Shown here: positions 1 to 64,000 of the stretch, in pieces
Position numbering within the stretch: position 1 is the first letter of the stretch
Layout of the letters: each line of letters opens with the position of its first letter
DNA from: Alicyclobacillus sp. SO9
GTDB taxonomy: Bacteria; Bacillota; Bacilli; Alicyclobacillales; Alicyclobacillaceae
Assembly (NCBI RefSeq): GCF_016406125.1
Contig: NZ_CP066339.1
Coordinates: 2,108,001 to 2,172,000, forward strand
Length of the DNA: 64,000 bases
Reading direction: 5' to 3'
Notes under the pieces: generated by a model
Database searches by the model: none
Told to the model about the DNA's origin: nothing
Seen by the model: only the letters and a program-made list of their open reading frames with translations
Program-made: the position numbers and the translations under genes

Positions 1-1
1 A

Positions 2-175
2 TATGAGGGGCAAAGTCGGAAATTAAGTGCTGACCGTAACCAATTTCTGTTCGAATACAACTGGGTTGGTTGGAACAACTTCGAGTTTAGGTTTTATGGT
101 ACAGGAAAGAAGACACCTTTGAGTTCTTTCCAATTCACGCCTCCCAACAAATACAGATGGCAGGACTTGAACTAG
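2..175 (+). CDS. C-terminal end of an unrecognised protein (5' cut by window)
   Basis: Reading frame 2 is open from the window edge to a TAG at 173-175 and encodes about 57 residues. The peptide is rich in aromatic residues (NWVGWNNFEFRFYG, then PPNKYRWQDLN at the end), which looks like real coding sequence rather than chance. I do not recognise the family. It lies just upstream of a run of small plus-strand genes of unknown function, so it may be the tail of a larger accessory protein. The start is outside the window. Confidence 0.5.
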   Translation, partial: YEGQSRKLSADRNQFLFEYNWVGWNNFEFRFYGTGKKTPLSSFQFTPPNKYRWQDLN

Positions 176-228
176 GTTTATGAAACCGCCGCTCTTTTAT
201 TACAGCATGTTGCTAAGGATGTGATGCA

Positions 229-684
229 GTGCTTTCCTTACAGACAATCGCAGGAGTTTACAGGTTAGGACTGGAAATTGGATTCTTTAGCAAGGACGAA
301 GTAATAGAATGGGAAGACAGGCTCATCGAATTAGAGCAACGACCATCAAGTGAACTTATTGATGTTTCCATGGCGGTAAACTCAGAGCCTGTGGATGTTG
401 TGAGTGCGTTGAGAAGACTTCAAGGTGAACACGGTGACGCGATGCCTGTTAAGGTTTTGCTTGGATTACTTTGGCTCAATGCGAAGCACAAATGTGATAA
501 TGAAGCTATAGTTCATTACCTCTATAGGTTTTCCAATGAAATATCCAGTGACTCCCTTGATGATGAAGTGGTAGTAAAGATGAACATTATTGAGGACGAA
601 TATCGTTTTACAGATTTAGACGAGACAGATGTGGAGAACTTTTTGCGCCCATTCTCTAAATATGGCGATGAGTGGAAGCGGTAA
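229..684 (+). CDS. hypothetical acidic protein, 151 aa
   Basis: A GTG start at 229 is preceded by AAGGAT at 215-220, spacing 8. The 151-residue product is acidic, soluble and probably all-helical: an N-terminal helix, a central LGLLWLNAKHKC segment and an acidic C-terminal part. No signal peptide or membrane segment is visible. I do not recognise the family. Its size, acidity and position in an array of unrelated small genes are reminiscent of immunity-type proteins in polymorphic-toxin loci, but no toxin is visible and this is only inference. The next gene begins 64 bases downstream. Confidence 0.6.
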   Translation: MLSLQTIAGVYRLGLEIGFFSKDEVIEWEDRLIELEQRPSSELIDVSMAVNSEPVDVVSALRRLQGEHGDAMPVKVLLGLLWLNAKHKCDNEAIVHYLYRFSNEISSDSLDDEVVVKMNIIEDEYRFTDLDETDVENFLRPFSKYGDEWKR

Positions 685-748
685 TAAAGCGCTTTTGTTG
701 GTAGTAGAATGCACCTTTAATGCTTGGGTAGCCAGGAGGGTACGTAAG

Positions 749-1294
749 GTGGAGCAGTTGGACACCGCTAGGGACATATTTCTCAAATATGGTGGCAGTT
801 ATTTTCACATGGATCGAGAAGGAGACTACGGATACTATAAGAGCTTTGGGGTCTCGAAGGAACAGGAACTGGCATGGATTGAAGAAAAACAACGAGAATT
901 ATCGTCAGAGATCAAAAATGAAACTAACGCCCACAAAATAGAACTTTTGTTGTCTGAATGGAGCGACATCCTCTACAACTACAACGACGTGTTTTTCTTT
1001 GCCTTACTGCTTGATGCAGTCAGGGAAAAGAGACGTGGTTTGGATTCTTTTAGTCAACTATTAGTGGCGGAGAGAATCGTTCATGTTCTTGGATCACTGA
1101 GTCAATTACAGGGCGAGAACGACGTATTGTCCGACGGGAAGGATTTGGCACTCGAACTTCTCCATCGTGTACTCAACAGCCCCATCACAATCGCAGAAGA
1201 ATATCGAAATACGGACTATCTTAGTGACGTGATTACGAAGCGAAACATTGTGGCTAGGGCGTCGAAGGCTATTGAGGTTTTTGCGAAGAGGTGA
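749..1294 (+). CDS. hypothetical protein, 181 aa
   Basis: The frame opens at 629, inside the previous gene, but AGGAGGG at 734-740 places the real start at GTG 749, spacing 8. This removes the overlap. The protein is charged and helical, with GDYGYYKSF near residue 25 and a long acidic helix after it. No signal or membrane segment is seen and no family is recognised. The stop codon overlaps the ribosome binding site of the lipoprotein gene that follows, so the two are probably co-transcribed. The start call is firmer than any functional call. Confidence 0.6.
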   Translation: MEQLDTARDIFLKYGGSYFHMDREGDYGYYKSFGVSKEQELAWIEEKQRELSSEIKNETNAHKIELLLSEWSDILYNYNDVFFFALLLDAVREKRRGLDSFSQLLVAERIVHVLGSLSQLQGENDVLSDGKDLALELLHRVLNSPITIAEEYRNTDYLSDVITKRNIVARASKAIEVFAKR

Positions 1295-1302
1295 AGTTAT
1301 CA

Positions 1303-1674
1303 ATGAAAAAATTGATTTTTGTAATGTTGGCAGTTGCGTTTCTGGTTAGTGGATGTGGTCAAGCAAAAACATTCACGACAGAGCCAATTCACACTGCGAA
1401 TCAACTATCCATCACGCATTTTAGTATAAAGCCAAATTTATATTACGTCCTGACAGCCACACCTGTACACAAGGTTGGCAAAGTGTTAGCTGTTATAAAC
1501 TCTAAGGACACAAAAGCAACTCAAAGCAACAATGGTTGGTCAACAGCTATTGTTTGGACTACGATTGAAATTCGTGAAATTCCTGGTGTTAATGTCAAGA
1601 AGGCAGTTGCTGTCAAAACTTCGTTTGACGGACATTATGTTAAAGCGGTGGCACAGAGTAAAGAGCCTACATGA
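1303..1674 (+). CDS. small lipoprotein of unknown function, 123 aa
   Basis: ATG 1303 is chosen over GTG 1291 because GAGGTG at 1287-1292 gives good spacing. The N-terminus is a typical lipoprotein signal: two lysines, a hydrophobic stretch LIFVMLAVAFL, then a lipobox VSGC with the cysteine near residue 18. The mature part is about 105 residues, soluble and threonine/valine-rich, and carries no recognised domain. It should be lipidated and anchored to the outer face of the cytoplasmic membrane. It follows the preceding gene with almost no gap. Confidence 0.65.
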   Translation: MKKLIFVMLAVAFLVSGCGQAKTFTTEPIHTANQLSITHFSIKPNLYYVLTATPVHKVGKVLAVINSKDTKATQSNNGWSTAIVWTTIEIREIPGVNVKKAVAVKTSFDGHYVKAVAQSKEPT

Positions 1675-2267
1675 GCCATTCCAGTCCAACACCCCGTACC
1701 CTTACAGACGCACTGCAGGATGTCGCAGTCCAAATATTCATCCAATTACTATATATACATGTCAGATAGAGTGACAAGATGCCACAAGACGTTGTATATG
1801 AATCTACGTCCCAGTGATTCGGTCTATGGGCTGCTACGAGGTGTCTACGTATGTTTACTGTAATTTTCCAACTTACACGATGGGTGAGCTATGCGTAAGT
1901 TGTTTCTTGTGTGCGTGCCTCCTTTGGATAGAGGATGAAACATGGTCAAGATGGAAGTCATTCTTGTCTACAGGTTGTTCGCACACATGCCAGCGTCGAG
2001 TTCATAAATTTCTTCTCGGACGAGCTTGTGTATTCCGCGGTTGTGATTTACACAAAAACGCTGCTTCCGTTTATGTAGATAAATTGCATATTCATACGTT
2101 ACCAGTGTGCTAAACTTATGTAAGTCAAGGGCAGAATAGCTGAATAGCAGCGCAATTGAATAGGCGCATAATGATGGAATAAGTGTGAGGGGCTTGGTCA
2201 AAGGATTAACTTTGAGGTTGACACCGATAGCAGTCCACGTACACTAGAGCCGGGCAGATGGAAGGAC
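1675..2267 (+). other. 593-base stretch with no supported gene
   Basis: Only short or cysteine-rich frames occur here and none has a good start signal. A 47-codon frame at 1935-2078 reads like protein (HASVEFINFFSDELVYSAV), but GAGG sits directly on its ATG. It may be the remnant of a gene. No terminator-grade hairpin was noticed. Confidence 0.4.
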
Positions 2268-2777
2268 GTGACACCTCTGAAGAGGATTATTGCGTACATT
2301 ATTGATATGTGTGTAGTGGGCGTTTACATCGGTCTGCTTGCCATAGTGGGACTATCGATAGTCCACTTGGGACATCACGATACGGTGGTCAATAGCAGCT
2401 TCGAACGTGCAATGGCTCAACTTGGAGCCTTCTTCGTGCTGACACTGCCAGTGACAGTATGGTTGGCTGCTTGGGAGTACGGAGCGCAGGTAACACCAGG
2501 CAAGCGTTTGATGGGTCTAAAAGTGGTTACATACGACGGAAGACAATTGACCCTGAGGCAAGCGTTTCTAAGGTCAGTCATAAAAGTCACACCTCCATGG
2601 GAGTTGGCTCACGCTGCCGTTTGGAGGCTAGTCACCATTCATGGAACAGGTCCTGATATTGTCACTTATCTTTTTCTCAGTTGTTCCTACTTCATAATTC
2701 TGCTCAATGTAGTATTACTCTTTTTACCCACAAGCAGACTACTTCACGACAGATTAGCTAGGACCATCGTGAGGTAG
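2268..2777 (+). CDS. RDD family membrane protein, 169 aa
   Basis: This is an RDD-domain integral membrane protein. The sequence shows RIIAYIIDM at residues 5-13 (the R...D element in the first membrane helix), a second helix near residue 55, the diagnostic PGKRLMGLKVV motif near residues 78-88, the following RQAFLRSVIK, and a terminal HDRLARTIV corresponding to the third RDD element. The start is GTG 2268 with a closely spaced GGAAGG. RDD proteins are poorly understood; some act in ion transport. Neighbours give no clue, as the gene stands alone between two unrecognised regions. Confidence 0.8.
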   Translation: MTPLKRIIAYIIDMCVVGVYIGLLAIVGLSIVHLGHHDTVVNSSFERAMAQLGAFFVLTLPVTVWLAAWEYGAQVTPGKRLMGLKVVTYDGRQLTLRQAFLRSVIKVTPPWELAHAAVWRLVTIHGTGPDIVTYLFLSCSYFIILLNVVLLFLPTSRLLHDRLARTIVR

Positions 2778-2853
2778 TCGAGAGAGCCATGTCCATTGAC
2801 CTTTTCAGGTTCAGGGGCAAAACGTACCAGAGACGTGGTTGCTGTCGCCATGT

Positions 2854-3642
2854 ATGAATATGCACTTCCATAGTGAGCACCGTTCCGGGGCTATTGGACA
2901 GTTTAGTCCAGCGGAATCCATATCAGGTAAAATCAGAGTATTAGGATATCTGTGCAAAGCATTTCAAACGACGGTTATGCTGAACACTAGAGTAGGACCT
3001 ACCTTTCACGTATCTATACGAAAGCAGAATGGAGTGAGTAATTTGTCGGTCAGATTTCATCGGACTCGTCCAACCAACCACTACGATGAAGATGTTCGTC
3101 CCTTGGATGCAAAATTGGTCGAATTGATTGCGGCACGCAAGACTGTTTCAAACAATAATCCAGGATTCCCACCTAATGCAGACATAGATATGTGGGCACA
3201 GAAGTTCGGCTTGTATGAAACCTTTGTACATAGTGTTTTTACCACCTTATACAACGAAGAGATTCACCGACCCAGGGTAGAGCCCCAAGGATTTCGTCGT
3301 GTCATTCCAGTCATGAGGTTAAAGGAGACTGACTCCCAAGTCTTCTTAGTAACGCACCTACGTCAATACGATAATGCGAGCGTCTTGTATCTGGAGATTG
3401 ATAGCAAATCCGAAAATCAAAGTGAGCCTACACATCGCCCCCACGTTCAATGGAATTTGACTATAGGACCCGAGTACGACTGTTATTCGACAAGCGGCTC
3501 GGGGAATAGCGACCACTTTTCGCAACAATTCGTCGTCAGTCCTTGCTTACCAGATAAGGTTGAAAACCTCGTTTTCAAATTCAAATGGTCATCCAGAATG
3601 CCAAATGCGGAGGACGGCTCCCAAGGACAAGTCATTCTTTGA
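2854..3642 (+). CDS. hypothetical protein, about 262 aa
   Basis: This is a long open frame with no recognised family. The first usable start is TTG 2839; ATG 2854 is preferred here, and neither has a clear ribosome binding site. The middle (residues 80-150) looks helical and may bind a partner, while the C-terminal part is beta-rich with a serine/glycine stretch and VENLVFKFKW near the end. No signal peptide or membrane segment is seen. Length and codon texture favour a real gene. The N-terminus is unsure and function is unknown. Confidence 0.5.
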   Translation: MNMHFHSEHRSGAIGQFSPAESISGKIRVLGYLCKAFQTTVMLNTRVGPTFHVSIRKQNGVSNLSVRFHRTRPTNHYDEDVRPLDAKLVELIAARKTVSNNNPGFPPNADIDMWAQKFGLYETFVHSVFTTLYNEEIHRPRVEPQGFRRVIPVMRLKETDSQVFLVTHLRQYDNASVLYLEIDSKSENQSEPTHRPHVQWNLTIGPEYDCYSTSGSGNSDHFSQQFVVSPCLPDKVENLVFKFKWSSRMPNAEDGSQGQVIL

Positions 3643-3787
3643 AATACAATAGCCATGTTTGACTGCATGTTTATGCGGTCAAGTGTGAGATCCAGTTATA
3701 TCGCAATTGGGCAGGTTTGTACCACAAAATCTGCGTTGCGAAATGAGGTGTCACGTGGACGATTTACGGAAGACAGCATATAAAACG

Positions 3788-4015
3788 ATGAATTATCAAG
3801 CTCTGTTGGATATCAAGAACAGTGGGCAGTTCACCGAAGCGAACTTTTATCGAGTGTCTCGTGTTGCACATGTCTTCCACAACCTTGCGGAGTACATAAT
3901 TGCTGACTTCAATGGCTTTGATGAAGACTCTTTTTGGAATGCAGTGGCTGGTTTGGAACAGCAGTTCGGAATGCATCACTACAGGAAAATCTTTGATGAG
4001 GTAGTCTCGCATTGA
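3788..4015 (+). CDS. hypothetical small protein, 75 aa
   Basis: The frame is open from 3707, but the part with protein character begins at ATG 3788 (MNYQALLDIKNSG). The product looks helical and amphipathic, with repeated aromatic residues and DSFWNAVAGLEQQFG in the second half. No family is recognised. A weak GGAAG lies 15 bases upstream, so the start is uncertain. It sits in the run of small unknown plus-strand genes. Confidence 0.4.
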   Translation: MNYQALLDIKNSGQFTEANFYRVSRVAHVFHNLAEYIIADFNGFDEDSFWNAVAGLEQQFGMHHYRKIFDEVVSH

Positions 4016-4139
4016 GTCTACGTTCTGTCGCATAAGGGGGCATAACCTGAACAAGCCCGCCCAACAATTTTTTGAATGAATATTCAGTTGCGTCGGTGGC
4101 ACAGAAATGTCGCTATTGGGCAGTTATGCGACACAGTAG

Positions 4140-4463
4140 TTGTCGACGCTAGGAGGGGAATTTCTGAGCCGAAGAACTAGACGCAAGAAGCACAAAGAAT
4201 ATCTAATGTCAATGGTGTATGCAATAAGCCTGAGTCCAACGTGGAGAAAAACACTGTTGGATAGTCCGTTGGGTGTAGAGCATAAAATCCTTCCCGAGAC
4301 TTTAGACACCAAGCATCTGCTATATTCCGCTGTTGAACGATATAACCTTGAGTACAAGGTTTGGAAAGACAACGAATCCCATGGATTTGTGGAATTTGTA
4401 GTACAGTCAAACGAGTTTCCCGAAGTACAGGGTTCTAGTTGGAACAATCCAAACGTCATGTAA
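4140..4463 (+). CDS. hypothetical small basic protein, about 107 aa
   Basis: The frame opens at TTG 4140. A strong AGGAGGGG at 4151-4158 lies inside it and points to initiation at the in-frame CTG 4164 (rare) or ATG 4206. The N-terminal part is very basic (RRTRRKKHK) and the rest mixed, ending in an EFPEVQGSSW region. No recognised family, signal peptide or membrane segment. The well-formed ribosome binding site without an obvious ATG partner is the odd point. Confidence 0.4.
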   Translation: MSTLGGEFLSRRTRRKKHKEYLMSMVYAISLSPTWRKTLLDSPLGVEHKILPETLDTKHLLYSAVERYNLEYKVWKDNESHGFVEFVVQSNEFPEVQGSSWNNPNVM

Positions 4464-4588
4464 GTAGGAACAGAGTGCGGTGCGGTTGTGTCGCTCACGG
4501 GGCAATACCGACATAAGCATTGGCTTCCCTATTGCACTATCCGGCAGATTAGTTTATTAAAGGCGAATTAGGAAAGAAGGGCATCCGG

Positions 4589-5146
4589 GTGTGGATGGGC
4601 ATCCCAAATTACGAACCACGATTTATGCGAAGTACCGCAGAGGTCATCTCACAATGCGGAAGAACATTACGGCAACTGCATGGTAAGACCTTAGAAGGTA
4701 TTTATGTGCTGTGGAACATCACATTGGATGAATGGTACAAAGACGCCCCCGTTATTGTCCAAGTAGAAGATTCACAAGTTGAGCTTTGTTCAAATATGAA
4801 CGACCTGTTCTCAATCACCTTCAATCAAATCGACAGATCGCTTGATATAGAGCCCATGGACTTGGCGGACATTGGGGTGTGGCATTTTGAATGGAGAAGT
4901 ATTTCTGAGCAAGACATCGTTGGTCGTAGGATTAACGAAATTGAAGTGATTGAATATGAATTTCGAACTACAAATCCCAGCAGCAAAAAATCACTTAATG
5001 GATTAGGACGAGAGGCATACAGTTGGCTGCACGGTCTTGGATTCAACTTAGATCGTGGATACGTTGGAGTTTTTAATGCACTTGACGAAAATGACATCAC
5101 CTTCCACCGAACAACTACCGAGGAATTTCATTACATCGGCATTTAG
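4589..5146 (+). CDS. hypothetical protein, 185 aa
   Basis: GTG 4589 follows GGAAAGAAGG at 4571-4580 with 8-base spacing, which fixes the start. The protein is soluble, with alternating beta-type segments (LEGIYVLWNITLD, DAPVIVQVED) and a C-terminal part containing WLHGLGFNLDRGYVGVFNALDENDI. I do not recognise a family. It precedes the nucleotidyltransferase gene by about 90 bases on the same strand and might be co-transcribed. Confidence 0.55.
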   Translation: MWMGIPNYEPRFMRSTAEVISQCGRTLRQLHGKTLEGIYVLWNITLDEWYKDAPVIVQVEDSQVELCSNMNDLFSITFNQIDRSLDIEPMDLADIGVWHFEWRSISEQDIVGRRINEIEVIEYEFRTTNPSSKKSLNGLGREAYSWLHGLGFNLDRGYVGVFNALDENDITFHRTTTEEFHYIGI

Positions 5147-5238
5147 GTGGAATATTATAAAAATTAATGGTTGCATGGTCGCCATGGAGTTAAAGGGCTA
5201 TAAAGTGACAAAAGGAGTTAGAGTCGGGAGCTGTTTAA

Positions 5239-5997
5239 ATGTTTGGTCCGATGCCAACATCACGGCAAGAAAAGCTAGATATGATCGACGAGATCGTGAA
5301 TCGATTATTGGCTCGCTATGCGTCTGCAATAGTTGCTATTGGAGTCTATGGTTCAATTGCCCTGGAGTCGGACGGACCGTTCTCAGATATTGAAATGTAC
5401 GTCATTGTCCAAGATGGTGCGGAAGTCCAAGGGCATGAATTTGTCTATGAACCATTCAAGATTGAAGTGGCTGTATTTCAGAGAACGCCATTCCTTAACC
5501 GAGCCAGGGCAGTTGACGATTTGTGGGCACTTACTGCTGATTCATATATCAATATCAAAGCCGTTTTTGACCCAGATGATTTCTTTTTGGCAGTCAAAAG
5601 TCTCCCACTAGATATCTCCGATGTGACCGTTGAGAAAATTATGAGGGAATTTGTGATTTGGGAGCCATATGAGACTATCGCCAAATTGCGCAATAACTAT
5701 AATGCGGGTAACCTCAACTACATTTCGCTCGGGGCAAAGGACCTTTCGTGGCGAACAGCGAAACTAATTGGACTTGCTAACAAGCAATATTACAGCACAA
5801 GAGCCAAAACCTTTGAAGAATCCTTACTGGCAAGGTCCAAACCTGACGGATACGCAGAATTGGTTCAACACATCATGAACGGTTCATTGAGTGACCGTGA
5901 CCACACTTACAAACTGTGTGAACAACTATGGAACGGCTTAAACGATTGGCTGAAAGAACTCGGAATCGAGTACGTGGAAACAGAGTTACCCTTTTGA
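5239..5997 (+). CDS. ANT(4')/kanamycin-nucleotidyltransferase-like protein
   Basis: The 252-residue protein aligns along its length with ANT(4')-Ia (KNTase, aadD), which adenylylates aminoglycosides. Shared features seen here are AIGVYGS followed by DGPFSDIEMYV near residues 32-55 (the nucleotidyltransferase GS...D-x-E metal site), a downstream FKIEVAVF acidic strand, YETIAKLRN near residue 145 where KNTase has its catalytic glutamate, and C-terminal HIMNGSLSD and LWNGLNDWL matching the helical domain. The start ATG 5239 has GGGAG at 5226-5230. Identity looks moderate, so resistance is not proven; it may act on another hydroxylated substrate. It lies in the accessory region, which suits horizontal acquisition. 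Confidence 0.8.
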   Translation: MFGPMPTSRQEKLDMIDEIVNRLLARYASAIVAIGVYGSIALESDGPFSDIEMYVIVQDGAEVQGHEFVYEPFKIEVAVFQRTPFLNRARAVDDLWALTADSYINIKAVFDPDDFFLAVKSLPLDISDVTVEKIMREFVIWEPYETIAKLRNNYNAGNLNYISLGAKDLSWRTAKLIGLANKQYYSTRAKTFEESLLARSKPDGYAELVQHIMNGSLSDRDHTYKLCEQLWNGLNDWLKELGIEYVETELPF

Positions 5998-6114
5998 CGC
6001 TCCCGAAGACAGACTTAGTGAATAAATATGCTTTTAGGGAGTCAAGTGCTTCCTGAACACTTGGGCAGGATAGTGCAACAAGGTCTGACCAAATTATGGG
6101 TGGTGAACTGTGTG

Positions 6115-6558
6115 ATGAAGGTCATTTTTCTTGATATTGATGGAGTGCTAGTTACCAGTCGCCACTTCGTCCAAAGCCAAAAGTATTTTGGTCACGAGTT
6201 TGACCCTGTTTGTGTCGAGAATCTAAAACTGATTTTAAGTCAGACGAATGCAAAGATTGTAGTGTCTTCGTCGTGGAGAGAAGGACGCACGCTGAAAAAT
6301 CTTGAAGCTATCTTCGATGCGAATGGACTTGAAAATTGTCTTGTCGGACAGACTCCATTGCTGGAGTTTGGTACGAGGGAAGATGAAATCCAAACCTACA
6401 TCGATGAGATGCGTGGCACGGAATTTGAAGTACAACAATTCGTCATAATTGACGATGAAGAGGAAATGAACAGGTTGGTGAGCCATCTTGTTCGTACGGA
6501 CTTTCAGACGGGATTAACCTCTGAAACAGTTCTGTCTGCGGTCGAACATTTGGGATAA
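6115..6558 (+). CDS. HAD-fold phosphatase-like protein (HAD_SAK type)
   Basis: The HAD superfamily is clear: motif I FLDIDGVLV lies three residues after ATG 6115, motif II is VVSSSWREG near residue 50, and the closing acidic motif is FVIIDDEEE near residue 115, followed by RTDFQTGLT. This pattern matches the HAD domain described in Swiss Army Knife RNA-repair proteins, here as a stand-alone domain of 147 residues. An upstream TTG-type extension to 6028 is possible, but motif I normally sits at the extreme N-terminus. Likely a Mg-dependent phosphohydrolase; the substrate is unknown. GGTGGTGA just upstream is a weak ribosome binding site. Confidence 0.75.
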   Translation: MKVIFLDIDGVLVTSRHFVQSQKYFGHEFDPVCVENLKLILSQTNAKIVVSSSWREGRTLKNLEAIFDANGLENCLVGQTPLLEFGTREDEIQTYIDEMRGTEFEVQQFVIIDDEEEMNRLVSHLVRTDFQTGLTSETVLSAVEHLG

Positions 6559-6861
6559 GCCTATTCGTATAAACATACATCTTGCTCAACGACGCCTTCC
6601 GTCGCACACGGGCAGCAATGTTGAATAGTGAGCCTACTGAAAAGCCTGTCATGGACGCTGCCGCGGCGAGGCAATATGAAACGCCCACCAAACTTGAGCT
6701 TGATGGGCTGGACAAACTTGAGATTAAAGGGATCCCTTACGCTAACGGCTTACATACAACACGTTGGAAGACGTTAAGATGAAATTGCTCGGTGCTCTAG
6801 ACTACCCGCCTACAGGTGAGATCAATTTACTGTTCCTGCTTTTTGATCGTTGGTGAACCAT
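6559..6861 (+). other. 303-base stretch without a supported gene
   Basis: A 66-codon frame (6582-6782) and a 25-codon frame (6779-6856) exist, but neither has a ribosome binding site or recognised similarity. Nothing else is evident between the HAD gene and the convergent AHSA1 gene. Confidence 0.4.
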
Positions 6862-7338
6862 TCACATCAATTTTAGTACTTCGTCCAACATGGCATAGGT
6901 TTGCTGCATGCCTTCTTCCATGCCGCCTGATATCATTCCGTCCCTATCGTCGACACTCAGGCAGGTCCCGGTTGATACTAGTTTCGTCATTCCGTTGCCC
7001 ACTTCGATGAGTTCTATCTTCTGAAGGGACACATGTCCACGTTCAGCAAGACCGTCAAATTCGAAAGTTTGAACCGTCATCTCTGGGGAAACCATGTGGA
7101 AGCTCCCGTGGAAGATAAATTCGGCTCCATTCGGGCTGGTTTGCACAAATCGCCATGAACCACCGTCGCGTACGTCGAGATGCTCTACGCGCGTGGTATA
7201 TCCTGGTCCAATCCACCAGCGTTCTAACTTGTCCTTTTGCGTCATCGCAGCAAAGACTTTGTCTCGGGGGGCATCAAATGTGCGTTCAATTACCATTGTT
7301 GGTTGTCCGGGCTCAGCTGTCACTTTAGCTCTATTCAT
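6862..7338 (-). CDS. AHSA1/SRPBCC-domain protein
   Basis: The 158-residue product starts at ATG 7338 (MNRAKVTAEPGQP) and shows the AHSA1-type SRPBCC signature: VIERTFDAPRDKVFAAMTQ near residue 20, then LERWWIGPG, DVRDGGSWRFV and FHGSF, ending with a long helix GGMEEGMQQTYAMLDEVL. Such proteins have a hydrophobic ligand cavity and are very often paired with an ArsR-type repressor, as here. The gene overlaps the end of the ArsR gene by 8 bases, so the pair is translationally coupled. The ligand is unknown. Confidence 0.88.
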   Translation of the reverse strand: MNRAKVTAEPGQPTMVIERTFDAPRDKVFAAMTQKDKLERWWIGPGYTTRVEHLDVRDGGSWRFVQTSPNGAEFIFHGSFHMVSPEMTVQTFEFDGLAERGHVSLQKIELIEVGNGMTKLVSTGTCLSVDDRDGMISGGMEEGMQQTYAMLDEVLKLM

Positions 7339-7666
7339 TCTGATCGTCCTCCTGTAATAATGCGTCCAAGGTATCAAAGCGATAATTCCATAGTGCTTCA
7401 AATTGGTCCAGGTACTCACTCGCATCTCTCAAGGCATCGGGTGCGATACTGACAATTTGCTCCCTTCCATTTCGTCGTTTGACGATTAACTTAGCCTTCT
7501 CCAGTACACTCAAGTGTTTGGCAACGGCAGCGAACGACATTTCATAGTTCTCGGCAAGTTGACTGATGGTGCGCTGGGCATGGACCAGTTTCTGTAATAT
7601 GTCTCTTCGAATTGGATCTGCCAGCGAGCCAAACAAGCCATCTAGATACGGATTATATTCAACCAT
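7331..7666 (-). CDS. ArsR family transcriptional regulator
   Basis: A 111-residue winged-helix repressor: FGSLADPIRRDILQKL near residues 10-25, recognition helix MSFAAVAKHLSVLEKAKLI, wing VKRRNGREQIVSI. The cysteine pair of metal-sensing ArsR proteins is absent. This is the subgroup found with AHSA1-domain partners. The start is set at ATG 7666 because a good promoter (-35 TTGACA, -10 TACATT) overlaps the longer TTG-initiated frame and would make ATG 7666 nearly leaderless. It probably controls its own two-gene operon. Confidence 0.9.
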   Translation of the reverse strand: MVEYNPYLDGLFGSLADPIRRDILQKLVHAQRTISQLAENYEMSFAAVAKHLSVLEKAKLIVKRRNGREQIVSIAPDALRDASEYLDQFEALWNYRFDTLDALLQEDDQNE

Positions 7667-7673
7667 ATGGTTT

Positions 7674-7702
7674 AATGTAAGCCGTTTCGTATAGAATGTC
7701 AA
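7674..7702 (-). promoter_or_regulatory. SigA-type promoter of the arsR-AHSA1 operon, leaderless
   Basis: On the minus strand TTGACA lies at 7702-7697 and TACATT at 7679-7674 with a 17-base spacer. Transcription would begin near 7667, at or next to the ATG at 7666, so the mRNA should have almost no 5' leader. No ribosome binding site is seen before this ATG, which agrees. Confidence 0.55.
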
Positions 7703-8217
7703 GCACGCAGGTCACAACCCAATCGAACCTATTTTGGACATGCGTTCCAGGATATTGAACAAACGGGGGCTTTAGTTCAGCAAGAGATCTCTGTTAAAAA
7801 TGCATAAATATTAATTTTCGAAAATATCTATCCGATGCACATTCTGTGTTATGGTTTAACTTAAGATAACCGAATGCTTATGGTCTGTTGTTGCGACCGG
7901 ACTGCAGGCGTTGCTCGTGGAAAGGGAATATTCTCCTCGGTGATATGAACGTCAATGTCCAATGCGAACTCCTTAACGGACAACTTGTAGCGTCAACGCC
8001 ATCTATGAGTTTTAATGGGGCAAATGCGGTCATTAGTCGGCATCATTACCGGGATCCGTATTCCAGGAACCAAGGCTTTCGGACCTGATACTCGTCAACC
8101 TATGGACAAAATGGCTCGGTAGTAACACTTGAGGTCAAGAAAGACCGCCCGTGTGGAGAGCTGAATTCGGAGGTCACCCATATGTCGTTCAAACAGTTTT
8201 ATAACGGTATAAAGTTT
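7703..8217 (+). other. 515-base stretch without a supported gene
   Basis: Short frames only. A GGAGGT followed by ATG 8182 would start a 71-codon frame, but most of it is antisense to the nuclease remnant and it resembles nothing. The segment at about 7800-7870 is very AT-rich. Likely eroded DNA at the edge of the defence remnant. Confidence 0.35.
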
Positions 8218-8748
8218 TCAGAAGTTACGGTAGAACACTTTAATGAGCTGTTGACTAAAAATATGAGGGTTCTTTACCAACATGAGTTCAAAATCGCCGT
8301 TGCATTTCATGTCAAACGGTGTTTTGCTACAATTCTCGCTTTGGAAGTCTTCCCACCACTTCTTTTCCTTAGGATCAAGGTCCCTGGATATGCATAATAC
8401 CCATTTGCTGATTGTTTTATTGTGTTGACTGGCACTGTCAAATGCCTTGCCAAATGATTCCTTAATTTGTGACGATCTACTTTCCTAATCGATTGTGCCA
8501 CTTACAAAAAATTCACACTGATATACGACCCACTTATCACCGCTCTCAAATATAAGGTCTAATCCCCCATCGCCTTGTCGTGTGGAAATATGGTATACCT
8601 TCTTTGCCACATTCAAGTGAGTGTCGTACCCAAGACCGGAAACGCGCAGTTCTCCAAGTGTGCTTGCTGAACTTCTGATAGACTTCAGTCAGCATGTTCC
8701 TGTAGCAACAGTAGTGCACACATGTTTTCAAAGTGATGCCTTGTACTC
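8218..8748 (-). pseudogene. degraded restriction-type nuclease gene
   Basis: From 8688 down to a TGA at 8218-8220 one minus-strand frame reads like a restriction-endonuclease-fold protein: RQGDGGLDLIFESGD, then VVYQCEFF, then IKESFGKAFDSAS, then WVLCISRDLDPKEKKWWEDF. That order is typical of PD-(D/E)xK nuclease domains in defence proteins. An in-frame TAG interrupts it at 8485-8487, after SGTID. Where functional relatives have QCK the sequence has QCE, so the catalytic lysine is also lost. Upstream the similarity jumps to another frame (HFENMCALLLLQEHAD, about 8742-8695), which shows a frameshift near 8690. No start with a ribosome binding site remains. The family is read from motifs, so the exact subfamily is unsure. 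Confidence 0.6.
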
Positions 8749-9135
8749 TTCACGCCATAAAGCCCCGCAAGCAAATAGCTTATTTGCACGAGAATACCCC
8801 CTACGATAATTGCAGATACATTGCGGCTGTCGCCTTTTTTTCAATCTTATCAATAGAGCTACCAATGCGTATATTCGTCGTCAACATCCATATTATACCA
8901 CGCGCGTCTTTCTACATGATGCGCGTTTGACTCGAGTAATGGTTCCGCAACGAGCATTGTCTTCATGAAGATCGTTTCATCAAACTCACGTCCACACTTG
9001 TATGAGCCGTGTACGCGTTTAGCGTCGGTACCTTCAAAGAGAAGATGCACTGTAAATATTTATGCCATTGAGTTATACTTTTCAGCAATGGGAATCATTC
9101 GGGTATCATGACTCTGAAGTTAGGGAGTAAGTTCA
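8749..9135 (+). other. 387-base stretch without a supported gene
   Basis: A 63-codon minus-strand frame (8859-9050, containing YKCGREFDETIFMKTMLV) may be a further remnant of decayed accessory DNA. It has no ribosome binding site or recognised family. The leader of the next gene contributes GGGAG at 9122-9126. Confidence 0.35.
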
Positions 9136-10419
9136 ATGGACAAGCCTCAGAAGACTGTACAGGAAAAAACATCTGCCGATACTAAAGCCATTGGGTTCGA
9201 CTATCAATATTATTATTTCCTTTACCAGATGTTGCACTTGAGACATGGGGAGTCTGTGGGGTATGAAGTGAAAGATGACGTTCACATTTCGAGAACTAAT
9301 GGTAAGACTGTGTTGATTCAGATGAAGCATTCAGTTGTAACTAAGGCAGATGGGAATGTCGAAAATCTGACCGAGAAGGATGAAGACCTGTGGAAAACAA
9401 TTTCAAACTGGATAGCAATGATTAACGATGACGCGGATGAGAGGACGACAATCAACCTACAAATTGACTTCATTAACCACCATCTTTTTCAACTAGTAAC
9501 CAATCAATCTCAGTCTGATTCGAACAGATTTATTTTCAAAATGTCCGAACTCAATGATGGAAAGTTAAGTGTAGAAGCTTTCAAGGACTATCTTAGCTCC
9601 CTTGTGAAACAATCATCAGAGAGACAACTATCAACGGTAGATTCGTATATCTTGAAATTGCGTGAACAGAACGCTGTTTGGTTGACAGCGTTTCTGAAAA
9701 GATTGTCCATCTACCATAACGTGGACGATTTAATTTTCAAAATAAAACAAAAAATAAGAGAGAAGAATGTTCCCGAAACTAGAATTGAAGATGTATATGC
9801 AGCCGTCAACAGTCGGCTTCGAACTTTAATTTATGAAGATATTAAAGCGGGTAACAAAGTACACTTTTCGTTTGAGAACTACTATAGGGAGTTTACTAGA
9901 TATTTCGAACTGGGGAGAACGAGAAGACTACCAATTCGACTAAACACCACAGCGCCAGAAGTACCTCAAAACGCTCAAGAGCATATGTTCATTACGCAAC
10001 TAATAGATGCCGAGATTTTAAGTGTTCGAGACGATGACTTTGAAGAAAAGTTGGTTGAGTGCTTCTCCAATAAATATGAAATGCATAATAACTTGACCCG
10101 GTGGCTACACGATAGCGAAATTACGGAACATGAAAAAATGGCATTTGACTGGGAAAGTGAAAAAGAATGGAAAAATACCTTTGACAGAGTATATGCGGAG
10201 CATAAGACAAAACTCAGAAACCAGAACGCTCTGGACACTAGTGAAATGGAGGAGCCACGAGGGTTAGCAGCCGTCTGTTACTATGAAACCTTGAAGATAA
10301 AGCTGACCCTAGATGCAACGCAGTTACCCGTTACAATGTGTAACGGACAGTATTACCTCTTATCAGATAAGCCCTCAATTGGCTGGCTCTATAATTGGAA
10401 AGCAAGGTATCTGGTATGA
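9136..10419 (+). CDS. ABC-three-component system effector (nuclease-like N-terminus, ABC-3C C-terminal domain)
   Basis: The 427-residue protein fits the ABC-3C defence family: residues 15-60 show AIGFDYQYYYFLYQML, then ESVGYEVKDDVHI, then VLIQMKHSV, i.e. the E...D...QxK arrangement of a Cap4-like PD-(D/E)xK nuclease. Then come NLTEKDEDLWKTISNWI near residue 75, a long helical middle region and a C-terminal module ending CNGQYYLLSDKPSIGWLYNW. In known systems this protein works with a RecN/SMC-like ABC ATPase and a small middle component that sense infection. Neither is intact nearby, so this copy is probably an orphan. ATG 9136 has GGGAG at spacing 9. The family call is from remembered motifs. 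Confidence 0.7.
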   Translation: MDKPQKTVQEKTSADTKAIGFDYQYYYFLYQMLHLRHGESVGYEVKDDVHISRTNGKTVLIQMKHSVVTKADGNVENLTEKDEDLWKTISNWIAMINDDADERTTINLQIDFINHHLFQLVTNQSQSDSNRFIFKMSELNDGKLSVEAFKDYLSSLVKQSSERQLSTVDSYILKLREQNAVWLTAFLKRLSIYHNVDDLIFKIKQKIREKNVPETRIEDVYAAVNSRLRTLIYEDIKAGNKVHFSFENYYREFTRYFELGRTRRLPIRLNTTAPEVPQNAQEHMFITQLIDAEILSVRDDDFEEKLVECFSNKYEMHNNLTRWLHDSEITEHEKMAFDWESEKEWKNTFDRVYAEHKTKLRNQNALDTSEMEEPRGLAAVCYYETLKIKLTLDATQLPVTMCNGQYYLLSDKPSIGWLYNWKARYLV

Positions 10420-10538
10420 ATGACTTAAACTATAGTGAAGACGGGCTTTCGAATGGTCAGTTTGATACAGATTTCTTTAACAACGAAGCGAACACACAAA
10501 ACGATGGTATCGAAGATGAGGACCGTGTACGTACATAA
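10416..10538 (+). pseudogene. truncated ORF coupled to the ABC-3C gene, 40 aa
   Basis: ATG 10416 overlaps the TGA of the ABC-3C gene (ATGA), the usual coupling within ABC-3C operons. The frame encodes only 40 very acidic residues (starting MNDLNYSEDGLSNGQF) before TAA at 10536-10538. It looks like the N-terminus of the next system component, cut off where unrelated methyltransferase-tail sequence begins. Which component it was cannot be told from so short a peptide. Confidence 0.45.
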
Positions 10539-10785
10539 GCTTGAAAACTGCCTAAATAGGGCGATGGTAAATTATCGGTGCACGCTTGCAGACACCAACA
10601 CTTCCAGAAAGCAGGTAAGCCTGGCAAAAAAGGAATTGAAGAGCTTGGATTTGCAAATGGCCGAGTTAAAAACCTATGACACATTGCTGTGCAGCGCCGC
10701 AAAGCGTCAGATTGAAATTAATTTGGATGATGGGGTAGACACGAACTATGGAAAATTTGCGAGATTGCTTGCAAAATTAAGATAA
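10435..10785 (+). pseudogene. C-terminal remnant of a PglX-like DNA adenine methyltransferase
   Basis: The recognisable part runs from about 10528 to the stop at 10785. It contains a coiled-coil LAKKELKSLDLQMAELKTYD and then RQIEINLDDGVDTNYGKFA, which corresponds to the end of BREX PglX and related type II methyltransferases, where a helical pair precedes an LDDGVKVNYGKF motif. Catalytic motifs (NPPY, SAM site) are absent from the whole window, so only the tail survives. Codons before about 10528 belong to the overlapping frame of the truncated ORF and show no similarity. The junction marks a deletion or recombination within a defence island. Confidence 0.6.
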
Positions 10786-10823
10786 TATTGGTTTGTTGAA
10801 TGTACTGTTAAGAGATTTTCTTC

Positions 10824-10854
10824 CAGCCACTCACAGGGGACCGGTGAGTGGCTG
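10824..10854. terminator. bidirectional hairpin between convergent genes
   Basis: Perfect 11-bp stem CAGCCACTCAC / GTGAGTGGCTG with a 9-base loop. It lies between the methyltransferase remnant (+) and the GarR-like gene (-). No long T-tract, so termination strength is uncertain. Confidence 0.55.
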
Positions 10855-10871
10855 GGTTAGCGCAGAGTTGC

Positions 10872-11768
10872 TTACTGTTTTCCACCTTTCGGTGTTTGGT
10901 GATTCGCCATTCTTTCAAAGAAATCTATAATGTAAGAATGATCCTTCTTAGCAAATCCGCTGGCGATTTCGGCACTGAAAATCTCTTTGACAAGGTGTGT
11001 GACAGGGAGAGGGACCCCCAGACTGTTGGCTGTTTCCTGGACGTTGTTGAGGTCCTTGAAGTTGATTTCGATACGTCCGCCTGGTTCGAAATCCCTATTA
11101 ATAATTTTTGGCATTTTCGCTTCGAGAACAGCGCTGCCGGCTAGTCCTCCGCGAATTGCGGCAAATACTTTGTTCAAATCAATACCGGCTTTGGACGCAA
11201 ACACAGCCGCTTCGGAAACAGCCGCCAAATTTATACTTACGACGATTTGATTTGCCAGTTTAGCGACTTGTCCCGCGCCTGTCTCGCCAACATGAACAAT
11301 ACTGTCGCCCATTGAGTGAAACAGAGGTAATACGCGCTGAAATGGTTCTTCATCACCGCCAACCATGATAGAGAGTTTCCCGCTAATTGCCATTGGTTCT
11401 CCACCGCTGACAGGCGCATCGAGAAAGAATATGTCGTTTGCTTTTAGTCTTTCTGCGAATGATTTTGCATCAGAGACGGAAACAGAACTCATGTCTACAA
11501 CAATAGTGCCTGGATTGGCTTTGGCTGAAATTCCATTCTCTCCAAACAACACTTCGGCAACGTGTGCGGCGGCGGGAAGCATGGTGAAAATAATATCACA
11601 CGCTTTGGCAAGTTCCTCTATGGACTCACTGGCCTGTCCGCCAAGCGTCGCTAAATCATTTACTGCAGCTCGATTTATATCGAACAGATATGTTTCAAAT
11701 CCATCTTCAATTAAATGACGAGCCATAGGTTTTCCCATGATGCCGAGACCAATAAATCCTATTTTCAT
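10872..11768 (-). CDS. GarR/GlxR-like beta-hydroxyacid dehydrogenase
   Basis: A 298-residue NAD(P)-dependent dehydrogenase of the 3-hydroxyisobutyrate/tartronate-semialdehyde reductase family. Rossmann motif GFIGLGIMGKPMARHL is at residues 4-19, substrate motif DAPVSGGEPMA near 118, catalytic lysine in GAGQVAKLANQ near 167. The stretch AIRGGLAGSAVL, FEPGGRIEINFKDLNN resembles E. coli GarR/GlxR more than MmsB. It would interconvert tartronate semialdehyde and glycerate or a similar pair. The gene lies next to a DeoR regulator and a keto-sugar kinase operon, so it may share that regulon; upstream half-sites TTTCATT and AATGAAA (11805-11827) resemble the operator at 13141. Confidence 0.85.
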   Translation of the reverse strand: MKIGFIGLGIMGKPMARHLIEDGFETYLFDINRAAVNDLATLGGQASESIEELAKACDIIFTMLPAAAHVAEVLFGENGISAKANPGTIVVDMSSVSVSDAKSFAERLKANDIFFLDAPVSGGEPMAISGKLSIMVGGDEEPFQRVLPLFHSMGDSIVHVGETGAGQVAKLANQIVVSINLAAVSEAAVFASKAGIDLNKVFAAIRGGLAGSAVLEAKMPKIINRDFEPGGRIEINFKDLNNVQETANSLGVPLPVTHLVKEIFSAEIASGFAKKDHSYIIDFFERMANHQTPKGGKQ

Positions 11769-12195
11769 GCCTTAACTACCTCCATATGGCTATTTGTTCT
11801 TCGTTTTCATTCTATACCTAAATGAAAGAAAATGCAGATTGGATTTTGAAAATGAAAACAAACGACATATATGTCAGGGTTGCAGCGACATATAAGATAA
11901 AACATATCTGTTCCGTTTGTAGTTCTCCAGTTCCGTCATAACATCATGGCTGGATTTGTATCTGTGGAATGGCGGCTATTCAGCATAATTGCATCAACGC
12001 GGCCAATAAGTATGGATACAAGAGGGGAGTATGTTCAGTTTGAGGCCAAGCGGACGCTTGGATTCTCTCAAAAAGAGTCCGACCTATGAAGTTGAGCGGC
12101 CGGAGTCAGTGAAAGCCGTACATATCATCTTGTAGGAATCTCTACTAGCTTCGACTTTCATCGAGATCGACCGCGAAATGATTACAGGTCTGCTG
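11769..12195 (-). other. 427-base intergenic region with possible regulator half-sites
   Basis: Contains TTTCATT (11805-11811) and AATGAAA (11821-11827), the same half-sites as the palindrome at 13141-13167 but with a 9-base rather than 13-base gap. A perfect 7-bp inverted repeat CCAAGCG/CGCTTGG lies at 12048-12063. No gene is supported. Confidence 0.35.
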
Positions 12196-12963
12196 CTACT
12201 CAGCAACTATAACATTTACACTGCTCATTGTTGGATGGTACAGATACTCGTCTGCGATATTCTTGTCGGTAATAATGCTCTCAATCTCGTTGGTATTCGC
12301 AAAGACAGCACTTGAATTACTTCCTATCTTAGTGTGGTCAAGCAGTGCAATGGTCCTCTTTGCCTTTTTCACCAGTTCGCGTTTCAATTGCACTTCGTAC
12401 AGGTTGAAGTCTGACAACCCTTTCTCTGGGGTGAATCCGTTGGCAGACGTGAACATGATGTCGACATTGACTTGATCGAGAATGCTCAACCCTAAGGTTC
12501 CTTCAATGGATGAGGACCCTTTTGTCATCATTCCTCCAATCAAAATCACCGTAATATCAGGGTGTTCATTAAGCTCCAGACCAACATGGGCGCTGCTCGT
12601 TACGACTGTCAATCGCATTGATTCTTCCTTTAGGCAGTGAGCAAGTTCTAAGGCAGTTGAACTGGCATCAAGTAAAATGCATTGTTTTTCTTCGATAAAA
12701 TGCAACGCTGCTTGAGCAATAAGTAATTTTTCCTTATGATTTCGTTTGATGCGGGCTGTGAAGCTCGTATCGTTGCCTCCAGCATCATTTAGAATGGCGC
12801 CTCCATGGGTCCTGGTTAGGAGGCCTTCCTTTTCCATATTGTTGAGATCCGTTCGCAGGGTTGCTTCTGATACCACAAGTTGCTCCGCCAGTTCGGAAAC
12901 CGTCAACCGCTTTCGTTCTTTAAGTAAATTTAGAATTTGATTTCTTCTCTCTTCGACAAACAT
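12196..12963 (-). CDS. DeoR/GlpR family transcriptional regulator
   Basis: A 255-residue DeoR-type regulator starting at ATG 12963 (MFVEERRNQILNLL). The N-terminal helix-turn-helix is typical (LTVSELAEQLVVSEATLRTDLNNME, quoted in part: VSEATLRTDLNNMEKEG), followed by TRTHGGAI. The C-terminal sensor domain has ILLDASSTALELA and the phosphosugar-binding-type TSSAHVGLEL, IGGMMTKGSSS. Such proteins usually sense a phosphorylated sugar of the pathway they control. It sits between the GarR-like gene and the isomerase/DhaK/DhaL operon and is the probable ligand of the palindrome at 13141-13167. Confidence 0.88.
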   Translation of the reverse strand: MFVEERRNQILNLLKERKRLTVSELAEQLVVSEATLRTDLNNMEKEGLLTRTHGGAILNDAGGNDTSFTARIKRNHKEKLLIAQAALHFIEEKQCILLDASSTALELAHCLKEESMRLTVVTSSAHVGLELNEHPDITVILIGGMMTKGSSSIEGTLGLSILDQVNVDIMFTSANGFTPEKGLSDFNLYEVQLKRELVKKAKRTIALLDHTKIGSNSSAVFANTNEIESIITDKNIADEYLYHPTMSSVNVIVAE

Positions 12964-13140
12964 CTTCACCGTATCTCCAATCCTTTCGAATCTAAGTCTA
13001 AGTGATTTGTTTGCCAATAGCAATCATGAGCAATGTCTTGCCGCGCCGTGCATAGCACACACCGACAGACTTCTTGTCAGGGTGCAATGAACACGCTTTG
13101 GGTACAAACTGATTTTAAATACGTGTTGCAATGTTGTCGA

Positions 13141-13167
13141 TTTCATTTGAAACACGTTCAAATGAAA
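13141..13167. promoter_or_regulatory. perfect 27-bp palindrome, candidate DeoR operator
   Basis: Arms TTTCATTTGAA (13141-13151) and TTCAAATGAAA (13157-13167) are exact inverted copies around the spacer ACACG. A TTGACA hexamer begins at 13174, so a bound repressor would cover or abut the promoter of the downstream sugar operon. It also lies upstream of the DeoR gene itself, permitting autoregulation. The rest of 12964-13271 holds no gene. Confidence 0.65.
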
Positions 13168-13271
13168 GTATGATTGACAAAACACAAGTATATGATTAGT
13201 GTTGAAATGATTTATCATATTGACGGCGTTTTAGTGTAAACGGAAACAGGAATTATTTGGGGGCGATGCTA

Positions 13272-14096
13272 ATGAGCATAAAATTCGGGTGTCAAGGTTC
13301 AACCTGGATGCTTGATTATGACGTTGAAGCCGACATGATGGATAAAATGATGAATGACGTTCAAAATGGTGGATTTCAAGGGCTTGATGTGCAGGTGAGT
13401 CTCTTAGGAAGATACCACGATGAGCCTGAGCGTTTAAGGTATGAATTAGAGACTAGGGACTTGCAGCTAGCTGCCTTGACGTTACCGACGGCCTTTGAGG
13501 GGGGGCATGAGTCAGAGACGGAACGAAAGAGAACGGACTACTACATTGATTATTTAAAGCATTTTCCGGGCGCCATTTTGAATGTGCCATCACGAGTGGG
13601 GCCAAGCCGGGATGACCTGTCGCGAAGACAAAGCGAAATTATTAATGGTGCAAACGAATTGGGAAAGCGTGCCTATGACAAAGGAATTATTGCCTCAATT
13701 CATCCCATTTCTTATAAAACCTCTTATTGGAGGACGGCTGACGACTATAAAATACTGCTTGAAGGTCTAGATTCGAGATATATGGGGTACACACCGGATG
13801 TCGGCCACATCACTTTTGGAGATATGGACGCGGCTGAGATATTTAAGGAATACTTTCAGTTGATACGACATGTTCATTTTAAAGACGCTTCAATCAGTCA
13901 TGAGTGGAGAAAGATGGGCGAAGGCGATATCGACTTTGAAGGATGCGTCGAGGTCTTGGTAAATCGAGGGTACGGCGGTTGGATTATGGTGGAAGAGGAA
14001 ACGCCTGAGGCACAGTTGAAGACGACCGAAACAATCGCTGAGCTCGGAAAATATGTAGAGCAGAATCTCGTTCCTATTGTGCGAGGAAATGCCTGA
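13272..14096 (+). CDS. TIM-barrel sugar isomerase/epimerase
   Basis: A 274-residue AP-endonuclease-2/xylose-isomerase-fold protein related to IolE, IolI and Hyi. Seen are the N-terminal FGCQGSTWML strand, the metal-site strand GYTPDVGHITFGD near residue 175, IRHVHFKDA near 203 and the closing GEGDIDFEGCVEVL plus GGWIMVEEE. The D...H...H...E ligands of the divalent-metal site are therefore present. ATG 13272 is preferred because GGGGG (13259-13263) has good spacing to it; ATG 13266 is the alternative. It heads an operon with DhaK and DhaL, so it likely interconverts an aldose and the ketose that the kinase phosphorylates, or epimerises the product. Confidence 0.82.
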   Translation: MSIKFGCQGSTWMLDYDVEADMMDKMMNDVQNGGFQGLDVQVSLLGRYHDEPERLRYELETRDLQLAALTLPTAFEGGHESETERKRTDYYIDYLKHFPGAILNVPSRVGPSRDDLSRRQSEIINGANELGKRAYDKGIIASIHPISYKTSYWRTADDYKILLEGLDSRYMGYTPDVGHITFGDMDAAEIFKEYFQLIRHVHFKDASISHEWRKMGEGDIDFEGCVEVLVNRGYGGWIMVEEETPEAQLKTTETIAELGKYVEQNLVPIVRGNA

Positions 14097-14146
14097 GACT
14101 GGATACGTGAACGTTGTTTACAGTATTACTCGACCGTTTGTTGATT

Positions 14147-14186
14147 GGTCCAGGGTCCATGGTAGAGGTCCAGGGTCTGTGGTCGA
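14147..14186 (+). repeat. imperfect 20-bp tandem duplication
   Basis: Two abutting copies, 14147-14166 and 14167-14186, share GGTCCAGGGTC and TGGT with three mismatches. They lie between the isomerase and dhaK genes, immediately upstream of the dhaK ribosome binding site. Possible regulatory or slippage origin. Confidence 0.6.
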
Positions 14187-14219
14187 GAAAGAAATGTTTA
14201 TGAAGGAAGGAGCTTTCTT

Positions 14220-15221
14220 GTGAAAAAACTGATTAACAACCCTGAATACGTAGTTGATGAAATGATTGACGGATATGTGGCCGCACATCAAAGCTACATA
14301 AGGAGACTGGAGTCCAACAAGCGCTCGCTAGTGACAAATAAGGCAACTCGTGAAGGCAAAGTCGGTATCGTCATCGGGGGTGGATCTGGACACGAACCTG
14401 CTTTCATGGGCTACGTTGGAAGTGGCATGGCAGATGCGGTCGCTGTCGGCAACATCTTTGCATCTCCGCCTCCTGCGCCAATTGTAGAGGCAACAAAGGC
14501 AATTAATAAGGGGGCTGGGGTACTGTACCTTTACGGCAACTATGCCGGGGACGTGATGAACTTCGGTATGGCTGCAGAGTTATCCGAGATGGAGTCCATT
14601 GACGTGGAGATGGTACTTACATCAGATGATGTCGCATCAGCGGCTAAAGAAGAGAAAGAGAAACGCCGTGGTATTGCTGGGGAGTTCTTTGTATTCAAAA
14701 TGGCCGGAGCGGCAGCAGACAAGGGTTTCAAGTTAGCAGACGTAGCTAATATAGCTCGTAAAACCAACGAGAATACACGGTCCATGGGTGTTGGACTGAC
14801 ACCGTGTTCATTACCACAGACAGGGCAACCCAGTTTTGAACTGGACGATGATGAAATGGAGATTGGGTTGGGACACCATGGGGAACCAGGGGTCAGGAAG
14901 TCTCAACTTGAATCAGCAGATAATACCGCAGATATACTTTTAGCTGCGATTCTCGAAGATATGCCTTTGAGCACGGGGAGTGATGTAGCTGTCTTGGTAA
15001 ACGGATTGGGCTCGACGCCGCTTATGGAACTGTACATTGTTTTCAGACGTGTACAGGAAGTCTTGCAAGAAAAAGGAATCAATATTTATCGTTCTTATGT
15101 TGGTGAATACATTACATCGCTTGAAATGGGTGGTTGCTCTGTCACCGTTACAAAACTCGACGATGAATTAAAAGAACTACTTGACCATCCAGTGGATTGC
15201 CCCATGTTTGTGCAAAAGTAA
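14220..15221 (+). CDS. dhaK: dihydroxyacetone-kinase-type subunit DhaK
   Basis: A 333-residue DhaK-domain protein. Markers are GIVIGGGSGHEPAFMGYVG near residues 50-67, the ASPPPAPIVEA loop, the GAGVLYLYGNYAGDVMNF region and the substrate-binding histidine in EIGLGHHGEPGV near residue 220, which forms a hemiaminal with the keto group of the substrate. GTG 14220 follows AAGGAGC-like AAGGAAGGAGC with good spacing. It is a separate polypeptide from DhaL, as in two-gene kinases. No DhaM phosphotransfer subunit is present, so the pair should be ATP-dependent or use a distant DhaM. With an isomerase and RpiB nearby, the substrate is more likely erythrulose- or apulose-like than dihydroxyacetone. Confidence 0.88.
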   Translation: MKKLINNPEYVVDEMIDGYVAAHQSYIRRLESNKRSLVTNKATREGKVGIVIGGGSGHEPAFMGYVGSGMADAVAVGNIFASPPPAPIVEATKAINKGAGVLYLYGNYAGDVMNFGMAAELSEMESIDVEMVLTSDDVASAAKEEKEKRRGIAGEFFVFKMAGAAADKGFKLADVANIARKTNENTRSMGVGLTPCSLPQTGQPSFELDDDEMEIGLGHHGEPGVRKSQLESADNTADILLAAILEDMPLSTGSDVAVLVNGLGSTPLMELYIVFRRVQEVLQEKGINIYRSYVGEYITSLEMGGCSVTVTKLDDELKELLDHPVDCPMFVQK

Positions 15222-15234
15222 GGAGAGGATTCTT

Positions 15235-15864
15235 GTGAAGTTCACAGCTCAACAACTTATTTCATATTTCAAGGATGTTGGCAGGGTGATTGAAGAGAAG
15301 AAAGACTATCTTTCTGAATTAGATCGTAAATTAGGTGATGGCGATCACGGGGTAACTATGTCAATTGGGTGGCATGCAGTCAATGAGACGTTGGATAGCG
15401 AGTTGACGAACGAGCGTGATTGCGGAAAAATCAGTTCTGCAGTCGGAATGACCTTTTTGAATGCCGTTGGTTCTTCAGTAGGTCCGTTGTATGCTACTGG
15501 ATTTTTGAGAGCAGCCAAGGTGGTTTCGCAGAAATCGGAGCTCAATGACAGTGAACTCTCACAGTATTGGATTTCGTTTATTAACGGAGTGAAAGAAAGG
15601 GGTCAGTCTAAAGTTGGGGACAAAACGATGATAGACACCCTACAACCTGCGTTGGAAGTTCTTGAATCGAAGTCCGGTGACTTTCCCAGTGTATTTGCGG
15701 AAGCGGTTCAAGCAGCCGAGCGGGGCATGAAAGCTACCGTTAATCTTGTGTCTAAAGTTGGCCGTTCAAGCCGCTTGGGAGAGAGATCGAAAGGGATTCA
15801 AGACCCTGGTGCCACTTCTGCCTACTTGCTCGTAGCCACTTTTCTCCAGACTGTCGCTCAGTAA
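15235..15864 (+). CDS. dhaL: dihydroxyacetone-kinase-type nucleotide-binding subunit DhaL
   Basis: A 209-residue DhaL domain. The start is GTG 15235, 13 bases after dhaK, with AAGGAGAGG before it; a longer in-frame extension overlaps dhaK and is rejected. The ADP-Mg site is LDRKLGDGDHGVTMSIGW near residues 27-44, where the aspartates bind the metal ions. Also seen are GSSVGPLYATGFLRAAK, GDKTMIDTLQPALE and the closing GRSSRLGERSKGIQDPGA, all typical. With DhaK it forms the active kinase. It converges on rpiB across a hairpin. Confidence 0.9.
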   Translation: MKFTAQQLISYFKDVGRVIEEKKDYLSELDRKLGDGDHGVTMSIGWHAVNETLDSELTNERDCGKISSAVGMTFLNAVGSSVGPLYATGFLRAAKVVSQKSELNDSELSQYWISFINGVKERGQSKVGDKTMIDTLQPALEVLESKSGDFPSVFAEAVQAAERGMKATVNLVSKVGRSSRLGERSKGIQDPGATSAYLLVATFLQTVAQ

Positions 15865-15872
15865 GCTGCATC

Positions 15873-15902
15873 GGCCCTATAGAGAGTGACACCTATAGGG
15901 CC
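15873..15902. terminator. bidirectional hairpin between dhaL and rpiB
   Basis: Perfect 10-bp stem GGCCCTATAG / CTATAGGGCC with a 10-base loop, 8 bases after the dhaL stop and 20 before the rpiB stop. No T-run on either side. Confidence 0.55.
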
Positions 15903-15922
15903 GCATCCTGCCTGAGTCCGTC

Positions 15923-16375
15923 TCAGGAATCAAATTCGGTTTCTTCGTAGGTTCCAATTTTTTCGACTTTGCGCGTGGAGTTCCCGCCTTGAAATTCACT
16001 TTCCATCCAAGCATCGACAATGGTTTTGGCCAATTCTGGCCCAATGACTCTCGCCCCGAAGGTGAGAATCTGTGCATTGTTACTTTTTCTGGCGCGTTCT
16101 GCTGAGTACGTATCATGGCAGACCGCTGCTCGCACGCCTTTGACCTTGTTGGCCGTGATGGCAACGCCTAGTCCTGTGCCACAGATGAGTATTGCTCGTT
16201 CAAACTTCTCAGCTTGGACTTCTTTCGCTACCTTATAAGCAACATCGGGATAGTCCACGACTTCATTTTCAAAGCACCCGTAGTCTACACATTCATGTCC
16301 TGAACTTGAGAGATGGTCCTTGATGGTGGCCTTAAGTGCAAGTCCCGCCTCGTCACAACCTATTGCTATGTTCAC
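15923..16375 (-). CDS. rpiB: RpiB/LacAB-family sugar-phosphate isomerase
   Basis: A 150-residue RpiB-fold isomerase. GTG 16375 is preceded by GAGGGGAAG. The N-terminus IAIGCDEAGLALK is followed by VDYGCFENEVVDYPD, the active-site cysteine loop LICGTGLGVAITANK near residue 70 and CHDTYSAERARKSNNAQIL near 95. The enzyme would convert a ketose phosphate to an aldose phosphate. In threitol/erythritol pathways RpiB-type proteins isomerise erythrulose 4-phosphate to erythrose 4-phosphate, which would fit the neighbouring kinase. It is transcribed towards dhaL from its own promoter, so it may be a housekeeping ribose-5-phosphate isomerase instead. Confidence 0.87.
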   Translation of the reverse strand: MNIAIGCDEAGLALKATIKDHLSSSGHECVDYGCFENEVVDYPDVAYKVAKEVQAEKFERAILICGTGLGVAITANKVKGVRAAVCHDTYSAERARKSNNAQILTFGARVIGPELAKTIVDAWMESEFQGGNSTRKVEKIGTYEETEFDS

Positions 16376-16462
16376 GATTTCTTCCCCTCTCGCATGTAAA
16401 GTCGTACAATCATACACAGCATAATTGATAAATTCTTTTAAAAATCCTGTTCTTATCGTCTA

Positions 16463-16491
16463 TTGTTAACGATTACTGTTGAAATTGTCAA
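16463..16491 (-). promoter_or_regulatory. possible promoter of rpiB
   Basis: Minus-strand TTGACA at 16491-16486 and TAACAA at 16468-16463 with a 17-base spacer, about 90 bases before the rpiB GTG. The -35 is perfect, the -10 weak. Confidence 0.4.
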
Positions 16492-16584
16492 GACATCCAC
16501 TTTCTTTTTATTTCATTTATGTTCATTAACTTTTGATTTAGTTGTTGTTGTTTGCTGTTAAGCTGAACTGAAACATGGTTGTGC

Positions 16585-16914
16585 CTAGCTCTTTACCAGT
16601 GTGGCAGTGCCCCACACAAGAGCCCACTCTTGAACCGCTGCCATGACCGTTTGCAGACTATACCCTTTTTGGGTAAGTGAGTACTCGATTCGTACGGGTC
16701 GCTCAGGGTAAACCTTTCGGGTAAGCACGCCGACTGATTGCAATTCTCTCAGCCGTTCAGCTAACATTCTGTCGCTTAAGCGGGGCAGCACGGCTAGGAT
16801 GTCTGTAAAATGCTTTGGACCATCAAGTAATGTATAAACAATGAGTCCCGACCAACGTTTACCAAGGAATTCAAAGGCACTTTCAAAATTACTTGGTATG
16901 TGAGGATACTTCAT
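16585..16914 (-). CDS. HxlR family transcriptional regulator
   Basis: A 109-residue HxlR winged-helix protein beginning at ATG 16914 with GGTGGT upstream. The family pattern is clear: FLGKRWSGLIVYTLLDGPKHF near residues 16-36 (the W-x-x-x-I-L-x-x-L-x-x-G region, quoted in part), LPRLSDRMLAERLRELQ, VLTRKVYPERPVRIEYSLT and GYSLQTVMAAVQEWA. The usual N-terminal cysteine of HxlR-type formaldehyde or redox sensors is absent. Such regulators usually act on an adjacent gene; here no obvious target flanks it, so the target may be rpiB or itself. Confidence 0.88.
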   Translation of the reverse strand: MKYPHIPSNFESAFEFLGKRWSGLIVYTLLDGPKHFTDILAVLPRLSDRMLAERLRELQSVGVLTRKVYPERPVRIEYSLTQKGYSLQTVMAAVQEWALVWGTATLVKS

Positions 16915-17427
16915 AGAAACCACCACCCGTTTGGTTTTAGTCATCAAAAAGACTCTGGCCTTGGAGATGAACTGGCTGATTGAGAAAATGGGCAGCGGAA
17001 TACCGACACCTTCTCAACCCCGTCCTTGTCGCGGCAAAGTAATGCACTTGTGTTCCTTCTGTTTTGTGTATCAATGCTGATTCTGGTGATACAGAGAGGT
17101 AGATACCGGAAAGTAAGAATTGGAGAAATATCTCACACCGCACTATTAGTGTGTTCCTAATGGAACGGAACGCCAATGCCAAGAACGGGTCATTTATAAA
17201 GGGTGAATTGACTATGGAATTTTTTAAGTTGATTTGGACAGAATTCATCATGACAGTTTCGTTTTAACTAGTCACTTAGGGGACTTTTCAAAAGGACCTT
17301 TACCTGTCTTGGACTGTTACTTAAGGGAATAATACGATAATATCGAAACGGGCATAACAATGCTGTACCTTGGCAGCGTTGGCTTAGGCAAAGTATTTAT
17401 ACTTAACGATAAAAGGAGTTATAACTG
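16915..17427 (+). other. 513-base stretch without a supported gene
   Basis: A 104-codon minus-strand frame at 16937-17251 has no ribosome binding site and unconvincing composition. The only clear element is AAAGGAG before the next gene. TTGGAC and TACGAT near 17310-17338 may be its promoter but are weak. Confidence 0.35.
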
Positions 17428-18864
17428 GTGGCGAAAAGAAGTTTGTTGAGGCACCCGGAACTGATAACCGCAGTGGTCGGTTTTGTTCTCATATACTGCA
17501 CTATTATGTTGCCGCATATGATAGGTTTAGCAGATCAGGGAGACTTCATTCGGTCGATGCAAGTGTTTGGCATTCGGCATATGAGTCATAACAGGCAGTT
17601 GGAGTATCTGAATTATGCAAATCGCTTTTTTCGATCAGGTTTTCCTCACGAGTCAATAGCCTATTTCAGTTCTGTGTATCCGCTCATTCTCGCAGCCTTG
17701 GTCATAAATCATTTTCTCCATCCAGGCCTATTTGATATTGAGATTTTAGGCGTTATTTACATCCTTTTCGTATCCCTTTCTTTCTTTCTCCTTATTCGAG
17801 CCGTGAAAATGCTGACTCCGCACCTCTGGGTGGCTTATGTTGCTGGTGCTCTGTGCCTGTTCATATTTGCGGATATCGGATACACAACCTATTTCAACTC
17901 ATTCTTCGAGGAACCAGCAGCCTACGTGTCATTTTTGTTGATGATTGGATTTGCAATGAATATCGTTGTGTCTTCAAAAAGAAGTCTCTTTTACTTAGTT
18001 GCATTCGGGATTTCGGCTGCCAGTTTTATAACAGCTAAGCAGGAAGATTTACCTTTAGTCCTTCCGATAGCAATACTGTGCGTCGGGTTAGCCTTCGTAC
18101 AGAAAGGGTCAACCTGGAAAACACTCAGTATGGGCTTATCGGTAGTGCTGATCCTGATTGCCTTCGCTGATTTCAAAATTACGAATCCGGTCTACAACAA
18201 AATTAACGTGTTTGAAAGCGTGTTTCGGGGTGTACTGTACCATCAACCACAGGCGACAGTCGTGAAAGACTTAAAGTGGTTTGGTGTGGACCAAAAATAC
18301 AAATCATTAGCTGACATGTCGTGGTGGGACAAAAACAAGCCATATAATGTTGAGGGTTCCGAATTTCAGAAAAACTTCTTTGCTAAGGTAAATCACGTGT
18401 CAGTCGTCGAGTTTTATCTGACGCACCCGGGTCGGCTTTATGAAGCAATGCAGTCGTCAACAGATGCTGCAGTAACAAACAGGCCGATGTACCTAGGGAA
18501 CTTCCAGAAATCCTCCGGCTATCCCCCAGTGACAATTGCCCATCGAATGTCCGGTTGGAGTACGCTGAAAAGGAAACTGCTGCCGAGGTCCATATGGGCA
18601 CTCGTCATCTTTTACGTGCTGTATTTTGGCCTGTTAATCTATCGCTTCTTGTTCGCAAATTCAAAGAACCGTGCGATAGTCGGCATCTTTATCATCATAG
18701 GACTCATGTCAATACTGGAATTTCCAGTACCCTATACGGCGGAAGGCATCACCGAGTTGGTCAAGCACCTCTTCGTATTTGATGTCATAACGGACTTTAT
18801 GCTGGGCTTATCTGTAGTCTGGCTATTATATAAGATTTTCGCAAAGAATGTGCGTTCGCGCTAA
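17428..18864 (+). CDS. multi-pass membrane protein, GT-C glycosyltransferase-like (WsfD-like)
   Basis: A 478-residue protein with about 11 predicted transmembrane helices. After the first helix comes an extracytoplasmic loop LADQGDFIRSMQVFG with an acidic residue, the place where GT-C enzymes carry catalytic aspartates. A large soluble loop (residues 275-390) contains ATVVKDLKWFGVD and WWDKNKPYNVEG, and two or three helices follow. This layout resembles WsfD-type proteins of S-layer glycan gene sets. GTG 17428 has a strong AAAGGAG. If correct it would move a sugar from a lipid carrier to a surface acceptor. No other glycan gene is near. Confidence 0.6.
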   Translation: MAKRSLLRHPELITAVVGFVLIYCTIMLPHMIGLADQGDFIRSMQVFGIRHMSHNRQLEYLNYANRFFRSGFPHESIAYFSSVYPLILAALVINHFLHPGLFDIEILGVIYILFVSLSFFLLIRAVKMLTPHLWVAYVAGALCLFIFADIGYTTYFNSFFEEPAAYVSFLLMIGFAMNIVVSSKRSLFYLVAFGISAASFITAKQEDLPLVLPIAILCVGLAFVQKGSTWKTLSMGLSVVLILIAFADFKITNPVYNKINVFESVFRGVLYHQPQATVVKDLKWFGVDQKYKSLADMSWWDKNKPYNVEGSEFQKNFFAKVNHVSVVEFYLTHPGRLYEAMQSSTDAAVTNRPMYLGNFQKSSGYPPVTIAHRMSGWSTLKRKLLPRSIWALVIFYVLYFGLLIYRFLFANSKNRAIVGIFIIIGLMSILEFPVPYTAEGITELVKHLFVFDVITDFMLGLSVVWLLYKIFAKNVRSR

Positions 18865-19004
18865 TATCACATGTTTGAACTTACTTTGATTTTATCAAGC
18901 AACTATATTTATGGGAGTAATGTAACGGCGCTTAGTCAAAGGCATTGTCATTAGGTCACAATTGTCTTGGCGGTTTACAACGACTGGAAGGAGCACATAG
19001 ACAC

Positions 19005-19250
19005 ATGATGATGTCGCGAGACTCCAAGAAGTATAAGAGTATGCTGGTTGCAAAAACCGTATTGTTTTCAATTGCGGTGTTGTTCGGGGCAATCATGTCT
19101 GGATTTTTAATTTTCGCTAGAGATGTCGACGCGTTCGTGAGTGGATTCTTGTTTTTCATTTTCTCAGCGTGGGGAACTCATTACTCAGACAAACTCCTTG
19201 AGTTTAGAGTTCCTATCAAGAACTTCAGACGAAGAACCATGCACCGTTAA
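19005..19250 (+). CDS. small two-TM membrane protein, 81 aa
   Basis: ATG 19005 is the first of three tandem methionine codons behind GGAAGGAG. The protein has a basic N-terminus (SRDSKKYKS), two hydrophobic helices (about residues 18-37 and 44-62) with a short acidic turn ARDVDAF between them, and a very basic tail KNFRRRTMHR. No family is recognised. It is alone between two larger genes on the same strand. Confidence 0.55.
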   Translation: MMMSRDSKKYKSMLVAKTVLFSIAVLFGAIMSGFLIFARDVDAFVSGFLFFIFSAWGTHYSDKLLEFRVPIKNFRRRTMHR

Positions 19251-19384
19251 TCTTGAACCGTCTCAACTGACATCTGAGCTGGTACTCGTTGGGTTTACGA
19301 ATGGTTGTTTTTGAGACTTTTTGAAGAAAGACGAGTTTACAATGATGATAGTCTTTTTGTCATGTGGTGAAATGGGGTGGCAAT

Positions 19385-19840
19385 GTGGAATTAGTACTCC
19401 CTTGGGTGATGGAAGGTTTCATCATTAGTAGTGCGATTGTTTTTGGTTTTGGCTGGTGGCAAATCCGCCGGAGAAATGTTCATGTACACCGGCTTTTAAT
19501 GTTGACGGGTTCCATTTTGGCTGCACTGTTTTTCATTACTTATGTCTTCAAAACATTTGCAATTGGAGACACCATGTTTGGCGGCCCAAAAAACCTGGCA
19601 GCACCCTACCAGTTGTTTTTGCAGACACATTCTATTCTGGCAACTGTAGCCGGTATCATTGGCGTCGTGACATTGGTTTACGCTTTCAAGGCGCGGTTTC
19701 GAAAGCATAGAAGGGTCGGTCCCTGGACTGTAAGTCTGTGGTTTATCACAGCCGCAACGGGATTGACTGTGTTTTTGATGCTGTACGTGATTTATCCTCC
19801 GGGTCCCACAGCGAACATCTGGAAAGCGTGGATCGGATGA
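19385..19840 (+). CDS. DUF420 membrane protein (YozB/CtaM-like)
   Basis: A 151-residue four-helix membrane protein matching DUF420: HVHRLLMLTGSILAALF near residues 33-50, YVFKTFAIGDTMFGG, QLFLQTHSILATVAG and KHRRVGPWTVSLWF, with the conserved histidines in helices 2, 3 and the following loop. CtaM/YozB proteins are needed for cytochrome aa3 oxidase activity. The stop overlaps the start of ctaA by 4 bases (ATGA), giving a strong functional link to heme A or aa3 assembly. GTG 19385 is chosen for GGGGTGG upstream; GTG 19364 is possible. Confidence 0.82.
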   Translation: MELVLPWVMEGFIISSAIVFGFGWWQIRRRNVHVHRLLMLTGSILAALFFITYVFKTFAIGDTMFGGPKNLAAPYQLFLQTHSILATVAGIIGVVTLVYAFKARFRKHRRVGPWTVSLWFITAATGLTVFLMLYVIYPPGPTANIWKAWIG

Positions 19841-20850
19841 GGGCATTAACACGACGACAGGTCAGCGTCCAGGTGCACAGTCAAGTGAAGGAGCGCATTG
19901 TACTTGTGTTGGCCGTGCTCACAGTGGTGGGGTTGTTTGCCGTCAACATTGTTGGTTTTGTTGATACGGAAACGGGATCGGCGCTTGGCTGCGGGCATGA
20001 TTGGCCGCTGTGCAACGGTGCTGTGATTCCTCATGTCTGGGGATTAAAGACGCTCATTGAGTTTAGCCACAGAGCACTGGTTGCGACGGTAACCGTATTG
20101 CTCCTCATCACGTCCGTTTCCGCGTGGGTCCTGTATCGCGGTTGGGTTGAGGTTAGAGCGCTTATTGCCGTAACTGTAGGCTTTGTTTTTGTTCAGGCTG
20201 GCCTCGGTGCCCTTGGCGTTATCTATGGCGACCCACCGTGGTTCCTTGCCTTTCATTTTGGATTTTCTTTATTGGCGTTTGTCGGTGCCATGCTGCTTGT
20301 CATTGTGTTACGTCAAATTAGAAAATCCGAACGGCGTGATAAGGGTTCACAGGCGGCGGGTATCACGTCGTCCGGCGTTTTACGACACGGCAGTGTTCCG
20401 CTGCGGTTGTCGCGACTCATCTGGTTTACGATTGTTTATATGTACGGAGCTATGTATTTTGGAGCGTACGTTTCAAGCACGGGCGACGGCTCTGCGTTTC
20501 GCGGTTGGCCATTCCCAACAGAGGCTCAGTCTCCTTCCGTTTTTATTGTTGACATTGTCCATCGGAGTATTGCATTTGGTTTAATTCTGCTCATTCTGTA
20601 CTTGGCCGTTTTGGCGACTCGGAACGGACGCAAGCGACGAGATTTACTCGCTGGCAGTTGGATCACGTTCATACTAGCGCTCTGCCTAGCGTTCACCGGT
20701 GCACTATTGGTGTGGTCGCACCAGGTATTGTGGGCGTTTCTCCTTCACATCAGTTTTGTAACATTCGTGTTTGGCGCATTGTGCTATCTTGCTCTGCAGA
20801 GCTTGCCTGAACCAAAAAGTCGCGTCATAAAGCATCCTAGGACGGACTGA
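19837..20850 (+). CDS. ctaA: heme A synthase CtaA
   Basis: A 337-residue protein with eight membrane helices that oxidises the C8 methyl of heme O to give heme A for cytochrome aa3. Seen are VDTETGSALGCGHDWPLC near residue 40 with the paired cysteines of the first extracellular loop, the heme-ligand region IEFSHRALVATVTV near 75, LAFHFGFSLLAF near 138, and in the second half VDIVHRSIAFGL and FLLHISFVTFVFG. These give the expected four histidines. ATG 19837 overlaps the stop of the DUF420 gene. The 3' end overlaps the convergent permease gene by 14 bases. Confidence 0.93.
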   Translation: MRALTRRQVSVQVHSQVKERIVLVLAVLTVVGLFAVNIVGFVDTETGSALGCGHDWPLCNGAVIPHVWGLKTLIEFSHRALVATVTVLLLITSVSAWVLYRGWVEVRALIAVTVGFVFVQAGLGALGVIYGDPPWFLAFHFGFSLLAFVGAMLLVIVLRQIRKSERRDKGSQAAGITSSGVLRHGSVPLRLSRLIWFTIVYMYGAMYFGAYVSSTGDGSAFRGWPFPTEAQSPSVFIVDIVHRSIAFGLILLILYLAVLATRNGRKRRDLLAGSWITFILALCLAFTGALLVWSHQVLWAFLLHISFVTFVFGALCYLALQSLPEPKSRVIKHPRTD

Positions 20851-22000
20851 ACCGACTTTGTAAATACTTCTGAAGCCATGCGGCCAGTAGTGAAAATCCT
20901 GCCCAAAGTATAAACCAGTATAAGGTGAGGACATATGGAGTATGGCTCAAATGTGTGTTGCTTGCGGTCATCGCATTGATGATAAGGAAACTTCCTGCGC
21001 CAATGAGTGAGAAGTAATACCACGGCTGAATCTGCTCAAGTTGGATCCATCGCGAATAGTTTTCTCCGGGAGCCGCCAGATAAGCGCGGAAGCCAATAAA
21101 GGCGAACAATGCGGTCAGAAAGAGGAACCAGATAACGACAGCAAAATTCATCGAGTGTCCCGCCGACACAGAGAGGATAAGCTTGTCGTTCTGAAAGGAG
21201 CCGCCAAACCCAACATCGGGTGAGAAATAGCTGGTCGGAGACAGGCCCCGGAGAATCGTGGAAAGGTGCTGCGCCGTGGTCAAGTGTCCATGAGAAACCG
21301 CGTGTCCTGGATGGGTTGAGGGATGCATGGACAGGCCGATTGAGACGGGGACCGAACGAACTACGGATAATCCCAAAGCCCAAGGAAATGCAGTAATAAG
21401 GATAGCGGAAAAGGCAGTCAGGAGACCGGCCTGTATGACTGCTGCGCAAGCTAGACCTGTTGCCATGAAGACGCCCGATATGAGCAGGTTCTTTCCGAGC
21501 CATTCCAATAAAGCGATGAACGTGATGGGATTCCCGGAAGCATGGTCTACGATGGCAAGAAGCAGGAAATTGAGCAGGAAAGCGGTGAGTACGATGGTTG
21601 CGGAAAGCAGCAGTTTGACGCGCAACAGAGAACTTCTCGTAATTGGGAATGACAATGTAAACCACAGACTTCCTTTGTTTCTGTCTGCCGATACAAGTAC
21701 AATCGTGAGTCCCATGGCCACAACGGGCGCAAAATAACTGACCGCAACGTCACCGCTAATGACAGCGTTGGACACGGGATGTCCACTTGCAGCAGGGGAG
21801 TATTGAAGTTTGTATACGATGGGAGCTAGAAAGTTCCACAGTATGAACGCCTGACTGTTTCCTGTACGCGACTGCTGGACGAACGTCAGCAAGTGGGAGA
21901 AGGGCCCGTACAGCATCAGTAAAAATGCCGATAGGATCCACCACCGGTGTTCTTTCCATTCTTTAAATAGTAAAGGTTTGGGTAAGAATGATTCCTTCAC
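20837..22000 (-). CDS. ABC-2 type transporter permease
   Basis: A 387-residue permease with about ten hydrophobic segments. It starts at GTG 22000 behind GGAGGG. The N-terminus LLFKEWKEHRWWILSAF is typical of YtrC/YtrD-like ABC-2 subunits, as is LVSADRNKGSLWFTLSFPITR near residue 105 (quoted in part: GSLWFTLSFPITR), where the coupling region meets the ATPase. A long outward loop at residues 225-275 contains several histidines (HPSTHPGHAVSHGHL). No ATPase gene adjoins it on either side, so the partner must be elsewhere. Substrate unknown. Confidence 0.8.
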   Translation of the reverse strand: MKESFLPKPLLFKEWKEHRWWILSAFLLMLYGPFSHLLTFVQQSRTGNSQAFILWNFLAPIVYKLQYSPAASGHPVSNAVISGDVAVSYFAPVVAMGLTIVLVSADRNKGSLWFTLSFPITRSSLLRVKLLLSATIVLTAFLLNFLLLAIVDHASGNPITFIALLEWLGKNLLISGVFMATGLACAAVIQAGLLTAFSAILITAFPWALGLSVVRSVPVSIGLSMHPSTHPGHAVSHGHLTTAQHLSTILRGLSPTSYFSPDVGFGGSFQNDKLILSVSAGHSMNFAVVIWFLFLTALFAFIGFRAYLAAPGENYSRWIQLEQIQPWYYFSLIGAGSFLIINAMTASNTHLSHTPYVLTLYWFILWAGFSLLAAWLQKYLQSRFSPS

Positions 22001-22264
22001 GAGGGCATTCCCTCCTCAAGTAGGTTTGCTGCCTCATTGATAGCGGGGGCAGCGAAGCGTCACTTTATACACAGCTTACATTCCAAAGAGACAGATGTGG
22101 ATACATGCAAATGCGTCTAGAGAACTACGTGTACTACTACGGGTGGTACAGTAAAAATACCTTAATGCAGCCGCATCGTCAAGGCTCACGTTTTGATGTG
22201 CTTTTAAGAAGGCAGCATCATGATGTGAAACAAGGATGGAGTTTTTCGTGTGAGGTGAGTGAAT

Positions 22265-22753
22265 GTGCTGATTGACGACATTTTGACCGAGTTGCAAGAT
22301 TTGCCGGGAACGGAATTGCAGGCAATTTTGAATCTCATTCGTGCGAAGAAGGATACATACCATCGTCCGCTGGCGTTTGTTCAGGAATTGATGGGATTTG
22401 AGTTTCTGAATGAGACAGAGAACGCTTTCTCCTATCGGATGAAAGTCACAGACGATTTAGTCAATCGCTACGGACTGTTACATGGAGGTCTAACCACCGC
22501 TTTTCTTGATACAGCCATGGCAGAAACTGCTTTTAAGATCGATAACACGATTGATCGAGCCCTGACTTTGAATATCACCGTAAATTTTATTCGTCCTGGT
22601 CTTCCTGACGATGAACTTGTGACACATGTCAATGTCATTCAAAATTCCAGAGTGATGATTGTCTTTCAAGCAGATGTGAAAAATGGAGAAGGAGACACGC
22701 TGGCAACAGCTATGGCGCACTTCTACAAACAACATAAGAGAAAGAAGTCATAA
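22265..22753 (+). CDS. PaaI-type hotdog-fold thioesterase
   Basis: GTG 22265 is chosen because GAGGTGA at 22252-22258 is correctly spaced to it. The 162-residue protein has an N-terminal helical extension of about 30 residues and then a hotdog domain: RYGLLHGGLTTAFLDTAM near residues 78-95 carries the HGG motif of the PaaI/YbgC subgroup, followed by LTLNITVNFIRPG. It would hydrolyse an acyl- or aryl-CoA. A strong hairpin follows the stop, so it is monocistronic. Confidence 0.85.
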   Translation: MLIDDILTELQDLPGTELQAILNLIRAKKDTYHRPLAFVQELMGFEFLNETENAFSYRMKVTDDLVNRYGLLHGGLTTAFLDTAMAETAFKIDNTIDRALTLNITVNFIRPGLPDDELVTHVNVIQNSRVMIVFQADVKNGEGDTLATAMAHFYKQHKRKKS

Positions 22754-22767
22754 CGAGAATGAATGAG

Positions 22768-22800
22768 AGCAGGCTGAGTTGAGTTGAAACTCAGCCTGCT
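22768..22800. terminator. hairpin after the thioesterase gene
   Basis: Perfect 13-bp stem AGCAGGCTGAGTT / AACTCAGCCTGCT with a 7-base loop, 14 bases after the stop codon. No clear T-run. Confidence 0.6.
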
Positions 22801-22908
22801 TCCAGCCTGGGCACATGTAAAAACTGAGGTCAGGTATTCGTAGTCAGGAACAGTGTTCTCAGGTGGCTAGTGACTGGTGGTTGCAGGGTTGGGGAACAAT
22901 GGGCCCGT

Positions 22909-23475
22909 TTATCCTTCGCCGACAGCCGAATCGCTCCAGATGATTTGGGCTGAAGAGGATGACCTTGGCGTGGGGCCGGACAGGTCTGGAATATGTTCCG
23001 CCATGTGTTTTAACAGAACTCGAATCCCGGCAGCACTGGAAGATCGACCGCTTTCTACGTAAAAATCGGAAATGGCATTGAGAATTGAGCCAATGCACTG
23101 CGAATAACAATGACTCCCAAATTTGAGGAGTTCCTCTGCGGCCCCTAGGAAAACTGAGGTCGCAATCAGGTCTGTACTTCCGCCTAAACCCTCTACAGCC
23201 AACAGTGTTCCTCGGATTGACTCCTTGATGACAGATTGATTTAAAGAAAAGTGAATGAGCCCGTATTCAACGACGGACTTTGCCGAAAAGTGGGATATTT
23301 CCAGAATGTCTTCCAAAGTGACGGGAACGTCCACGTAGGATACAAATCCATAGCTTAATGCATCTTGAACGACAGATGCCAACAGAAATTCTCCGTGATG
23401 TTGATACTCTCTTTCCATCAGTTGATGAAGGTGAGATTTCATGGTTTCAAGCTTTGTGAGCAGTGCTGAGTCCAT
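22909..23475 (-). CDS. hypothetical protein, 188 aa
   Basis: ATG 23475 has an excellent GGGAGGT at spacing 7. The product is a soluble, mainly helical protein. There is a leucine-rich N-terminal segment (LTKLETMKSHLHQLME), then VPVTLEDILEISHFSAKSVVEYG, a small glycine-rich segment EGLGGSTDLI and a serine-rich C-terminus (GPTPRSSSSAQ). No family is recognised, and no signal or membrane segment is seen. It is convergent with the thioesterase gene. Confidence 0.65.
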   Translation of the reverse strand: MDSALLTKLETMKSHLHQLMEREYQHHGEFLLASVVQDALSYGFVSYVDVPVTLEDILEISHFSAKSVVEYGLIHFSLNQSVIKESIRGTLLAVEGLGGSTDLIATSVFLGAAEELLKFGSHCYSQCIGSILNAISDFYVESGRSSSAAGIRVLLKHMAEHIPDLSGPTPRSSSSAQIIWSDSAVGEG

Positions 23476-24116
23476 TTCTGCTACCTCCCTTTAAATATCA
23501 GAATAGACTGTTAATTTTGTTCTAGACATTTTGGACATCGCCTGAGTTTGCAAACACATGAGGTGATGAACTGCGCAACCGAACTGTGAAACCAGTGAGG
23601 TGATTGAAAGGAGCCGCATATATTACCTACATTATACAATAAAATCTAGGGTTCAAAGCAAGTTCAAACAAAATTTATATTCTGACTTATCTGTTGAAAA
23701 TGAGACACATTCGGATTGTAGATTTCTTGGACGTATTACGCGGATTTGATGGGTTTTTGATAAAGGAGGCCGATGATCTACCCATGATATATCCAACTGC
23801 AGCTGGTTATCTCTTTGACACCTAGTTGAAGAGTTTCTATATATGGTCTTCTCGACCAATGGAGTATATTGTTGTATACTGCTAAACCCCCCTGTTTGAG
23901 ACTGGGGGGTTTAGCATCTTTGCTGGAGACGAGTTGGCCTCTCTTATGGGACATTGTTCTTTGGAGACACGTCAGAATGGGCAAGGACATATCAATGACT
24001 GTGCCAATGGCACAAGGACTAGGATTGTGTTTGCTTGGTAACAATGGATAGCGGTTGTCCGTGCTGACGAATAACGAATTCGTAATTTGCGGGATATGAA
24101 ACGGCAGGTGTTGTGA
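23476..24116 (+). other. 641-base region without a gene but with a strong hairpin
   Basis: No long coding frame is supported. AAAGGAGG at about 23762-23769 precedes only tiny frames (MIYP, and a 13-codon frame starting at 23784). The hairpin at 23881-23915 lies 100 bases further on. The arrangement could be a small RNA or a leader peptide unit. Confidence 0.4.
23881..23915 (+). terminator. 12-bp perfect hairpin, orphan terminator-like element
   Basis: GCTAAACCCCCC and GGGGGGTTTAGC pair perfectly around an 11-base loop. No annotated gene ends within 550 bases upstream on the plus strand, or immediately on the minus strand. It may end a small RNA starting in 23640-23870. Confidence 0.5.
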
Positions 24117-24755
24117 GTGGGGATTCATGCGTTTTTCAAGAGTTTAAATGAGTTGGAACGCATCTTTCGTGCACCCGGAAAATTCAAGTTTGAGGAACAT
24201 AATATTTCTAGCCATAGTTTCAAGGTGGCGCAATACGCTCAGTTTTTGGGGACTGTGGAGGAGTCAAAGGGCGAGAAAATAAACTGGAAATCCCTATATG
24301 AAAAGGCATTAAATCACGATTATGCGGAGGTTTTTATCGGAGACATTAAGACCCCCGTCAAGTATGCCTCCAGCGAGTTGCGAACACAGTTGCTTGAAGT
24401 CGAAGAAGCAATGACCAAGAAATTTATTGACAAGCATATTCCAGATGAATTCAGGGCCCTTTATCGTGAGAAATTAAAAGAAGGGAAGGACAACTCGGTC
24501 GAGGGAAAGATCCTTCAGGTGGCCGATAAAATGGATCAGGTGTATGAGGCGTATCAGGAACTGCAGCGAGGCAATACTGAATCTGGTTTCGTGACGATGT
24601 ATCAAGAGGCACTTAGCGCAATTGAAAATGTGGAGCTTCATTGTGTAACCTATTTCATGGAAAATATTTTGCCTGATATGTTAAACGAACAGCACATTTT
24701 TGCAGTCGATCTCCGGCGCATTACACATGAGGTGTTGCGTAAAGAAGGGAAGTAG
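24117..24755 (+). CDS. HD-domain hydrolase, YfbR-like
   Basis: A 212-residue HD-superfamily protein. The metal and substrate motifs appear as HNISSHSFKVAQYAQFL near residues 28-44, ALNHDYAEVFIGDIKTPVKY near 65-84 (the HD dyad and the GD-x-x-TPVKY signature of YfbR-like 5'-nucleotidases) and QVADKMDQVYEAYQEL near 140. It likely dephosphorylates (deoxy)nucleoside 5'-monophosphates. The start GTG 24117 has a weak GGCAGGTG. It is monocistronic with long non-coding flanks. Confidence 0.82.
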   Translation: MGIHAFFKSLNELERIFRAPGKFKFEEHNISSHSFKVAQYAQFLGTVEESKGEKINWKSLYEKALNHDYAEVFIGDIKTPVKYASSELRTQLLEVEEAMTKKFIDKHIPDEFRALYREKLKEGKDNSVEGKILQVADKMDQVYEAYQELQRGNTESGFVTMYQEALSAIENVELHCVTYFMENILPDMLNEQHIFAVDLRRITHEVLRKEGK

Positions 24756-25084
24756 TGGCGCCGTACAGGAATAGTAGTGGTTGCCGACGTCCGCTTTCGC
24801 GTCCCATACCAGTGCTGAAAACAGAGAGGTGAACTAGACTAAGGCGCCTAGTTATAAACGATAAGAGATACAGGTGAATTACGACTAGTACTTAATGTTA
24901 CCTCTCTTTTAAATTGACTCCACATTGTCCACGCGTTCCGGTCAAAAATTTAGCCAATCTTGCTCTGCTGTGCACTTTCATCCTGCAGTACAATCACCGA
25001 GGTACAGAAAGTTCTCTTTGTGCCGCCACCCTTGGCATAAGGAGAACCTGAACATACCAAACCAGGAGCGAGGGAGATAATCGT
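24756..25084 (+). other. 329-base stretch without a supported gene
   Basis: Only the leader of the next gene is evident (AGGGAG before ATG 25085). A CTAGTTATAAACG stretch near 24848 and TTGACTCC near 24914 might be promoter parts but do not form a convincing pair. Confidence 0.35.
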
Positions 25085-26596
25085 ATGTTAGACGACCGAA
25101 TTCTTTACTCAGACTATCGCGATAAACTGATGTCGGCGAAAGAGGCTGCCTCCTTCATTAAAGACGGTATGACAATAGGGATGAGTGGATTCACGAAATC
25201 GGGAGACGCGAAAGCTGTTCCCATGGAGATGGCCAAGCTGGCGCAACAGTTTGGAACGAGAGTGAACTTGTTGACAGGAGCGTCTCTGGGCCACGAACTC
25301 GACGGGATTCTGGCAAATGCCGGAGCGATAGAAAAGAGAATGCCATTTCAAGCAGATGCGGGTATGAGAAAAGCCATTAACAGAGGTGAACTGAACTTTG
25401 TCGACCAGCATTTAAGCCATACTGCAGAAATGCTCCAAAGTGGACAAATGCGCGGGATTGATATAGCCGTCATCGAGGCAGCTGCATTGTTGGAAGATGG
25501 TTCAATTGTTCCTACAACTTCGGTCGGTAACAGTGCCTTATTTGTCCACTTAGCTGATAAGGTCATTATCGAATTGAATGAATCGCAGCCAATGGAACTG
25601 AGGGGCCTGCATGACATTTACATGCCAGGTAATCGCCCGGGACGGCAGCCCATTCGTATCACTCGGCCGGAAGATAGAATTGGCACCGAATCAATGCACG
25701 TGAACCCTGATAAGGTGGTTGGTGTTGTCGTGACAAATCAGAGGGACGATCCGTCTACAGTGTTGCCGCCGGACTACGAAACGGAGCAAATAGCGGGACA
25801 TTTGTTGGATTTTTTCACGCACGAATTGAGGATGGGTCGGTTAAGTCAAGAACTGCTGCCGTTACAAAGCGGAATTGGTACTACGGCAAATGCAGTGTTA
25901 CGAGGATTTCTCGACTCTCCCTTTCATCACTTGAAAATGTATTCTGAGGTACTGCAGGATTCGGTGATTGATTTGTTCAATTCAGGCAGAATGGATTTTG
26001 CATCGGCTTCATCCATCACGCTTTCAAAACCGATGGCGCAACAGTTTTTCGATGACTTATCCAGATATAAGGAAAAACTGGTCCTTCGTCCACAGGAAAT
26101 TAGTAATCATCCTGAAGTCATTCGAAGACTGGGTGTGATTGCGATTAATACCGCGTTAGAAGTGGACTTATATGGAAACGTAAATTCCACTCATGTCGCA
26201 GGAACACAGATGATGAATGGAATTGGAGGATCGGGAGATTTTGCTCGAAACAGTTATCTATCAGTATTTGTAACAAAATCCATTGCAAAGGATGGGAAGA
26301 TTTCGTCCGTAGTGCCTATGGCGACGCATGTTGACCATACCGAACACGATGTCGATGTGATTGTTACAGAACAAGGTTTGGCGGACCTCCGGGGATTGTC
26401 TCCCAGAGAACGTGTGAGCCAGATGATTGAACATTGTGCACACCCAGATTATAGAACGGCGCTGTGGGATTATTACAAAAGTGCCTTGAAACACGGCGGG
26501 CAGACACCCCATGATTTGGAACATGCATTTGTGTTCCATCAGCGCTACAGTGAGACCCAAAGCATGTTGCCCGTCAGACAATCTGCAACGGTATAG
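25085..26596 (+). CDS. acetate/succinate CoA-transferase (AarC/Cat1 family)
   Basis: A 503-residue class I CoA-transferase of the acetyl-CoA hydrolase/SucCoA family. Seen are DGMTIGMSGFTKSGDAKAVP near residues 27-46 (quoted within limit), GNRPGRQPIRI near 185, the catalytic glutamate in KMYSEVLQDSVIDL near 287, and the family signature GNVNSTHVAGTQMMNG, then GSGDFARNSYLS near 375-400. It would transfer CoA between succinyl-CoA and acetate, or hydrolyse acetyl-CoA. It is monocistronic, with a long perfect hairpin after the stop. In related organisms it serves acetate resistance or a modified TCA cycle. Confidence 0.92.
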   Translation: MLDDRILYSDYRDKLMSAKEAASFIKDGMTIGMSGFTKSGDAKAVPMEMAKLAQQFGTRVNLLTGASLGHELDGILANAGAIEKRMPFQADAGMRKAINRGELNFVDQHLSHTAEMLQSGQMRGIDIAVIEAAALLEDGSIVPTTSVGNSALFVHLADKVIIELNESQPMELRGLHDIYMPGNRPGRQPIRITRPEDRIGTESMHVNPDKVVGVVVTNQRDDPSTVLPPDYETEQIAGHLLDFFTHELRMGRLSQELLPLQSGIGTTANAVLRGFLDSPFHHLKMYSEVLQDSVIDLFNSGRMDFASASSITLSKPMAQQFFDDLSRYKEKLVLRPQEISNHPEVIRRLGVIAINTALEVDLYGNVNSTHVAGTQMMNGIGGSGDFARNSYLSVFVTKSIAKDGKISSVVPMATHVDHTEHDVDVIVTEQGLADLRGLSPRERVSQMIEHCAHPDYRTALWDYYKSALKHGGQTPHDLEHAFVFHQRYSETQSMLPVRQSATV

Positions 26597-26632
26597 ACAC
26601 ACAGCGAGTTTTTAACCCCAGTTCGGGACGAA

Positions 26633-26673
26633 AAAGGGCCTTATGGGACTGTTTTAGTCCCATAAGGCCCTTT
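26633..26673. terminator. 18-bp perfect hairpin after the CoA-transferase gene
   Basis: Stem arms 26633-26650 (AAAGGGCCTTATGGGACT) and 26656-26673 pair perfectly around GTTTT. The flanking A- and T-rich ends make it a good bidirectional intrinsic terminator. Confidence 0.8.
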
Positions 26674-26978
26674 GGTTTTCATGAAGTTGGCATAGATGAC
26701 CCTGAACGAATTTATATATGAGAGATACATGAGGTATGACAGCCAAATTCACAGGTTCATCATGAAGGTGGCATGAATATCAAGGGAAGGGATGGTGTAT
26801 TCTAGAGACTACTAGGTGAAATATGAATGCTAGTGGTTTTGCCAAGTTGTCGATTTGTGATATAGAATAGCAGTTGGGAAAATACATGTGCTTACGAAAA
26901 ATTAGTTTGAAAGACAGTCGTCCTGCTCACCGTTTCGCAGGGTTTACAGTTAATGAATGAAGTTGTGGAGGGAACACC
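26674..26978 (+). other. 305-base upstream region of the response-regulator gene
   Basis: No gene. TTGCCA (26839-26844) and TATAGA (26861-26866) are 16 bases apart and may be the promoter of the gene at 26979. Confidence 0.4.
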
Positions 26979-27722
26979 ATGGACGGATTCAAGAAAACGA
27001 GGAGTCACGAGAAGGACATTCTTGTTCCGGATTGTTCTGTGGTATCCAAAACTGCGCTTCGAATTGCGATTGTCAGTCTGTTTCCTGAACGCCTCACAGA
27101 CCTTATACAGTACCTGTCTCAGAACTGTGTTGATATATTCATAACCCACACGGTGAAATTGGCCGTCATGCGTGCCATGGAGCCTGACGTGATGATCCTG
27201 GACCACACAGTGGCCGTTCCAATTTCATGCAAGTCAAATGCCGACGCGGTAGGGAACCTGACTGCAGCATACTTGCTGCCAAGACAAGCGGACCCTAATC
27301 ACCTGGATTTGAGTGCAAATGCGGAGGTCATCATGTATCCAACGGATTTTCCAGAGGTTTTGTATCGCTTACGAGTGCTCGAGCGGAGGCAGCGCAAACC
27401 GTTCCAGCATTTGGACAACGTGCAGGTCTACAGCGGATTGGTCATCGACTATAATCGGAAGCGTGCAGAACTCAATGGAACTAGCCTGGGTCTTACGAAA
27501 TCCGAATTCGACATTTTGTGGATTCTGATTCAATCGAATGGGCGGGTTCTGTCGCGGGATGAAATCATGAGTACCGTTTGGGGAGAGAAGTATTTCCCCG
27601 GAAGTAATACCATCGATGTTCATATCAAGGGTCTGCGAAGAAAACTGAAGGACAGTATCAGAAATCCAAAGTACATTCAAACAGTCCGTGGTATTGGTTA
27701 CCGTTTTGCAAGCGGAACTTAA
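26979..27722 (+). CDS. OmpR/PhoB-type regulator with degenerate receiver domain
   Basis: A 247-residue protein starting at ATG 26979 with GGAGG upstream. The C-terminal winged helix (residues 150-245) is typical: LTKSEFDILWILIQSNGRVLS, SRDEIMSTVWG, NTIDVHIKGLRRKL, YIQTVRGIGYRF. The N-terminal half has receiver-like strands (LRIAIVSLF, PDVMILDHTVAVP) but lacks the paired acidic residues after the first strand and the conserved lysine. Phosphorylation is therefore unlikely or atypical. No histidine kinase adjoins it. It could be an orphan regulator that responds to a ligand or partner protein. Confidence 0.82.
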   Translation: MDGFKKTRSHEKDILVPDCSVVSKTALRIAIVSLFPERLTDLIQYLSQNCVDIFITHTVKLAVMRAMEPDVMILDHTVAVPISCKSNADAVGNLTAAYLLPRQADPNHLDLSANAEVIMYPTDFPEVLYRLRVLERRQRKPFQHLDNVQVYSGLVIDYNRKRAELNGTSLGLTKSEFDILWILIQSNGRVLSRDEIMSTVWGEKYFPGSNTIDVHIKGLRRKLKDSIRNPKYIQTVRGIGYRFASGT

Positions 27723-27755
27723 CAGCGGTTGGATTGACTCGCAAACATGACACCG

Positions 27756-27778
27756 CACAGGCCGCCAACGGGCCTGTG
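27756..27778 (+). terminator. hairpin after the regulator gene
   Basis: 8-bp stem CACAGGCC / GGCCTGTG with a 7-base loop, 34 bases after the stop, then TTTGTG. Moderate strength. Confidence 0.5.
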
Positions 27779-27798
27779 TTTGTGCTGTCAACAGGAAG

Positions 27799-28056
27799 GT
27801 GTTTGCTATCGGAATCGTCATTGTTGAATTTTGTGAGGGGAATGTTGCAGCACTTCTGTTACTCGAGGAACTGCTCGAGACAGAGTTTCCTGAAGTTGCC
27901 GTATTACAAAGTGATTGTCTCGGACGATGCGGATTGTGCAGGGTGAGGCCGTTTGTTTTAGTCAATGATAAGCAGATTTTTGCAGAGAATACGGATGAGT
28001 TGTTAGACAAGGTGAAAGCAGTAATCGCTCAAGAACTGCAGTTCTATTCCAACTGA
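27799..28056 (+). CDS. DUF1450 (YuzB-like) protein
   Basis: An 85-residue protein matching the DUF1450/YuzB family: IVEFCEGNVA near the N-terminus, QSDCLGRCGLCRVRPFVLVND in the middle (quoted in part: CLGRCGLCRVRPF) with the conserved C-x3-C-x2-C cysteines, and NTDELLDKVKAVI at the end. The cysteines suggest a thioredoxin-like fold, perhaps with a metal or Fe-S cluster. The frame opens at GTG 27799, but AGGAAGG at 27793-27799 covers that codon. Its spacing instead suits the in-frame ATC at 27808, a rare start codon. Function unknown. Confidence 0.78.
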   Translation: MFAIGIVIVEFCEGNVAALLLLEELLETEFPEVAVLQSDCLGRCGLCRVRPFVLVNDKQIFAENTDELLDKVKAVIAQELQFYSN

Positions 28057-28212
28057 TAGGCAGAGCGGCGGTTGCTTGGCATCCTGAGCTGTCTTCATTC
28101 TTCTTCACGCATTGTTTAGATGGTCTTCATGATAGACAAGGATTATGTAGCAGATAATGATGGCAGCATGGGTGCACGCAAACGAGAAACACGCAAAACA
28201 GGAGCGATTGCC

Positions 28213-29193
28213 ATGGACATAATGTCTGTAACGAAGGTGCCGCCTCCGAGCACGGAAGCGGTTGTGTTGTGTATTGGAAAGTTTGATGGGGTTCATCTTG
28301 GACATCAAGAAATTCTGAGGGTTGCACAACAGTACACAATGGACGGCGGCGTGCTGGCCGTAATGAGTCTTTGGCCTCATCCACTGTGGGTACTGGCGGA
28401 ACGAGAAGAGTTTCAGCACGCGTTGACACCTTCATCACAGAAATGGACCTGGTTAAGCCAATGCGGAGTCGAAAGAGTCTATGACATTGAGTTCACCAGG
28501 GATTACGCCACAACATCTCCAGAGACGTTTGTTTACGAACACCTTGCAAGATTGAATTTGAAACGCGTTGTTGTTGGCGAGGGGTTTAATTTTGGGAAAG
28601 GTGCGGCTTCGACAACACAGGAACTCGTAGACTTGTGCAGCGATATCGGTGTACCTGTGACTGTGGTGCCGACCATTAAGGTGAATCGCAAAAAAATTAG
28701 CAGTACTCAGATTCGAAAACATGTGGAAGCGGGTCGCGTCGCAGCCGCCCACGCTCTTCTGGGTCATCCATATGAGTTGACTGGAACGGTGGTTCACGGA
28801 GACGCAGTTGGACGGACGCTCGGTTTTCCTACGGCGAATTTGAGCGGGCTGGACGAATTTGTCATGCCCGCACCCGGTGTTTACGAAGCCCTCGTGAGAA
28901 CGCATGAGGCAAAGTCTTGTCAGAGCGATTTCTGGTATGCGCTTGTCAGCGCTGGTTACCGTCCCACAGTGAACGGTAATAGCTACAAGGTTGAAGCTTA
29001 TCTTATGGACTATTCGGGGGATTTGTATGGAAGTGAACTGACCATTGGCTTTCTTCACCGACTTCGCGATGAAGTCCGATTCCCGGACTTGGACAGTCTT
29101 GTGAAACAGATGCAGCAGGACGAAGAAGTTGCACGAGCAAGGTTTGGGCTGCTGCAGACCAAGCAAGAGACCAAGCAAGCAGAGACCAGGTAA
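28213..29193 (+). CDS. ribF: bifunctional riboflavin kinase/FMN adenylyltransferase RibF
   Basis: ATG 28213 is chosen because AGGAG (28200-28204) is 8 bases before it; the frame itself opens at 28120. The 326-residue enzyme makes FMN and then FAD. The N-terminal adenylyltransferase domain shows LCIGKFDGVHLGHQEIL, GEGFNFGKGA and ISSTQIRKHVEAGR. The C-terminal kinase domain shows GDAVGRTLGFPTANL, PGVYEALV and YKVEAYLMDYSGDLYG. It is not beside truB or rpsO, its common context, and may be a second copy. The 3' end contains two copies of ACCAAGCAAG. Confidence 0.9.
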   Translation: MDIMSVTKVPPPSTEAVVLCIGKFDGVHLGHQEILRVAQQYTMDGGVLAVMSLWPHPLWVLAEREEFQHALTPSSQKWTWLSQCGVERVYDIEFTRDYATTSPETFVYEHLARLNLKRVVVGEGFNFGKGAASTTQELVDLCSDIGVPVTVVPTIKVNRKKISSTQIRKHVEAGRVAAAHALLGHPYELTGTVVHGDAVGRTLGFPTANLSGLDEFVMPAPGVYEALVRTHEAKSCQSDFWYALVSAGYRPTVNGNSYKVEAYLMDYSGDLYGSELTIGFLHRLRDEVRFPDLDSLVKQMQQDEEVARARFGLLQTKQETKQAETR

Positions 29194-29430
29194 CAGACCG
29201 GGCCATTGTGACGGTGAGGGTGAGACAAGAAGACAGCCGGATAAACAACTCAGGCTGGTATTAGAGAAAAATGTTGTCTCTTTACTTGTAGATATAATAA
29301 TAGAGTTAATATAAAATGTTTAGACGAAAGCATACAAAATATACTAGATAGGCTTCTATACGTGACGTTCAAAACTTGTATAAGAGTTGTTCGGGGTAAG
29401 GGGAGTACAAAAACGAGGAGGATGTTTCAT

Positions 29431-30591
29431 TTGAAACTGAAGTCTGTTGTGTACTCTCTTTCCGTAGCAGGGGCCGCAGGTATGTTGTTTGGTGCTACAG
29501 CGTTGCCGGCCTATGCAGCTTCACACCGTCAAAGCACCCGTCCACTTGAATCTTCAAGGTCGAATCAGCCGTTCAAACACGTCTACGTCATTATGATGGA
29601 GAACCAAGGCACACCGAACATTATTGGGAATTCTCAGTTGCCCTATATTAACAAACTTGCGAAACAGTATGGTTATGAGAACAACTACTTCGGCGTGACT
29701 CATGAAAGTCTTGCCAACTATGTAGCATTCTTCAGCGGTAATAACTGGGGCACTCACAGTGACAACCCAACACAGACCTTCAACCACACCAATCTGGTGG
29801 ACCAGTTGGCGTCGCATCACATTACTTGGAAAGGCTACATGCAGAGTATGCCTTATCCAGGATTCAAGGGGTACTGGTACCCTGACAATGAACCCAAAGG
29901 TACTGCTCCTTCCAAGACGCCTCCCAACGCCTTGTATGCTCTCAAGCACAACCCTTTTACGCTCATGACAGACATTGCAAATCATCCTAGTCGAGAGAAA
30001 AACGTGGTCCCTTTCACACAATTGCAGACGGACCTGAACCACAATCGCGTACCAAATTTCTCATTTATTACACCGAATGTCATTAACGACATGCACGGTC
30101 AGCCGCCGGGTCCAGGGTCGACGGTGACATACAATGATCCCGCTAAGTTGTATCAGGCCGGAGACAACTTTGTGAAACGAACAGTCAAAGAAATCATGTC
30201 ATCGAGAAGTTGGAAAACAAGCAAGTCCATCATCTTTGTGACATGGGATGAAGCAAACTATCCGTATCCGCCAAGCTCGACCACCAGTAAGCAGTTAAAA
30301 CAGTTTACCGCGCCAGGACCGGATGCACCTATCGTGCCTGCCGGCACTGTCGACGGCTATAAGTGGCCGGGTGGTGCTTATGGTGGCGGCAAAGTACCCA
30401 TGATAATGATTGACAATGCTTTTCCGCATCACTTTACGCTCAATACTTGGGCAAATCACTATTCACTGTTGCGTACCATCGAGCAAAATTGGCACTTGGG
30501 CTTTATTGGGTATGCCTCAGATTCGCGTCAGGTAAAAACACTGCCTGTTCCCGGGGAACCGCAGTTGAGGCACAGACGGTCTGACAACTAA
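29431..30591 (+). CDS. secreted phosphoesterase (acid phosphatase/phospholipase C family)
   Basis: TTG 29431 is preferred over ATG 29422 because GAGGAGG at 29415-29421 touches the ATG but is 9 bases from the TTG. The 386-residue product begins with a Sec signal (MKLKSVVYSLSVAGAAG) ending at AYA-AS near residue 29. The catalytic domain fits the phosphoesterase/phospholipase C family: HVYVIMMENQGTPNI with the metal-binding E-N, then THESLANYVAFFSGNN, FSFITPNVINDMHG, FVTWDEANY. It should be exported and hydrolyse phosphate esters or phospholipids. It is monocistronic, closed by a strong hairpin. Confidence 0.85.
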   Translation: MKLKSVVYSLSVAGAAGMLFGATALPAYAASHRQSTRPLESSRSNQPFKHVYVIMMENQGTPNIIGNSQLPYINKLAKQYGYENNYFGVTHESLANYVAFFSGNNWGTHSDNPTQTFNHTNLVDQLASHHITWKGYMQSMPYPGFKGYWYPDNEPKGTAPSKTPPNALYALKHNPFTLMTDIANHPSREKNVVPFTQLQTDLNHNRVPNFSFITPNVINDMHGQPPGPGSTVTYNDPAKLYQAGDNFVKRTVKEIMSSRSWKTSKSIIFVTWDEANYPYPPSSTTSKQLKQFTAPGPDAPIVPAGTVDGYKWPGGAYGGGKVPMIMIDNAFPHHFTLNTWANHYSLLRTIEQNWHLGFIGYASDSRQVKTLPVPGEPQLRHRRSDN

Positions 30592-30651
30592 TCTTACCGG
30601 CACAGACTCGCTACCAACAGACTCGCCTACCAATTGATGAAAAGTACATCA

Positions 30652-30686
30652 CAGTGCCCCTCCGTTTGGCTGACGGAGGGGCACTG
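30652..30686. terminator. bidirectional 14-bp hairpin
   Basis: CAGTGCCCCTCCGT and ACGGAGGGGCACTG pair perfectly around a 7-base loop, between convergent genes. Confidence 0.75.
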
Positions 30687-30697
30687 CTCTACTTCTA

Positions 30698-31558
30698 CTA
30701 TGACAGAGTCAACCTGTGCTCGTGTTGAGGATGTGACTGTGTGGTTTGAACGGAGATGGTTTCGACTCGCAAGTGCACCTGGATTAAGGGAAGGCCCAAG
30801 TTAGCTGTTAGGCTTCTGTGAAGGCTGGACAATAATGCTTCAGCGGCTCTCTGAATGTTTGTTCCCAGTTCGATGGCTGCATTGACTTTTACAGTGAGGG
30901 AAGGTTCAAACTCGACTTTCGTTTGGCGTAGTCGAAATGGGTGTTGTTCTTCTGATACCACACAAGTAACCAAGTCCTTGATTGCACGAGGATGGACATA
31001 AATACCTCCTCCGGAAAACACCGGATTGACGATAAGCCGCCTTCGTTCCTCACCAGTGGTTCCTTGGGGACTCAGTTTTTCCAAGCGGTATTGAATTTGT
31101 TTCAACAGCCAGTAGTGTTTTGACTGCTGAACTTGTGATGCTGCAATTGGCATAGCGTGCATCCCGTACATGCGCAGGCGCGAGGCAAGAGCTAACTCTT
31201 CGCTTGACACGAAGTCTTCAATGGCTAGCCAGTTGATATCTTCTGTTAATTCCAGGTTGCTGCAGATGGTAAGAATCATCTTTCTGGAGGTGCCTAAAAC
31301 GAGGAGGTTGTCATTACCTTGGTAATGTGACAGTGCGGTCATGACGTCTGCTCTGTGGTCTTTGTTCATGAAGATGGCTCGTCGAACTGCTTTGATTGCA
31401 TGCTTCTCCAGTTTTCCGGAGTAACCTGCAATCATCTGTCCGTGAGAAATGAGTACGCCGTCGTCAATGATAAGACCACTGCCGGTCTTCTTTGCCACTT
31501 CTTCCGCGACATAGCTTTTTCCGGTACCGCTGGCTCCTACCAGTGCAAAAATCTTCAC
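30698..31558 (-). CDS. P-loop kinase-like protein fused to an Asp23/YloU-like domain
   Basis: A 286-residue protein. Residues 1-30 carry a Walker A motif, FALVGASGTGKSYVAEEVA, followed by GLIIDDGVLISHGQMIAG and a segment LLVLGTSRKMILTI, as in small nucleotide kinases. From about residue 195 the sequence changes to VHPRAIKDLVTCVVSE and then KVEFEPSLTVKVNAAIELGTN, IQRAAEALLSSLHRSL, LGLPLIQVHLRVETI. This is the order of Asp23/YloU (DUF322) domains, which are linked to the cell envelope and fatty acid kinase. The fusion is unusual. GTG 31558 has a weak ribosome binding site. The phosphate acceptor is unknown. Confidence 0.7.
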   Translation of the reverse strand: MKIFALVGASGTGKSYVAEEVAKKTGSGLIIDDGVLISHGQMIAGYSGKLEKHAIKAVRRAIFMNKDHRADVMTALSHYQGNDNLLVLGTSRKMILTICSNLELTEDINWLAIEDFVSSEELALASRLRMYGMHAMPIAASQVQQSKHYWLLKQIQYRLEKLSPQGTTGEERRRLIVNPVFSGGGIYVHPRAIKDLVTCVVSEEQHPFRLRQTKVEFEPSLTVKVNAAIELGTNIQRAAEALLSSLHRSLTANLGLPLIQVHLRVETISVQTTQSHPQHEHRLTLS

Positions 31559-31699
31559 TACCTGAGCACCTCGTTTGCGTACTTAAGATTTCTTCTCGGT
31601 TCCATTTTTCATCATCAATATGTACCTACATTATAATAGGATACTTTTCGTACTGGGACCAGCACAGGCTGGTCCTGTTTGTTCTGGACAAAACACTGA

Positions 31700-31735
31700 T
31701 GCAATAACTCCGGGATGCTTCCCGGGGTTATTGCA
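31700..31735 (-). terminator. hairpin after the CPA2 antiporter gene
   Basis: 16-bp stem (one G-T pair) TGCAATAACTCCGGGA / TCCCGGGGTTATTGCA with loop TGCT, 23 bases past the stop at 31759 on the minus strand, then a T-rich stretch. A second, smaller hairpin (GGACCAGC/GCTGGTCC) lies at about 31660-31680. Confidence 0.7.
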
Positions 31736-31758
31736 TTGGTCGTTTGAAGAAGACGGCG

Positions 31759-33099
31759 TTAGTGTTCAAGGGCGGGTGCAGGTTTTTCGGGTTCCCACAA
31801 GACTTCTTCTTGGGCCTTCTCTATGACCAGGTTTTCGTCACCAGGCATCAGCAGCATACCCTTCTTGAGAACGTACCGGAGCCAAGACCCAGCCATCCAG
31901 CTTGTGAACAGTGCCAGCATCACAAGAATGGCGAAGAAATTCTGGTTAATAATCCCGATGGAAAACGCGATTTGAGAAAGCACAATACCCGGTCCTCCAC
32001 GGGCGTTCATGGCTGCAGCCAAGTTGAAACTGGTAAGTTTGTCGTTTTTAATGAAACGGCATGTGAAGTACACCACGACTGTCTGCACAATGGTGGCAAA
32101 CAGCAGGTACAGGACGAAGAACCCGACACTAAAGTCTCGAGCCAGGTTTAACTGTAAACCGACAATCCCAAAATACAAGGGTACGAAGAAAGAGAACGAG
32201 AATTCACTCACGCCCGTCCGCAATCGGTTCCATAGTTTGTCTGGCAGCGTAAACTTGGCAGCGACACCGGCCAGCAAAGAACCGTACATGACATCGACAT
32301 TCAAGTATCCTGCTACAGTCGACAAAGCAATCATCACGAACAGAAAATATCCGAGAAACGAGGCTCTGAACAGGAAATTGGACCGTTTGGAGGTGAGGCG
32401 CCTGAGCGCCCACGGAATGACGAAGATACAGAGCGCCAAAAAGCCCAGGGTTGTGCCAAGGCTCCTAAGAATAATAGACAGGTTAATCCCGTTGTGTGCA
32501 CTGACAATGCCGGACGCTACGGCCAAAGCCACGAACAGGATGATGTCATGAACACCCGCAACCCCGACGATAATCTTGGCGAAGCGTGTGTGCATAATAC
32601 CGAGATCGGAAAATATTTTAGAGATGACCGGGATGGATGTAACGGCAATCGAGATGGCGATTACAATCTTCAACGCGACAATATTATTGTCAGGACCGAG
32701 GAACTGAGCCGGGTTAAAGACATACGTGGAAAGCCAGCCGATAATAAACGGAATCACAGTGGACGCCACGATAATCCAAATTCCGATTTTGGCATCTGTC
32801 CCTTTAAAACGATATTGGAACTTAAGCCCGGAACTGAACATCAGCATCATCAGGCCGAATTCCATGAGAAACCCGAAAAGTTGGCTCTCTTGAGGGAAAC
32901 CCAAAAAGAGCCAGTGGAATGCGTGAGGAAAGAAATATCCCAAAAACGTGGGCCCAAGCACAAGCCCCCCTGCCACCTCACCAATGATGCGAGGCACGGT
33001 TAGACGCTCGGCAATGTAGCCCAACAGGTTGGAGGCTAACAGAAGTGCCCCGATTGCGAACAGGAATTTGGCCAAATCTCCGCTGCCAATACTGAACAT
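31759..33099 (-). CDS. CPA2-family monovalent cation/proton antiporter
   Basis: A 446-residue antiporter with about 12 membrane helices. Seen are LTVPRIIGEVAGGLVLGP near residues 33-50, the helix FGLMMLMFSSGLKF near 82, AISIAVTSIPVISKIFSDLG near 150 (quoted within limit) and GVAGVHDIILFVALAV near 180, where the GVxDD-type ion site reads VHD. ARGGPGIVLSQIAF near 385 is the conserved C-terminal core. There is no RCK/TrkA-N domain, only a short cytosolic tail. ATG 33099 follows AAGGAGGAG. It would exchange Na+ or K+ for H+ across the membrane. Confidence 0.88.
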   Translation of the reverse strand: MFSIGSGDLAKFLFAIGALLLASNLLGYIAERLTVPRIIGEVAGGLVLGPTFLGYFFPHAFHWLFLGFPQESQLFGFLMEFGLMMLMFSSGLKFQYRFKGTDAKIGIWIIVASTVIPFIIGWLSTYVFNPAQFLGPDNNIVALKIVIAISIAVTSIPVISKIFSDLGIMHTRFAKIIVGVAGVHDIILFVALAVASGIVSAHNGINLSIILRSLGTTLGFLALCIFVIPWALRRLTSKRSNFLFRASFLGYFLFVMIALSTVAGYLNVDVMYGSLLAGVAAKFTLPDKLWNRLRTGVSEFSFSFFVPLYFGIVGLQLNLARDFSVGFFVLYLLFATIVQTVVVYFTCRFIKNDKLTSFNLAAAMNARGGPGIVLSQIAFSIGIINQNFFAILVMLALFTSWMAGSWLRYVLKKGMLLMPGDENLVIEKAQEEVLWEPEKPAPALEH

Positions 33100-33263
33100 G
33101 AAAACTCCTCCTTATCTCAGGTATCGTGCTATCGTTCGACAGCCGTGAGATACCCTATGACCAAGGAGAAGTTATGTCCAAGGCATGTGTCTACTTGAAC
33201 AGACGCAAATTGACAGAAACACAGAAAAATAGTGTTGAGTCTAATAACCGTCAATATAGAGAA

Positions 33264-33291
33264 GGCTCCTGCGAAGTCTATCGCAGGAGCC
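33264..33291. terminator. perfect 11-bp hairpin downstream of the small sporulation gene
   Basis: GGCTCCTGCGA / TCGCAGGAGCC with loop AGTCTA. On the minus strand it lies 130 bases after the YjcZ-like gene and before the antiporter gene. Confidence 0.6.
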
Positions 33292-33420
33292 ATTATCCGT
33301 TCGTCGGAAGTTTTGGTGAGCTCCATCACCCGTTATTCAATTTACACCATGATATGCGGTTCTTTTTAGGTTTGTTCTTCTGCAAACACCCATCTTGGAT
33401 TCAAAGTGTACAACGGTTTG

Positions 33421-33519
33421 TTAATATCCGCCCATTCCTGCCGGAACGATGAGTACAAAGAGTACAAAGATAATCAGAAACACTACAGCCCATTGCGTAT
33501 AGCCACCGAAAGTTCCCAC
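33421..33519 (-). CDS. YjcZ-type small sporulation membrane protein, 32 aa
   Basis: A 32-residue protein. GTG 33519 has GGAGGG at spacing 6. The sequence starts MGTFGGYTQWAVVFL, continues with a single hydrophobic helix and ends IVPAGMGGY, matching the YjcZ/YosA-type family of tiny sporulation proteins. It is paralogous to the genes at 61711, 61888 and 62859. Membrane-inserted, probably in the forespore or coat layers. Confidence 0.82.
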   Translation of the reverse strand: MGTFGGYTQWAVVFLIIFVLFVLIVPAGMGGY

Positions 33520-33880
33520 TTGAATCCCTCCATTCAAAACGTATGGTTCACAATACGCTTTAAAAGGGTAAGTAGGATGGGCGAAACGGTTAAAAGCCAG
33601 AAATCAGGGTATTTGTCCCTGCTTTTCCCCTGTTGAATTATACACGTCATACTGGATTCAACATGTCTCAGTATCAGATGTTTGGTATTCGTTATAAAAT
33701 CCGCAGAAAAGGCAGTGAAAATGTGAGAAACACTAGCTGTGGTTAAGATAATCGCTATTGTTACCGTGTCAAAGTCCGCAGACGTACTTCTCAAGTTTTG
33801 AAAGACTCAGTTGTGCAGCAGTAGATTAAGGAATGAATAAGAAGTATGACAATTTGTTGAAGAAAGAGGAGGGATGAAGA
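33520..33880 (+). other. 361-base stretch without a supported gene
   Basis: Upstream of both the small sporulation gene (-) and the HtrA gene (+). A minus-strand 86-codon frame (33534-33794) has no ribosome binding site. The final bases give AGAGGAGGG for the HtrA gene. Confidence 0.35.
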
Positions 33881-35158
33881 GTGTTTAGAAACAGTTCGAA
33901 TGACGGGGGAAATAACCGGACAAGTGTTCAAACAGTTTTGAAATGGGGAGGCACCTTCGTCCTGGCGGCCGCAGTAGGTGCAGGAACCACTTTGTGGGGG
34001 TGGTCACATTTTCGAGCAAACGCGGCTGTGATGACGCCGTCTGTTGCAACGGCACAGCAGACTTCGACACCGCAAAATTCAATTACTTTGAAGACGCCTT
34101 CTCCAAATTGGGTTACGAGTGTCGTGAAGAAAGTAAAACCTGCTGTCATGGGGGTCGTGAATTACACGAAACAGACGAACTTCTTTTCCCAAAAGAGTCA
34201 GCTTAAGCCTTACGGAGTCGGCTCAGGTGTGCTTTTCTACAAGAATAAGAAGTATGGATATCTCGTAACGAACCATCATGTCGTTGCTGGGGCGGCGAAA
34301 GTCTCTGTTGTTACGGTAGGCGGGGTTCACCTCCAGGCACATGTGGTCGGGTCCGATCCGTTCACAGACCTGGCTGTGGTCCGCGTGCCCCTCCAAAAGA
34401 TAAAGAATGTCCCTGTTGTACAATTTGCCAACTCATCGAAAATAGAGGCGGGTCAACCTGTTGTGGCGATTGGAAACCCGATGGGACTAGCCTTCCAGGA
34501 TTCCGTCACCTCAGGCATTGTCAGCGCAAAGCAGAGAACGATGCCCGTGCAAACAGAGAGCAGTCATCAAACCTTGGATTACCAATCTGAGATTCAGACG
34601 GATGCGCCAATCAACCCTGGTAACAGCGGGGGTCCGCTGTTAAATCAAAATGGAAAGATCATTGGTATCAACGATAATAAAATTGTAGCACAAGGTTTTT
34701 CGAATATGGGTTTTGCCATTCCCGCAAATGAAGTAAAGCAGATAGCGGATGAAATCTTAAAGACCGGACATGTTGTTCACTCTGAAATTGGGATTGACGG
34801 CTATCCGTTAAGTGCAGTTCCTGTCTCCATGCGTCCTAACGTACCTGTCAATCAAGGTGTGTGGATAAGTGCCGTAAATTCCTCTAAGGCGAAGAGCTCA
34901 GGGCTGAAGCGCGGTGATGTGATTGTTTCCATTGACGGGCACGCCGTCACTGGTACTGCGGGCCTTCGTACCTACGTGTTTCAAAAGAATCCGGGGCAGA
35001 AGGTGACACTGACCATCTATCGCGGGCAGCATAAGATGAAGCTGCACGTTACATTACAAAAATACAAGATGGTGAAACAGTCGAGTACAAGCTCGTCATC
35101 GAGTACACAGCAAGGAGATCCACTGAACCCCTTCTCAGCACCAGGAATGTTTGGGTGA
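33881..35158 (+). CDS. HtrA/DegP-like membrane-anchored serine protease
   Basis: A 425-residue HtrA-family protease. GTG 33881 follows GGAGGG. The N-terminus is cytosolic, then one membrane anchor (TFVLAAAVGAGTTLWGW, residues 24-40), a linker, and the trypsin-like domain. The catalytic residues are His in TNHHVVAGA near 131, Asp in DPFTDLAVV near 163 and Ser in NPGNSGGPLL near 248. One PDZ domain follows (about 300-390: GVWISAVNSSKAKSSGLKRG, quoted within limit; DVIVSIDGHAV), then a serine-rich tail. It would degrade misfolded extracytoplasmic proteins. A strong hairpin ends the transcript. Confidence 0.93.
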   Translation: MFRNSSNDGGNNRTSVQTVLKWGGTFVLAAAVGAGTTLWGWSHFRANAAVMTPSVATAQQTSTPQNSITLKTPSPNWVTSVVKKVKPAVMGVVNYTKQTNFFSQKSQLKPYGVGSGVLFYKNKKYGYLVTNHHVVAGAAKVSVVTVGGVHLQAHVVGSDPFTDLAVVRVPLQKIKNVPVVQFANSSKIEAGQPVVAIGNPMGLAFQDSVTSGIVSAKQRTMPVQTESSHQTLDYQSEIQTDAPINPGNSGGPLLNQNGKIIGINDNKIVAQGFSNMGFAIPANEVKQIADEILKTGHVVHSEIGIDGYPLSAVPVSMRPNVPVNQGVWISAVNSSKAKSSGLKRGDVIVSIDGHAVTGTAGLRTYVFQKNPGQKVTLTIYRGQHKMKLHVTLQKYKMVKQSSTSSSSSTQQGDPLNPFSAPGMFG

Positions 35159-35181
35159 TACAGTGTGATTGTGTAAGACAT

Positions 35182-35214
35182 AATTGGGGCTGCACAAGAG
35201 GTGCAGCCCCAATT
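35182..35214. terminator. 14-bp perfect hairpin after htrA
   Basis: AATTGGGGCTGCAC / GTGCAGCCCCAATT with loop AAGAG, then TATTCT. Serves htrA and probably the convergent fdhA. Confidence 0.8.
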
Positions 35215-35256
35215 TATTCTTTGCGGCATACGTGTACGCCTCAATGCCAGTAAAAC

Positions 35257-36510
35257 CTAGTTATTTGCGAATGCCGCTGTGTGGTCCGGGTGGTGCTGCC
35301 GAACAAGCCCGTGGGGGTCGAGCACAAACTTTCGGGCCACACCTTTATCGAAATCACGATATCCTTGTGGAGCATGACTCAGGTCCACAACTGTTGCGTT
35401 CACAGCCTTTGCGATTTGAGCACGCCCGCTGAGGATAGAGTTCATGAGTTGCCGGTGGTAGCGCATCACCGGCGTCTGTCCTGTGACGAAGTGATGAGCT
35501 TTGGCCCAGCCCAGTCCAATGCGAATTTTCAGCGAGCCGACTTTGGCGTCGTCGTCTTTGGCACCCGGATCGCCAGTAACGTACAGACCTGGAATACCCA
35601 GGCGGCCTCCGGCCCTGGTCACGTCCATGATGGAGTTTAGTACGGTCGCAGGTGCTTCTGTATGGTTTTTGCCGTGACCGTGCGCTTCAAATCCAACGCA
35701 GTCGACTGCACAATCCACTTCAGGAGTCCCGAGTATTTGCTCGATTTGCTCTCCGAGGTCGTCGTGTTCAGTTAAATTAACGGTCTCGCAACCGAAGCTC
35801 CTCGCCTGTTCCAGTCTGACCTCGTTCAGGTCTCCGACAATAACCACAGATGCTCCCAACAGTTGTGCAGAGTGAGCGGCCGCTAATCCGACGGGACCCG
35901 CTCCAGCAATATAAACGGTCGATCCCGTTGTGACCCCAGCACTGACAGCCCCGTGATATCCTGTTGGGAAAATGTCTGAGAGCATAGCGAGATCCAGTAT
36001 CTTTTCCATGGCCTGGTCCTTATCTGGAAACTTTAACAGTTGGAAGTCTGCATAGGGCACCATCACATATTCTGCTTGGCCGCCTACCCAACCGCCCATG
36101 TCTACATAACCGTAGGCAGAACCAGGGCGGTCTGGGTTGACATTCAGGCAGATGTGAGTGTCGCCTTCCTTACAGGTCCGACAGCGTCCGCAGGCGATGT
36201 TGAACGGGACGGAAACGAGATCGCCCGTCTTGATAAACTCGACATCCCGTCCGGTCTCAATCACTTCTCCGGTGATTTCGTGTCCGAGAACCAGCCCTTC
36301 AGGGGCTGTTGTGCGACCGCGTACCATATGTTGATCGCTTCCGCAAATGTTTGTGGAAACCACCTTTAGAATCACCCCGTGTTCACATTTACGCCCTACA
36401 TTCAACGGGTTGACGCCGGGACCGTCTTTTAGAACCAGCTCAGGATAGTCGATTGATTCGACGCCGACTCTTCCTGCACCCTTGTACACAACAGCGCGGT
36501 TTCCTGACAT
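35257..36510 (-). CDS. fdhA: glutathione-independent formaldehyde dehydrogenase (zinc ADH family)
   Basis: A 417-residue zinc-containing dehydrogenase of the Pseudomonas putida formaldehyde dehydrogenase type. The catalytic zinc cysteine is in STNICGSDQHMVRGRT near residue 56, followed by LGHEITGEVIETG; structural zinc cysteines are in ACGRCRTCKEGDTHIC near 107-120. The NAD site is IAGAGPVGLAAAHSAQLLG near 205. The extra segment VDCVGFEAHGHGKN and the long C-terminal insertion separate it from ordinary ADHs. It oxidises formaldehyde to formate using tightly bound NAD. ATG 36510 has GGAGGTG. The divergent regulator at 36695 probably controls it, and the formate dehydrogenase at 42654 could take the product. 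Confidence 0.9.
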   Translation of the reverse strand: MSGNRAVVYKGAGRVGVESIDYPELVLKDGPGVNPLNVGRKCEHGVILKVVSTNICGSDQHMVRGRTTAPEGLVLGHEITGEVIETGRDVEFIKTGDLVSVPFNIACGRCRTCKEGDTHICLNVNPDRPGSAYGYVDMGGWVGGQAEYVMVPYADFQLLKFPDKDQAMEKILDLAMLSDIFPTGYHGAVSAGVTTGSTVYIAGAGPVGLAAAHSAQLLGASVVIVGDLNEVRLEQARSFGCETVNLTEHDDLGEQIEQILGTPEVDCAVDCVGFEAHGHGKNHTEAPATVLNSIMDVTRAGGRLGIPGLYVTGDPGAKDDDAKVGSLKIRIGLGWAKAHHFVTGQTPVMRYHRQLMNSILSGRAQIAKAVNATVVDLSHAPQGYRDFDKGVARKFVLDPHGLVRQHHPDHTAAFANN

Positions 36511-36604
36511 GTTGGCACCTCCAGAGTTTTGATGTGTGTTACAGTAAGTACAAAAGCATCTTATGATGAGTAAGTATTTCGAACAATGAGAAAACGGTTA
36601 CTTT

Positions 36605-36632
36605 ATGCACACGCATAATTTATTTTGTGCAT
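36605..36632. promoter_or_regulatory. inverted repeat between fdhA and the PucR-type regulator
   Basis: ATGCACA (36605-36611) and TGTGCAT (36626-36632) are perfect inverted copies with centres 21 bases apart, two helical turns, in the 184-base divergent intergenic region. Candidate operator for the regulator at 36695. Confidence 0.4.
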
Positions 36633-36694
36633 CCATACAAAACGAGTAGGACTGTTGGACAGGACCTTCTTATTTTGAAAGGGGATGGTGTCAT

Positions 36695-37894
36695 ATGGAT
36701 GAAACTGTGTCGTCTTCAACTGCGCAAAGACGTGTTTCCAGGCATCATGAGCGCGAGTTCTTTACAGCCATTCAGAGGGGCCGCGACCTGGCTGCTGATT
36801 TGGATAAAGCAGTATTAAAACTCCACCAGCGCTTCCCTCATTCAATTCTCATTCTTGAGGACCAGACTGGCTGGCCCGTGAGAACCTTTGGAAACGACGA
36901 AGAGGTTAAGCGAACAGGTGACGAATGGAAGCGGGTTCCACTCCTGTTTAACAACCACCAGTTTGGATGTATTCGCTACATGGGTGCTGTCGGAAAGCTT
37001 TCTAATATGGACGTAATAGAGATTGTACTGAGCCTTATAGAAATAGAGCACTGGGCAGAGGTTGAGAGTGAGCGCAGGGGAGAAAAAGTACAAAGACTGC
37101 TCTCTGAAGGTGTAACCGAAAGTGTGACACGGCTTCTTTCCCTCTGCGGTCTGGTTGAATCCTGCGGGTATATTCTGGTGGCGATGGAGCTCAGCACGAA
37201 AGCCGATAAGTTTTTGCACATGGATGAGCTCAGAAAATTTATGCTGGCCCGGTTGTGGAGATACGAATCAACGATGGATTTCATAGCCTTTCGACAAGGT
37301 GGACTGATTGGAATTTTTCCTGGAGAACTGGAGGACAGAAAGAAGTGGGAAGAAACTGTTGAAGACTGTATTGTTCAGTGGAATCACTATCAAGAACGTC
37401 AGTCAAGTCCGCTTGCGATGGAAGTTCACGCATGTGTCTCCTTTGTTGAGTCGCTGCATCAGTTAGACAACGGAATTCGCAGAATTGATGCTACCTTGCA
37501 GTTGGCTGACAAGTGGAATCTATCAGGTTTAATACGCCCGCGGTTCAGCCGTACACTCACAACGGACATGCTCTGCAACCTCGCGGACCGCCAAATCCTC
37601 GAAATGGTAGAGGGCACCCTTGGAGCACTTCGGGCCGCAGAGAATGAAGAACTCCTTCAGACCTTGCGCATCTATCTGCTATTCAATCAAAATGCTGCCC
37701 AGACGGCAAGAGCACTGTATATTCATCGCAATACACTCCTCTACCGCATCAAAAACATAGAAGAAATTCTTGGGTTAAATCTGCGGAACACAGCTCAACT
37801 GTCAGCCGTTTGGTTTGCTCTTGAAGGGCTCGAATTTCTGGAATCCTCCGGTCTTGGGAAGAATCTCAACGGCAAGGACGCTCAGCGTCAGTAA
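36695..37894 (+). CDS. PucR/CdaR-type transcriptional regulator
   Basis: A 399-residue regulator. The C-terminal PucR-type helix-turn-helix is clear: TLRIYLLFNQNAAQTARAL, YIHRNTLLYRIKNIEEILG, residues about 325-365. The central region (180-290) resembles the GGDEF-like domain of CdaR proteins (FIAFRQGGLIGIFPGE). The N-terminal 130 residues form a sensor-like part with LILEDQTGWPVRTFG. ATG 36695 follows AAAGGGG. Divergent orientation to fdhA suggests it senses an aldehyde or related signal and controls fdhA. Confidence 0.85.
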   Translation: MDETVSSSTAQRRVSRHHEREFFTAIQRGRDLAADLDKAVLKLHQRFPHSILILEDQTGWPVRTFGNDEEVKRTGDEWKRVPLLFNNHQFGCIRYMGAVGKLSNMDVIEIVLSLIEIEHWAEVESERRGEKVQRLLSEGVTESVTRLLSLCGLVESCGYILVAMELSTKADKFLHMDELRKFMLARLWRYESTMDFIAFRQGGLIGIFPGELEDRKKWEETVEDCIVQWNHYQERQSSPLAMEVHACVSFVESLHQLDNGIRRIDATLQLADKWNLSGLIRPRFSRTLTTDMLCNLADRQILEMVEGTLGALRAAENEELLQTLRIYLLFNQNAAQTARALYIHRNTLLYRIKNIEEILGLNLRNTAQLSAVWFALEGLEFLESSGLGKNLNGKDAQRQ

Positions 37895-38022
37895 CACCGT
37901 CTTCTCCACAACTTCTCCACATCATTTACATCATATCTTCATAAATAACCTGCTTCCGCCAACTAGACTAAATGTGTCAGGGACAGGCAACTTGTTACTA
38001 AATGGTGTAAGGAGGCAATGGT

Positions 38023-39465
38023 GTGGAAACAGAGCAGTCGACGCAGAGAAATGAGGAATTATATCTTACTAAGAAAGCATGGTGGAAACGACCCTTTCCC
38101 TGGATTGCAGTGGTGATTGTACTTGCCGGCGGGGGTACTTATGCAGTCGTCCGTCAACACACGAAAAAAACTGCGGCCCCTTTGTATCAAATCCGATATA
38201 TTCAGGCCCGCACTGGAACCGTAGCACAAACCGTCAGTATTTCCGGAACGCTTGAGCCCATAAATCAAGCGACGGTGTCCGCCAGCGGAACGTTACAGTC
38301 TGTCTCCGTAAAAGTGGGGCAGAAGGTGAAGGAAGGTCAAGTCATTGCTCACATGGACACCAGCAGTCTTGATTTGCAGTTGGAACTGGCGAAAGCGCAG
38401 CTGGCCAGCGCTGATGCCAAACTGGCACAGGCAAATGAGACAACAACCACGACAGTTAAAGGGAAAACCCAGACGACGCAGCCGAATCCCAATGTAGTTG
38501 CAGAGGACCAAGCGTCTGTCGACCAAGCGAATGCAAAGGTTGTGTCCATTGAAAATCAGATTGCTGCCTGTACAGTCAAGAGCCCGATAGCAGGCACAGT
38601 CATGACAGTCGCAAACCCCGCCTCTACCAGCACTGTTACAATCAGCACGACGAGCAGCGGTTCCGGTTCCTCCGGCGCCAAAGGCGGCAACTCCTCGAGT
38701 AAAAGCATTGCTTCCATTACGGATTTGTCTTCGTCGGACTTTGAAGTTCAGGCCAACGTAGCACAGGCAGATGTTTCAAAAATTCATCCAGGTCAAAGAG
38801 CGGACATTTCGATGTCGTCAATTCATGGACCAAGGCTGGTTGGAACCGTCGAGAGTCTGCAGTTGATTCCGCACACTTCCAGCGGTGTGACTACATACCC
38901 GGTAATCGTCAAAGTGAATAAACCGGCAGGGTCCGGTGTGACGATGCTCCCGGGAGCCAACGTATCGGTTGTCATTGTGGAGAAACAGGCAAGAAATGTT
39001 GTGACCGTGCCCACGGCTGCTCTGGTCCAGCGTCGCGGCCAAGTAGGTGTCTACGAAAAAACAACAGGCAGTTCTTCTGCCAATGGCAGAACGACATCGG
39101 GGTCTGCTTCAGGCACTCAAACCTCAAAGGGCGGCACGCGGGGGCATTCGTCTAATTCTCAGTTCGCGGCACCGGCCAATCTCCAGTTCCACCCAGTTAC
39201 TGTAGGGTTGTACGGAGGCAATACGGTTCAGATCAAGAACGGGCTTCAAGCAGGGCAGCAAGTAGCGCTCGTTCTTCCCTCATCCAGTCAATCGAGCAGT
39301 ACGGGAAGTAGTGCGGGGAGACGCGGCTTTGGCCTGGGCGGCGGTTTTGCCCGGTTTGCAGGAGGAGGACTAGGCGGAGGCAGAAGGTTTGCCGGCGGAG
39401 GGACTAGAGGCAGTCGCGGCGGGGGTAAGGCTGGCGGCGGGAAGTCCGGAGGTGGCAATGGATGA
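38023..39465 (+). CDS. MacA-like membrane fusion protein with glycine-rich tail
   Basis: A 480-residue periplasmic-adaptor-type protein, first gene of a macA-macB operon. There is an N-terminal membrane anchor (WIAVVIVLAGGGTYAVV, residues 28-44), then lipoyl-like half-motifs SGTLEPINQATVSASGTL and GQKVKEGQVIAHMDTS, a helical hairpin (LELAKAQLASADAKLAQAN), then the beta-barrel (DFEVQANVAQADVSKIHPG). The last 45 residues are almost only glycine, arginine and alanine. GTG 38023 has AAGGAGG. It should link the transporter to an extracellular substrate, as YknX-type proteins do in Gram-positives. Confidence 0.88.
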   Translation: METEQSTQRNEELYLTKKAWWKRPFPWIAVVIVLAGGGTYAVVRQHTKKTAAPLYQIRYIQARTGTVAQTVSISGTLEPINQATVSASGTLQSVSVKVGQKVKEGQVIAHMDTSSLDLQLELAKAQLASADAKLAQANETTTTTVKGKTQTTQPNPNVVAEDQASVDQANAKVVSIENQIAACTVKSPIAGTVMTVANPASTSTVTISTTSSGSGSSGAKGGNSSSKSIASITDLSSSDFEVQANVAQADVSKIHPGQRADISMSSIHGPRLVGTVESLQLIPHTSSGVTTYPVIVKVNKPAGSGVTMLPGANVSVVIVEKQARNVVTVPTAALVQRRGQVGVYEKTTGSSSANGRTTSGSASGTQTSKGGTRGHSSNSQFAAPANLQFHPVTVGLYGGNTVQIKNGLQAGQQVALVLPSSSQSSSTGSSAGRRGFGLGGGFARFAGGGLGGGRRFAGGGTRGSRGGGKAGGGKSGGGNG

Positions 39466-40193
39466 AACCCGTGATTGAGCTGCAGAAGGTGTCCAAGCGT
39501 TATGACAACGGACCCATGTCGTTTTATGCGGTCAAAGATGTGGATTTGCGCATTGAATCAGGCGAATTTGTAGCTATCATGGGTCCGTCCGGTTCGGGGA
39601 AATCAACCATGATGCATTTAATGGGGTTGCTTGACGTGCCGACCTCAGGCAACATCCTCGTTGACGGGATTTCCACGTCAGTCTTGACTGAGAAATCGCT
39701 GTCGCGCCTGCGGAACAAAAAACTGGGATTTGTTTTTCAAAGCTACAATCTGCTTAGCCGAACCTCAGCTCTCGAGAACATCTCTTTGCCGCTTTGGTAT
39801 GCTCGACAATCCCCGGCACACACGGAGGCTTTGGCAGCCCGAGCGATGAAAAGAGTGGGGATAAATCCTGTAACCAAAGGTCGCAACCATCCAAATCAGT
39901 TGTCAGGCGGACAACAACAGCGGATTGCCATTGCGCGTGCAATTGTAACAGAGCCCAGCTTAATTTTGGCAGACGAACCTACGGGGAACTTGGACAGTCA
40001 CTCCACGGATGAGATACTGGCCTTGTTTCAGTCGCTCAACGACGAAGGCACCACAGTGGTTCTTGTCACACATGAAGACTATGTGGGACAGCACGCTAAA
40101 CGAATTATCCGTTTTCGAGACGGACACATAGAGAAGCAAGAACGGGTGGAGAATCCACTGCGTGCGAAAGAGGGGGCGGTTGTGTGGGAGTAG
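39462..40193 (+). CDS. MacB/LolD-type ABC transporter ATPase
   Basis: A 243-residue ATPase. Walker A is [15 protein letters not shown] near residues 40-54, the Q-loop is [17 protein letters not shown], the signature [14 protein letters not shown] near 148, Walker [14 protein letters not shown] near 168, switch histidine VLVTHE near 203. The LDVPTSG and ENISLPL elements are typical of MacB/LolD/YknY ATPases. ATG 39462 overlaps the macA-like stop (ATGA) and its end overlaps the permease by 10 bases, so all three genes are coupled. Confidence 0.94.
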
Positions 40194-41392
40194 GAAGAGT
40201 TTTAAAGACAGCTTTCTCAAGCCTGTGGCACAATCCGCTGCGAACGGCGCTAACTCTGCTCGGAATCATTATTGGTGTGGCCGCAGTCGTAGCTTTAATG
40301 AGTATCGGCAGCGCAACGACGAGCAGCGTGACGTCGAGAATTCAAGGGCTGGGCACGAATTTGCTGGTAATCTCTCCTGGACAGTCCGTGCAAAACGGCG
40401 TTAGTCAAGGACTTGGCACCGCACCGCTCACTTCAAAAGATGTGACAGCCCTGGAAAACAGCAAAGACTTTGCAAATGTGGCTCCGGATGCAACGACGAG
40501 ATTGCAGGTGCTGTACGGTGCAACAAACTATCGGACTGTCATTGAAGGCAGCACCATTGCACTTCCTGCTGTACGAAATCTAAAGATGGCGAGAGGGCGT
40601 TTCTTCAATTTGGAGGAGCAAAGGGCGAAGGGGAACGTAGGCGTCATCGGATCGACCGCGGCTCAGAACATCTTTGGTAATGCGAACCCTGTAGGCAAGA
40701 CGGTATGGATTAACGGATTGTCGTTTCGAATTATTGGAGAGCTCCAATCGCAAGGGTCATCAGGTCCAACCAACAGGGACGACAAAATCATTGTTCCTCT
40801 TACCACGTTGCAAGCCCGACTGACGGGTACAACAAATCCGAGTACAATCTACCTTTCTGCAAAGAATGGACAGAGTATGACTGCGGCACAGAATCAGGCA
40901 ACACTGATTTTGCGACAGAGTCATGGACTAGGCTTTACACAGTCTAATGACTTCACGATTACAAATCAGGCCTCTTTGCTAAATACCCTGCAGGGTGTAT
41001 CCAAAACCATGGAAGGATTTCTCGGTGGCATAGCTGGAATCTCACTGATTGTCGGCGGCATTGGTATCATGAACATTATGCTTGTCTCAGTTACTGAGCG
41101 CACTCGGGAAATTGGACTGCGTAAGGCCCTTGGCGCAACCAAGGGAACCATCCTGCGGCAATTTCTCGTCGAGAGTGCGCTGGTAGGGATTATTGGAGGT
41201 TTTATTGGGATAGGACTCGGAAGCGGTGCAGGGATTGCTATCGGTAACGTGATGAAGACTCCCGTTCAAATCAGTTTAACAGCCGTCTGGATCTCGTTTG
41301 TGGTATCGCTGGTTGTAGGACTTGTCTTCGGCATCTATCCGGCGTTCCGCGCAGCTTGGTTATCACCCATTGACGCATTACGGTTTGAGTAG
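40184..41392 (+). CDS. MacB/YknZ-type ABC transporter permease
   Basis: A 402-residue MacB-family permease of four membrane helices: an N-terminal helix (LTLLGIIIGVAAVVALMSIG), a large extracytoplasmic MacB-PCD domain (residues 45-275) and a C-terminal FtsX-like domain with three helices (IAGISLIVGGIGIMNIM, TERTREIGLRKALGATK). GTG 40184 lies within the ATPase gene. With the two upstream genes it forms a tripartite-like exporter resembling YknXYZ, which protects some bacilli from toxic peptides. A long hairpin ends the operon. Confidence 0.92.
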   Translation: MGVGRVLKTAFSSLWHNPLRTALTLLGIIIGVAAVVALMSIGSATTSSVTSRIQGLGTNLLVISPGQSVQNGVSQGLGTAPLTSKDVTALENSKDFANVAPDATTRLQVLYGATNYRTVIEGSTIALPAVRNLKMARGRFFNLEEQRAKGNVGVIGSTAAQNIFGNANPVGKTVWINGLSFRIIGELQSQGSSGPTNRDDKIIVPLTTLQARLTGTTNPSTIYLSAKNGQSMTAAQNQATLILRQSHGLGFTQSNDFTITNQASLLNTLQGVSKTMEGFLGGIAGISLIVGGIGIMNIMLVSVTERTREIGLRKALGATKGTILRQFLVESALVGIIGGFIGIGLGSGAGIAIGNVMKTPVQISLTAVWISFVVSLVVGLVFGIYPAFRAAWLSPIDALRFE

Positions 41393-41469
41393 GACATCTA
41401 TTTCCCATGGCTTGTTGAGAAACTGTTGAGCTGCTGAGCACGCAACTGGGTTGCCCGCCCTAACCGGCT

Positions 41470-41509
41470 GAAAGGAACTTTGGAGCAACGTGGCTCTAAA
41501 GTTCCTTTC
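41470..41509. terminator. 17-bp hairpin closing the macAB-like operon
   Basis: Arms 41470-41486 and 41493-41509 pair with a single G-T, loop AACGTG, ending in CTTTC. Also lies downstream of the convergent DoxX gene. Confidence 0.7.
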
Positions 41510-41574
41510 TGTGTTGTGATGAGATTCAACTGTCACGGTTCGCAACGATGCTGAAGCGAAGACCGAGCACTCTA

Positions 41575-42156
41575 TTACATGGCAGAGGTTTTACCGCTGT
41601 TGCCGTTACCGCTTCCAAGGGTTGTACGGCCGAGCAATTCCTTGCCTTTTGTATAGCGAAGATATCCGTCAAAGCCAATTAAGCTTACATATCTCGGGAA
41701 TTGCAGCCAGACGATATCGGTCACCAGATAACCAAAGTTGTTAGCCGCACCTGCTGCAGCGTACTGCAGGTTCAAGAAGATGGCTGCGACAAGAGCCCAC
41801 ACCACGCCAAACCCAAAGAAGATAAGAACGCCAATGGCCATTTCGAAGAAAACAACCATAAAATCAACGAAACCGCCAAGGTTCAGGAAAATGTGATTTG
41901 CAAACCAAACGAGAAGGTTATTAAGATGAAGCGGATCAGGCCCGTGAGAATGTTGAATGCTGTTGACCATTCCTTTAATGAGACCGCCGGAGTTGAACTT
42001 GCCGTCTGTAAGCCATCCTTCTTTGACCATTTTGTCCCAGCCGGCCTTAAACCAATCCCAGCCAAAGACAAGTCTGCATATGGTAAAGACGACAACCACG
42101 ATTGCGTTCCACCAGCTCTTTTTTAGCTCTGCTGTTACGGCTTCAATATAACTCAT
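41575..42156 (-). CDS. DoxX-family membrane protein
   Basis: A 193-residue membrane protein with four helices. The start ATG 42156 has GGGAGGGG. FGWDWFKAGWDKM near residues 31-43 is the W-x-F-x-x-G-W-x-K signature of the DoxX/DoxD group. Later helices contain FVDFMVVFFEMAIGVLIFFG and the loop LQYAAAGAANNFG. Such proteins include subunits of thiosulfate:quinone oxidoreductase and uncharacterised quinone-linked proteins. The soluble C-terminus is short and glycine/serine-rich. A second, shorter DoxX gene lies at 56395. Confidence 0.8.
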   Translation of the reverse strand: MSYIEAVTAELKKSWWNAIVVVVFTICRLVFGWDWFKAGWDKMVKEGWLTDGKFNSGGLIKGMVNSIQHSHGPDPLHLNNLLVWFANHIFLNLGGFVDFMVVFFEMAIGVLIFFGFGVVWALVAAIFLNLQYAAAGAANNFGYLVTDIVWLQFPRYVSLIGFDGYLRYTKGKELLGRTTLGSGNGNSGKTSAM

Positions 42157-42653
42157 TTCTTACCCCTCCCAAATGTAGATAAGGTTCATATGATAGCGGT
42201 GCAACAAAGCGAATGTGTTAGCTATTTATTAGAATCACATTTCGCTTAAGTCACTTTCCGCTATATAGTTTCTCTCTAAATTCCTCAATTTCCAATGGCG
42301 GAAAATGCTCATTTTACGGGTAGCTCAAAAATTACCTCCCGGGAGTATAGGAACAACAAGCATACTTGAGCGCTTGATATAGGACCTATTAGCTAGCCAG
42401 GACTATGGTGCTGAATGAGTAATTTTGATGGTGAACATAGTTGACCGATGATGACATATGGTCCTTATCACTCTTTTTAGTAATGCGCAGCACAAATAAC
42501 TTGACTATTTTGACACTAAGGACGCAAAGTGTTACGTTTAGTGACATACGGACTTACTTTTTGTTTGTGAGTGCGGGCGCACAGCTGAGTCAAAGCCTCA
42601 TTCATTCTGCCTCAGATTGGGTATAAGTTCTATATTCTGGGAGGTGGGTTAAG
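42157..42653 (+). other. 497-base region upstream of the formate dehydrogenase operon
   Basis: No gene. TGACACTAA (42511-42519) and TTAGTGACA (42538-42546) form an imperfect inverted repeat, a possible operator. The region between the divergent DoxX and dehydrogenase genes is AT-rich. Confidence 0.35.
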
Positions 42654-45635
42654 TTGAAGCTGGAATCGGAAATAAGACACACTAGTGAATTCGTTGAAGT
42701 AGACGTAGATGACGAAGTGCGAAAGGTTGCTGATACCTCTTCGGTTTTGGACGTCATTTTGGAGAACGATGCATCATTTCCCCACGTTTGTTACCACGAG
42801 GCACTTGACCCCATTGAGACCTGTGATACCTGTATTGTTGAAGTGAATGGAAGGAGAGTGCGAGCTTGTTCCACATCGGTTGAACCGGGTATGAAAGTAC
42901 GCACGAAGACGGCCTCTGCAACAGCAGCGCGGAACGAGGCTATGAACCGGATTTTGTACAATCACGATTTGTATTGCACAGTCTGTGACAACAACAATGG
43001 CAACTGTACATTACACAACACGGTGAAGGCCATGGGTGTAGAACATCAGAAATACCCCTTCAAACCAAAACCGTATGAAGAGGACAATACGAATCCGTTC
43101 TATCGTTACAATCCGGACCAGTGCATTCTGTGCGGTCGCTGTGTTGAGGCATGCCAAAATCTGCAGGTGAGTGAGGTTCTGTCGATTGACTGGGAGCGTG
43201 ACAGACCGCGTGTGCTTTGGGATGATGATGCCCCCATTAATGAATCGTCCTGTGTTTCCTGTGGACACTGCGTAACAGTATGCCCGACCAATGCCTTGAT
43301 GGAAAAGTCCATGTTGGGAGAAGCGGGCTTTGCGACAGGCCTTAAGCCTGAATTACTCGAGTCGATGATTCATTTGACGAAAGAAACCGAGCCTGGGTAT
43401 TCCCCGATTTTCACTATTTCCGATATGGAATCAAAGATGCGGGAATCCAGAATCAAGAAAACCAAGACGGTCTGTACATACTGCGGGGTTGGATGCAGTT
43501 TTGACATTTGGACAAAGGACCGTGAAATACTCAAAGTTGAGCCCCAGATGGACGCGCCGGCCAATCAGATTTCCACCTGTGTGAAAGGTAAATTCGGATG
43601 GGATTTTGTCAACAGTGACGAGCGTTTGACGGAACCCCTAATTCGCAGAGGGGATGAATTTGTTCAGGTTAGTTGGAACGAGGCAATGGATTACGTTGCA
43701 GAACGGCTGACACAGATCCGCGAGACGGATGGACCTGACGCTATTGGCTATATTTCATCTTCCAAGTGTACCAATGAAGAAAATTACTTGATGCAAAAGT
43801 TTGCACGAGCCGTAATGGGGACCAATAATGTCGACAACTGTTCCCGCTATTGCCAAGCGCCAGCTACGACGGCCTTGAGACGGACAATGGGGTATGGCGG
43901 AGATACGGGATCGATTGAGGACATTGGTCAAGCAGAACTGGTCATCATTGTTGGCGCAAACCCGGCTGAATCTCATCCCGTTCTTTCAACGCGCGTGCGG
44001 AGAGCACAAAAGAAGCATGGGCAAAAGCTGATTGTGGCGGATCTGAGAATGAACGACATGGCAAAACGAGCAGATGTCTGGCTCCATCCGAAAGCAGGCA
44101 GCGACTTAGTCTGGTTATCAGCTGTGACGAAATACATGATTGACATGGGCTGGCACGATGAGTCGTTTGTGCAGGAAACTGTGAACGATTTCCATGAATT
44201 TCTGGTTTCACTGGCCCCGTACACGTTGGAATACGCGGCGAAGGAAACTGGATTGTCACAGGAACAGCTGAAGCAAACCGCACAGATGATTCGCGACGCC
44301 TCTTCGATGTGTATCCTCTGGGCCATGGGTGTGACCCAGCAAGTGGGCGGCAGTGACACAAGTACAGCCATTTGCAACCTGCTGCTGGCCACGGGGAATG
44401 TTGGCAGACCTGGTACCGGCGCTTATCCGCTGAGGGGTCACAACAACGTACAGGGAGCTGGAGATTTCGGTTGTGCACCGGATGTTTTTCCAGGCTATGA
44501 GTCAGTCAATTCGGAAGATGTCAGAGCGCGCTATGAGAAGGCATGGAACGTTTCGATTCCTACCACAAAAGGCCTCAACAACCACCAAATGGTAGAGAAG
44601 ATCCATGAAGGTGAATTGAAAGCCATGTACATCATGGGTGAAGAGATGGCAATTGTCGACTCAAATTCAAACCGCGTGCAAGCCGCCTTTGAAAAATTGG
44701 AATTCTTTGTTGCTCAGGATATTTTCTTCTCCAAAACAGCCCAGTATGCAGATGTAATCCTTCCTGCCTCCCCGAGCCTGGAGAAAGAAGGGACGTTTAC
44801 CAACACAGAGCGTCGCATTCAGCATCTCTATCAGGCTCTGGATTCGAAAGGCAGTTCTCGGCCGGATTGGGTCATCATTCAGGATTTGGCTAACCGTCTT
44901 GGAGCTGCCTGGAACTACACGCATCCATCTCAAATTTTCTCTGAAGCCACTGCAATTGCGCCTATGTTTCAGGGGCTGACCTATGAATCCCTGGAAGGCT
45001 ATCACTCGGAGCAGTGGCCCATTCAACCAAATCAGGCGGGAACACCGCTGTTGTACCAAAACGGTTTCCCGTTTCCAGATGGGAAAGCCCGGTTTTATCC
45101 GGTAGAGTGGACCAAACCGCTGCTCGCGCCCAATGCAGAATACGATTTACATCTGAATAACGGTCGGATGCTCGAACACTTCCACGAGGGAAACCTGACG
45201 TACCGAGTCAGCGGGATTGCTCAAAAGGTACCCACATCTTATGTAGAAGTCTCTCGTAAATTGGCCAGAGAGCGAGGTATCGAGGATGGAACGACGGTTC
45301 GTCTCATCTCCCCGTACGGAGCGGTGAAACTGCAAGCAACTGTTACAGACAGAGTAGAGGGCAATGAGCTGTATCTGCCCATGAATACTTCGAAAGATGA
45401 AGAAGCAGTCAATTACCTGACCAGCAGTAACCACGATGAAACGGCCTATACGCCCGCGTACAAAGACATCCATGTACGCATGGAAGTACTCGAAGGTAGA
45501 GGCACATCGCCGCTGGTCAAAGGCAACTTCCGCCTTGGTCACCCGAATCCTCAACCGGGTGTCATGGTTCATAGAAAATGGCAGCGCAGCGACTATGAAC
45601 CCCTTGTGGAGCAGCGTCCATCGGGAGAGCGCTGA
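42654..45635 (+). CDS. formate dehydrogenase-type molybdopterin oxidoreductase (ForC/YjgC/YrhE-like)
   Basis: A 993-residue enzyme. TTG 42654 follows GGGAGGTGGG. The N-terminal [2Fe-2S] domain has HVCYHEALDPIETCDTC; a His-Cys cluster and two [4Fe-4S] motifs follow (CILCGRCVEACQNLQ, CVSCGHCVTVCPTNA). The molybdenum domain starts at CTYCGVGCSFDIW near residue 277. The Mo-ligand site is DNCSRYCQAPAT near 395, with cysteine in place of selenocysteine and glutamine where E. coli FdhF has histidine. LRGHNNVQGAGDFG and a C-terminal dinucleotide-binding domain follow. The next gene is DUF1641, the partner in ForCE-type enzymes that pass electrons to the quinone pool. Confidence 0.92.
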   Translation: MKLESEIRHTSEFVEVDVDDEVRKVADTSSVLDVILENDASFPHVCYHEALDPIETCDTCIVEVNGRRVRACSTSVEPGMKVRTKTASATAARNEAMNRILYNHDLYCTVCDNNNGNCTLHNTVKAMGVEHQKYPFKPKPYEEDNTNPFYRYNPDQCILCGRCVEACQNLQVSEVLSIDWERDRPRVLWDDDAPINESSCVSCGHCVTVCPTNALMEKSMLGEAGFATGLKPELLESMIHLTKETEPGYSPIFTISDMESKMRESRIKKTKTVCTYCGVGCSFDIWTKDREILKVEPQMDAPANQISTCVKGKFGWDFVNSDERLTEPLIRRGDEFVQVSWNEAMDYVAERLTQIRETDGPDAIGYISSSKCTNEENYLMQKFARAVMGTNNVDNCSRYCQAPATTALRRTMGYGGDTGSIEDIGQAELVIIVGANPAESHPVLSTRVRRAQKKHGQKLIVADLRMNDMAKRADVWLHPKAGSDLVWLSAVTKYMIDMGWHDESFVQETVNDFHEFLVSLAPYTLEYAAKETGLSQEQLKQTAQMIRDASSMCILWAMGVTQQVGGSDTSTAICNLLLATGNVGRPGTGAYPLRGHNNVQGAGDFGCAPDVFPGYESVNSEDVRARYEKAWNVSIPTTKGLNNHQMVEKIHEGELKAMYIMGEEMAIVDSNSNRVQAAFEKLEFFVAQDIFFSKTAQYADVILPASPSLEKEGTFTNTERRIQHLYQALDSKGSSRPDWVIIQDLANRLGAAWNYTHPSQIFSEATAIAPMFQGLTYESLEGYHSEQWPIQPNQAGTPLLYQNGFPFPDGKARFYPVEWTKPLLAPNAEYDLHLNNGRMLEHFHEGNLTYRVSGIAQKVPTSYVEVSRKLARERGIEDGTTVRLISPYGAVKLQATVTDRVEGNELYLPMNTSKDEEAVNYLTSSNHDETAYTPAYKDIHVRMEVLEGRGTSPLVKGNFRLGHPNPQPGVMVHRKWQRSDYEPLVEQRPSGER

Positions 45636-45658
45636 AATGGAAAAGGAGAGTGGTGAAA

Positions 45659-46198
45659 ATGGCAAAGCCTGTGTCAACAATTCGTGATGTTGAAGGTCAG
45701 AATGACGGCAAGAAGGATCATCAGTTGCGAGAACTGGAGAATCTTTTGTCGTCTCACACCGAGGACGTGGAACAATTGTTTCGCGTCGTTCACCTTCTTC
45801 AAGAGAAGGGCCTGCTCGACGTTGCTGCAGCCGCATTAGAACAGGGGCAAGACTTGCTGGAAATTCTCGTGCGGCAAGCGAATGGTCCTGGAAGTCTCGG
45901 CGGCATTAAAAGTCTAATTGCTGTAGTTCAAGGAATGACAAAATTGGACGCCAGTGTCGTTTCTGCAGTTTTCACAGGCTTGGGGAAAGCGTCTCAAGTC
46001 ATTGCCGGCGGAGAAGCGGAAGAAATTTCGGGGTTGTGGGATATTGTCCGGGTCATGCGTGATAGTGATGTGACAACCGGTCTCACAGCAATCTTCGCCA
46101 TCCTGAAGGCAGTGGGGCAGCAACTCAATCCAACTGGTTCCACAGGAGAATCCAGTCAAGACCTGAATTTTTCCTCACCAACAGCAAAGACTGTGTGA
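45659..46198 (+). CDS. DUF1641 protein, ForE/YjgD-like partner subunit
   Basis: A 179-residue protein of the DUF1641 family, always linked to ForC-type formate dehydrogenases in bacilli. It has an N-terminal linker, then a helical region LLSSHTEDVEQLFRVVHLLQ, quoted in part: VEQLFRVVHLLQEKG; LDVAAAALEQGQDLLEIL; GIKSLIAVVQGMTKLD; and SGLWDIVRVMRDSDVTTGL. ATG 45659 is preferred (AAGGAG at 45643-45648); GTG 45653 is possible. It starts 24 bases after the catalytic subunit and probably connects it to the membrane. Confidence 0.87.
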   Translation: MAKPVSTIRDVEGQNDGKKDHQLRELENLLSSHTEDVEQLFRVVHLLQEKGLLDVAAAALEQGQDLLEILVRQANGPGSLGGIKSLIAVVQGMTKLDASVVSAVFTGLGKASQVIAGGEAEEISGLWDIVRVMRDSDVTTGLTAIFAILKAVGQQLNPTGSTGESSQDLNFSSPTAKTV

Positions 46199-46255
46199 GT
46201 AGAAAACTTTAGTGAGCCTGTGAGTACCATTTCCGGGTGAATAGGAGTGTGTGCT

Positions 46256-46852
46256 TTGACAACAACGATTCAATTTGCACAATCAGCATTTTGGCCGGTG
46301 GCAGTCGGCTTTTTTGGACTTGGCACAGGATACTTCATTTGGGGCGGCCAGGCATTGTTTGGTTTTCCAAGGTCAAGTGACGAGGTTAACAAAACGATGG
46401 GCATGTGGGGCTTTTGGATGCCTGGGTTTATGCAGTTTATCACTGGGGTCTATTTAATGGTGGGTCTGACCTGGTTTGGGGTTTACCAGAAATCCGCTCC
46501 GCTGTATATGGCTGCACTGGCTTTTACATCCTATGGGATACATTGGTTTGCGATGGCACACCGACGTTATATTGGCAGCAGCGAAAAACCTGACGCCTGG
46601 ATGGCAATTCCCTTCTTCTTAATTTCCTTGTTAGGCATGTTGGTGTTTTTCAGTGCGGGAGATCATCCGGTGGGTATATTGTTTTTGGGTCTGGTATTAA
46701 TCTATCTGTCAGAAATCCCAGCACGCTTCAGCGGTTCCGCAGGGCTTGGCAGGTTGGTCGGTTTTTGGCAGTTTATCACTGGTATTTGGCTGATGTACCT
46801 GACCTATGGTGTGACATTCAATACTGCACTAGGTCAACACTGGTGGGTCTGA
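46256..46852 (+). CDS. six-TM membrane protein, possibly GPR1/FUN34/YaaH-like transporter
   Basis: A 198-residue integral membrane protein with six hydrophobic segments. TTG 46256 is chosen because AGGAG at 46243-46247 would overlap GTG 46247. The pattern of short helices and the paired segments MWGFWMPGFMQFITGVYLM and LVGFWQFITGIWLMY suggest internal duplication. The general layout resembles the GPR1/FUN34/YaaH acetate-transporter group, but the NPAPLGL signature is missing, so the family is uncertain. Its place directly behind the formate dehydrogenase genes suggests a role in small-acid transport or membrane attachment. Confidence 0.65.
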   Translation: MTTTIQFAQSAFWPVAVGFFGLGTGYFIWGGQALFGFPRSSDEVNKTMGMWGFWMPGFMQFITGVYLMVGLTWFGVYQKSAPLYMAALAFTSYGIHWFAMAHRRYIGSSEKPDAWMAIPFFLISLLGMLVFFSAGDHPVGILFLGLVLIYLSEIPARFSGSAGLGRLVGFWQFITGIWLMYLTYGVTFNTALGQHWWV

Positions 46853-47081
46853 TTCGTCCGTATGGAGAGCAACCAGCGTATGAACTCCATTCAACAATTC
46901 ATGCAGGAATCGATGGGCCCCGTAGTGCATTCTGCGCAACGGGGTCTTCTGGTGGTAATAGAGGTACTCGCCTCTGACCTTGCATTATTGTGCTAATCTG
47001 TACCTTTTGTCATTGTCACTAACGATTTATGATGACACCATTCGATGTGAATACGTAGGGAGAGAATGGAGGATCACGTTA

Positions 47082-47903
47082 GTGAAAGAGCAAGCGGTAA
47101 AAGCACAGTTGTTTCGAGACTTGCATTATGCTGCGTCGCCGCTGGTACTGGCGAACGCCTGGGATGCTGTCACTGCACGCATTTTTGAAGCTGTTGGCTT
47201 TCCAGCCATCGCGACGACGAGTGCCGGTATGGCCATGGCACTTGGCTATCCGGACGGCGGGTATTTGCCTTTTGAAGCACTTGTTGCTGCACTTCAGCGA
47301 GTTGTTACTAGTGTCCAAGTCCCCGTATCTGCTGACATCGAATCGGGTTATGGCGTGACCCCTGAAGAGACTGCGGACTACGTTGACAAATTGATTGAAA
47401 CTGGTATTGTCGGCATCAATATTGAAGACTCAGTCGGACACGGAGATGGGGCCTTGTTTCCAGAAGAACTTCAGGCGCAAAGGATTGCTGCAATTCACGA
47501 AACATGCCACATTCCCCTGTTTATCAATGCCAGAATCGACAACTTTAAGCACGGAGGGAAAACGGACAAGGAATTGCTTGAAGACGCAATTCGTCGTGCC
47601 CAGTTGTATCGACAAGCGGGAGCTGACTGCATCTTTGTCTTTGGTGTCCGCGATTTGGATGTTATTCAAGCCTCGGTGCGACGAATTCCGGGTCCGGTGA
47701 ACTTCATGGCTGGAAGCGGGATGCCTTCAGTCAATCAGTTGAAAGAAGCAGGCGCTTCCAGAATAAGCATGGGTCCTGCAGCACTCAAGGTCGCAATGGG
47801 GTCTGTGAAAAAGGTTGCCACAGACCTCTTCAGCAATGGAACCTATGATAGTTCTCCGCAATCCGAGATGTCATATCAAGAGTTGAACGGCTATTTCCTG
47901 TAA
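47082..47903 (+). CDS. PEP mutase/isocitrate lyase superfamily enzyme
   Basis: A 273-residue TIM barrel of the ICL/PEPM superfamily. GTG 47082 has GGAGG upstream; the longer frame from 46980 is non-coding leader. Seen are LANAWDAVTARIFEAVGFP near residues 23-41, TTSAGMAMALGYPDG, the Mg-binding PVSADIESGYG near 86, GINIEDSVGHGDG near 118 and NARIDNF near 150. The cysteine loop KKCGH of isocitrate and methylisocitrate lyases is missing. Likely activity is C-C or P-C bond cleavage of an oxalo- or phosphono-type acid, as in oxaloacetate decarboxylase-like members. The LysR and TDT genes beyond it may belong with it. Confidence 0.83.
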   Translation: MKEQAVKAQLFRDLHYAASPLVLANAWDAVTARIFEAVGFPAIATTSAGMAMALGYPDGGYLPFEALVAALQRVVTSVQVPVSADIESGYGVTPEETADYVDKLIETGIVGINIEDSVGHGDGALFPEELQAQRIAAIHETCHIPLFINARIDNFKHGGKTDKELLEDAIRRAQLYRQAGADCIFVFGVRDLDVIQASVRRIPGPVNFMAGSGMPSVNQLKEAGASRISMGPAALKVAMGSVKKVATDLFSNGTYDSSPQSEMSYQELNGYFL

Positions 47904-47909
47904 TGGCAA

Positions 47910-48824
47910 TCACACCGCCGTGACATCAATTGTTGATAATCTCTCCGATTGTTGCAGTAGAAATTGTCTAAATAAGCTGCTTGCTTTTGTTTCGAATTTA
48001 GACTTTCTTAACACCAAGGAGAACTTCCTTTTAATTGGAGGATACGAGAGCGGAATGACTTTCATGGTCTTGCACATGAGTTCCTTACGAATGACCCACT
48101 TAGACAACAGCGTAATTCCTAATCCGGCTTCCACAGACTCCTTAATCACTTGGTTGCTGCGGTATTCAATGAGCGTTTTTGGACGAAGGTCAAATTGCTG
48201 AAATACGTTATCTGTAATCTCGCGAGTGCCGGAGCCCTGTTCTCGAACAATCCAGCACTCGCTTTCAACATCTGCAGTCGACACAGTTTTCTGGGCCGCC
48301 AGCGGGTGGTCGATTGATGCAACTACTACCACTGTGTCGTCGGCAAAAGGTGTCACGTCTACGTGTTTCTCCCCGAGTATACCTCCTTCAATAATGCCAA
48401 CATCTAATTCTCCGCATTCAACCAACTCCACAACTTTTTGTGTGTTCTCAATTGTAATACTTGGTTCTATTCTGGAATAGCGGCCCCGAAAATCTGCGAC
48501 CACATGTGGTAAAACATACTCTCCAAAGGTGAAACTAGAACCAATCTTCAGAGGTCCTGCTGCCTCTTCCTTTAAATCGCGGATTTGTCGACCCAGTTGC
48601 TCGTACAGGCCAAGCATCTCCTTTGCGTAACGATAAAACACTTCACCGGCTGGATTCAATCGAACGTATTTATTGGTTCTGTCCAATAAACTTACATCCA
48701 TCTTCTGTTCAAGGTTTTGGATGTACTGACTAATCGCAGGTTGACTGATATGGAGTGTCTTTGCAGCGCGTGTAAAGTTTTTTTCTTCCGCCACCGTCAC
48801 GAATACTTGTAATTGTTGGTCCAT
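47910..48824 (-). CDS. LysR family transcriptional regulator
   Basis: A 304-residue LysR regulator. ATG 48824 is preferred because GGAGG precedes it by the right distance. The N-terminal helix-turn-helix is DQQLQVFVTVAEEKNFTRA then ISQPAISQYIQNLEQK near residues 31-46. The substrate domain has GPLKIGSSFTFGEYVLP and DVGIIEGGI. This resembles CysL/YwfK-type members. It is divergent from a TDT-family exporter with a palindrome between them, the usual LysR arrangement for controlling the divergent gene. It is convergent with the PEPM-type gene, only 6 bases apart. Confidence 0.92.
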   Translation of the reverse strand: MDQQLQVFVTVAEEKNFTRAAKTLHISQPAISQYIQNLEQKMDVSLLDRTNKYVRLNPAGEVFYRYAKEMLGLYEQLGRQIRDLKEEAAGPLKIGSSFTFGEYVLPHVVADFRGRYSRIEPSITIENTQKVVELVECGELDVGIIEGGILGEKHVDVTPFADDTVVVVASIDHPLAAQKTVSTADVESECWIVREQGSGTREITDNVFQQFDLRPKTLIEYRSNQVIKESVEAGLGITLLSKWVIRKELMCKTMKVIPLSYPPIKRKFSLVLRKSKFETKASSLFRQFLLQQSERLSTIDVTAV

Positions 48825-48852
48825 GTGATTTGCCTCCATCAAATGAATTCCG

Positions 48853-48874
48853 ATAATGATAATTATATCATTAT
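48853..48874. promoter_or_regulatory. palindrome in the LysR/TDT divergent region, candidate LysR box
   Basis: ATAATGAT (48853-48860) and ATCATTAT (48867-48874) are perfect inverted copies around AATTAT. It lies 28 bases upstream of the LysR start and about 100 upstream of the transporter start. Confidence 0.5.
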
Positions 48875-48971
48875 TGTTATGATTCTAATTATGTATTTTA
48901 CTTATTTATTAGAAACACATACGATACGTTTGTAGTCAAAACGTTTGTAATCGTGAGGGGGAACCACGGAA

Positions 48972-50084
48972 ATGCGCATTGTGAGACAGTTTGGCCCGAA
49001 TTGGTTTACAACCATCATGGGTGTAGGAATTGTAGCAGGACTCACATACTCCTCCCCTTTTCCAATTCCATTTCAGCATCAAATTGGACTGTTTTTATTT
49101 GGCTTGTTGAACTTGATTTTTATCGTTGCTGTATTGCTCTGGATGTTCCGGTGGATATTTCATTTGGATGAGGCCGTAAATGACTTTCGTTATCCGGAGA
49201 AGGCTTTGTTTTACGGTGCATTCGCAATGGGAATTAATGTAGTTGGGAACGACTACTTTGTTATTGGTACGCATTTTTTGAATCGATACCTGGCAACAGA
49301 CATCAGCAAGGTCATCTGGGTCATCGGAACTATCGCAGCGATATTCACGGTCATTGTCGTACCGTATCTGCTGTTTGCCGAACACAAAGTGGATCAGCGT
49401 GACGCTCTAGCCACCTGGTTGATTCCGGTTGTCCCGCCAATTGTCGCCGCTGATACAGGAACAAACCTGATTCCTCTGTGGGGAGGTCCCAATACACAAT
49501 TCACCGTTACGGTTGTTATTTTAGCCATGCTTGGTGTGACATTTTTTCTGTTCATTATGGTAAGCGGACTTGTCTACTCGCGGCTGGTGTATCACCGACG
49601 TCTGAGCGGACACGCCGCTCCCAGTCTTTGGGTTGAAATTGGTCCCATTGGTATGTCGATGGGGACATTTAGTACACTGCCACTCACAACACATCAGATC
49701 TTAGGGCACTATGGGAACGCACTTCACGCCTTTGCTGTCATACTTTCAATGGTACTTTGGGGAATCGGCATCTGGTGGATTAGCATTTCCTCCATGTATA
49801 CGCTCCTGCATCTTAGTCGACGGGGTGAAGGTCTGCCGTTTCATATGGGCTGGTGGAGCTATGTGTTCCCAATCGGCAGCTTTACCAGCGGCACATATGC
49901 GCTGAATCAGTTGGTGCAGTACCCGTTTTTTACAATTGCAGGATTTGTACAACTCGTAGTGCTTTGGACATGCTTTACCGTCGTATTTGTGCGAACTGGT
50001 ATGGGAGTGTGGAAAGGCAGCTTAATTCAATGGCGGAGAATTCACGTTCAAGGAAGCATCCAAAGGGCACAAAAGCCAGCATAA
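48972..50084 (+). CDS. TDT-family transporter (dicarboxylate/sulfite exporter-like)
   Basis: A 370-residue ten-helix protein of the tellurite-resistance/dicarboxylate transporter family (TehA, Mae1, Ssu1). The N-terminus QFGPNWFTTIMGVGIVAGL is the typical first helix. VPPIVAADTGTNLIP near residue 155 and IGPIGMSMGTFSTLP near 222 match the conserved pore helices. WWSYVFPIGSFTSGTYAL near 302 is the signature near the end. It should export an anion such as sulfite, malate or a related acid. ATG 48972 follows GTGAGGGGG. The divergent LysR regulator probably controls it. Confidence 0.87.
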   Translation: MRIVRQFGPNWFTTIMGVGIVAGLTYSSPFPIPFQHQIGLFLFGLLNLIFIVAVLLWMFRWIFHLDEAVNDFRYPEKALFYGAFAMGINVVGNDYFVIGTHFLNRYLATDISKVIWVIGTIAAIFTVIVVPYLLFAEHKVDQRDALATWLIPVVPPIVAADTGTNLIPLWGGPNTQFTVTVVILAMLGVTFFLFIMVSGLVYSRLVYHRRLSGHAAPSLWVEIGPIGMSMGTFSTLPLTTHQILGHYGNALHAFAVILSMVLWGIGIWWISISSMYTLLHLSRRGEGLPFHMGWWSYVFPIGSFTSGTYALNQLVQYPFFTIAGFVQLVVLWTCFTVVFVRTGMGVWKGSLIQWRRIHVQGSIQRAQKPA

Positions 50085-50243
50085 TTGAAGCAAAGCCTCT
50101 GTCCTTCAAAGCAGGGTACTCAATATACAATTGAACGTTGTTGTGTTATCACTAAGTCAAGCACAGATTTACCTTAGACCACTCTACTTAGAACATTTGA
50201 TAAAACAACACGCCGTTGCTGTGTTGTGCGAGGAGCGAATTTT

Positions 50244-51338
50244 TTGGCTGACGAAATGACATTGTTGGATGCTTTTAAACAGACGAAATTTCAGGTAGTA
50301 GGCCATGGTCCAAGAAACGTGCAGGTTCTCAAAGACGCGTTGGCCGACACAGACGGAGATTTGGAAAGCGATATGTATGGCAAGGGGAAAGTTATTGAAG
50401 ATTTTCAGAACAAAATGGCGGCGTATTTGGGGATGGAGGAAGCGATTTTCTTTCCCAGCGGGACGATGGCACAACAGATTGCTCTGAGAATTTGGTGCGA
50501 TCAAACGGAGATTTACAAAGTCGCCTATCACCCATTATGCCACTTGGAAATCCATGAACAAGATGGATTAAAGCGGCTGCACAACATTCAGCCAGTGTTG
50601 CTGGCAGAGGAGGACAGAATCATCGAACTGGAGGATGTGCTGAACGTCCAAGAGGACATATCCTGTTTGCTGCTTGAACTTCCTCAACGTGAGATTGGAG
50701 GACAGCTTCCGGACTACGCCACACTTGAGGCGATTTCACAGCACTGCAGGGAACACGGCATCAAACTGCACTTGGATGGTGCTAGACTGTTTGAAGTGCT
50801 TCCTTACTACGGTACAACAGCAGAGGAAATTTGCCGCCTGTTTGATAGTGTCTATGTTTCCTTGTACAAGGGGATTGGGGGAGTGGCAGGAGCCATTCTG
50901 GCAGGAAATCCGGACTTTATTGCGGAGTCCGTCATATGGAAACGGCGCTACGGAGGAGACCTAATTAGTCTGTACCCTTACATCATTGCGGACGATTGGT
51001 ACCTGAGCAAGAGGTTAGACAAGATGGGGCAGTATTATAAGGATGCTAGAGAACTAGCGGAATACTATAATCGTTGTTCCGGAATCTCTACCGTCCCGAG
51101 CGTGCCCGTTAGCAACATGTTTCATGTTCAGGTTGAACTTCCCAAGGATGAGTTTGAGCGCATACTCCTTGAGATGTACGAAAATACAGGTATTGGACTT
51201 ACAGGAAGTATTCGGGAAATAAGCGATGTGCGTTGCTATTTTGAAGTGAGCATCGGAGATCAATATGAAAAGGTTCCGAAGGAGGCATTGGGTAAAGCGT
51301 TTGATTTTCTAGGTTCAAGAATGCTGGCAGTCCAGTAA
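50244..51338 (+). CDS. threonine aldolase/beta-eliminating lyase family PLP enzyme
   Basis: A 364-residue fold-type I PLP enzyme. TTG 50244 is preferred because GAGGAG at 50229-50234 is 9 bases before it; the frame opens at 50226. SDMYGKGKVIEDFQNKMAAYLG, quoted in part: MYGKGKVIEDFQNKMA; FFPSGTMAQQIALRIW near residue 74, HLDGARLFEVLPYYG near 178 (PLP-pyridine aspartate) and the PLP lysine in SLYKGIGGVAGAIL near 210. It resembles low-specificity threonine aldolases but the glycine cleavage reaction is not certain. It is monocistronic and has no clear link to neighbours. Confidence 0.83.
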   Translation: MADEMTLLDAFKQTKFQVVGHGPRNVQVLKDALADTDGDLESDMYGKGKVIEDFQNKMAAYLGMEEAIFFPSGTMAQQIALRIWCDQTEIYKVAYHPLCHLEIHEQDGLKRLHNIQPVLLAEEDRIIELEDVLNVQEDISCLLLELPQREIGGQLPDYATLEAISQHCREHGIKLHLDGARLFEVLPYYGTTAEEICRLFDSVYVSLYKGIGGVAGAILAGNPDFIAESVIWKRRYGGDLISLYPYIIADDWYLSKRLDKMGQYYKDARELAEYYNRCSGISTVPSVPVSNMFHVQVELPKDEFERILLEMYENTGIGLTGSIREISDVRCYFEVSIGDQYEKVPKEALGKAFDFLGSRMLAVQ

Positions 51339-51569
51339 CACTGAGGAGAATCATTACCAAGAATTATCATTGTGAACACGCTCAAGACGTATCAGTCGGC
51401 GAGAAGGCAAAAATGCAGTCTACTGAAACACCCGATACTAGTCAACACTCAAATAGGAAGAACGCAAAGCGGGTTTCATAGCTATCATTGGATGGCGTAT
51501 TGAATTTCCCGCTCATGTCATATCCGAGAACCACTGTTCCGTCATATAATGGCGGTGGAGGTGATAGAT

Positions 51570-52253
51570 GTGCCAATTCTAAACTATGGTGTTGTTTGTG
51601 GCCGAGTTGTTCGTTATAGTCCAGGGTCTGACAGTTTCTCTCACTTTCAAATCATACTAGTGGATGACAGTCATACTGAATATCAGGTAGACGTAAATGT
51701 CCGTTCGAAGGATGGTTCCGAGGTGCTGTATTTCTCGACTGATAATTTCACGAGGGATTTAATACAGGATTGGAAGGGCCTATCTACGGGTTTTACGCCG
51801 CTGCAAAGCAATGCCGACAGCGGTGCACTAGATTATCTCCGGGAAGACCTATTTGCGGTTGAGTCAATGCAACCATTGCCTATGAAAGGCCCCGCAAATG
51901 ACGCGCTGAATGCATATCTTGGGCAGGCCATTAAAAAGGCGTACGACGAGAATGGGTTGGTCTATGCCTTTGGGCAGCACTTTCGTGATAGAGGACACAG
52001 TGCACGCCATGACAAGAGATTTCACGAACCCAGTCGAGGCATACACGACATTCATATGAATCAAGGAAATCTTTCTCGGTATGAGAAGGAAAACGGGCCC
52101 TACCAAGACGGCGGCCTGTTCGTTGAAGATAAGAGCCGCGGACAGTGGACCGCCATTTTTCTGGCTTTTCAAACGCAGTCATTTCGTACGGATGCGTCTG
52201 GAGACCCAACCGGACCAACGTGGGCGTCAGAGCACGGCGGCGAAGTGAGATAG
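51570..52253 (+). CDS. DUF2278 family protein (YukJ-like)
   Basis: A 227-residue protein of DUF2278. GTG 51570 follows GGAGGTGA with good spacing and gives MPILNYGVVCGRV, the canonical N-terminus; ATG 51549 is a false extension. Seen are FSHFQIILVDDSHTEYQV, then KGPANDALNAYLGQAIKKA, then YAFGQHF, HDIHMNQGN and GPYQDGGLFVE, the conserved histidine-rich end that suggests a metal-dependent enzyme. Function unknown. A classic terminator follows. Confidence 0.85.
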   Translation: MPILNYGVVCGRVVRYSPGSDSFSHFQIILVDDSHTEYQVDVNVRSKDGSEVLYFSTDNFTRDLIQDWKGLSTGFTPLQSNADSGALDYLREDLFAVESMQPLPMKGPANDALNAYLGQAIKKAYDENGLVYAFGQHFRDRGHSARHDKRFHEPSRGIHDIHMNQGNLSRYEKENGPYQDGGLFVEDKSRGQWTAIFLAFQTQSFRTDASGDPTGPTWASEHGGEVR

Positions 52254-52310
52254 AGCAAGAGGGGGACTAGTCCACTCCTCTCACTATAAGCACGGAGTTA
52301 CATGTGGCTG

Positions 52311-52345
52311 GACCGCAACAGATTTGATCTGTTGCGGTCTTTTTT
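52311..52345 (+). terminator. intrinsic terminator after the DUF2278 gene
   Basis: GACCGCAACAGAT / ATCTGTTGCGGTC, perfect 13-bp stem with loop TTG, followed by six T residues. The best terminator in the window. Confidence 0.92.
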
Positions 52346-52525
52346 CAATGCAGCCAAGACCTTCTACACTACCATGGGACAGTGTCAAGCAAAAGAAAAT
52401 GACTCACAGAGGGCTGAGATTTGTTTATAATAGCAGTATCGTATCTATGAATCTATCAAACTCGCCTGAAGAGCGTAATTTATAAACCTGAAGTGAAGAA
52501 CAAGGGAAAACAGGAGGATATGTGC

Positions 52526-54430
52526 TTGGGTTGGACTGACACGACATCACATGCTGAGACAGAAGACACTGCCAATTATCTATCTCGTAGACGAAAGCCG
52601 AAACGGCCAAGAAGTGTTCGTTGGATTTTAGTTGCCGGCACTGTCGTGGTTCTTGCTGCAGCAGCAGTCTATTTTGTGTTTTTTCGGGCTTATGATAATG
52701 GGCCAAGGCCGGTAGAGGTCGATGGTCAAAACGTTCAGCACATAGACGGCTTTCAGGTGCACGCGAAGACGTTTGTGTCCCGTTCTCAGGCTGCAGCCTT
52801 TTTAAAACGCATTGGTGACGAAAAAACACTCGTGTCCACAACCACGAAATCCTTTCGAGGGCAGTCCTACATTCGCGCTGCAGGGCTTGTTGAGGCTCTG
52901 AATAGAAGCGGCGACAAAACTAGATTTTCCAAAGGAAAATTCACTGTCAAGTTGAAGACGGGTCAACACTACAGTTATGACTTAAAAGGAAATCAGATTC
53001 GTCAACAAGAAGTCAGAGTGAATGGGAAGTTGGCTGCCAGATTTCTGGACGTGTATCATAATGAAGCCCCATACATTCCAGCGCAAACAGCAGCACACAT
53101 TCTGTCTCAAGCCGGGTTAAAGAGTTCATGGGACGGTCGCCAGATGCACATTTCCCTTACAAAAGCACCTCAGTTGACACCTGTTCCAAAGTCTTCTTAC
53201 GACAAAGTCATTGCCTTCGGACAGGGAAGCGCAATTTACGTACCCAGCTACGCTTGGCGAAGCATCGACTACATTCCGCTGTACAGCCTGGACACGGTGC
53301 TCCACCAGTTGGGCCTTGATGCTTCGGTATCTTCGTGGCGCTGGAATGTCTCTTCCGGAAATGGGTCCACGATTGCGGCAGTGGCGAAAGCGTCCTCGGG
53401 GGCAGGGGACACAGGCATAGCTGCTGACAGCAACAGCAACTCTAATCCATCGGGTACCGTTCATCCCCTGAATCTGACGACCCATCGACACCGCCAAGTA
53501 TTGGCCTTTGTTCCTTTCTATTCAGGAAATACGGCTGATTTCAAGGATGCTTTGGGGTACCATTCATCCTATAACGCGCTTGCAGAGGACATCTGGACGA
53601 TTGATGCATCCGGAGATTTGACTGGAGCAGCCCCGGCAGGGACAACTGTCCAGGCAAGTTCTGCTGGATACTCCGTTTACGCAATGATCACCAACTTGAC
53701 CACCAAGGGTTTTAGCGCCACTGAAATGACAGCGGTACTCAGCAACTCCGTCAATCGCACTCGATTGCACAATCAATTGCTAAAGCTAGTTCAGTCCAAA
53801 GATTACGCTGGTGTTATGCTCGATTTTGAATCTATTCCTCCCAGTAATGAAGCAGCCTACAGCCGGTTCGTCTCCAGTTTGGCTGCTGCCTTACACGCCG
53901 AAGGGAAACGTCTTGAAGTAGCAGTTCCTGCTTTGACAGGCGCATCGCAATCCGGATTGAACGGTGCTTATAACTTGGCAAAGATAGGACAAGCGGCAGA
54001 TGAAGTGGTAGTGATGGCCTATGACTACTCCTATTTCGGCGGACCGGCGGGCCCCATTGCTCCGATTCCCTGGGTGCAACAGGTACTTGCGTATACCATA
54101 TCCGAGATACCTTCCTCGAAGGTAGTTTTAGGACTTGATGCATACGGTTATGACTGGAGCGGTAAACATACCACAGCTGTCAGCCTGAAGAATGTCAGTT
54201 CATTTGTGAAAAAACGGCATATTCAGCCGCAATGGAACAAGTCTGCAGAAGCACCATGGTTTCAGTGGACAGATAGTAAGGGGAATGTCCACACTGTGTA
54301 TTACGAAAATGGTAAAAGCACCTCAGCCAAACTAGATCTCGCGTCGACCTACGGAGCAGGCGGTGTGGCGGTGTGGCGCGCGGGACTAGAAGACAACGCC
54401 GTGTTGAACGCACTTGCCAAGTACAAGTAA
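52526..54430 (+). CDS. membrane-anchored GH18 glycosidase, SleL/YaaH-like
   Basis: A 634-residue protein. TTG 52526 is chosen for AGGAGG at 52512-52517. The N-terminus is basic, then one anchor helix (ILVAGTVVVLAAAAVYFVF, residues 35-53). Two copper-amine-oxidase-N-like or stalk regions follow (QAAAFLKRIGDEKT; QTAAHILSQAGLKS). The GH18 barrel starts near residue 320. Its active site is YAGVMLDFESIPPSN near 430, with the glutamate as acid; VVMAYDYSYFGG near 500 supplies the conserved tyrosine. It likely cleaves peptidoglycan or spore cortex. The reduced DxxDxDxE motif (only D-F-E) is common in the SleL group. Confidence 0.82.
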   Translation: MGWTDTTSHAETEDTANYLSRRRKPKRPRSVRWILVAGTVVVLAAAAVYFVFFRAYDNGPRPVEVDGQNVQHIDGFQVHAKTFVSRSQAAAFLKRIGDEKTLVSTTTKSFRGQSYIRAAGLVEALNRSGDKTRFSKGKFTVKLKTGQHYSYDLKGNQIRQQEVRVNGKLAARFLDVYHNEAPYIPAQTAAHILSQAGLKSSWDGRQMHISLTKAPQLTPVPKSSYDKVIAFGQGSAIYVPSYAWRSIDYIPLYSLDTVLHQLGLDASVSSWRWNVSSGNGSTIAAVAKASSGAGDTGIAADSNSNSNPSGTVHPLNLTTHRHRQVLAFVPFYSGNTADFKDALGYHSSYNALAEDIWTIDASGDLTGAAPAGTTVQASSAGYSVYAMITNLTTKGFSATEMTAVLSNSVNRTRLHNQLLKLVQSKDYAGVMLDFESIPPSNEAAYSRFVSSLAAALHAEGKRLEVAVPALTGASQSGLNGAYNLAKIGQAADEVVVMAYDYSYFGGPAGPIAPIPWVQQVLAYTISEIPSSKVVLGLDAYGYDWSGKHTTAVSLKNVSSFVKKRHIQPQWNKSAEAPWFQWTDSKGNVHTVYYENGKSTSAKLDLASTYGAGGVAVWRAGLEDNAVLNALAKYK

Positions 54431-54473
54431 GAGGCACTTGCTGACGCCTTCGAGATAGACTTGGCGGGTTCTG

Positions 54474-55658
54474 TCAGCGGATTGACTTCACATAGGAGTC
54501 AATTCGAACCAAGGCCGTCTCAAGTCTGTCTACAGAGGTGGCATATGAACAACGGACAAATCCTTCTCCCGCATTGCCGAAAACGTTACCAGGCACGACT
54601 GCTACTCTGGCTTCTCGAAGCAGCCCTTCAGCAAATTCTTCAGACGTCAGCCCCGTCGCCCGTATATCTGCGAACGCGTAAAACGCCCCGCCGGGATTGT
54701 GGCAGGGAAGCCCGATTTCACGCAACCCGTCAACTATCAGATGCCTTCTCTGGTCATACTTCTCAACCATTCGGTGTACTTCAGGGAGTCCGTTCTTCAG
54801 CGCTTCCAAGGCAGCCATTTGGACCATTACGGGCGCACAGAGAATCGTGTACTGGTGAATCTTTAGCATGGCGTCGAGAATTTCCTTCGGTGCTGCCGCA
54901 TAGCCCAGGCGCCAGCCGGTCATGGCAAAAGCCTTTGACATCCCGTTGATGACAATTGTTCGTTCTCGCATACCGGGAAGCGAAGCGATACTGCAGTGGT
55001 GACCGCTGTATGTAAGTTCGGCGTAGATTTCATCTGAAATGACAAAGATGTTGTTTTTCCTGATGACTTTTGCAATGTCGATGAGTCTATCTCGAGACAT
55101 GACGGCACCTGTTGGATTGTTGGGGAAGGACAATATCACGGCTTTAGTGCGGGATGAAATACTATTTTCGAGTAAATCTGCAGTAAGCTGAAAATTGTCT
55201 TCTGTTTTCGTCTCAACTGCAGTAACCTGCGCGCCAGCCAGCAATGCGCACGGTCGGTAGGATACATAGGCTGGTTCCGGAATAAGCACTTCGTCGCCGG
55301 GAGAAATTACGGCACGAAGAGCCACATCGATGGCTTCACTGCCCCCAATAGTCACCAAAATTTCGTCTTCCGGGCTGTAATCTAGATTGAATTTTTTTAA
55401 GTACTCAGTAATGGCTTCTCTGAGTTCAAACAAGCCGCGGTTTGACGTATACGATGTATGACCCTGTTCAAGCGCATAGATTGCCGAGTCGCGCACGTGC
55501 CAAGGTGTGACGAAGTCTGGTTCACCTACGCCCAAGGAAATCACGTCTTCCATATCGTTGGCTAAGTCGAAAAAACGGCGAATACCAGAGGGAGGAAGAT
55601 TACGAACGATGGGGGACAAGGTATCATATAAGCTGGTTGCGCTCTTCATGCTGGTCAC
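54474..55658 (-). CDS. alaT: class I/II aminotransferase, AlaT/YugH-like
   Basis: A 394-residue PLP aminotransferase. Seen are ISLGVGEPDFVTPWHV near residues 40-55, GHTSYTSNRGLFELREAI, LSFPNNPTGAVMSRD near 172, VISDEIYAELTYSG near 204 and the PLP lysine in INGMSKAFAMTGWRLGY near 237. The C-terminal PGGAFYAFADI is typical of subgroup I-gamma. GTG 55658 overlaps the stop of the Lrp-type gene (GTGA); ATG 55649 is an alternative. The gene pair matches the B. subtilis alaR-alaT (yugG-yugH) operon for alanine transamination. That match rests on order and family, not on a close alignment. Confidence 0.87.
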   Translation of the reverse strand: MTSMKSATSLYDTLSPIVRNLPPSGIRRFFDLANDMEDVISLGVGEPDFVTPWHVRDSAIYALEQGHTSYTSNRGLFELREAITEYLKKFNLDYSPEDEILVTIGGSEAIDVALRAVISPGDEVLIPEPAYVSYRPCALLAGAQVTAVETKTEDNFQLTADLLENSISSRTKAVILSFPNNPTGAVMSRDRLIDIAKVIRKNNIFVISDEIYAELTYSGHHCSIASLPGMRERTIVINGMSKAFAMTGWRLGYAAAPKEILDAMLKIHQYTILCAPVMVQMAALEALKNGLPEVHRMVEKYDQRRHLIVDGLREIGLPCHNPGGAFYAFADIRATGLTSEEFAEGLLREARVAVVPGNVFGNAGEGFVRCSYATSVDRLETALVRIDSYVKSIR

Positions 55659-56152
55659 GGAGAAACCACCAATCGCTTATCGTCGTCACTGTCGTCAAAT
55701 GTGGATCCGTCAAACTTGTAGGTTTTCAAGAGAAAGTGTGTCGTAGTGGAGTTTACGTTTTCTATGGTAGCAAGTTTTTCAGACACGAATCGAGCAACCT
55801 CATGCAGATTGCGCCCTTCAACTGTGACCTGAAAGTCATAAGTTCCAGACATCAGATTCATACTTTTTACTTCCGGATATTCGTAGATCCGCTTCGCAAT
55901 GGCATCGAATCCAACATCGCGCTGCGGCGTCACGGTAACATCGATGACAGCCAGGACGTGGTGTCGGGAAGTCTTGTCCCAATTTATCACCGCTGAATAC
56001 CGTGAAATTGTATTACTTTCTTCCAGTTCGGAGATGGTTTGCGCAACTACTTCAGGGGTCGAGTTCAACACTTTGGCTATGGTATCCACAGATATGCGGG
56101 AATTTTCGTGCAATAAGTGCAATATCTCAAGTTGCTGGTCATCAGATAGCAA
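55655..56152 (-). CDS. alaR: Lrp/AsnC family regulator, AlaR/YugG-like
   Basis: A 165-residue Lrp/AsnC protein. The helix-turn-helix is RISVDTIAKVLNSTPEVVAQ, quoted in part: VDTIAKVLNSTPEVV, followed by ISELEESNTISRYSAVINWD. The RAM effector domain has VLAVIDVTVTPQRDVGFD, VKSMNLMSGTYDFQVTVEG and NVNSTTTHFLLKTYK. It probably senses an amino acid such as alanine and controls the coupled aminotransferase. ATG 56152 is preceded on the minus strand by AAGGAGGCG with good spacing. Confidence 0.9.
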   Translation of the reverse strand: MLSDDQQLEILHLLHENSRISVDTIAKVLNSTPEVVAQTISELEESNTISRYSAVINWDKTSRHHVLAVIDVTVTPQRDVGFDAIAKRIYEYPEVKSMNLMSGTYDFQVTVEGRNLHEVARFVSEKLATIENVNSTTTHFLLKTYKFDGSTFDDSDDDKRLVVSP

Positions 56153-56300
56153 TCGCTTGCGCCTCCTTAGATGTTCTTTGCAAACCAGTATACTTCATCT
56201 GCCAGCCAAGTGGATACCCATTTTGTTAGCGGCTTGGGGTCGGAGCGGCGACCTCAGATAGAGGATGCTTTGGGTTTGCTTTTATTTATCCAAAGCAAAA

Positions 56301-56329
56301 GACAGTGCCCAGCGGCGCTTGGCACTGTC
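56301..56329. terminator. hairpin between the DoxX and alaR genes
   Basis: GACAGTGCC / GGCACTGTC, 9-bp perfect stem with an 11-base loop that adds AGC/GCT pairs. It lies upstream of alaR on the minus strand and beyond the DoxX stop (56395). Confidence 0.55.
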
Positions 56330-56394
56330 CCTAGTCAGAGAATAAAAGAGGGATAGGAGTGAACAAAAGAGTTATCTGAACCTCGAAGCATGCT

Positions 56395-56940
56395 TTAGTG
56401 AGATGCTTTGTTTCGGTTTGATCCAGGCAGCTCTACCTCAAGCTTAAAGAGTCTGGCACAGCCCTTTCGTACATACGGAATGACCCAGTAGTCTCCGCCA
56501 AATTTGCCTGCATTGAACCCGGCAACAATAACAAAGATGCCAAGGAGGACCAGCAAGGGATTTACCGAGACGACCCCTGCCATCATGTAAGAGAAATTCA
56601 TCACCAGGCCGAAGAACATTGCAGCAGTTGTCAAGACACCTGTGATGAGGCCGATACCAACCAGAAACTCACCCCAGGGGACGATAAAATTGAATAAACC
56701 CGCGTTTGGCAGCGCAAAGTGCTGAAGAAATGAGTGGTACACGGGATATTGCAGCGCTGTCTTGCTATGTGCTTGCATGACGGGATTCTTTACAGCATTG
56801 GCGAGAAAGCCGTTTGCGGAAAATCCCCCAGTAAGTTTATCCCATCCGGCTGTGAGAAAGTGCCAGCCGACATATACCCGAAGAACCGTTAGAACGGCGG
56901 CTGCCCAGACATTTTTGCGGAGAAAATTAGTAAAGAACAT
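56395..56940 (-). CDS. DoxX-family membrane protein
   Basis: A 181-residue four-helix protein. ATG 56940 follows GAGGAG; the longer frame to 57036 is not supported. VLRVYVGWHFLTAGWDKL near residues 18-35 is the DoxX signature. WGEFLVGIGLITGVLTTA, MNFSYMMAGVVSVNP and GFNAGKFGGDYWVIPY follow, as in DoxX/DoxD quinone-linked proteins. It is paralogous to the gene at 41575. Role unknown; family members act with oxidoreductases at the membrane. Confidence 0.83.
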   Translation of the reverse strand: MFFTNFLRKNVWAAAVLTVLRVYVGWHFLTAGWDKLTGGFSANGFLANAVKNPVMQAHSKTALQYPVYHSFLQHFALPNAGLFNFIVPWGEFLVGIGLITGVLTTAAMFFGLVMNFSYMMAGVVSVNPLLVLLGIFVIVAGFNAGKFGGDYWVIPYVRKGCARLFKLEVELPGSNRNKASH

Positions 56941-57321
56941 AAGACCATCTCCTCTGTATTCCTTAAGTACGATACAGTTGGTAAGCTCTTGCTGTATCTC
57001 TATTATGATTCGTATTCCGTGAAGATAGCAGACCAAGACGGACTGTTCTGCGATTCAAAGTGAACTAAGTACTTATTCAACAAGGGATGACATCGGTCCA
57101 GGTTCATTTGAGGGACAGGGGGGCGATGAATGTACTCGTTTCTACCAGTTGCTGTGCAAAAGGTTTTACCGGTGGACTAGTTCGTATTGCGTATGTGGTC
57201 TAGTAACTGTTCTCACTCATTGTACGAATGGGTCAAATTGTGATAAGAAGTAACTTGGCATAAGTTTGGGGCACCCGTTGTGCCCCTCGCAGCGTCGAGG
57301 GACACATGGTGCAGGCTTACA
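56941..57321 (+). other. 381-base region without a gene
   Basis: A hairpin GGGGCAC/GTGCCCC at 57268-57286 lies 36 bases past the stop of the drug exporter (-) and may be its terminator. Nothing else was recognised. Confidence 0.4.
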
Positions 57322-58818
57322 TTACTCTTGCACTTGTTGTTGCATCACTGTTTTGTGCAACGGAAGGAGCAGAATGGAGGCTAGCGTCATAATGGCCGTC
57401 ACACCGACCACCAGAAACACCGTATGCAGCGAATGTGACAGAATACCTTGCACTTCGTGAATCACGCTGGTTGAAACGTGCACATGCACAGCTCCCGGGC
57501 TAAGCAGTCTGTCGAACTGTTTCGGAGGACCGGCAGCGCCAAACTGGGCTTTCACAAAATGGCTCACGGAATGATTAAACCATGTTCCATAGATGGCCAC
57601 GCCCATAGTTTGTCCCAACGTCCTCATAAACGTGTTGGAAGCCGTTGCAGCGCCTCGCATACGCCATGGCACGGAAGCCTGAATGAGAACGGTGAACGGG
57701 GTCATAGAGAATCCCATGCCAAGTCCAATAATTACCATGATGGCAATTAGGTACCAATAGGGAGCCGCCACACCCATGGTTGCCAGCCACAGGCAGCCCA
57801 CTGTGATGAGCACGCCGCCTAAGACAGCCGTAAGTTTGGATCCAGCCTTATACATTAAACGCCCGCCTATGGTTGCCGCCAAGGGCCAACCGATGGACAT
57901 CGGCATTAACGTAAGGCCGGAACTTGTGGCACTATGACCCAAAATAGATTGAATCCACATGGGAAGATAGACCTGAGTGGCAATCAGGACTGCGCTTGCC
58001 AGGAAGCTTGCCAAATTCGAAACTGCGATAATACGCATCTTAAACAGCGACAACGGGAGAATTGGTTCTCGCGCTCTGCTCTCCACAACAAAGAACAAAA
58101 TCAAGCCCAGCACGGCTGCTGCAAATAAACCGAAGACTGTGGGTGATGTCCACGCGTAGTGCGGTTTTCCGCCGTTAAGCAATGCGTACAGAAGGGACGA
58201 AATGGACACTGTAAACAGTGCAGCTCCAAGGTAATCCACTTTGTGTTGCCGACGCTCGAAGGTTTCATGAAGATACATCCACACCAGTGTCAATGAAATA
58301 ATGCCAATCGGCACATTGATGTAAAAGATCCATCGCCACGAACCATAGTCAACAAAGAAACCGCCGAGTAACGGTCCTAAGATTCCAGCAATCCCCCAAA
58401 CCGAACTGAATAGCCCTTGCATTCTTCCGCGTTCTTCGCCTGAAAACAAGTCGCCAATAATCGTAAACGTAATTGGCATCACCGCACCGGCACCGATACC
58501 CTGAAGCGCCCTGAAGAAAATCAACTGCATCATGGTCTGCGATAATCCGGAGAGCATGGACCCCACTAAAAAAATAATCACGCCCACCGTAAAGACAATT
58601 TTTCGTCCATACAGGTCAGCCAGTTTTCCATAAATGGGGGTTGTAACGGATGTGGTCAATGTATAAATTGCAAAAACCCAGCTAAATAAATTGATGCCGC
58701 TTAAATCCGCGACAATTCGCGGCATGGCCGTACTCACAACCGTCACGTCTATGGCGACCAACAGCACGGCAACCATCATAGCGATGGTGACCATACGCCG
58801 GTTTGTAAGGTGACTCAT
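57322..58818 (-). CDS. DHA2 family drug exporter (EmrB/QacA type MFS)
   Basis: A 498-residue transporter with 14 predicted helices. Motif D1 is LLVAIDVTVVSTAMPRIV near residues 19-36; motif A is GKLADLYGRKIVF near 64; the R in ALQGIGAGAVMPI near 105 is motif B; GPLLGGFFVDYGSWRWIFYIN, quoted in part: LGPLLGGFFVDYGSWRW, is motif C. The DHA2 helices and the long C-terminal loop are normal. It should export hydrophobic drugs by proton antiport. ATG 58818 has GAGGAAT. The triple 11-bp repeat upstream may bind a regulator. Confidence 0.92.
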   Translation of the reverse strand: MSHLTNRRMVTIAMMVAVLLVAIDVTVVSTAMPRIVADLSGINLFSWVFAIYTLTTSVTTPIYGKLADLYGRKIVFTVGVIIFLVGSMLSGLSQTMMQLIFFRALQGIGAGAVMPITFTIIGDLFSGEERGRMQGLFSSVWGIAGILGPLLGGFFVDYGSWRWIFYINVPIGIISLTLVWMYLHETFERRQHKVDYLGAALFTVSISSLLYALLNGGKPHYAWTSPTVFGLFAAAVLGLILFFVVESRAREPILPLSLFKMRIIAVSNLASFLASAVLIATQVYLPMWIQSILGHSATSSGLTLMPMSIGWPLAATIGGRLMYKAGSKLTAVLGGVLITVGCLWLATMGVAAPYWYLIAIMVIIGLGMGFSMTPFTVLIQASVPWRMRGAATASNTFMRTLGQTMGVAIYGTWFNHSVSHFVKAQFGAAGPPKQFDRLLSPGAVHVHVSTSVIHEVQGILSHSLHTVFLVVGVTAIMTLASILLLPLHKTVMQQQVQE

Positions 58819-58891
58819 GTTGCTGCATTCCTCCGTTTCTGCTTAGATTAAACTGTACCTATGAAAATAAGGTTGAGACCGTCTTTTCTAT

Positions 58892-58924
58892 GATGGCACG
58901 AAGATGGCACGAAGATGGCACGAA
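58892..58924 (+). repeat. triple 11-bp direct repeat upstream of the drug exporter
   Basis: GATGGCACGAA occurs three times without gap at 58892-58902, 58903-58913 and 58914-58924; a partial copy AATGGCAC follows at about 58952. The 11-bp period is close to one helical turn. It is 74-106 bases before the exporter start. The rest of 58819-59157 has no gene. Confidence 0.75.
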
Positions 58925-59157
58925 AAGTCGAACCAAGAATAGCACCACGAAAATGGCACTCAAACATTATATCGCTCAATTGCTGACTGTCGATAGTACT
59001 TTGTCAATGTTCCACTCGAATTAGAAATTGGCGGCTCTGTATTGCTGAAAAAAAGCTTGTTCGAAGGTATGTATTTGACTTATATTTGACGTTGCATATT
59101 TAACGTAAGGAAACTGTGACTGATTATCTTAAAGAAGAAAGGGTTGGTGACACTGTT

Positions 59158-59643
59158 ATGGACATAGACACCCTTGTAAGAACTCGCAGAAACATAAAAA
59201 CCTTTACATCTGAGCCGGTCTCTCGCGAGCAGTTGATGACGTGGTTTGAAGCTGCCAAAATGGCACCGAATCATAAAATGACGGAGCCGTGGGAAGTGGT
59301 TTTTGTCGGACCAGAGACGCGCGCAAAACTGAATCACAAAGCAGATTTTGGCGGAGCTCCTGTAGTGCTTGCCGTGTTGTCAAAGCCCGGCAGTAATGAG
59401 AAAGAGCATTTTGAAAATACTATTACTACAGCATGCTTTATTCAGAACTTTCTTCTGTTGGCGTACAATGACGGTGTTGGAGCGCGGTGGGCTTCTCTGG
59501 GGTCACAGCCACAAAATAGAGAGATACTAGAGGTTCCAACTGGCCATGAGGTGCTGGGGGTCTTTGGAATCGGGTATCCAAGAGAAGTACCAGAGCCAAA
59601 GCTGCGTCAACCTATGGCAGATAAGGTTCGTAATTTACCCTGA
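59158..59643 (+). CDS. nitroreductase family protein
   Basis: A 161-residue FMN-dependent nitroreductase-fold protein. ATG 59158 gives MDIDTLVRTRRNIKTF, where the RTRRN segment binds FMN phosphate. FEAAKMAPNHKMTEPWEVV near residues 29-47 matches the A-P-x-H-x-x-x-x-W pattern of the YdjA/Acg-like branch. NFLLLAYNDGVGARW near 101 and VLGVFGIGYPREVPEP near 135 complete it. Likely reduces nitro compounds or quinones with NAD(P)H. AAAGGG and GGTG upstream act as the ribosome binding site. Confidence 0.87.
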   Translation: MDIDTLVRTRRNIKTFTSEPVSREQLMTWFEAAKMAPNHKMTEPWEVVFVGPETRAKLNHKADFGGAPVVLAVLSKPGSNEKEHFENTITTACFIQNFLLLAYNDGVGARWASLGSQPQNREILEVPTGHEVLGVFGIGYPREVPEPKLRQPMADKVRNLP

Positions 59644-60106
59644 GGGAATAACGCGGCGGCAGTCTCGTCGTTCTTTTTCTGAAGCAGTCATTGGAGGTGG
59701 TCTCACTGAGACGCATTCTAATGGCTGCTTTCTTATTTTGGCAAGTTGAACGGGATGTGAACAGCTACGGTTTAATGGACTGTTTCTGTACTGGTCCATC
59801 ACGCACGGCCCGTGTTAGAAAGAGAAAAGGCACCGAACCGGTGCCAATACATCGTAAATTTATTTGATAAGGGGGTCAAATGTGATGTACCCATATAGTA
59901 ATACCACTATGTTGCATTTGTATTACAAAGAAATGAAGAGTTTATGGTGTTTTCCGCAGAAGACTGTAAAACCTGATTGGAGAAATGGGGTGTCCATTAG
60001 CGGGGGATAGGGTTTTGCTACAATGTAGAAAGGACATGCTAGTCGAATCGACCGTTGAGTTTCACTTCCGACACTGTATTTTACCATTCTCTGAGAGGGG
60101 ACAGTA
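59644..60106 (+). other. 463-base stretch without a supported gene
   Basis: A small hairpin GGCACCG/CGGTGCC at 59829-59845 is the only structure noticed. On the minus strand it would be followed by TTTTC. No convincing frame. Confidence 0.4.
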
Positions 60107-61582
60107 ATGGAGTCGTTTCTATTTCTCTTGTCCATTATTTTGTTGGCGGGTGTTTGGGCTGCCCGAGTAGGAGACAGGCTTGGATTGCCGGTTTTGATTG
60201 GATTTGTTGCCATCGGAGTGGTCCTTGGACCAGGGGGGTTAGCGATAACACCGCCCGTATCTCCGTCGTTGGCCAAATCGTTGGGCTACATGGCTTTGAT
60301 TCTGATTTTATTTGAGGGAGGCCTGCACACTTCTCGCAAGCGGCTGATGAAGGCACTGCTGCCGGCGTTTTCGTTGGCCACATTTGGGGTGCTCATCAGT
60401 GCTTTTATTATGGCAGTGCTCGCTCACTACCTGCTGCACTTGTCCATGTTCCCTGCTGCGTTGCTGGGTGTCGCTGTGAGTTCAACAGATGCAGCATCTG
60501 TGTTTGCGATGCTTGGGGGTCAGGCTCTTCGTAAACAACTGGTTGACGTTCTTGAAGCGGAAAGCGGTACCAACGATCCAATGGCTTTCTTTCTTACATT
60601 AATTCTCTTGCAGTGGTTTGCTCACGGTATTGGGGCACCGTGGCACGCCGTTGGCTATGTTGTCGGAACGTTTACGCTGCAGATGGTGGTCGGATTTGTA
60701 GTTGGAATTGGCGTGGGGTATTTGGCCTCTGTGCTCAATCAGCGAATTAAGCTTGACACCGGGGGACTGTATCCGACCCTATCGTTGTCGTTCGCTCTGT
60801 TGTCCTACGTTCTGGCTGTGTTTTTTGACGGAAGCGGCTTTTTATCAGTCTACGTTGCATCAGTTGTCATGGGCAACCGAAAATTAGACCACCGACACAG
60901 CATCCTGCGCTTTCATGAAGGGCTGGCCTGGACCATGCATATCTTAATGTTTGTGGTTCTTGGATTTCAGCTTGACCTTACTCAACTCCATCGGATTTGG
61001 CTACCGGGCATCGGGTTGGCAGTTGGCGCTCTCTTTGTCGCACGGCCCGTTGCTGTTTTTCTGTCGACAGTCAAAATGGGGTTTGATTGGAAAGAGAAGC
61101 TGTTCTTGTCGTGGGCCGGACTCCGTGGAGCGGTGCCAATTGTGCTTGTTCTAAGTGCTGTGGTTCCGCCTGAGAACATGCCAAACATTTTGCTCAATGC
61201 TGTGTTTTTTGTCGTGATTGCCTCTACCCTTGTGCAAAGCTTCACTGTTAAGCCGTTTGCGAAAAAATTGAATCTGCTGGACCCGTCACCGTCTGAGGGG
61301 CTGTTGGAGTTGGTCGCGATTGCGCGTGAAAACGCCATTGTACTGCCCGTCGAAATTAGCGAAGATTCGCGCTTGCTGCATCGAAAGATGGTGGATGTAC
61401 CCTTTCCTTCCAATACATTGTGTTATGCTCTTGTTCGTGACAATCAGGTGATTGTTCCGAGAGGGGCTACCCGTCTAAAGTCGTCCGACAACTTACTCAT
61501 TCTCTCTGACAGACGCCATGTCGAAGACCTGCAAAGGCTGTTTGCAGAGGAAATTGTAGGAGAATCGATGTTCTTGCCATAG
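60107..61582 (+). CDS. CPA1-type K+(Na+)/H+ antiporter with RCK-C domain
   Basis: A 491-residue antiporter of the NhaP2/CvrA type. ATG 60107 follows GAGAGGGG. About 12 helices occupy residues 1-390. The ion-site helices carry VAVSSTDAASVFAMLGG near 123 and LEAESGTNDPMAFFLTL near 147, with the conserved N-D pair. FLSWAGLRGAVPIVL near 331 is the conserved arginine helix. A C-terminal TrkA-C/RCK-C domain (400-485, VPFPSNTLCYALVRDNQVIVPRG in part: LCYALVRDNQVIVP) would sense a cytosolic ligand. It would exchange K+ or Na+ for H+. Confidence 0.92.
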   Translation: MESFLFLLSIILLAGVWAARVGDRLGLPVLIGFVAIGVVLGPGGLAITPPVSPSLAKSLGYMALILILFEGGLHTSRKRLMKALLPAFSLATFGVLISAFIMAVLAHYLLHLSMFPAALLGVAVSSTDAASVFAMLGGQALRKQLVDVLEAESGTNDPMAFFLTLILLQWFAHGIGAPWHAVGYVVGTFTLQMVVGFVVGIGVGYLASVLNQRIKLDTGGLYPTLSLSFALLSYVLAVFFDGSGFLSVYVASVVMGNRKLDHRHSILRFHEGLAWTMHILMFVVLGFQLDLTQLHRIWLPGIGLAVGALFVARPVAVFLSTVKMGFDWKEKLFLSWAGLRGAVPIVLVLSAVVPPENMPNILLNAVFFVVIASTLVQSFTVKPFAKKLNLLDPSPSEGLLELVAIARENAIVLPVEISEDSRLLHRKMVDVPFPSNTLCYALVRDNQVIVPRGATRLKSSDNLLILSDRRHVEDLQRLFAEEIVGESMFLP

Positions 61583-61627
61583 ATGCTGTAGTGGCACGGC
61601 GCCAACTTCTACAGCCAACGATAAAAA

Positions 61628-61656
61628 GCAGGCACTCCAGGGGATGGAGCGCCTGC
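61628..61656. terminator. hairpin after the CPA1 antiporter gene
   Basis: GCAGGCACTCCA / TGGAGCGCCTGC, 12-bp stem with one A-C mismatch and a 5-base loop, between the antiporter gene (+) and a convergent YjcZ-type gene (-). Confidence 0.6.
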
Positions 61657-61710
61657 GGGACTGTATCCGTCTTGTATGGCTGCCCGAGAAGGAAGTATCT
61701 TGTCTCTAAT

Positions 61711-61830
61711 TTAGTAAACTGGGGTTGTCGTACAAGTTGTTACGCTATAGGGAACCAGCAGAATGAACAGAACGAAGATGATGAGAAACACAACCGCCCA
61801 ACGGGTATAACCTCCGAATGCACCGTACAT
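61711..61830 (-). CDS. YjcZ-type small sporulation membrane protein, 39 aa
   Basis: Starts at ATG 61830 (MYGAFGGYTRWAVVFL) behind GGAGG. One hydrophobic helix follows, ending LLVPYS, then an unusual threonine-rich tail with a cysteine (TTCTTTPVY). It is a paralogue of the genes at 33421, 61888 and 62859; the conserved G-G-Y-T-x-W-A-V-V-F motif leaves little doubt about the family. Probably expressed in sporulation. Confidence 0.82.
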   Translation of the reverse strand: MYGAFGGYTRWAVVFLIIFVLFILLVPYSVTTCTTTPVY

Positions 61831-61887
61831 AAGGAAAACCTCCTTTTAAATGTCTCTGCGTATCGCTGCTCCAACTTTTGTCAGGCG

Positions 61888-61995
61888 TTAGTACCCTGCA
61901 CCAGCTCCATACCCGGGAACTAACAAGAAGAAGAGCACGAAGATAATAAGGAATACAACGGCCCATTGTGTATAACCGCCAAAGGCTCCGTACAT
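61888..61995 (-). CDS. YjcZ-type small sporulation membrane protein, 35 aa
   Basis: Starts at ATG 61995 behind AAAGGAGGAG. The N-terminus is MYGAFGGYTQWAVVFL, followed by one hydrophobic helix and the tail VPGYGAGAGY. It lies upstream of the similar gene at 61711 with a 57-base gap, so the two are likely co-transcribed tandem duplicates. Confidence 0.84.
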   Translation of the reverse strand: MYGAFGGYTQWAVVFLIIFVLFFLLVPGYGAGAGY

Positions 61996-62153
61996 CTTAA
62001 CTCCTCCTTTCGTCTTGATGGTACAGAGTATGAGAAGAAAGAGTGCCGCGTAGCGGTATTCGCCCGTTTTTAGACTGTAATTTGCAGGAATGATCCTGCG
62101 AAAAGGAGGTGACGCTTTGCTCGTGAAGTATCCTTACAAACTGGTGCCGGTGT

Positions 62154-62582
62154 CTAGCGGGATTGTTCAGACTTGACTAGGAGGCTATGCATAACCATAA
62201 TGCAGCGGTCCATAATCATTGTTCTTCTGTTGTCATTCGCCAACTGCGCCGCGTCTTCGTCAAACACGCCCTGCTGTGCCCAAATAACCGGAGCGGAAGT
62301 TTTAAGAACATCCTTCACGACGGATGTCAACGCTTCACTTCTTCGAAAGACGTCGACAATATCAACTGCAAACGGAATATCTTGAACAGATGCGTAGGCC
62401 TGCATCCCAAGAACGGAATCCACCTTCGGGTTGACAGGAACTATCCGATATCCGCGCCGCTGCATCTCTTGTGCAACAGCATAGCTCTCCCGGTCAGGGT
62501 TGTCCGAGAGCCCCACTACGGCAATACTTTTGGCTTGTTTTAAAATCGCTTTAATCTCATCATTTGACGGATTTTCAAACAT
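62154..62582 (-). CDS. CoA-binding domain protein (YccU/YneT-like)
   Basis: A 142-residue Rossmann-type CoA-binding protein. SIAVVGLSDNPDRESYAVA near residues 19-37 is the CoA/nucleotide loop, followed by GYRIVPVNPKVDSVLG, VDIVDVFRRSEAL and APVIWAQQGVFDEDAA, all family signatures. DRCIMVMHSLL at the end supplies the conserved CIMxxH. These small proteins resemble the CoA-binding part of succinyl-CoA synthetase; the partner is unknown. ATG 62582 has AAGGGAG on the minus strand. Confidence 0.9.
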   Translation of the reverse strand: MFENPSNDEIKAILKQAKSIAVVGLSDNPDRESYAVAQEMQRRGYRIVPVNPKVDSVLGMQAYASVQDIPFAVDIVDVFRRSEALTSVVKDVLKTSAPVIWAQQGVFDEDAAQLANDNRRTMIMDRCIMVMHSLLVKSEQSR

Positions 62583-62858
62583 GCAAAAAACACTCCCTTA
62601 AAAGTCGTTTGTACCGATTCAATTGCGTACGAATAGATTGTAGGGAAATCATAGCACATCTGTAGCGTCGCGAGAGTCTGCTCTAAAAAACGTTACAGGT
62701 AGTTCATAAAATTCTGGTGCAAAAGCACGAGTTATATGTATGGCGACAGCACATGTGCTGTCGCCTGAACGCTGAATTTGTGTAGTTGTGAGTGCCGCGA
62801 CAGGTGTCGTTGGTTGCCGGGGACAGCACCCGGATGATTGCAGCGTGAGCCATCGAGG

Positions 62859-63116
62859 TTAGCTGCTGCTGCTGCTTTCTCCTTCATAGCCGTGGCCCAT
62901 CATGCCGTAGCCATGGCTTCCCATACCATATCCGTGACCATGCATACCAGCCGCGTGTCCCATACTGGTGCCGTATTCGTGGTGATAGCCCGTTACCGCA
63001 ACACCGCCGCCTCCAGCCGGACCAGCCATTCCGGCAGGAACCAAGAGGAAAAAGAGCACGAAAATGATGAGAAACACAACGGCCCAACGAGTATAGCCTC
63101 CAAATGTACCGTACAC
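62859..63116 (-). CDS. YjcZ-type small membrane protein with His/Gly/Met-rich tail, 85 aa
   Basis: GTG 63116 follows AAAGGAGGG. The first 30 residues (MYGTFGGYTRWAVVFL, hydrophobic helix, LLVPAG) are nearly identical to the paralogues at 61888 and 61711. A tail of about 55 residues follows with about nine histidines, many glycines and methionines (YHHEYGTSMGHAAGMHGHG in part) and a terminal run of five serines. Such a tail could bind Cu, Zn or Ni. This extension is unusual for the family, which is normally 25-50 residues long. Confidence 0.82.
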   Translation of the reverse strand: MYGTFGGYTRWAVVFLIIFVLFFLLVPAGMAGPAGGGGVAVTGYHHEYGTSMGHAAGMHGHGYGMGSHGYGMMGHGYEGESSSSS

Positions 63117-63248
63117 TAGAATCCCTCCTTTGAAGATACCTTATTGAATGTTGGGACAAATGTCTTACGACACGTACATGAGCGGAATTTGAAATCATCC
63201 AGAAACGGCGAATGATATGCGGTATTCGTGGAATTAGCGAATATACGT

Positions 63249-63268
63249 TATAATGTATAAAAATACTG
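63249..63268 (+). promoter_or_regulatory. argC promoter -10 and candidate ArgR/AhrC box
   Basis: TATAAT at 63249-63254 runs into ATGTATAAAAATACTG (63253-63268), which resembles the ArgR/AhrC box (AT-rich, palindromic GTAT/ATAC around the centre). The -35 is weak (TTCGTG, 63225-63230). ArgR bound here would block transcription of argC. Confidence 0.5.
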
Positions 63269-63287
63269 AAGTGAGGTCGTTGCGAAA

Positions 63288-64000
63288 ATGACCCAGTTAG
63301 TCCACGGAGTGAGAGTCGGAATTGTTGGTGCAAGTGGATATTCGGGAGCCGAACTTGTACGAATTCTCCATCACCACACGGGTACAACAGTAAGTTACAT
63401 CGCCGGAAACCATTCAGAAGACCAATCTTGGTCTCAGCTGCGACCGTATCTTCCTGGATATAATGACCTTTTTATGGATGAGTTTGATTTAGACGTGTGT
63501 ATGAAACGCTGTGACGTGGTATTCGTCGCACTGCCCTCAGGAACATCTGGTAAGATTGCTGCTGAATTGTGGAAGGCGGGAATGCCAGTCATCGATTTAT
63601 CAGGAGACTTAAGGCTGTCTGCCGCAGAATATGAGCGATGGTACAAGCAACGGCCCTTGCCGGACGATGCGCTCAAAGCAGCTGTCTATGGACTGACTGA
63701 ATGGAATCGATATAACATACGTGAAGCGAAACTCGTTGCGAATCCAGGTTGCTACGCGACCGCGATTTTAATGGGTCTTAAGCCTCTGCAGAAGCTGGAG
63801 GCTGTACGGAGAGACCTCCCCATTCTTGTGGATGCAAAATCTGGGGTAACAGGAGCTGGGAGGAAACCTCGTGTCTCGGGCTTGTATGCTGAACTAAACA
63901 ATAACTTTTATGCTTATAAAGTGGGTGAGCATCAGCACACCCCTGAAATCGAACGGCATCTTGGGTGGAAGTCTTCTGTACTTCTCACAACGCAGTTACT
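63288..64000 (+). CDS. argC: N-acetyl-gamma-glutamyl-phosphate reductase ArgC (3' cut by window)
   Basis: The first 237 codons of argC. ATG 63288 has GAGGT upstream. The NADP-binding motif VGIVGASGYSGAELVRIL is near residues 10-27, then VALPSGTSGKIAAEL and VIDLSGDLRL near 80-105, the catalytic cysteine in VANPGCYATAILMGL near 152, and GVTGAGRKPR. The enzyme reduces N-acetylglutamyl phosphate to the semialdehyde in arginine synthesis. It heads what is usually an argCJBD operon beyond the window. The frame is open to the last base. Confidence 0.96.
   Translation, partial: MTQLVHGVRVGIVGASGYSGAELVRILHHHTGTTVSYIAGNHSEDQSWSQLRPYLPGYNDLFMDEFDLDVCMKRCDVVFVALPSGTSGKIAAELWKAGMPVIDLSGDLRLSAAEYERWYKQRPLPDDALKAAVYGLTEWNRYNIREAKLVANPGCYATAILMGLKPLQKLEAVRRDLPILVDAKSGVTGAGRKPRVSGLYAELNNNFYAYKVGEHQHTPEIERHLGWKSSVLLTTQL

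Follow-up and report, generated by a model that had tools for sequence, protein, structure and literature searches.

A probable pseudogene remnant of an LmuA/Avs2-type nuclease effector in an eroded defence region of Alicyclobacillus sp. SO9

In the 64,000-nucleotide stretch of Alicyclobacillus sp. SO9 DNA analysed here (the window), the minus strand at 8688-8218, possibly from 8768, very probably holds the pseudogene remnant of an anti-phage effector with an N-terminal restriction endonuclease of the kind present in LmuA and Avs2. The effector would once have carried this nuclease at its N-terminus, and the nuclease domain, which we take to be PD-(D/E)xK / Mrr-like, would be all that is left. 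Damage sits at several places rather than at one stop codon: together, a nonsense codon, a glutamate at the position of the catalytic lysine, and a start that is out of frame or lost would most likely leave no active product. We infer LmuA as the remnant's ancestor, in preference to other proteins that carry this domain. Its parts are listed in the direction of reading.

8700-8768, minus strand: possible N-terminal strip of the nuclease domain (YGVKSTRHHFENMC...), in another frame; tentative (N-terminal profile columns 20-41, E 0.005)
8488-8688, minus strand: left half of the nuclease domain, GDGGLDLIF ... VYQCEFF (23.4 bits, E 3.7e-6, profile columns 34-79)
8512-8514, minus strand: GAA codon, giving Glu where QxK has its catalytic lysine; Lys in the seven relatives examined
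8485-8487, minus strand: in-frame TAG; the loop it falls in varies in length and joins the QxK strand to the QI(K/R)xSF stretch
8221-8484, minus strand: right half of the nuclease domain, QIKESF ... KWVLCI ... KEKKWWEDF (45.1 bits, E 8.3e-13, profile columns 81-135; PADLOC LmuA E 4.2e-9 alone)
8218-8220, minus strand: TGA closing the frame, with no recognised LmuA C-terminal region after it

The reading frame is as the initial annotation described it. It is preceded by a stop codon at 8689-8691 and is open from 8688 to 8221 except for the single TAG. Before the TAG it contains no ATG, one TTG and one GTG, and no ORF of at least 50 amino acids is listed in it. The remnant, with a TAG inside and no ATG before it, thus lacks the continuous frame with a start codon that is expected of an LmuA of the restriction-endonuclease type. 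In the four aligned relatives, the loop that holds the TAG here is shorter by two residues.

The nuclease assignment is supported by a profile of four related nucleases, the window sequence excluded, that was run over the 1563 stop-to-stop frames of at least 25 amino acids in the window. The right piece ranked first and the left piece second; the third-ranked frame scored 7.0 bits, and among 7660 frames (at least 15 amino acids) from 300 dinucleotide-shuffled copies of 8218-8748 the maximum was 8.9 bits. Because the two pieces match adjoining parts of the profile, the TAG falls between them. The nuclease motifs that had been noted before (GDGGLDLIF, VYQCEFF) and after (KEKKWWEDF) the stop are therefore borne out, and the profile similarity on which the initial annotation had made its case depend was found on both sides of the TAG. 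The relatives in the profile came from a search with the full read-through query, so that this test is not fully independent. An independent PADLOC model of LmuA (PDLC03851) matched the whole piece at E 6.6e-12, as well as the right half alone; the left half alone gave no PADLOC match. The remnant thus has the N-terminal restriction-endonuclease domain similar to that of LmuA, and the earlier description of a defence-type nuclease holds. The comparison with nuclease profiles that had been proposed gave LmuA and Avs2 as the nearest families; Pfam (E up to 1) was silent on the remnant piece, and the Cap4-type signal belonged to the neighbouring gene at 9136-10419. NCBIfam likewise gave no match on the piece, nor did the Avs2 models of PADLOC at E up to 1, LmuA being the only family matched. 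A protein search of the 5.29-Mb genome returned the remnant site and no second copy, and PDLC03851 matched the genome at this site only.

Several lesions accompany the stop codon. The catalytic lysine of QxK is replaced by glutamate in the remnant (QCE), as had been noticed, and is a lysine in seven of the seven relatives examined (L006, L007, L008, L009, L012, L013 and L014, of which L006 and L009 closely resemble one another). The start of the nuclease domain was not found in the 8688-8218 frame. The initial annotation had placed the 5' part in another frame, and this was weakly supported: the strip at 8768-8700 fits the N-terminal profile of the four relatives when the 15 minus-strand frames of 8400-9136 are searched, while with the main four-relative profile it scored 4.6 bits, E 2.1 over the whole window, and PADLOC was silent on its frame. 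The strip, which was chosen after the fact, may tentatively be taken as the N-terminal part of the domain. If it belongs, 92 nt separate it from the next matching residue (8607), as against two profile columns, which amounts to a frame change plus a misfit of ~80 nt.

The far end of the protein also appears to be affected. The PADLOC LmuA match covers the model only up to position 143 of 343, and none of the remaining five frames of 7690-9140 matched a PADLOC family, so the C-terminal half of an LmuA-type protein appears to have been lost or to be unrecognisable in the remnant. For Lamassu, LmuB is described as SMC-like and the likely sensor and LmuA as the effector, LmuB is thought to unleash the LmuA nuclease upon phage or plasmid entry, and the C-terminal part of LmuA is a possible docking domain (PMC10586767). 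An operon with LmuB, mostly also with LmuC, is expected of LmuA; PADLOC found no trace of LmuB or LmuC in 7690-9140, and the LmuB model PDLC03862, one of several such models, had no match in the genome. PDLC03862 is the LmuB model with the best fit to L009, L012 and L014, and in a control it matched in 9 of 14 genomes. A repeat search of 7600-11000 revealed nothing like an insertion boundary, and Rfam had no match in 4000-14000.

Since the search for a catalytic lysine, for a C-terminal part, for an uninterrupted frame and for an LmuB close by came out negative in each case, the remnant most likely makes no active product, and it is presumably not expressed. The inactivation proposed earlier from the changed lysine and the in-frame stop is accordingly upheld as very likely. 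Its description as recent and confined to a single codon is not, because there are several lesions: the domain's start is not in the frame, no ATG precedes the TAG, the protein lacks its C-terminal half, and partner genes were not detected. Equally, the good conservation that the core frame retains does not allow the remnant to be called very old; similarity of the read-through frame over ~100 residues with one stop makes it more intact than a very old pseudogene, and this counts against the pseudogene reading. For the comparison with close strains that had been proposed, no other genome of the genus was among those searched, and none of the 58 other genomes of the order had a match.

Besides the remnant's own genome (1 of 41 in the family, 1 of 59 in the order), there was no copy in the 40 other family genomes or in the 58 other order genomes, neither set including a member of the genus. 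The phylum search of 398 genomes gave matches in three, own included. A first scan of genome contigs yielded no relatives, and a second, made with an alignment, yielded two (L012, the same as L005; and L013, the same as L004 and L017). The plasmid collection gave 14 matched records, all below 60% identity, four of which were fetched; the phage collection gave no match to the remnant. Across the class, PDLC03851 had a match in 15 of the 398 genomes searched, the remnant's own among them. This is a broad model, and several of its hits resemble, by eye, trypsin-like protease or alpha/beta-hydrolase effectors. When the nuclease profile was applied to the class-wide loci besides the remnant's own (E 0.01, frames of at least 80 amino acids), only L014 and L017 (= L013) matched, and the other loci were excluded from the lysine count.

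Three of these relatives lie in Lamassu operons. The one from Desulfosporosinus acididurans (L012) is the LmuA of an operon in which the next genes match LmuC and LmuB; that from a plasmid of Streptomyces liliifuscus (L009) is likewise an LmuA with LmuC and LmuB; and L014, from a genome of the same class, is an LmuA operon with frames matching LmuC and LmuB. The fourth, from Bacillus sp. ISL-37 (L013), is a 271-aa protein with ~100 residues beyond the domain, and none of the four neighbouring ORFs scanned there matched in PADLOC. Two of the operons have peculiarities of their own. In L014 (1-2484, minus strand), an LmuA with the same nuclease is split by one TGA between nuclease and C-terminal part, and is followed by an LmuC frame without its first ~45 model positions and then by an LmuB frame. 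In the D. acididurans operon, LmuB (7337-9237, plus strand) is in two overlapping frames, 7337-7663 and 7621-9237, that jointly cover one LmuB model; this Lamassu system looks broken too, or misassembled.

The remnant shares with LmuA of the restriction-endonuclease kind (PADLOC PDLC03851) the motif series GDGGxD ... QxK(F/Y)F ... QI(K/R)xSF ... W(V/I)LCI ... KWW, in the same order as in the closest relatives. Unlike LmuA, the remnant has glutamate for the catalytic lysine, a TAG, a start that is not in frame and no C-terminal part, and LmuC and LmuB were not seen with it. Avs2 is the other system to be considered, as Avs2 models match L009, L012, L013 and L014 over the nuclease domain, which is the start of Avs2. 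The domain is thus common to both systems, and the remnant may stem from either. Descent from a different protein that begins with this nuclease, for instance an Avs2-type STAND NTPase, is a possibility of some weight, though an unlikely one: the part that would decide, the C-terminus, is lost, and PDLC03851 is broad enough to match likely protease and hydrolase effectors as well. On the other hand, the window piece itself matches LmuA and no Avs2 model, and the STAND NTPase domain that follows the nuclease in Avs2 was not detected, LmuA being the sole PADLOC family in the six frames of 7690-9140. Rather less probable is a short nuclease-domain protein that had no Lamassu partners and decayed in place, of the kind that the Bacillus sp. 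ISL-37 gene, with its PADLOC-silent neighbours, seems to encode. The closing of the window frame at 8218, just past the domain, is consistent with such a protein, but the ISL-37 protein keeps ~100 residues after its domain, and L009, L012 and L014 are in Lamassu operons.

Other explanations would have the gene be something other than a pseudogene. The initial annotation had raised readthrough of the TAG to give a full product, and readthrough or recoding to a full-length regulated protein would fit a single stop placed in a variable loop between two well-conserved halves. We consider it very improbable. TAG is an ordinary stop here, ending 11 of 36 window ORFs (hand-picked from the ORF list, and not annotated genes). 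With 150 of the 258 first-look candidates scored, the Rfam tRNA model matched the genome at 76 places, and ARAGORN, applied to 22 stretches covering these matches, found 76 tRNA genes, none with an anticodon for TAG (CUA), TAA or TGA; no amber-reading tRNA is thus among them. The stop is not conserved in relatives, since the aligned ones are open at the TAG position and the stop in L014 lies elsewhere. The read-through product would have no upstream ATG, no partner gene was seen for it (PADLOC in 7690-9140; PDLC03862 genome-wide), and because its catalytic lysine is changed and its C-terminal part missing, it would be without evident use. An error of sequencing or assembly in an intact gene, affecting the TAG and possibly more, is likewise very improbable, if marginally less so. 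The sequence does rest on one assembly; yet several independent errors would be needed to account for the stop, the K-to-E change, the loss of the start and the absence of both C-terminal half and partners, and the assembly consists of 2 contigs and is listed as 100% complete. It is scarcely conceivable that the amber codon and QxE are kept on purpose, such that a dead nuclease-domain peptide (either half, or the product of rare readthrough) acts as a decoy or inhibitor of the divergent LmuA-type effector next to it. A pseudogene remnant of an LmuA/Avs2-type effector remains by far the preferred reading.

The surroundings of the remnant are those of a defence region in decay, with two further features on one side.

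9136-10419, plus strand: divergent, open gene for a 427-aa LmuA-type protein with a Cap4-like nuclease domain and ABC-3C CTD7 (PDLC03848 E 2.4e-36, positions 4-365 of 373)
10435-10785, plus strand: fragment with the C-terminal ~96 residues only of a BREX PglX methyltransferase (PDLC02521 E 7.8e-21, positions 1075-1170 of 1174; NF033452 E 4.8e-18)

Like the remnant, the Cap4-type protein matches an LmuA model, but it belongs to another family, is on the opposite strand and has an open frame; the best similarity between the two, E 0.012 over 17 residues, is not meaningful. In Pfam it matched CTD7 at E 1.8e-5 and Cap4_nuclease at E 4.9e-4, both below the Pfam cut-offs. Its PDLC03848-type match is the only one in the 41 family genomes. 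Scanning of neighbouring frames revealed no LmuB-like gene, and PDLC03862 matched none genome-wide; the protein may perhaps be an orphan effector. The PglX fragment starts right after this gene, and the genome has no further PglX match. The locus is a genuine but unremarkable case of an eroded defence region, in which a Lamassu/Avs-type nuclease and a BREX methyltransferase are reduced to fragments next to an open LmuA-type gene seemingly without a partner. Defence genes are well known to turn over, and the remnant adds an example of it, not a principle.

On its other side the remnant is flanked by genes for an ArsR-type regulator and an AHSA1-domain protein. The gene at 5239-5997 (plus strand), some 2.2 kb away from the remnant, has a product that carries the C-terminal domain of kanamycin nucleotidyltransferases (KNTase_C, E 2.3e-25). 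Between the PglX fragment and a convergent dehydrogenase gene there is a 15-nt inverted repeat at 10823-10855, 93% complementary and with 3 nt between its arms, which by its position is perhaps a terminator.
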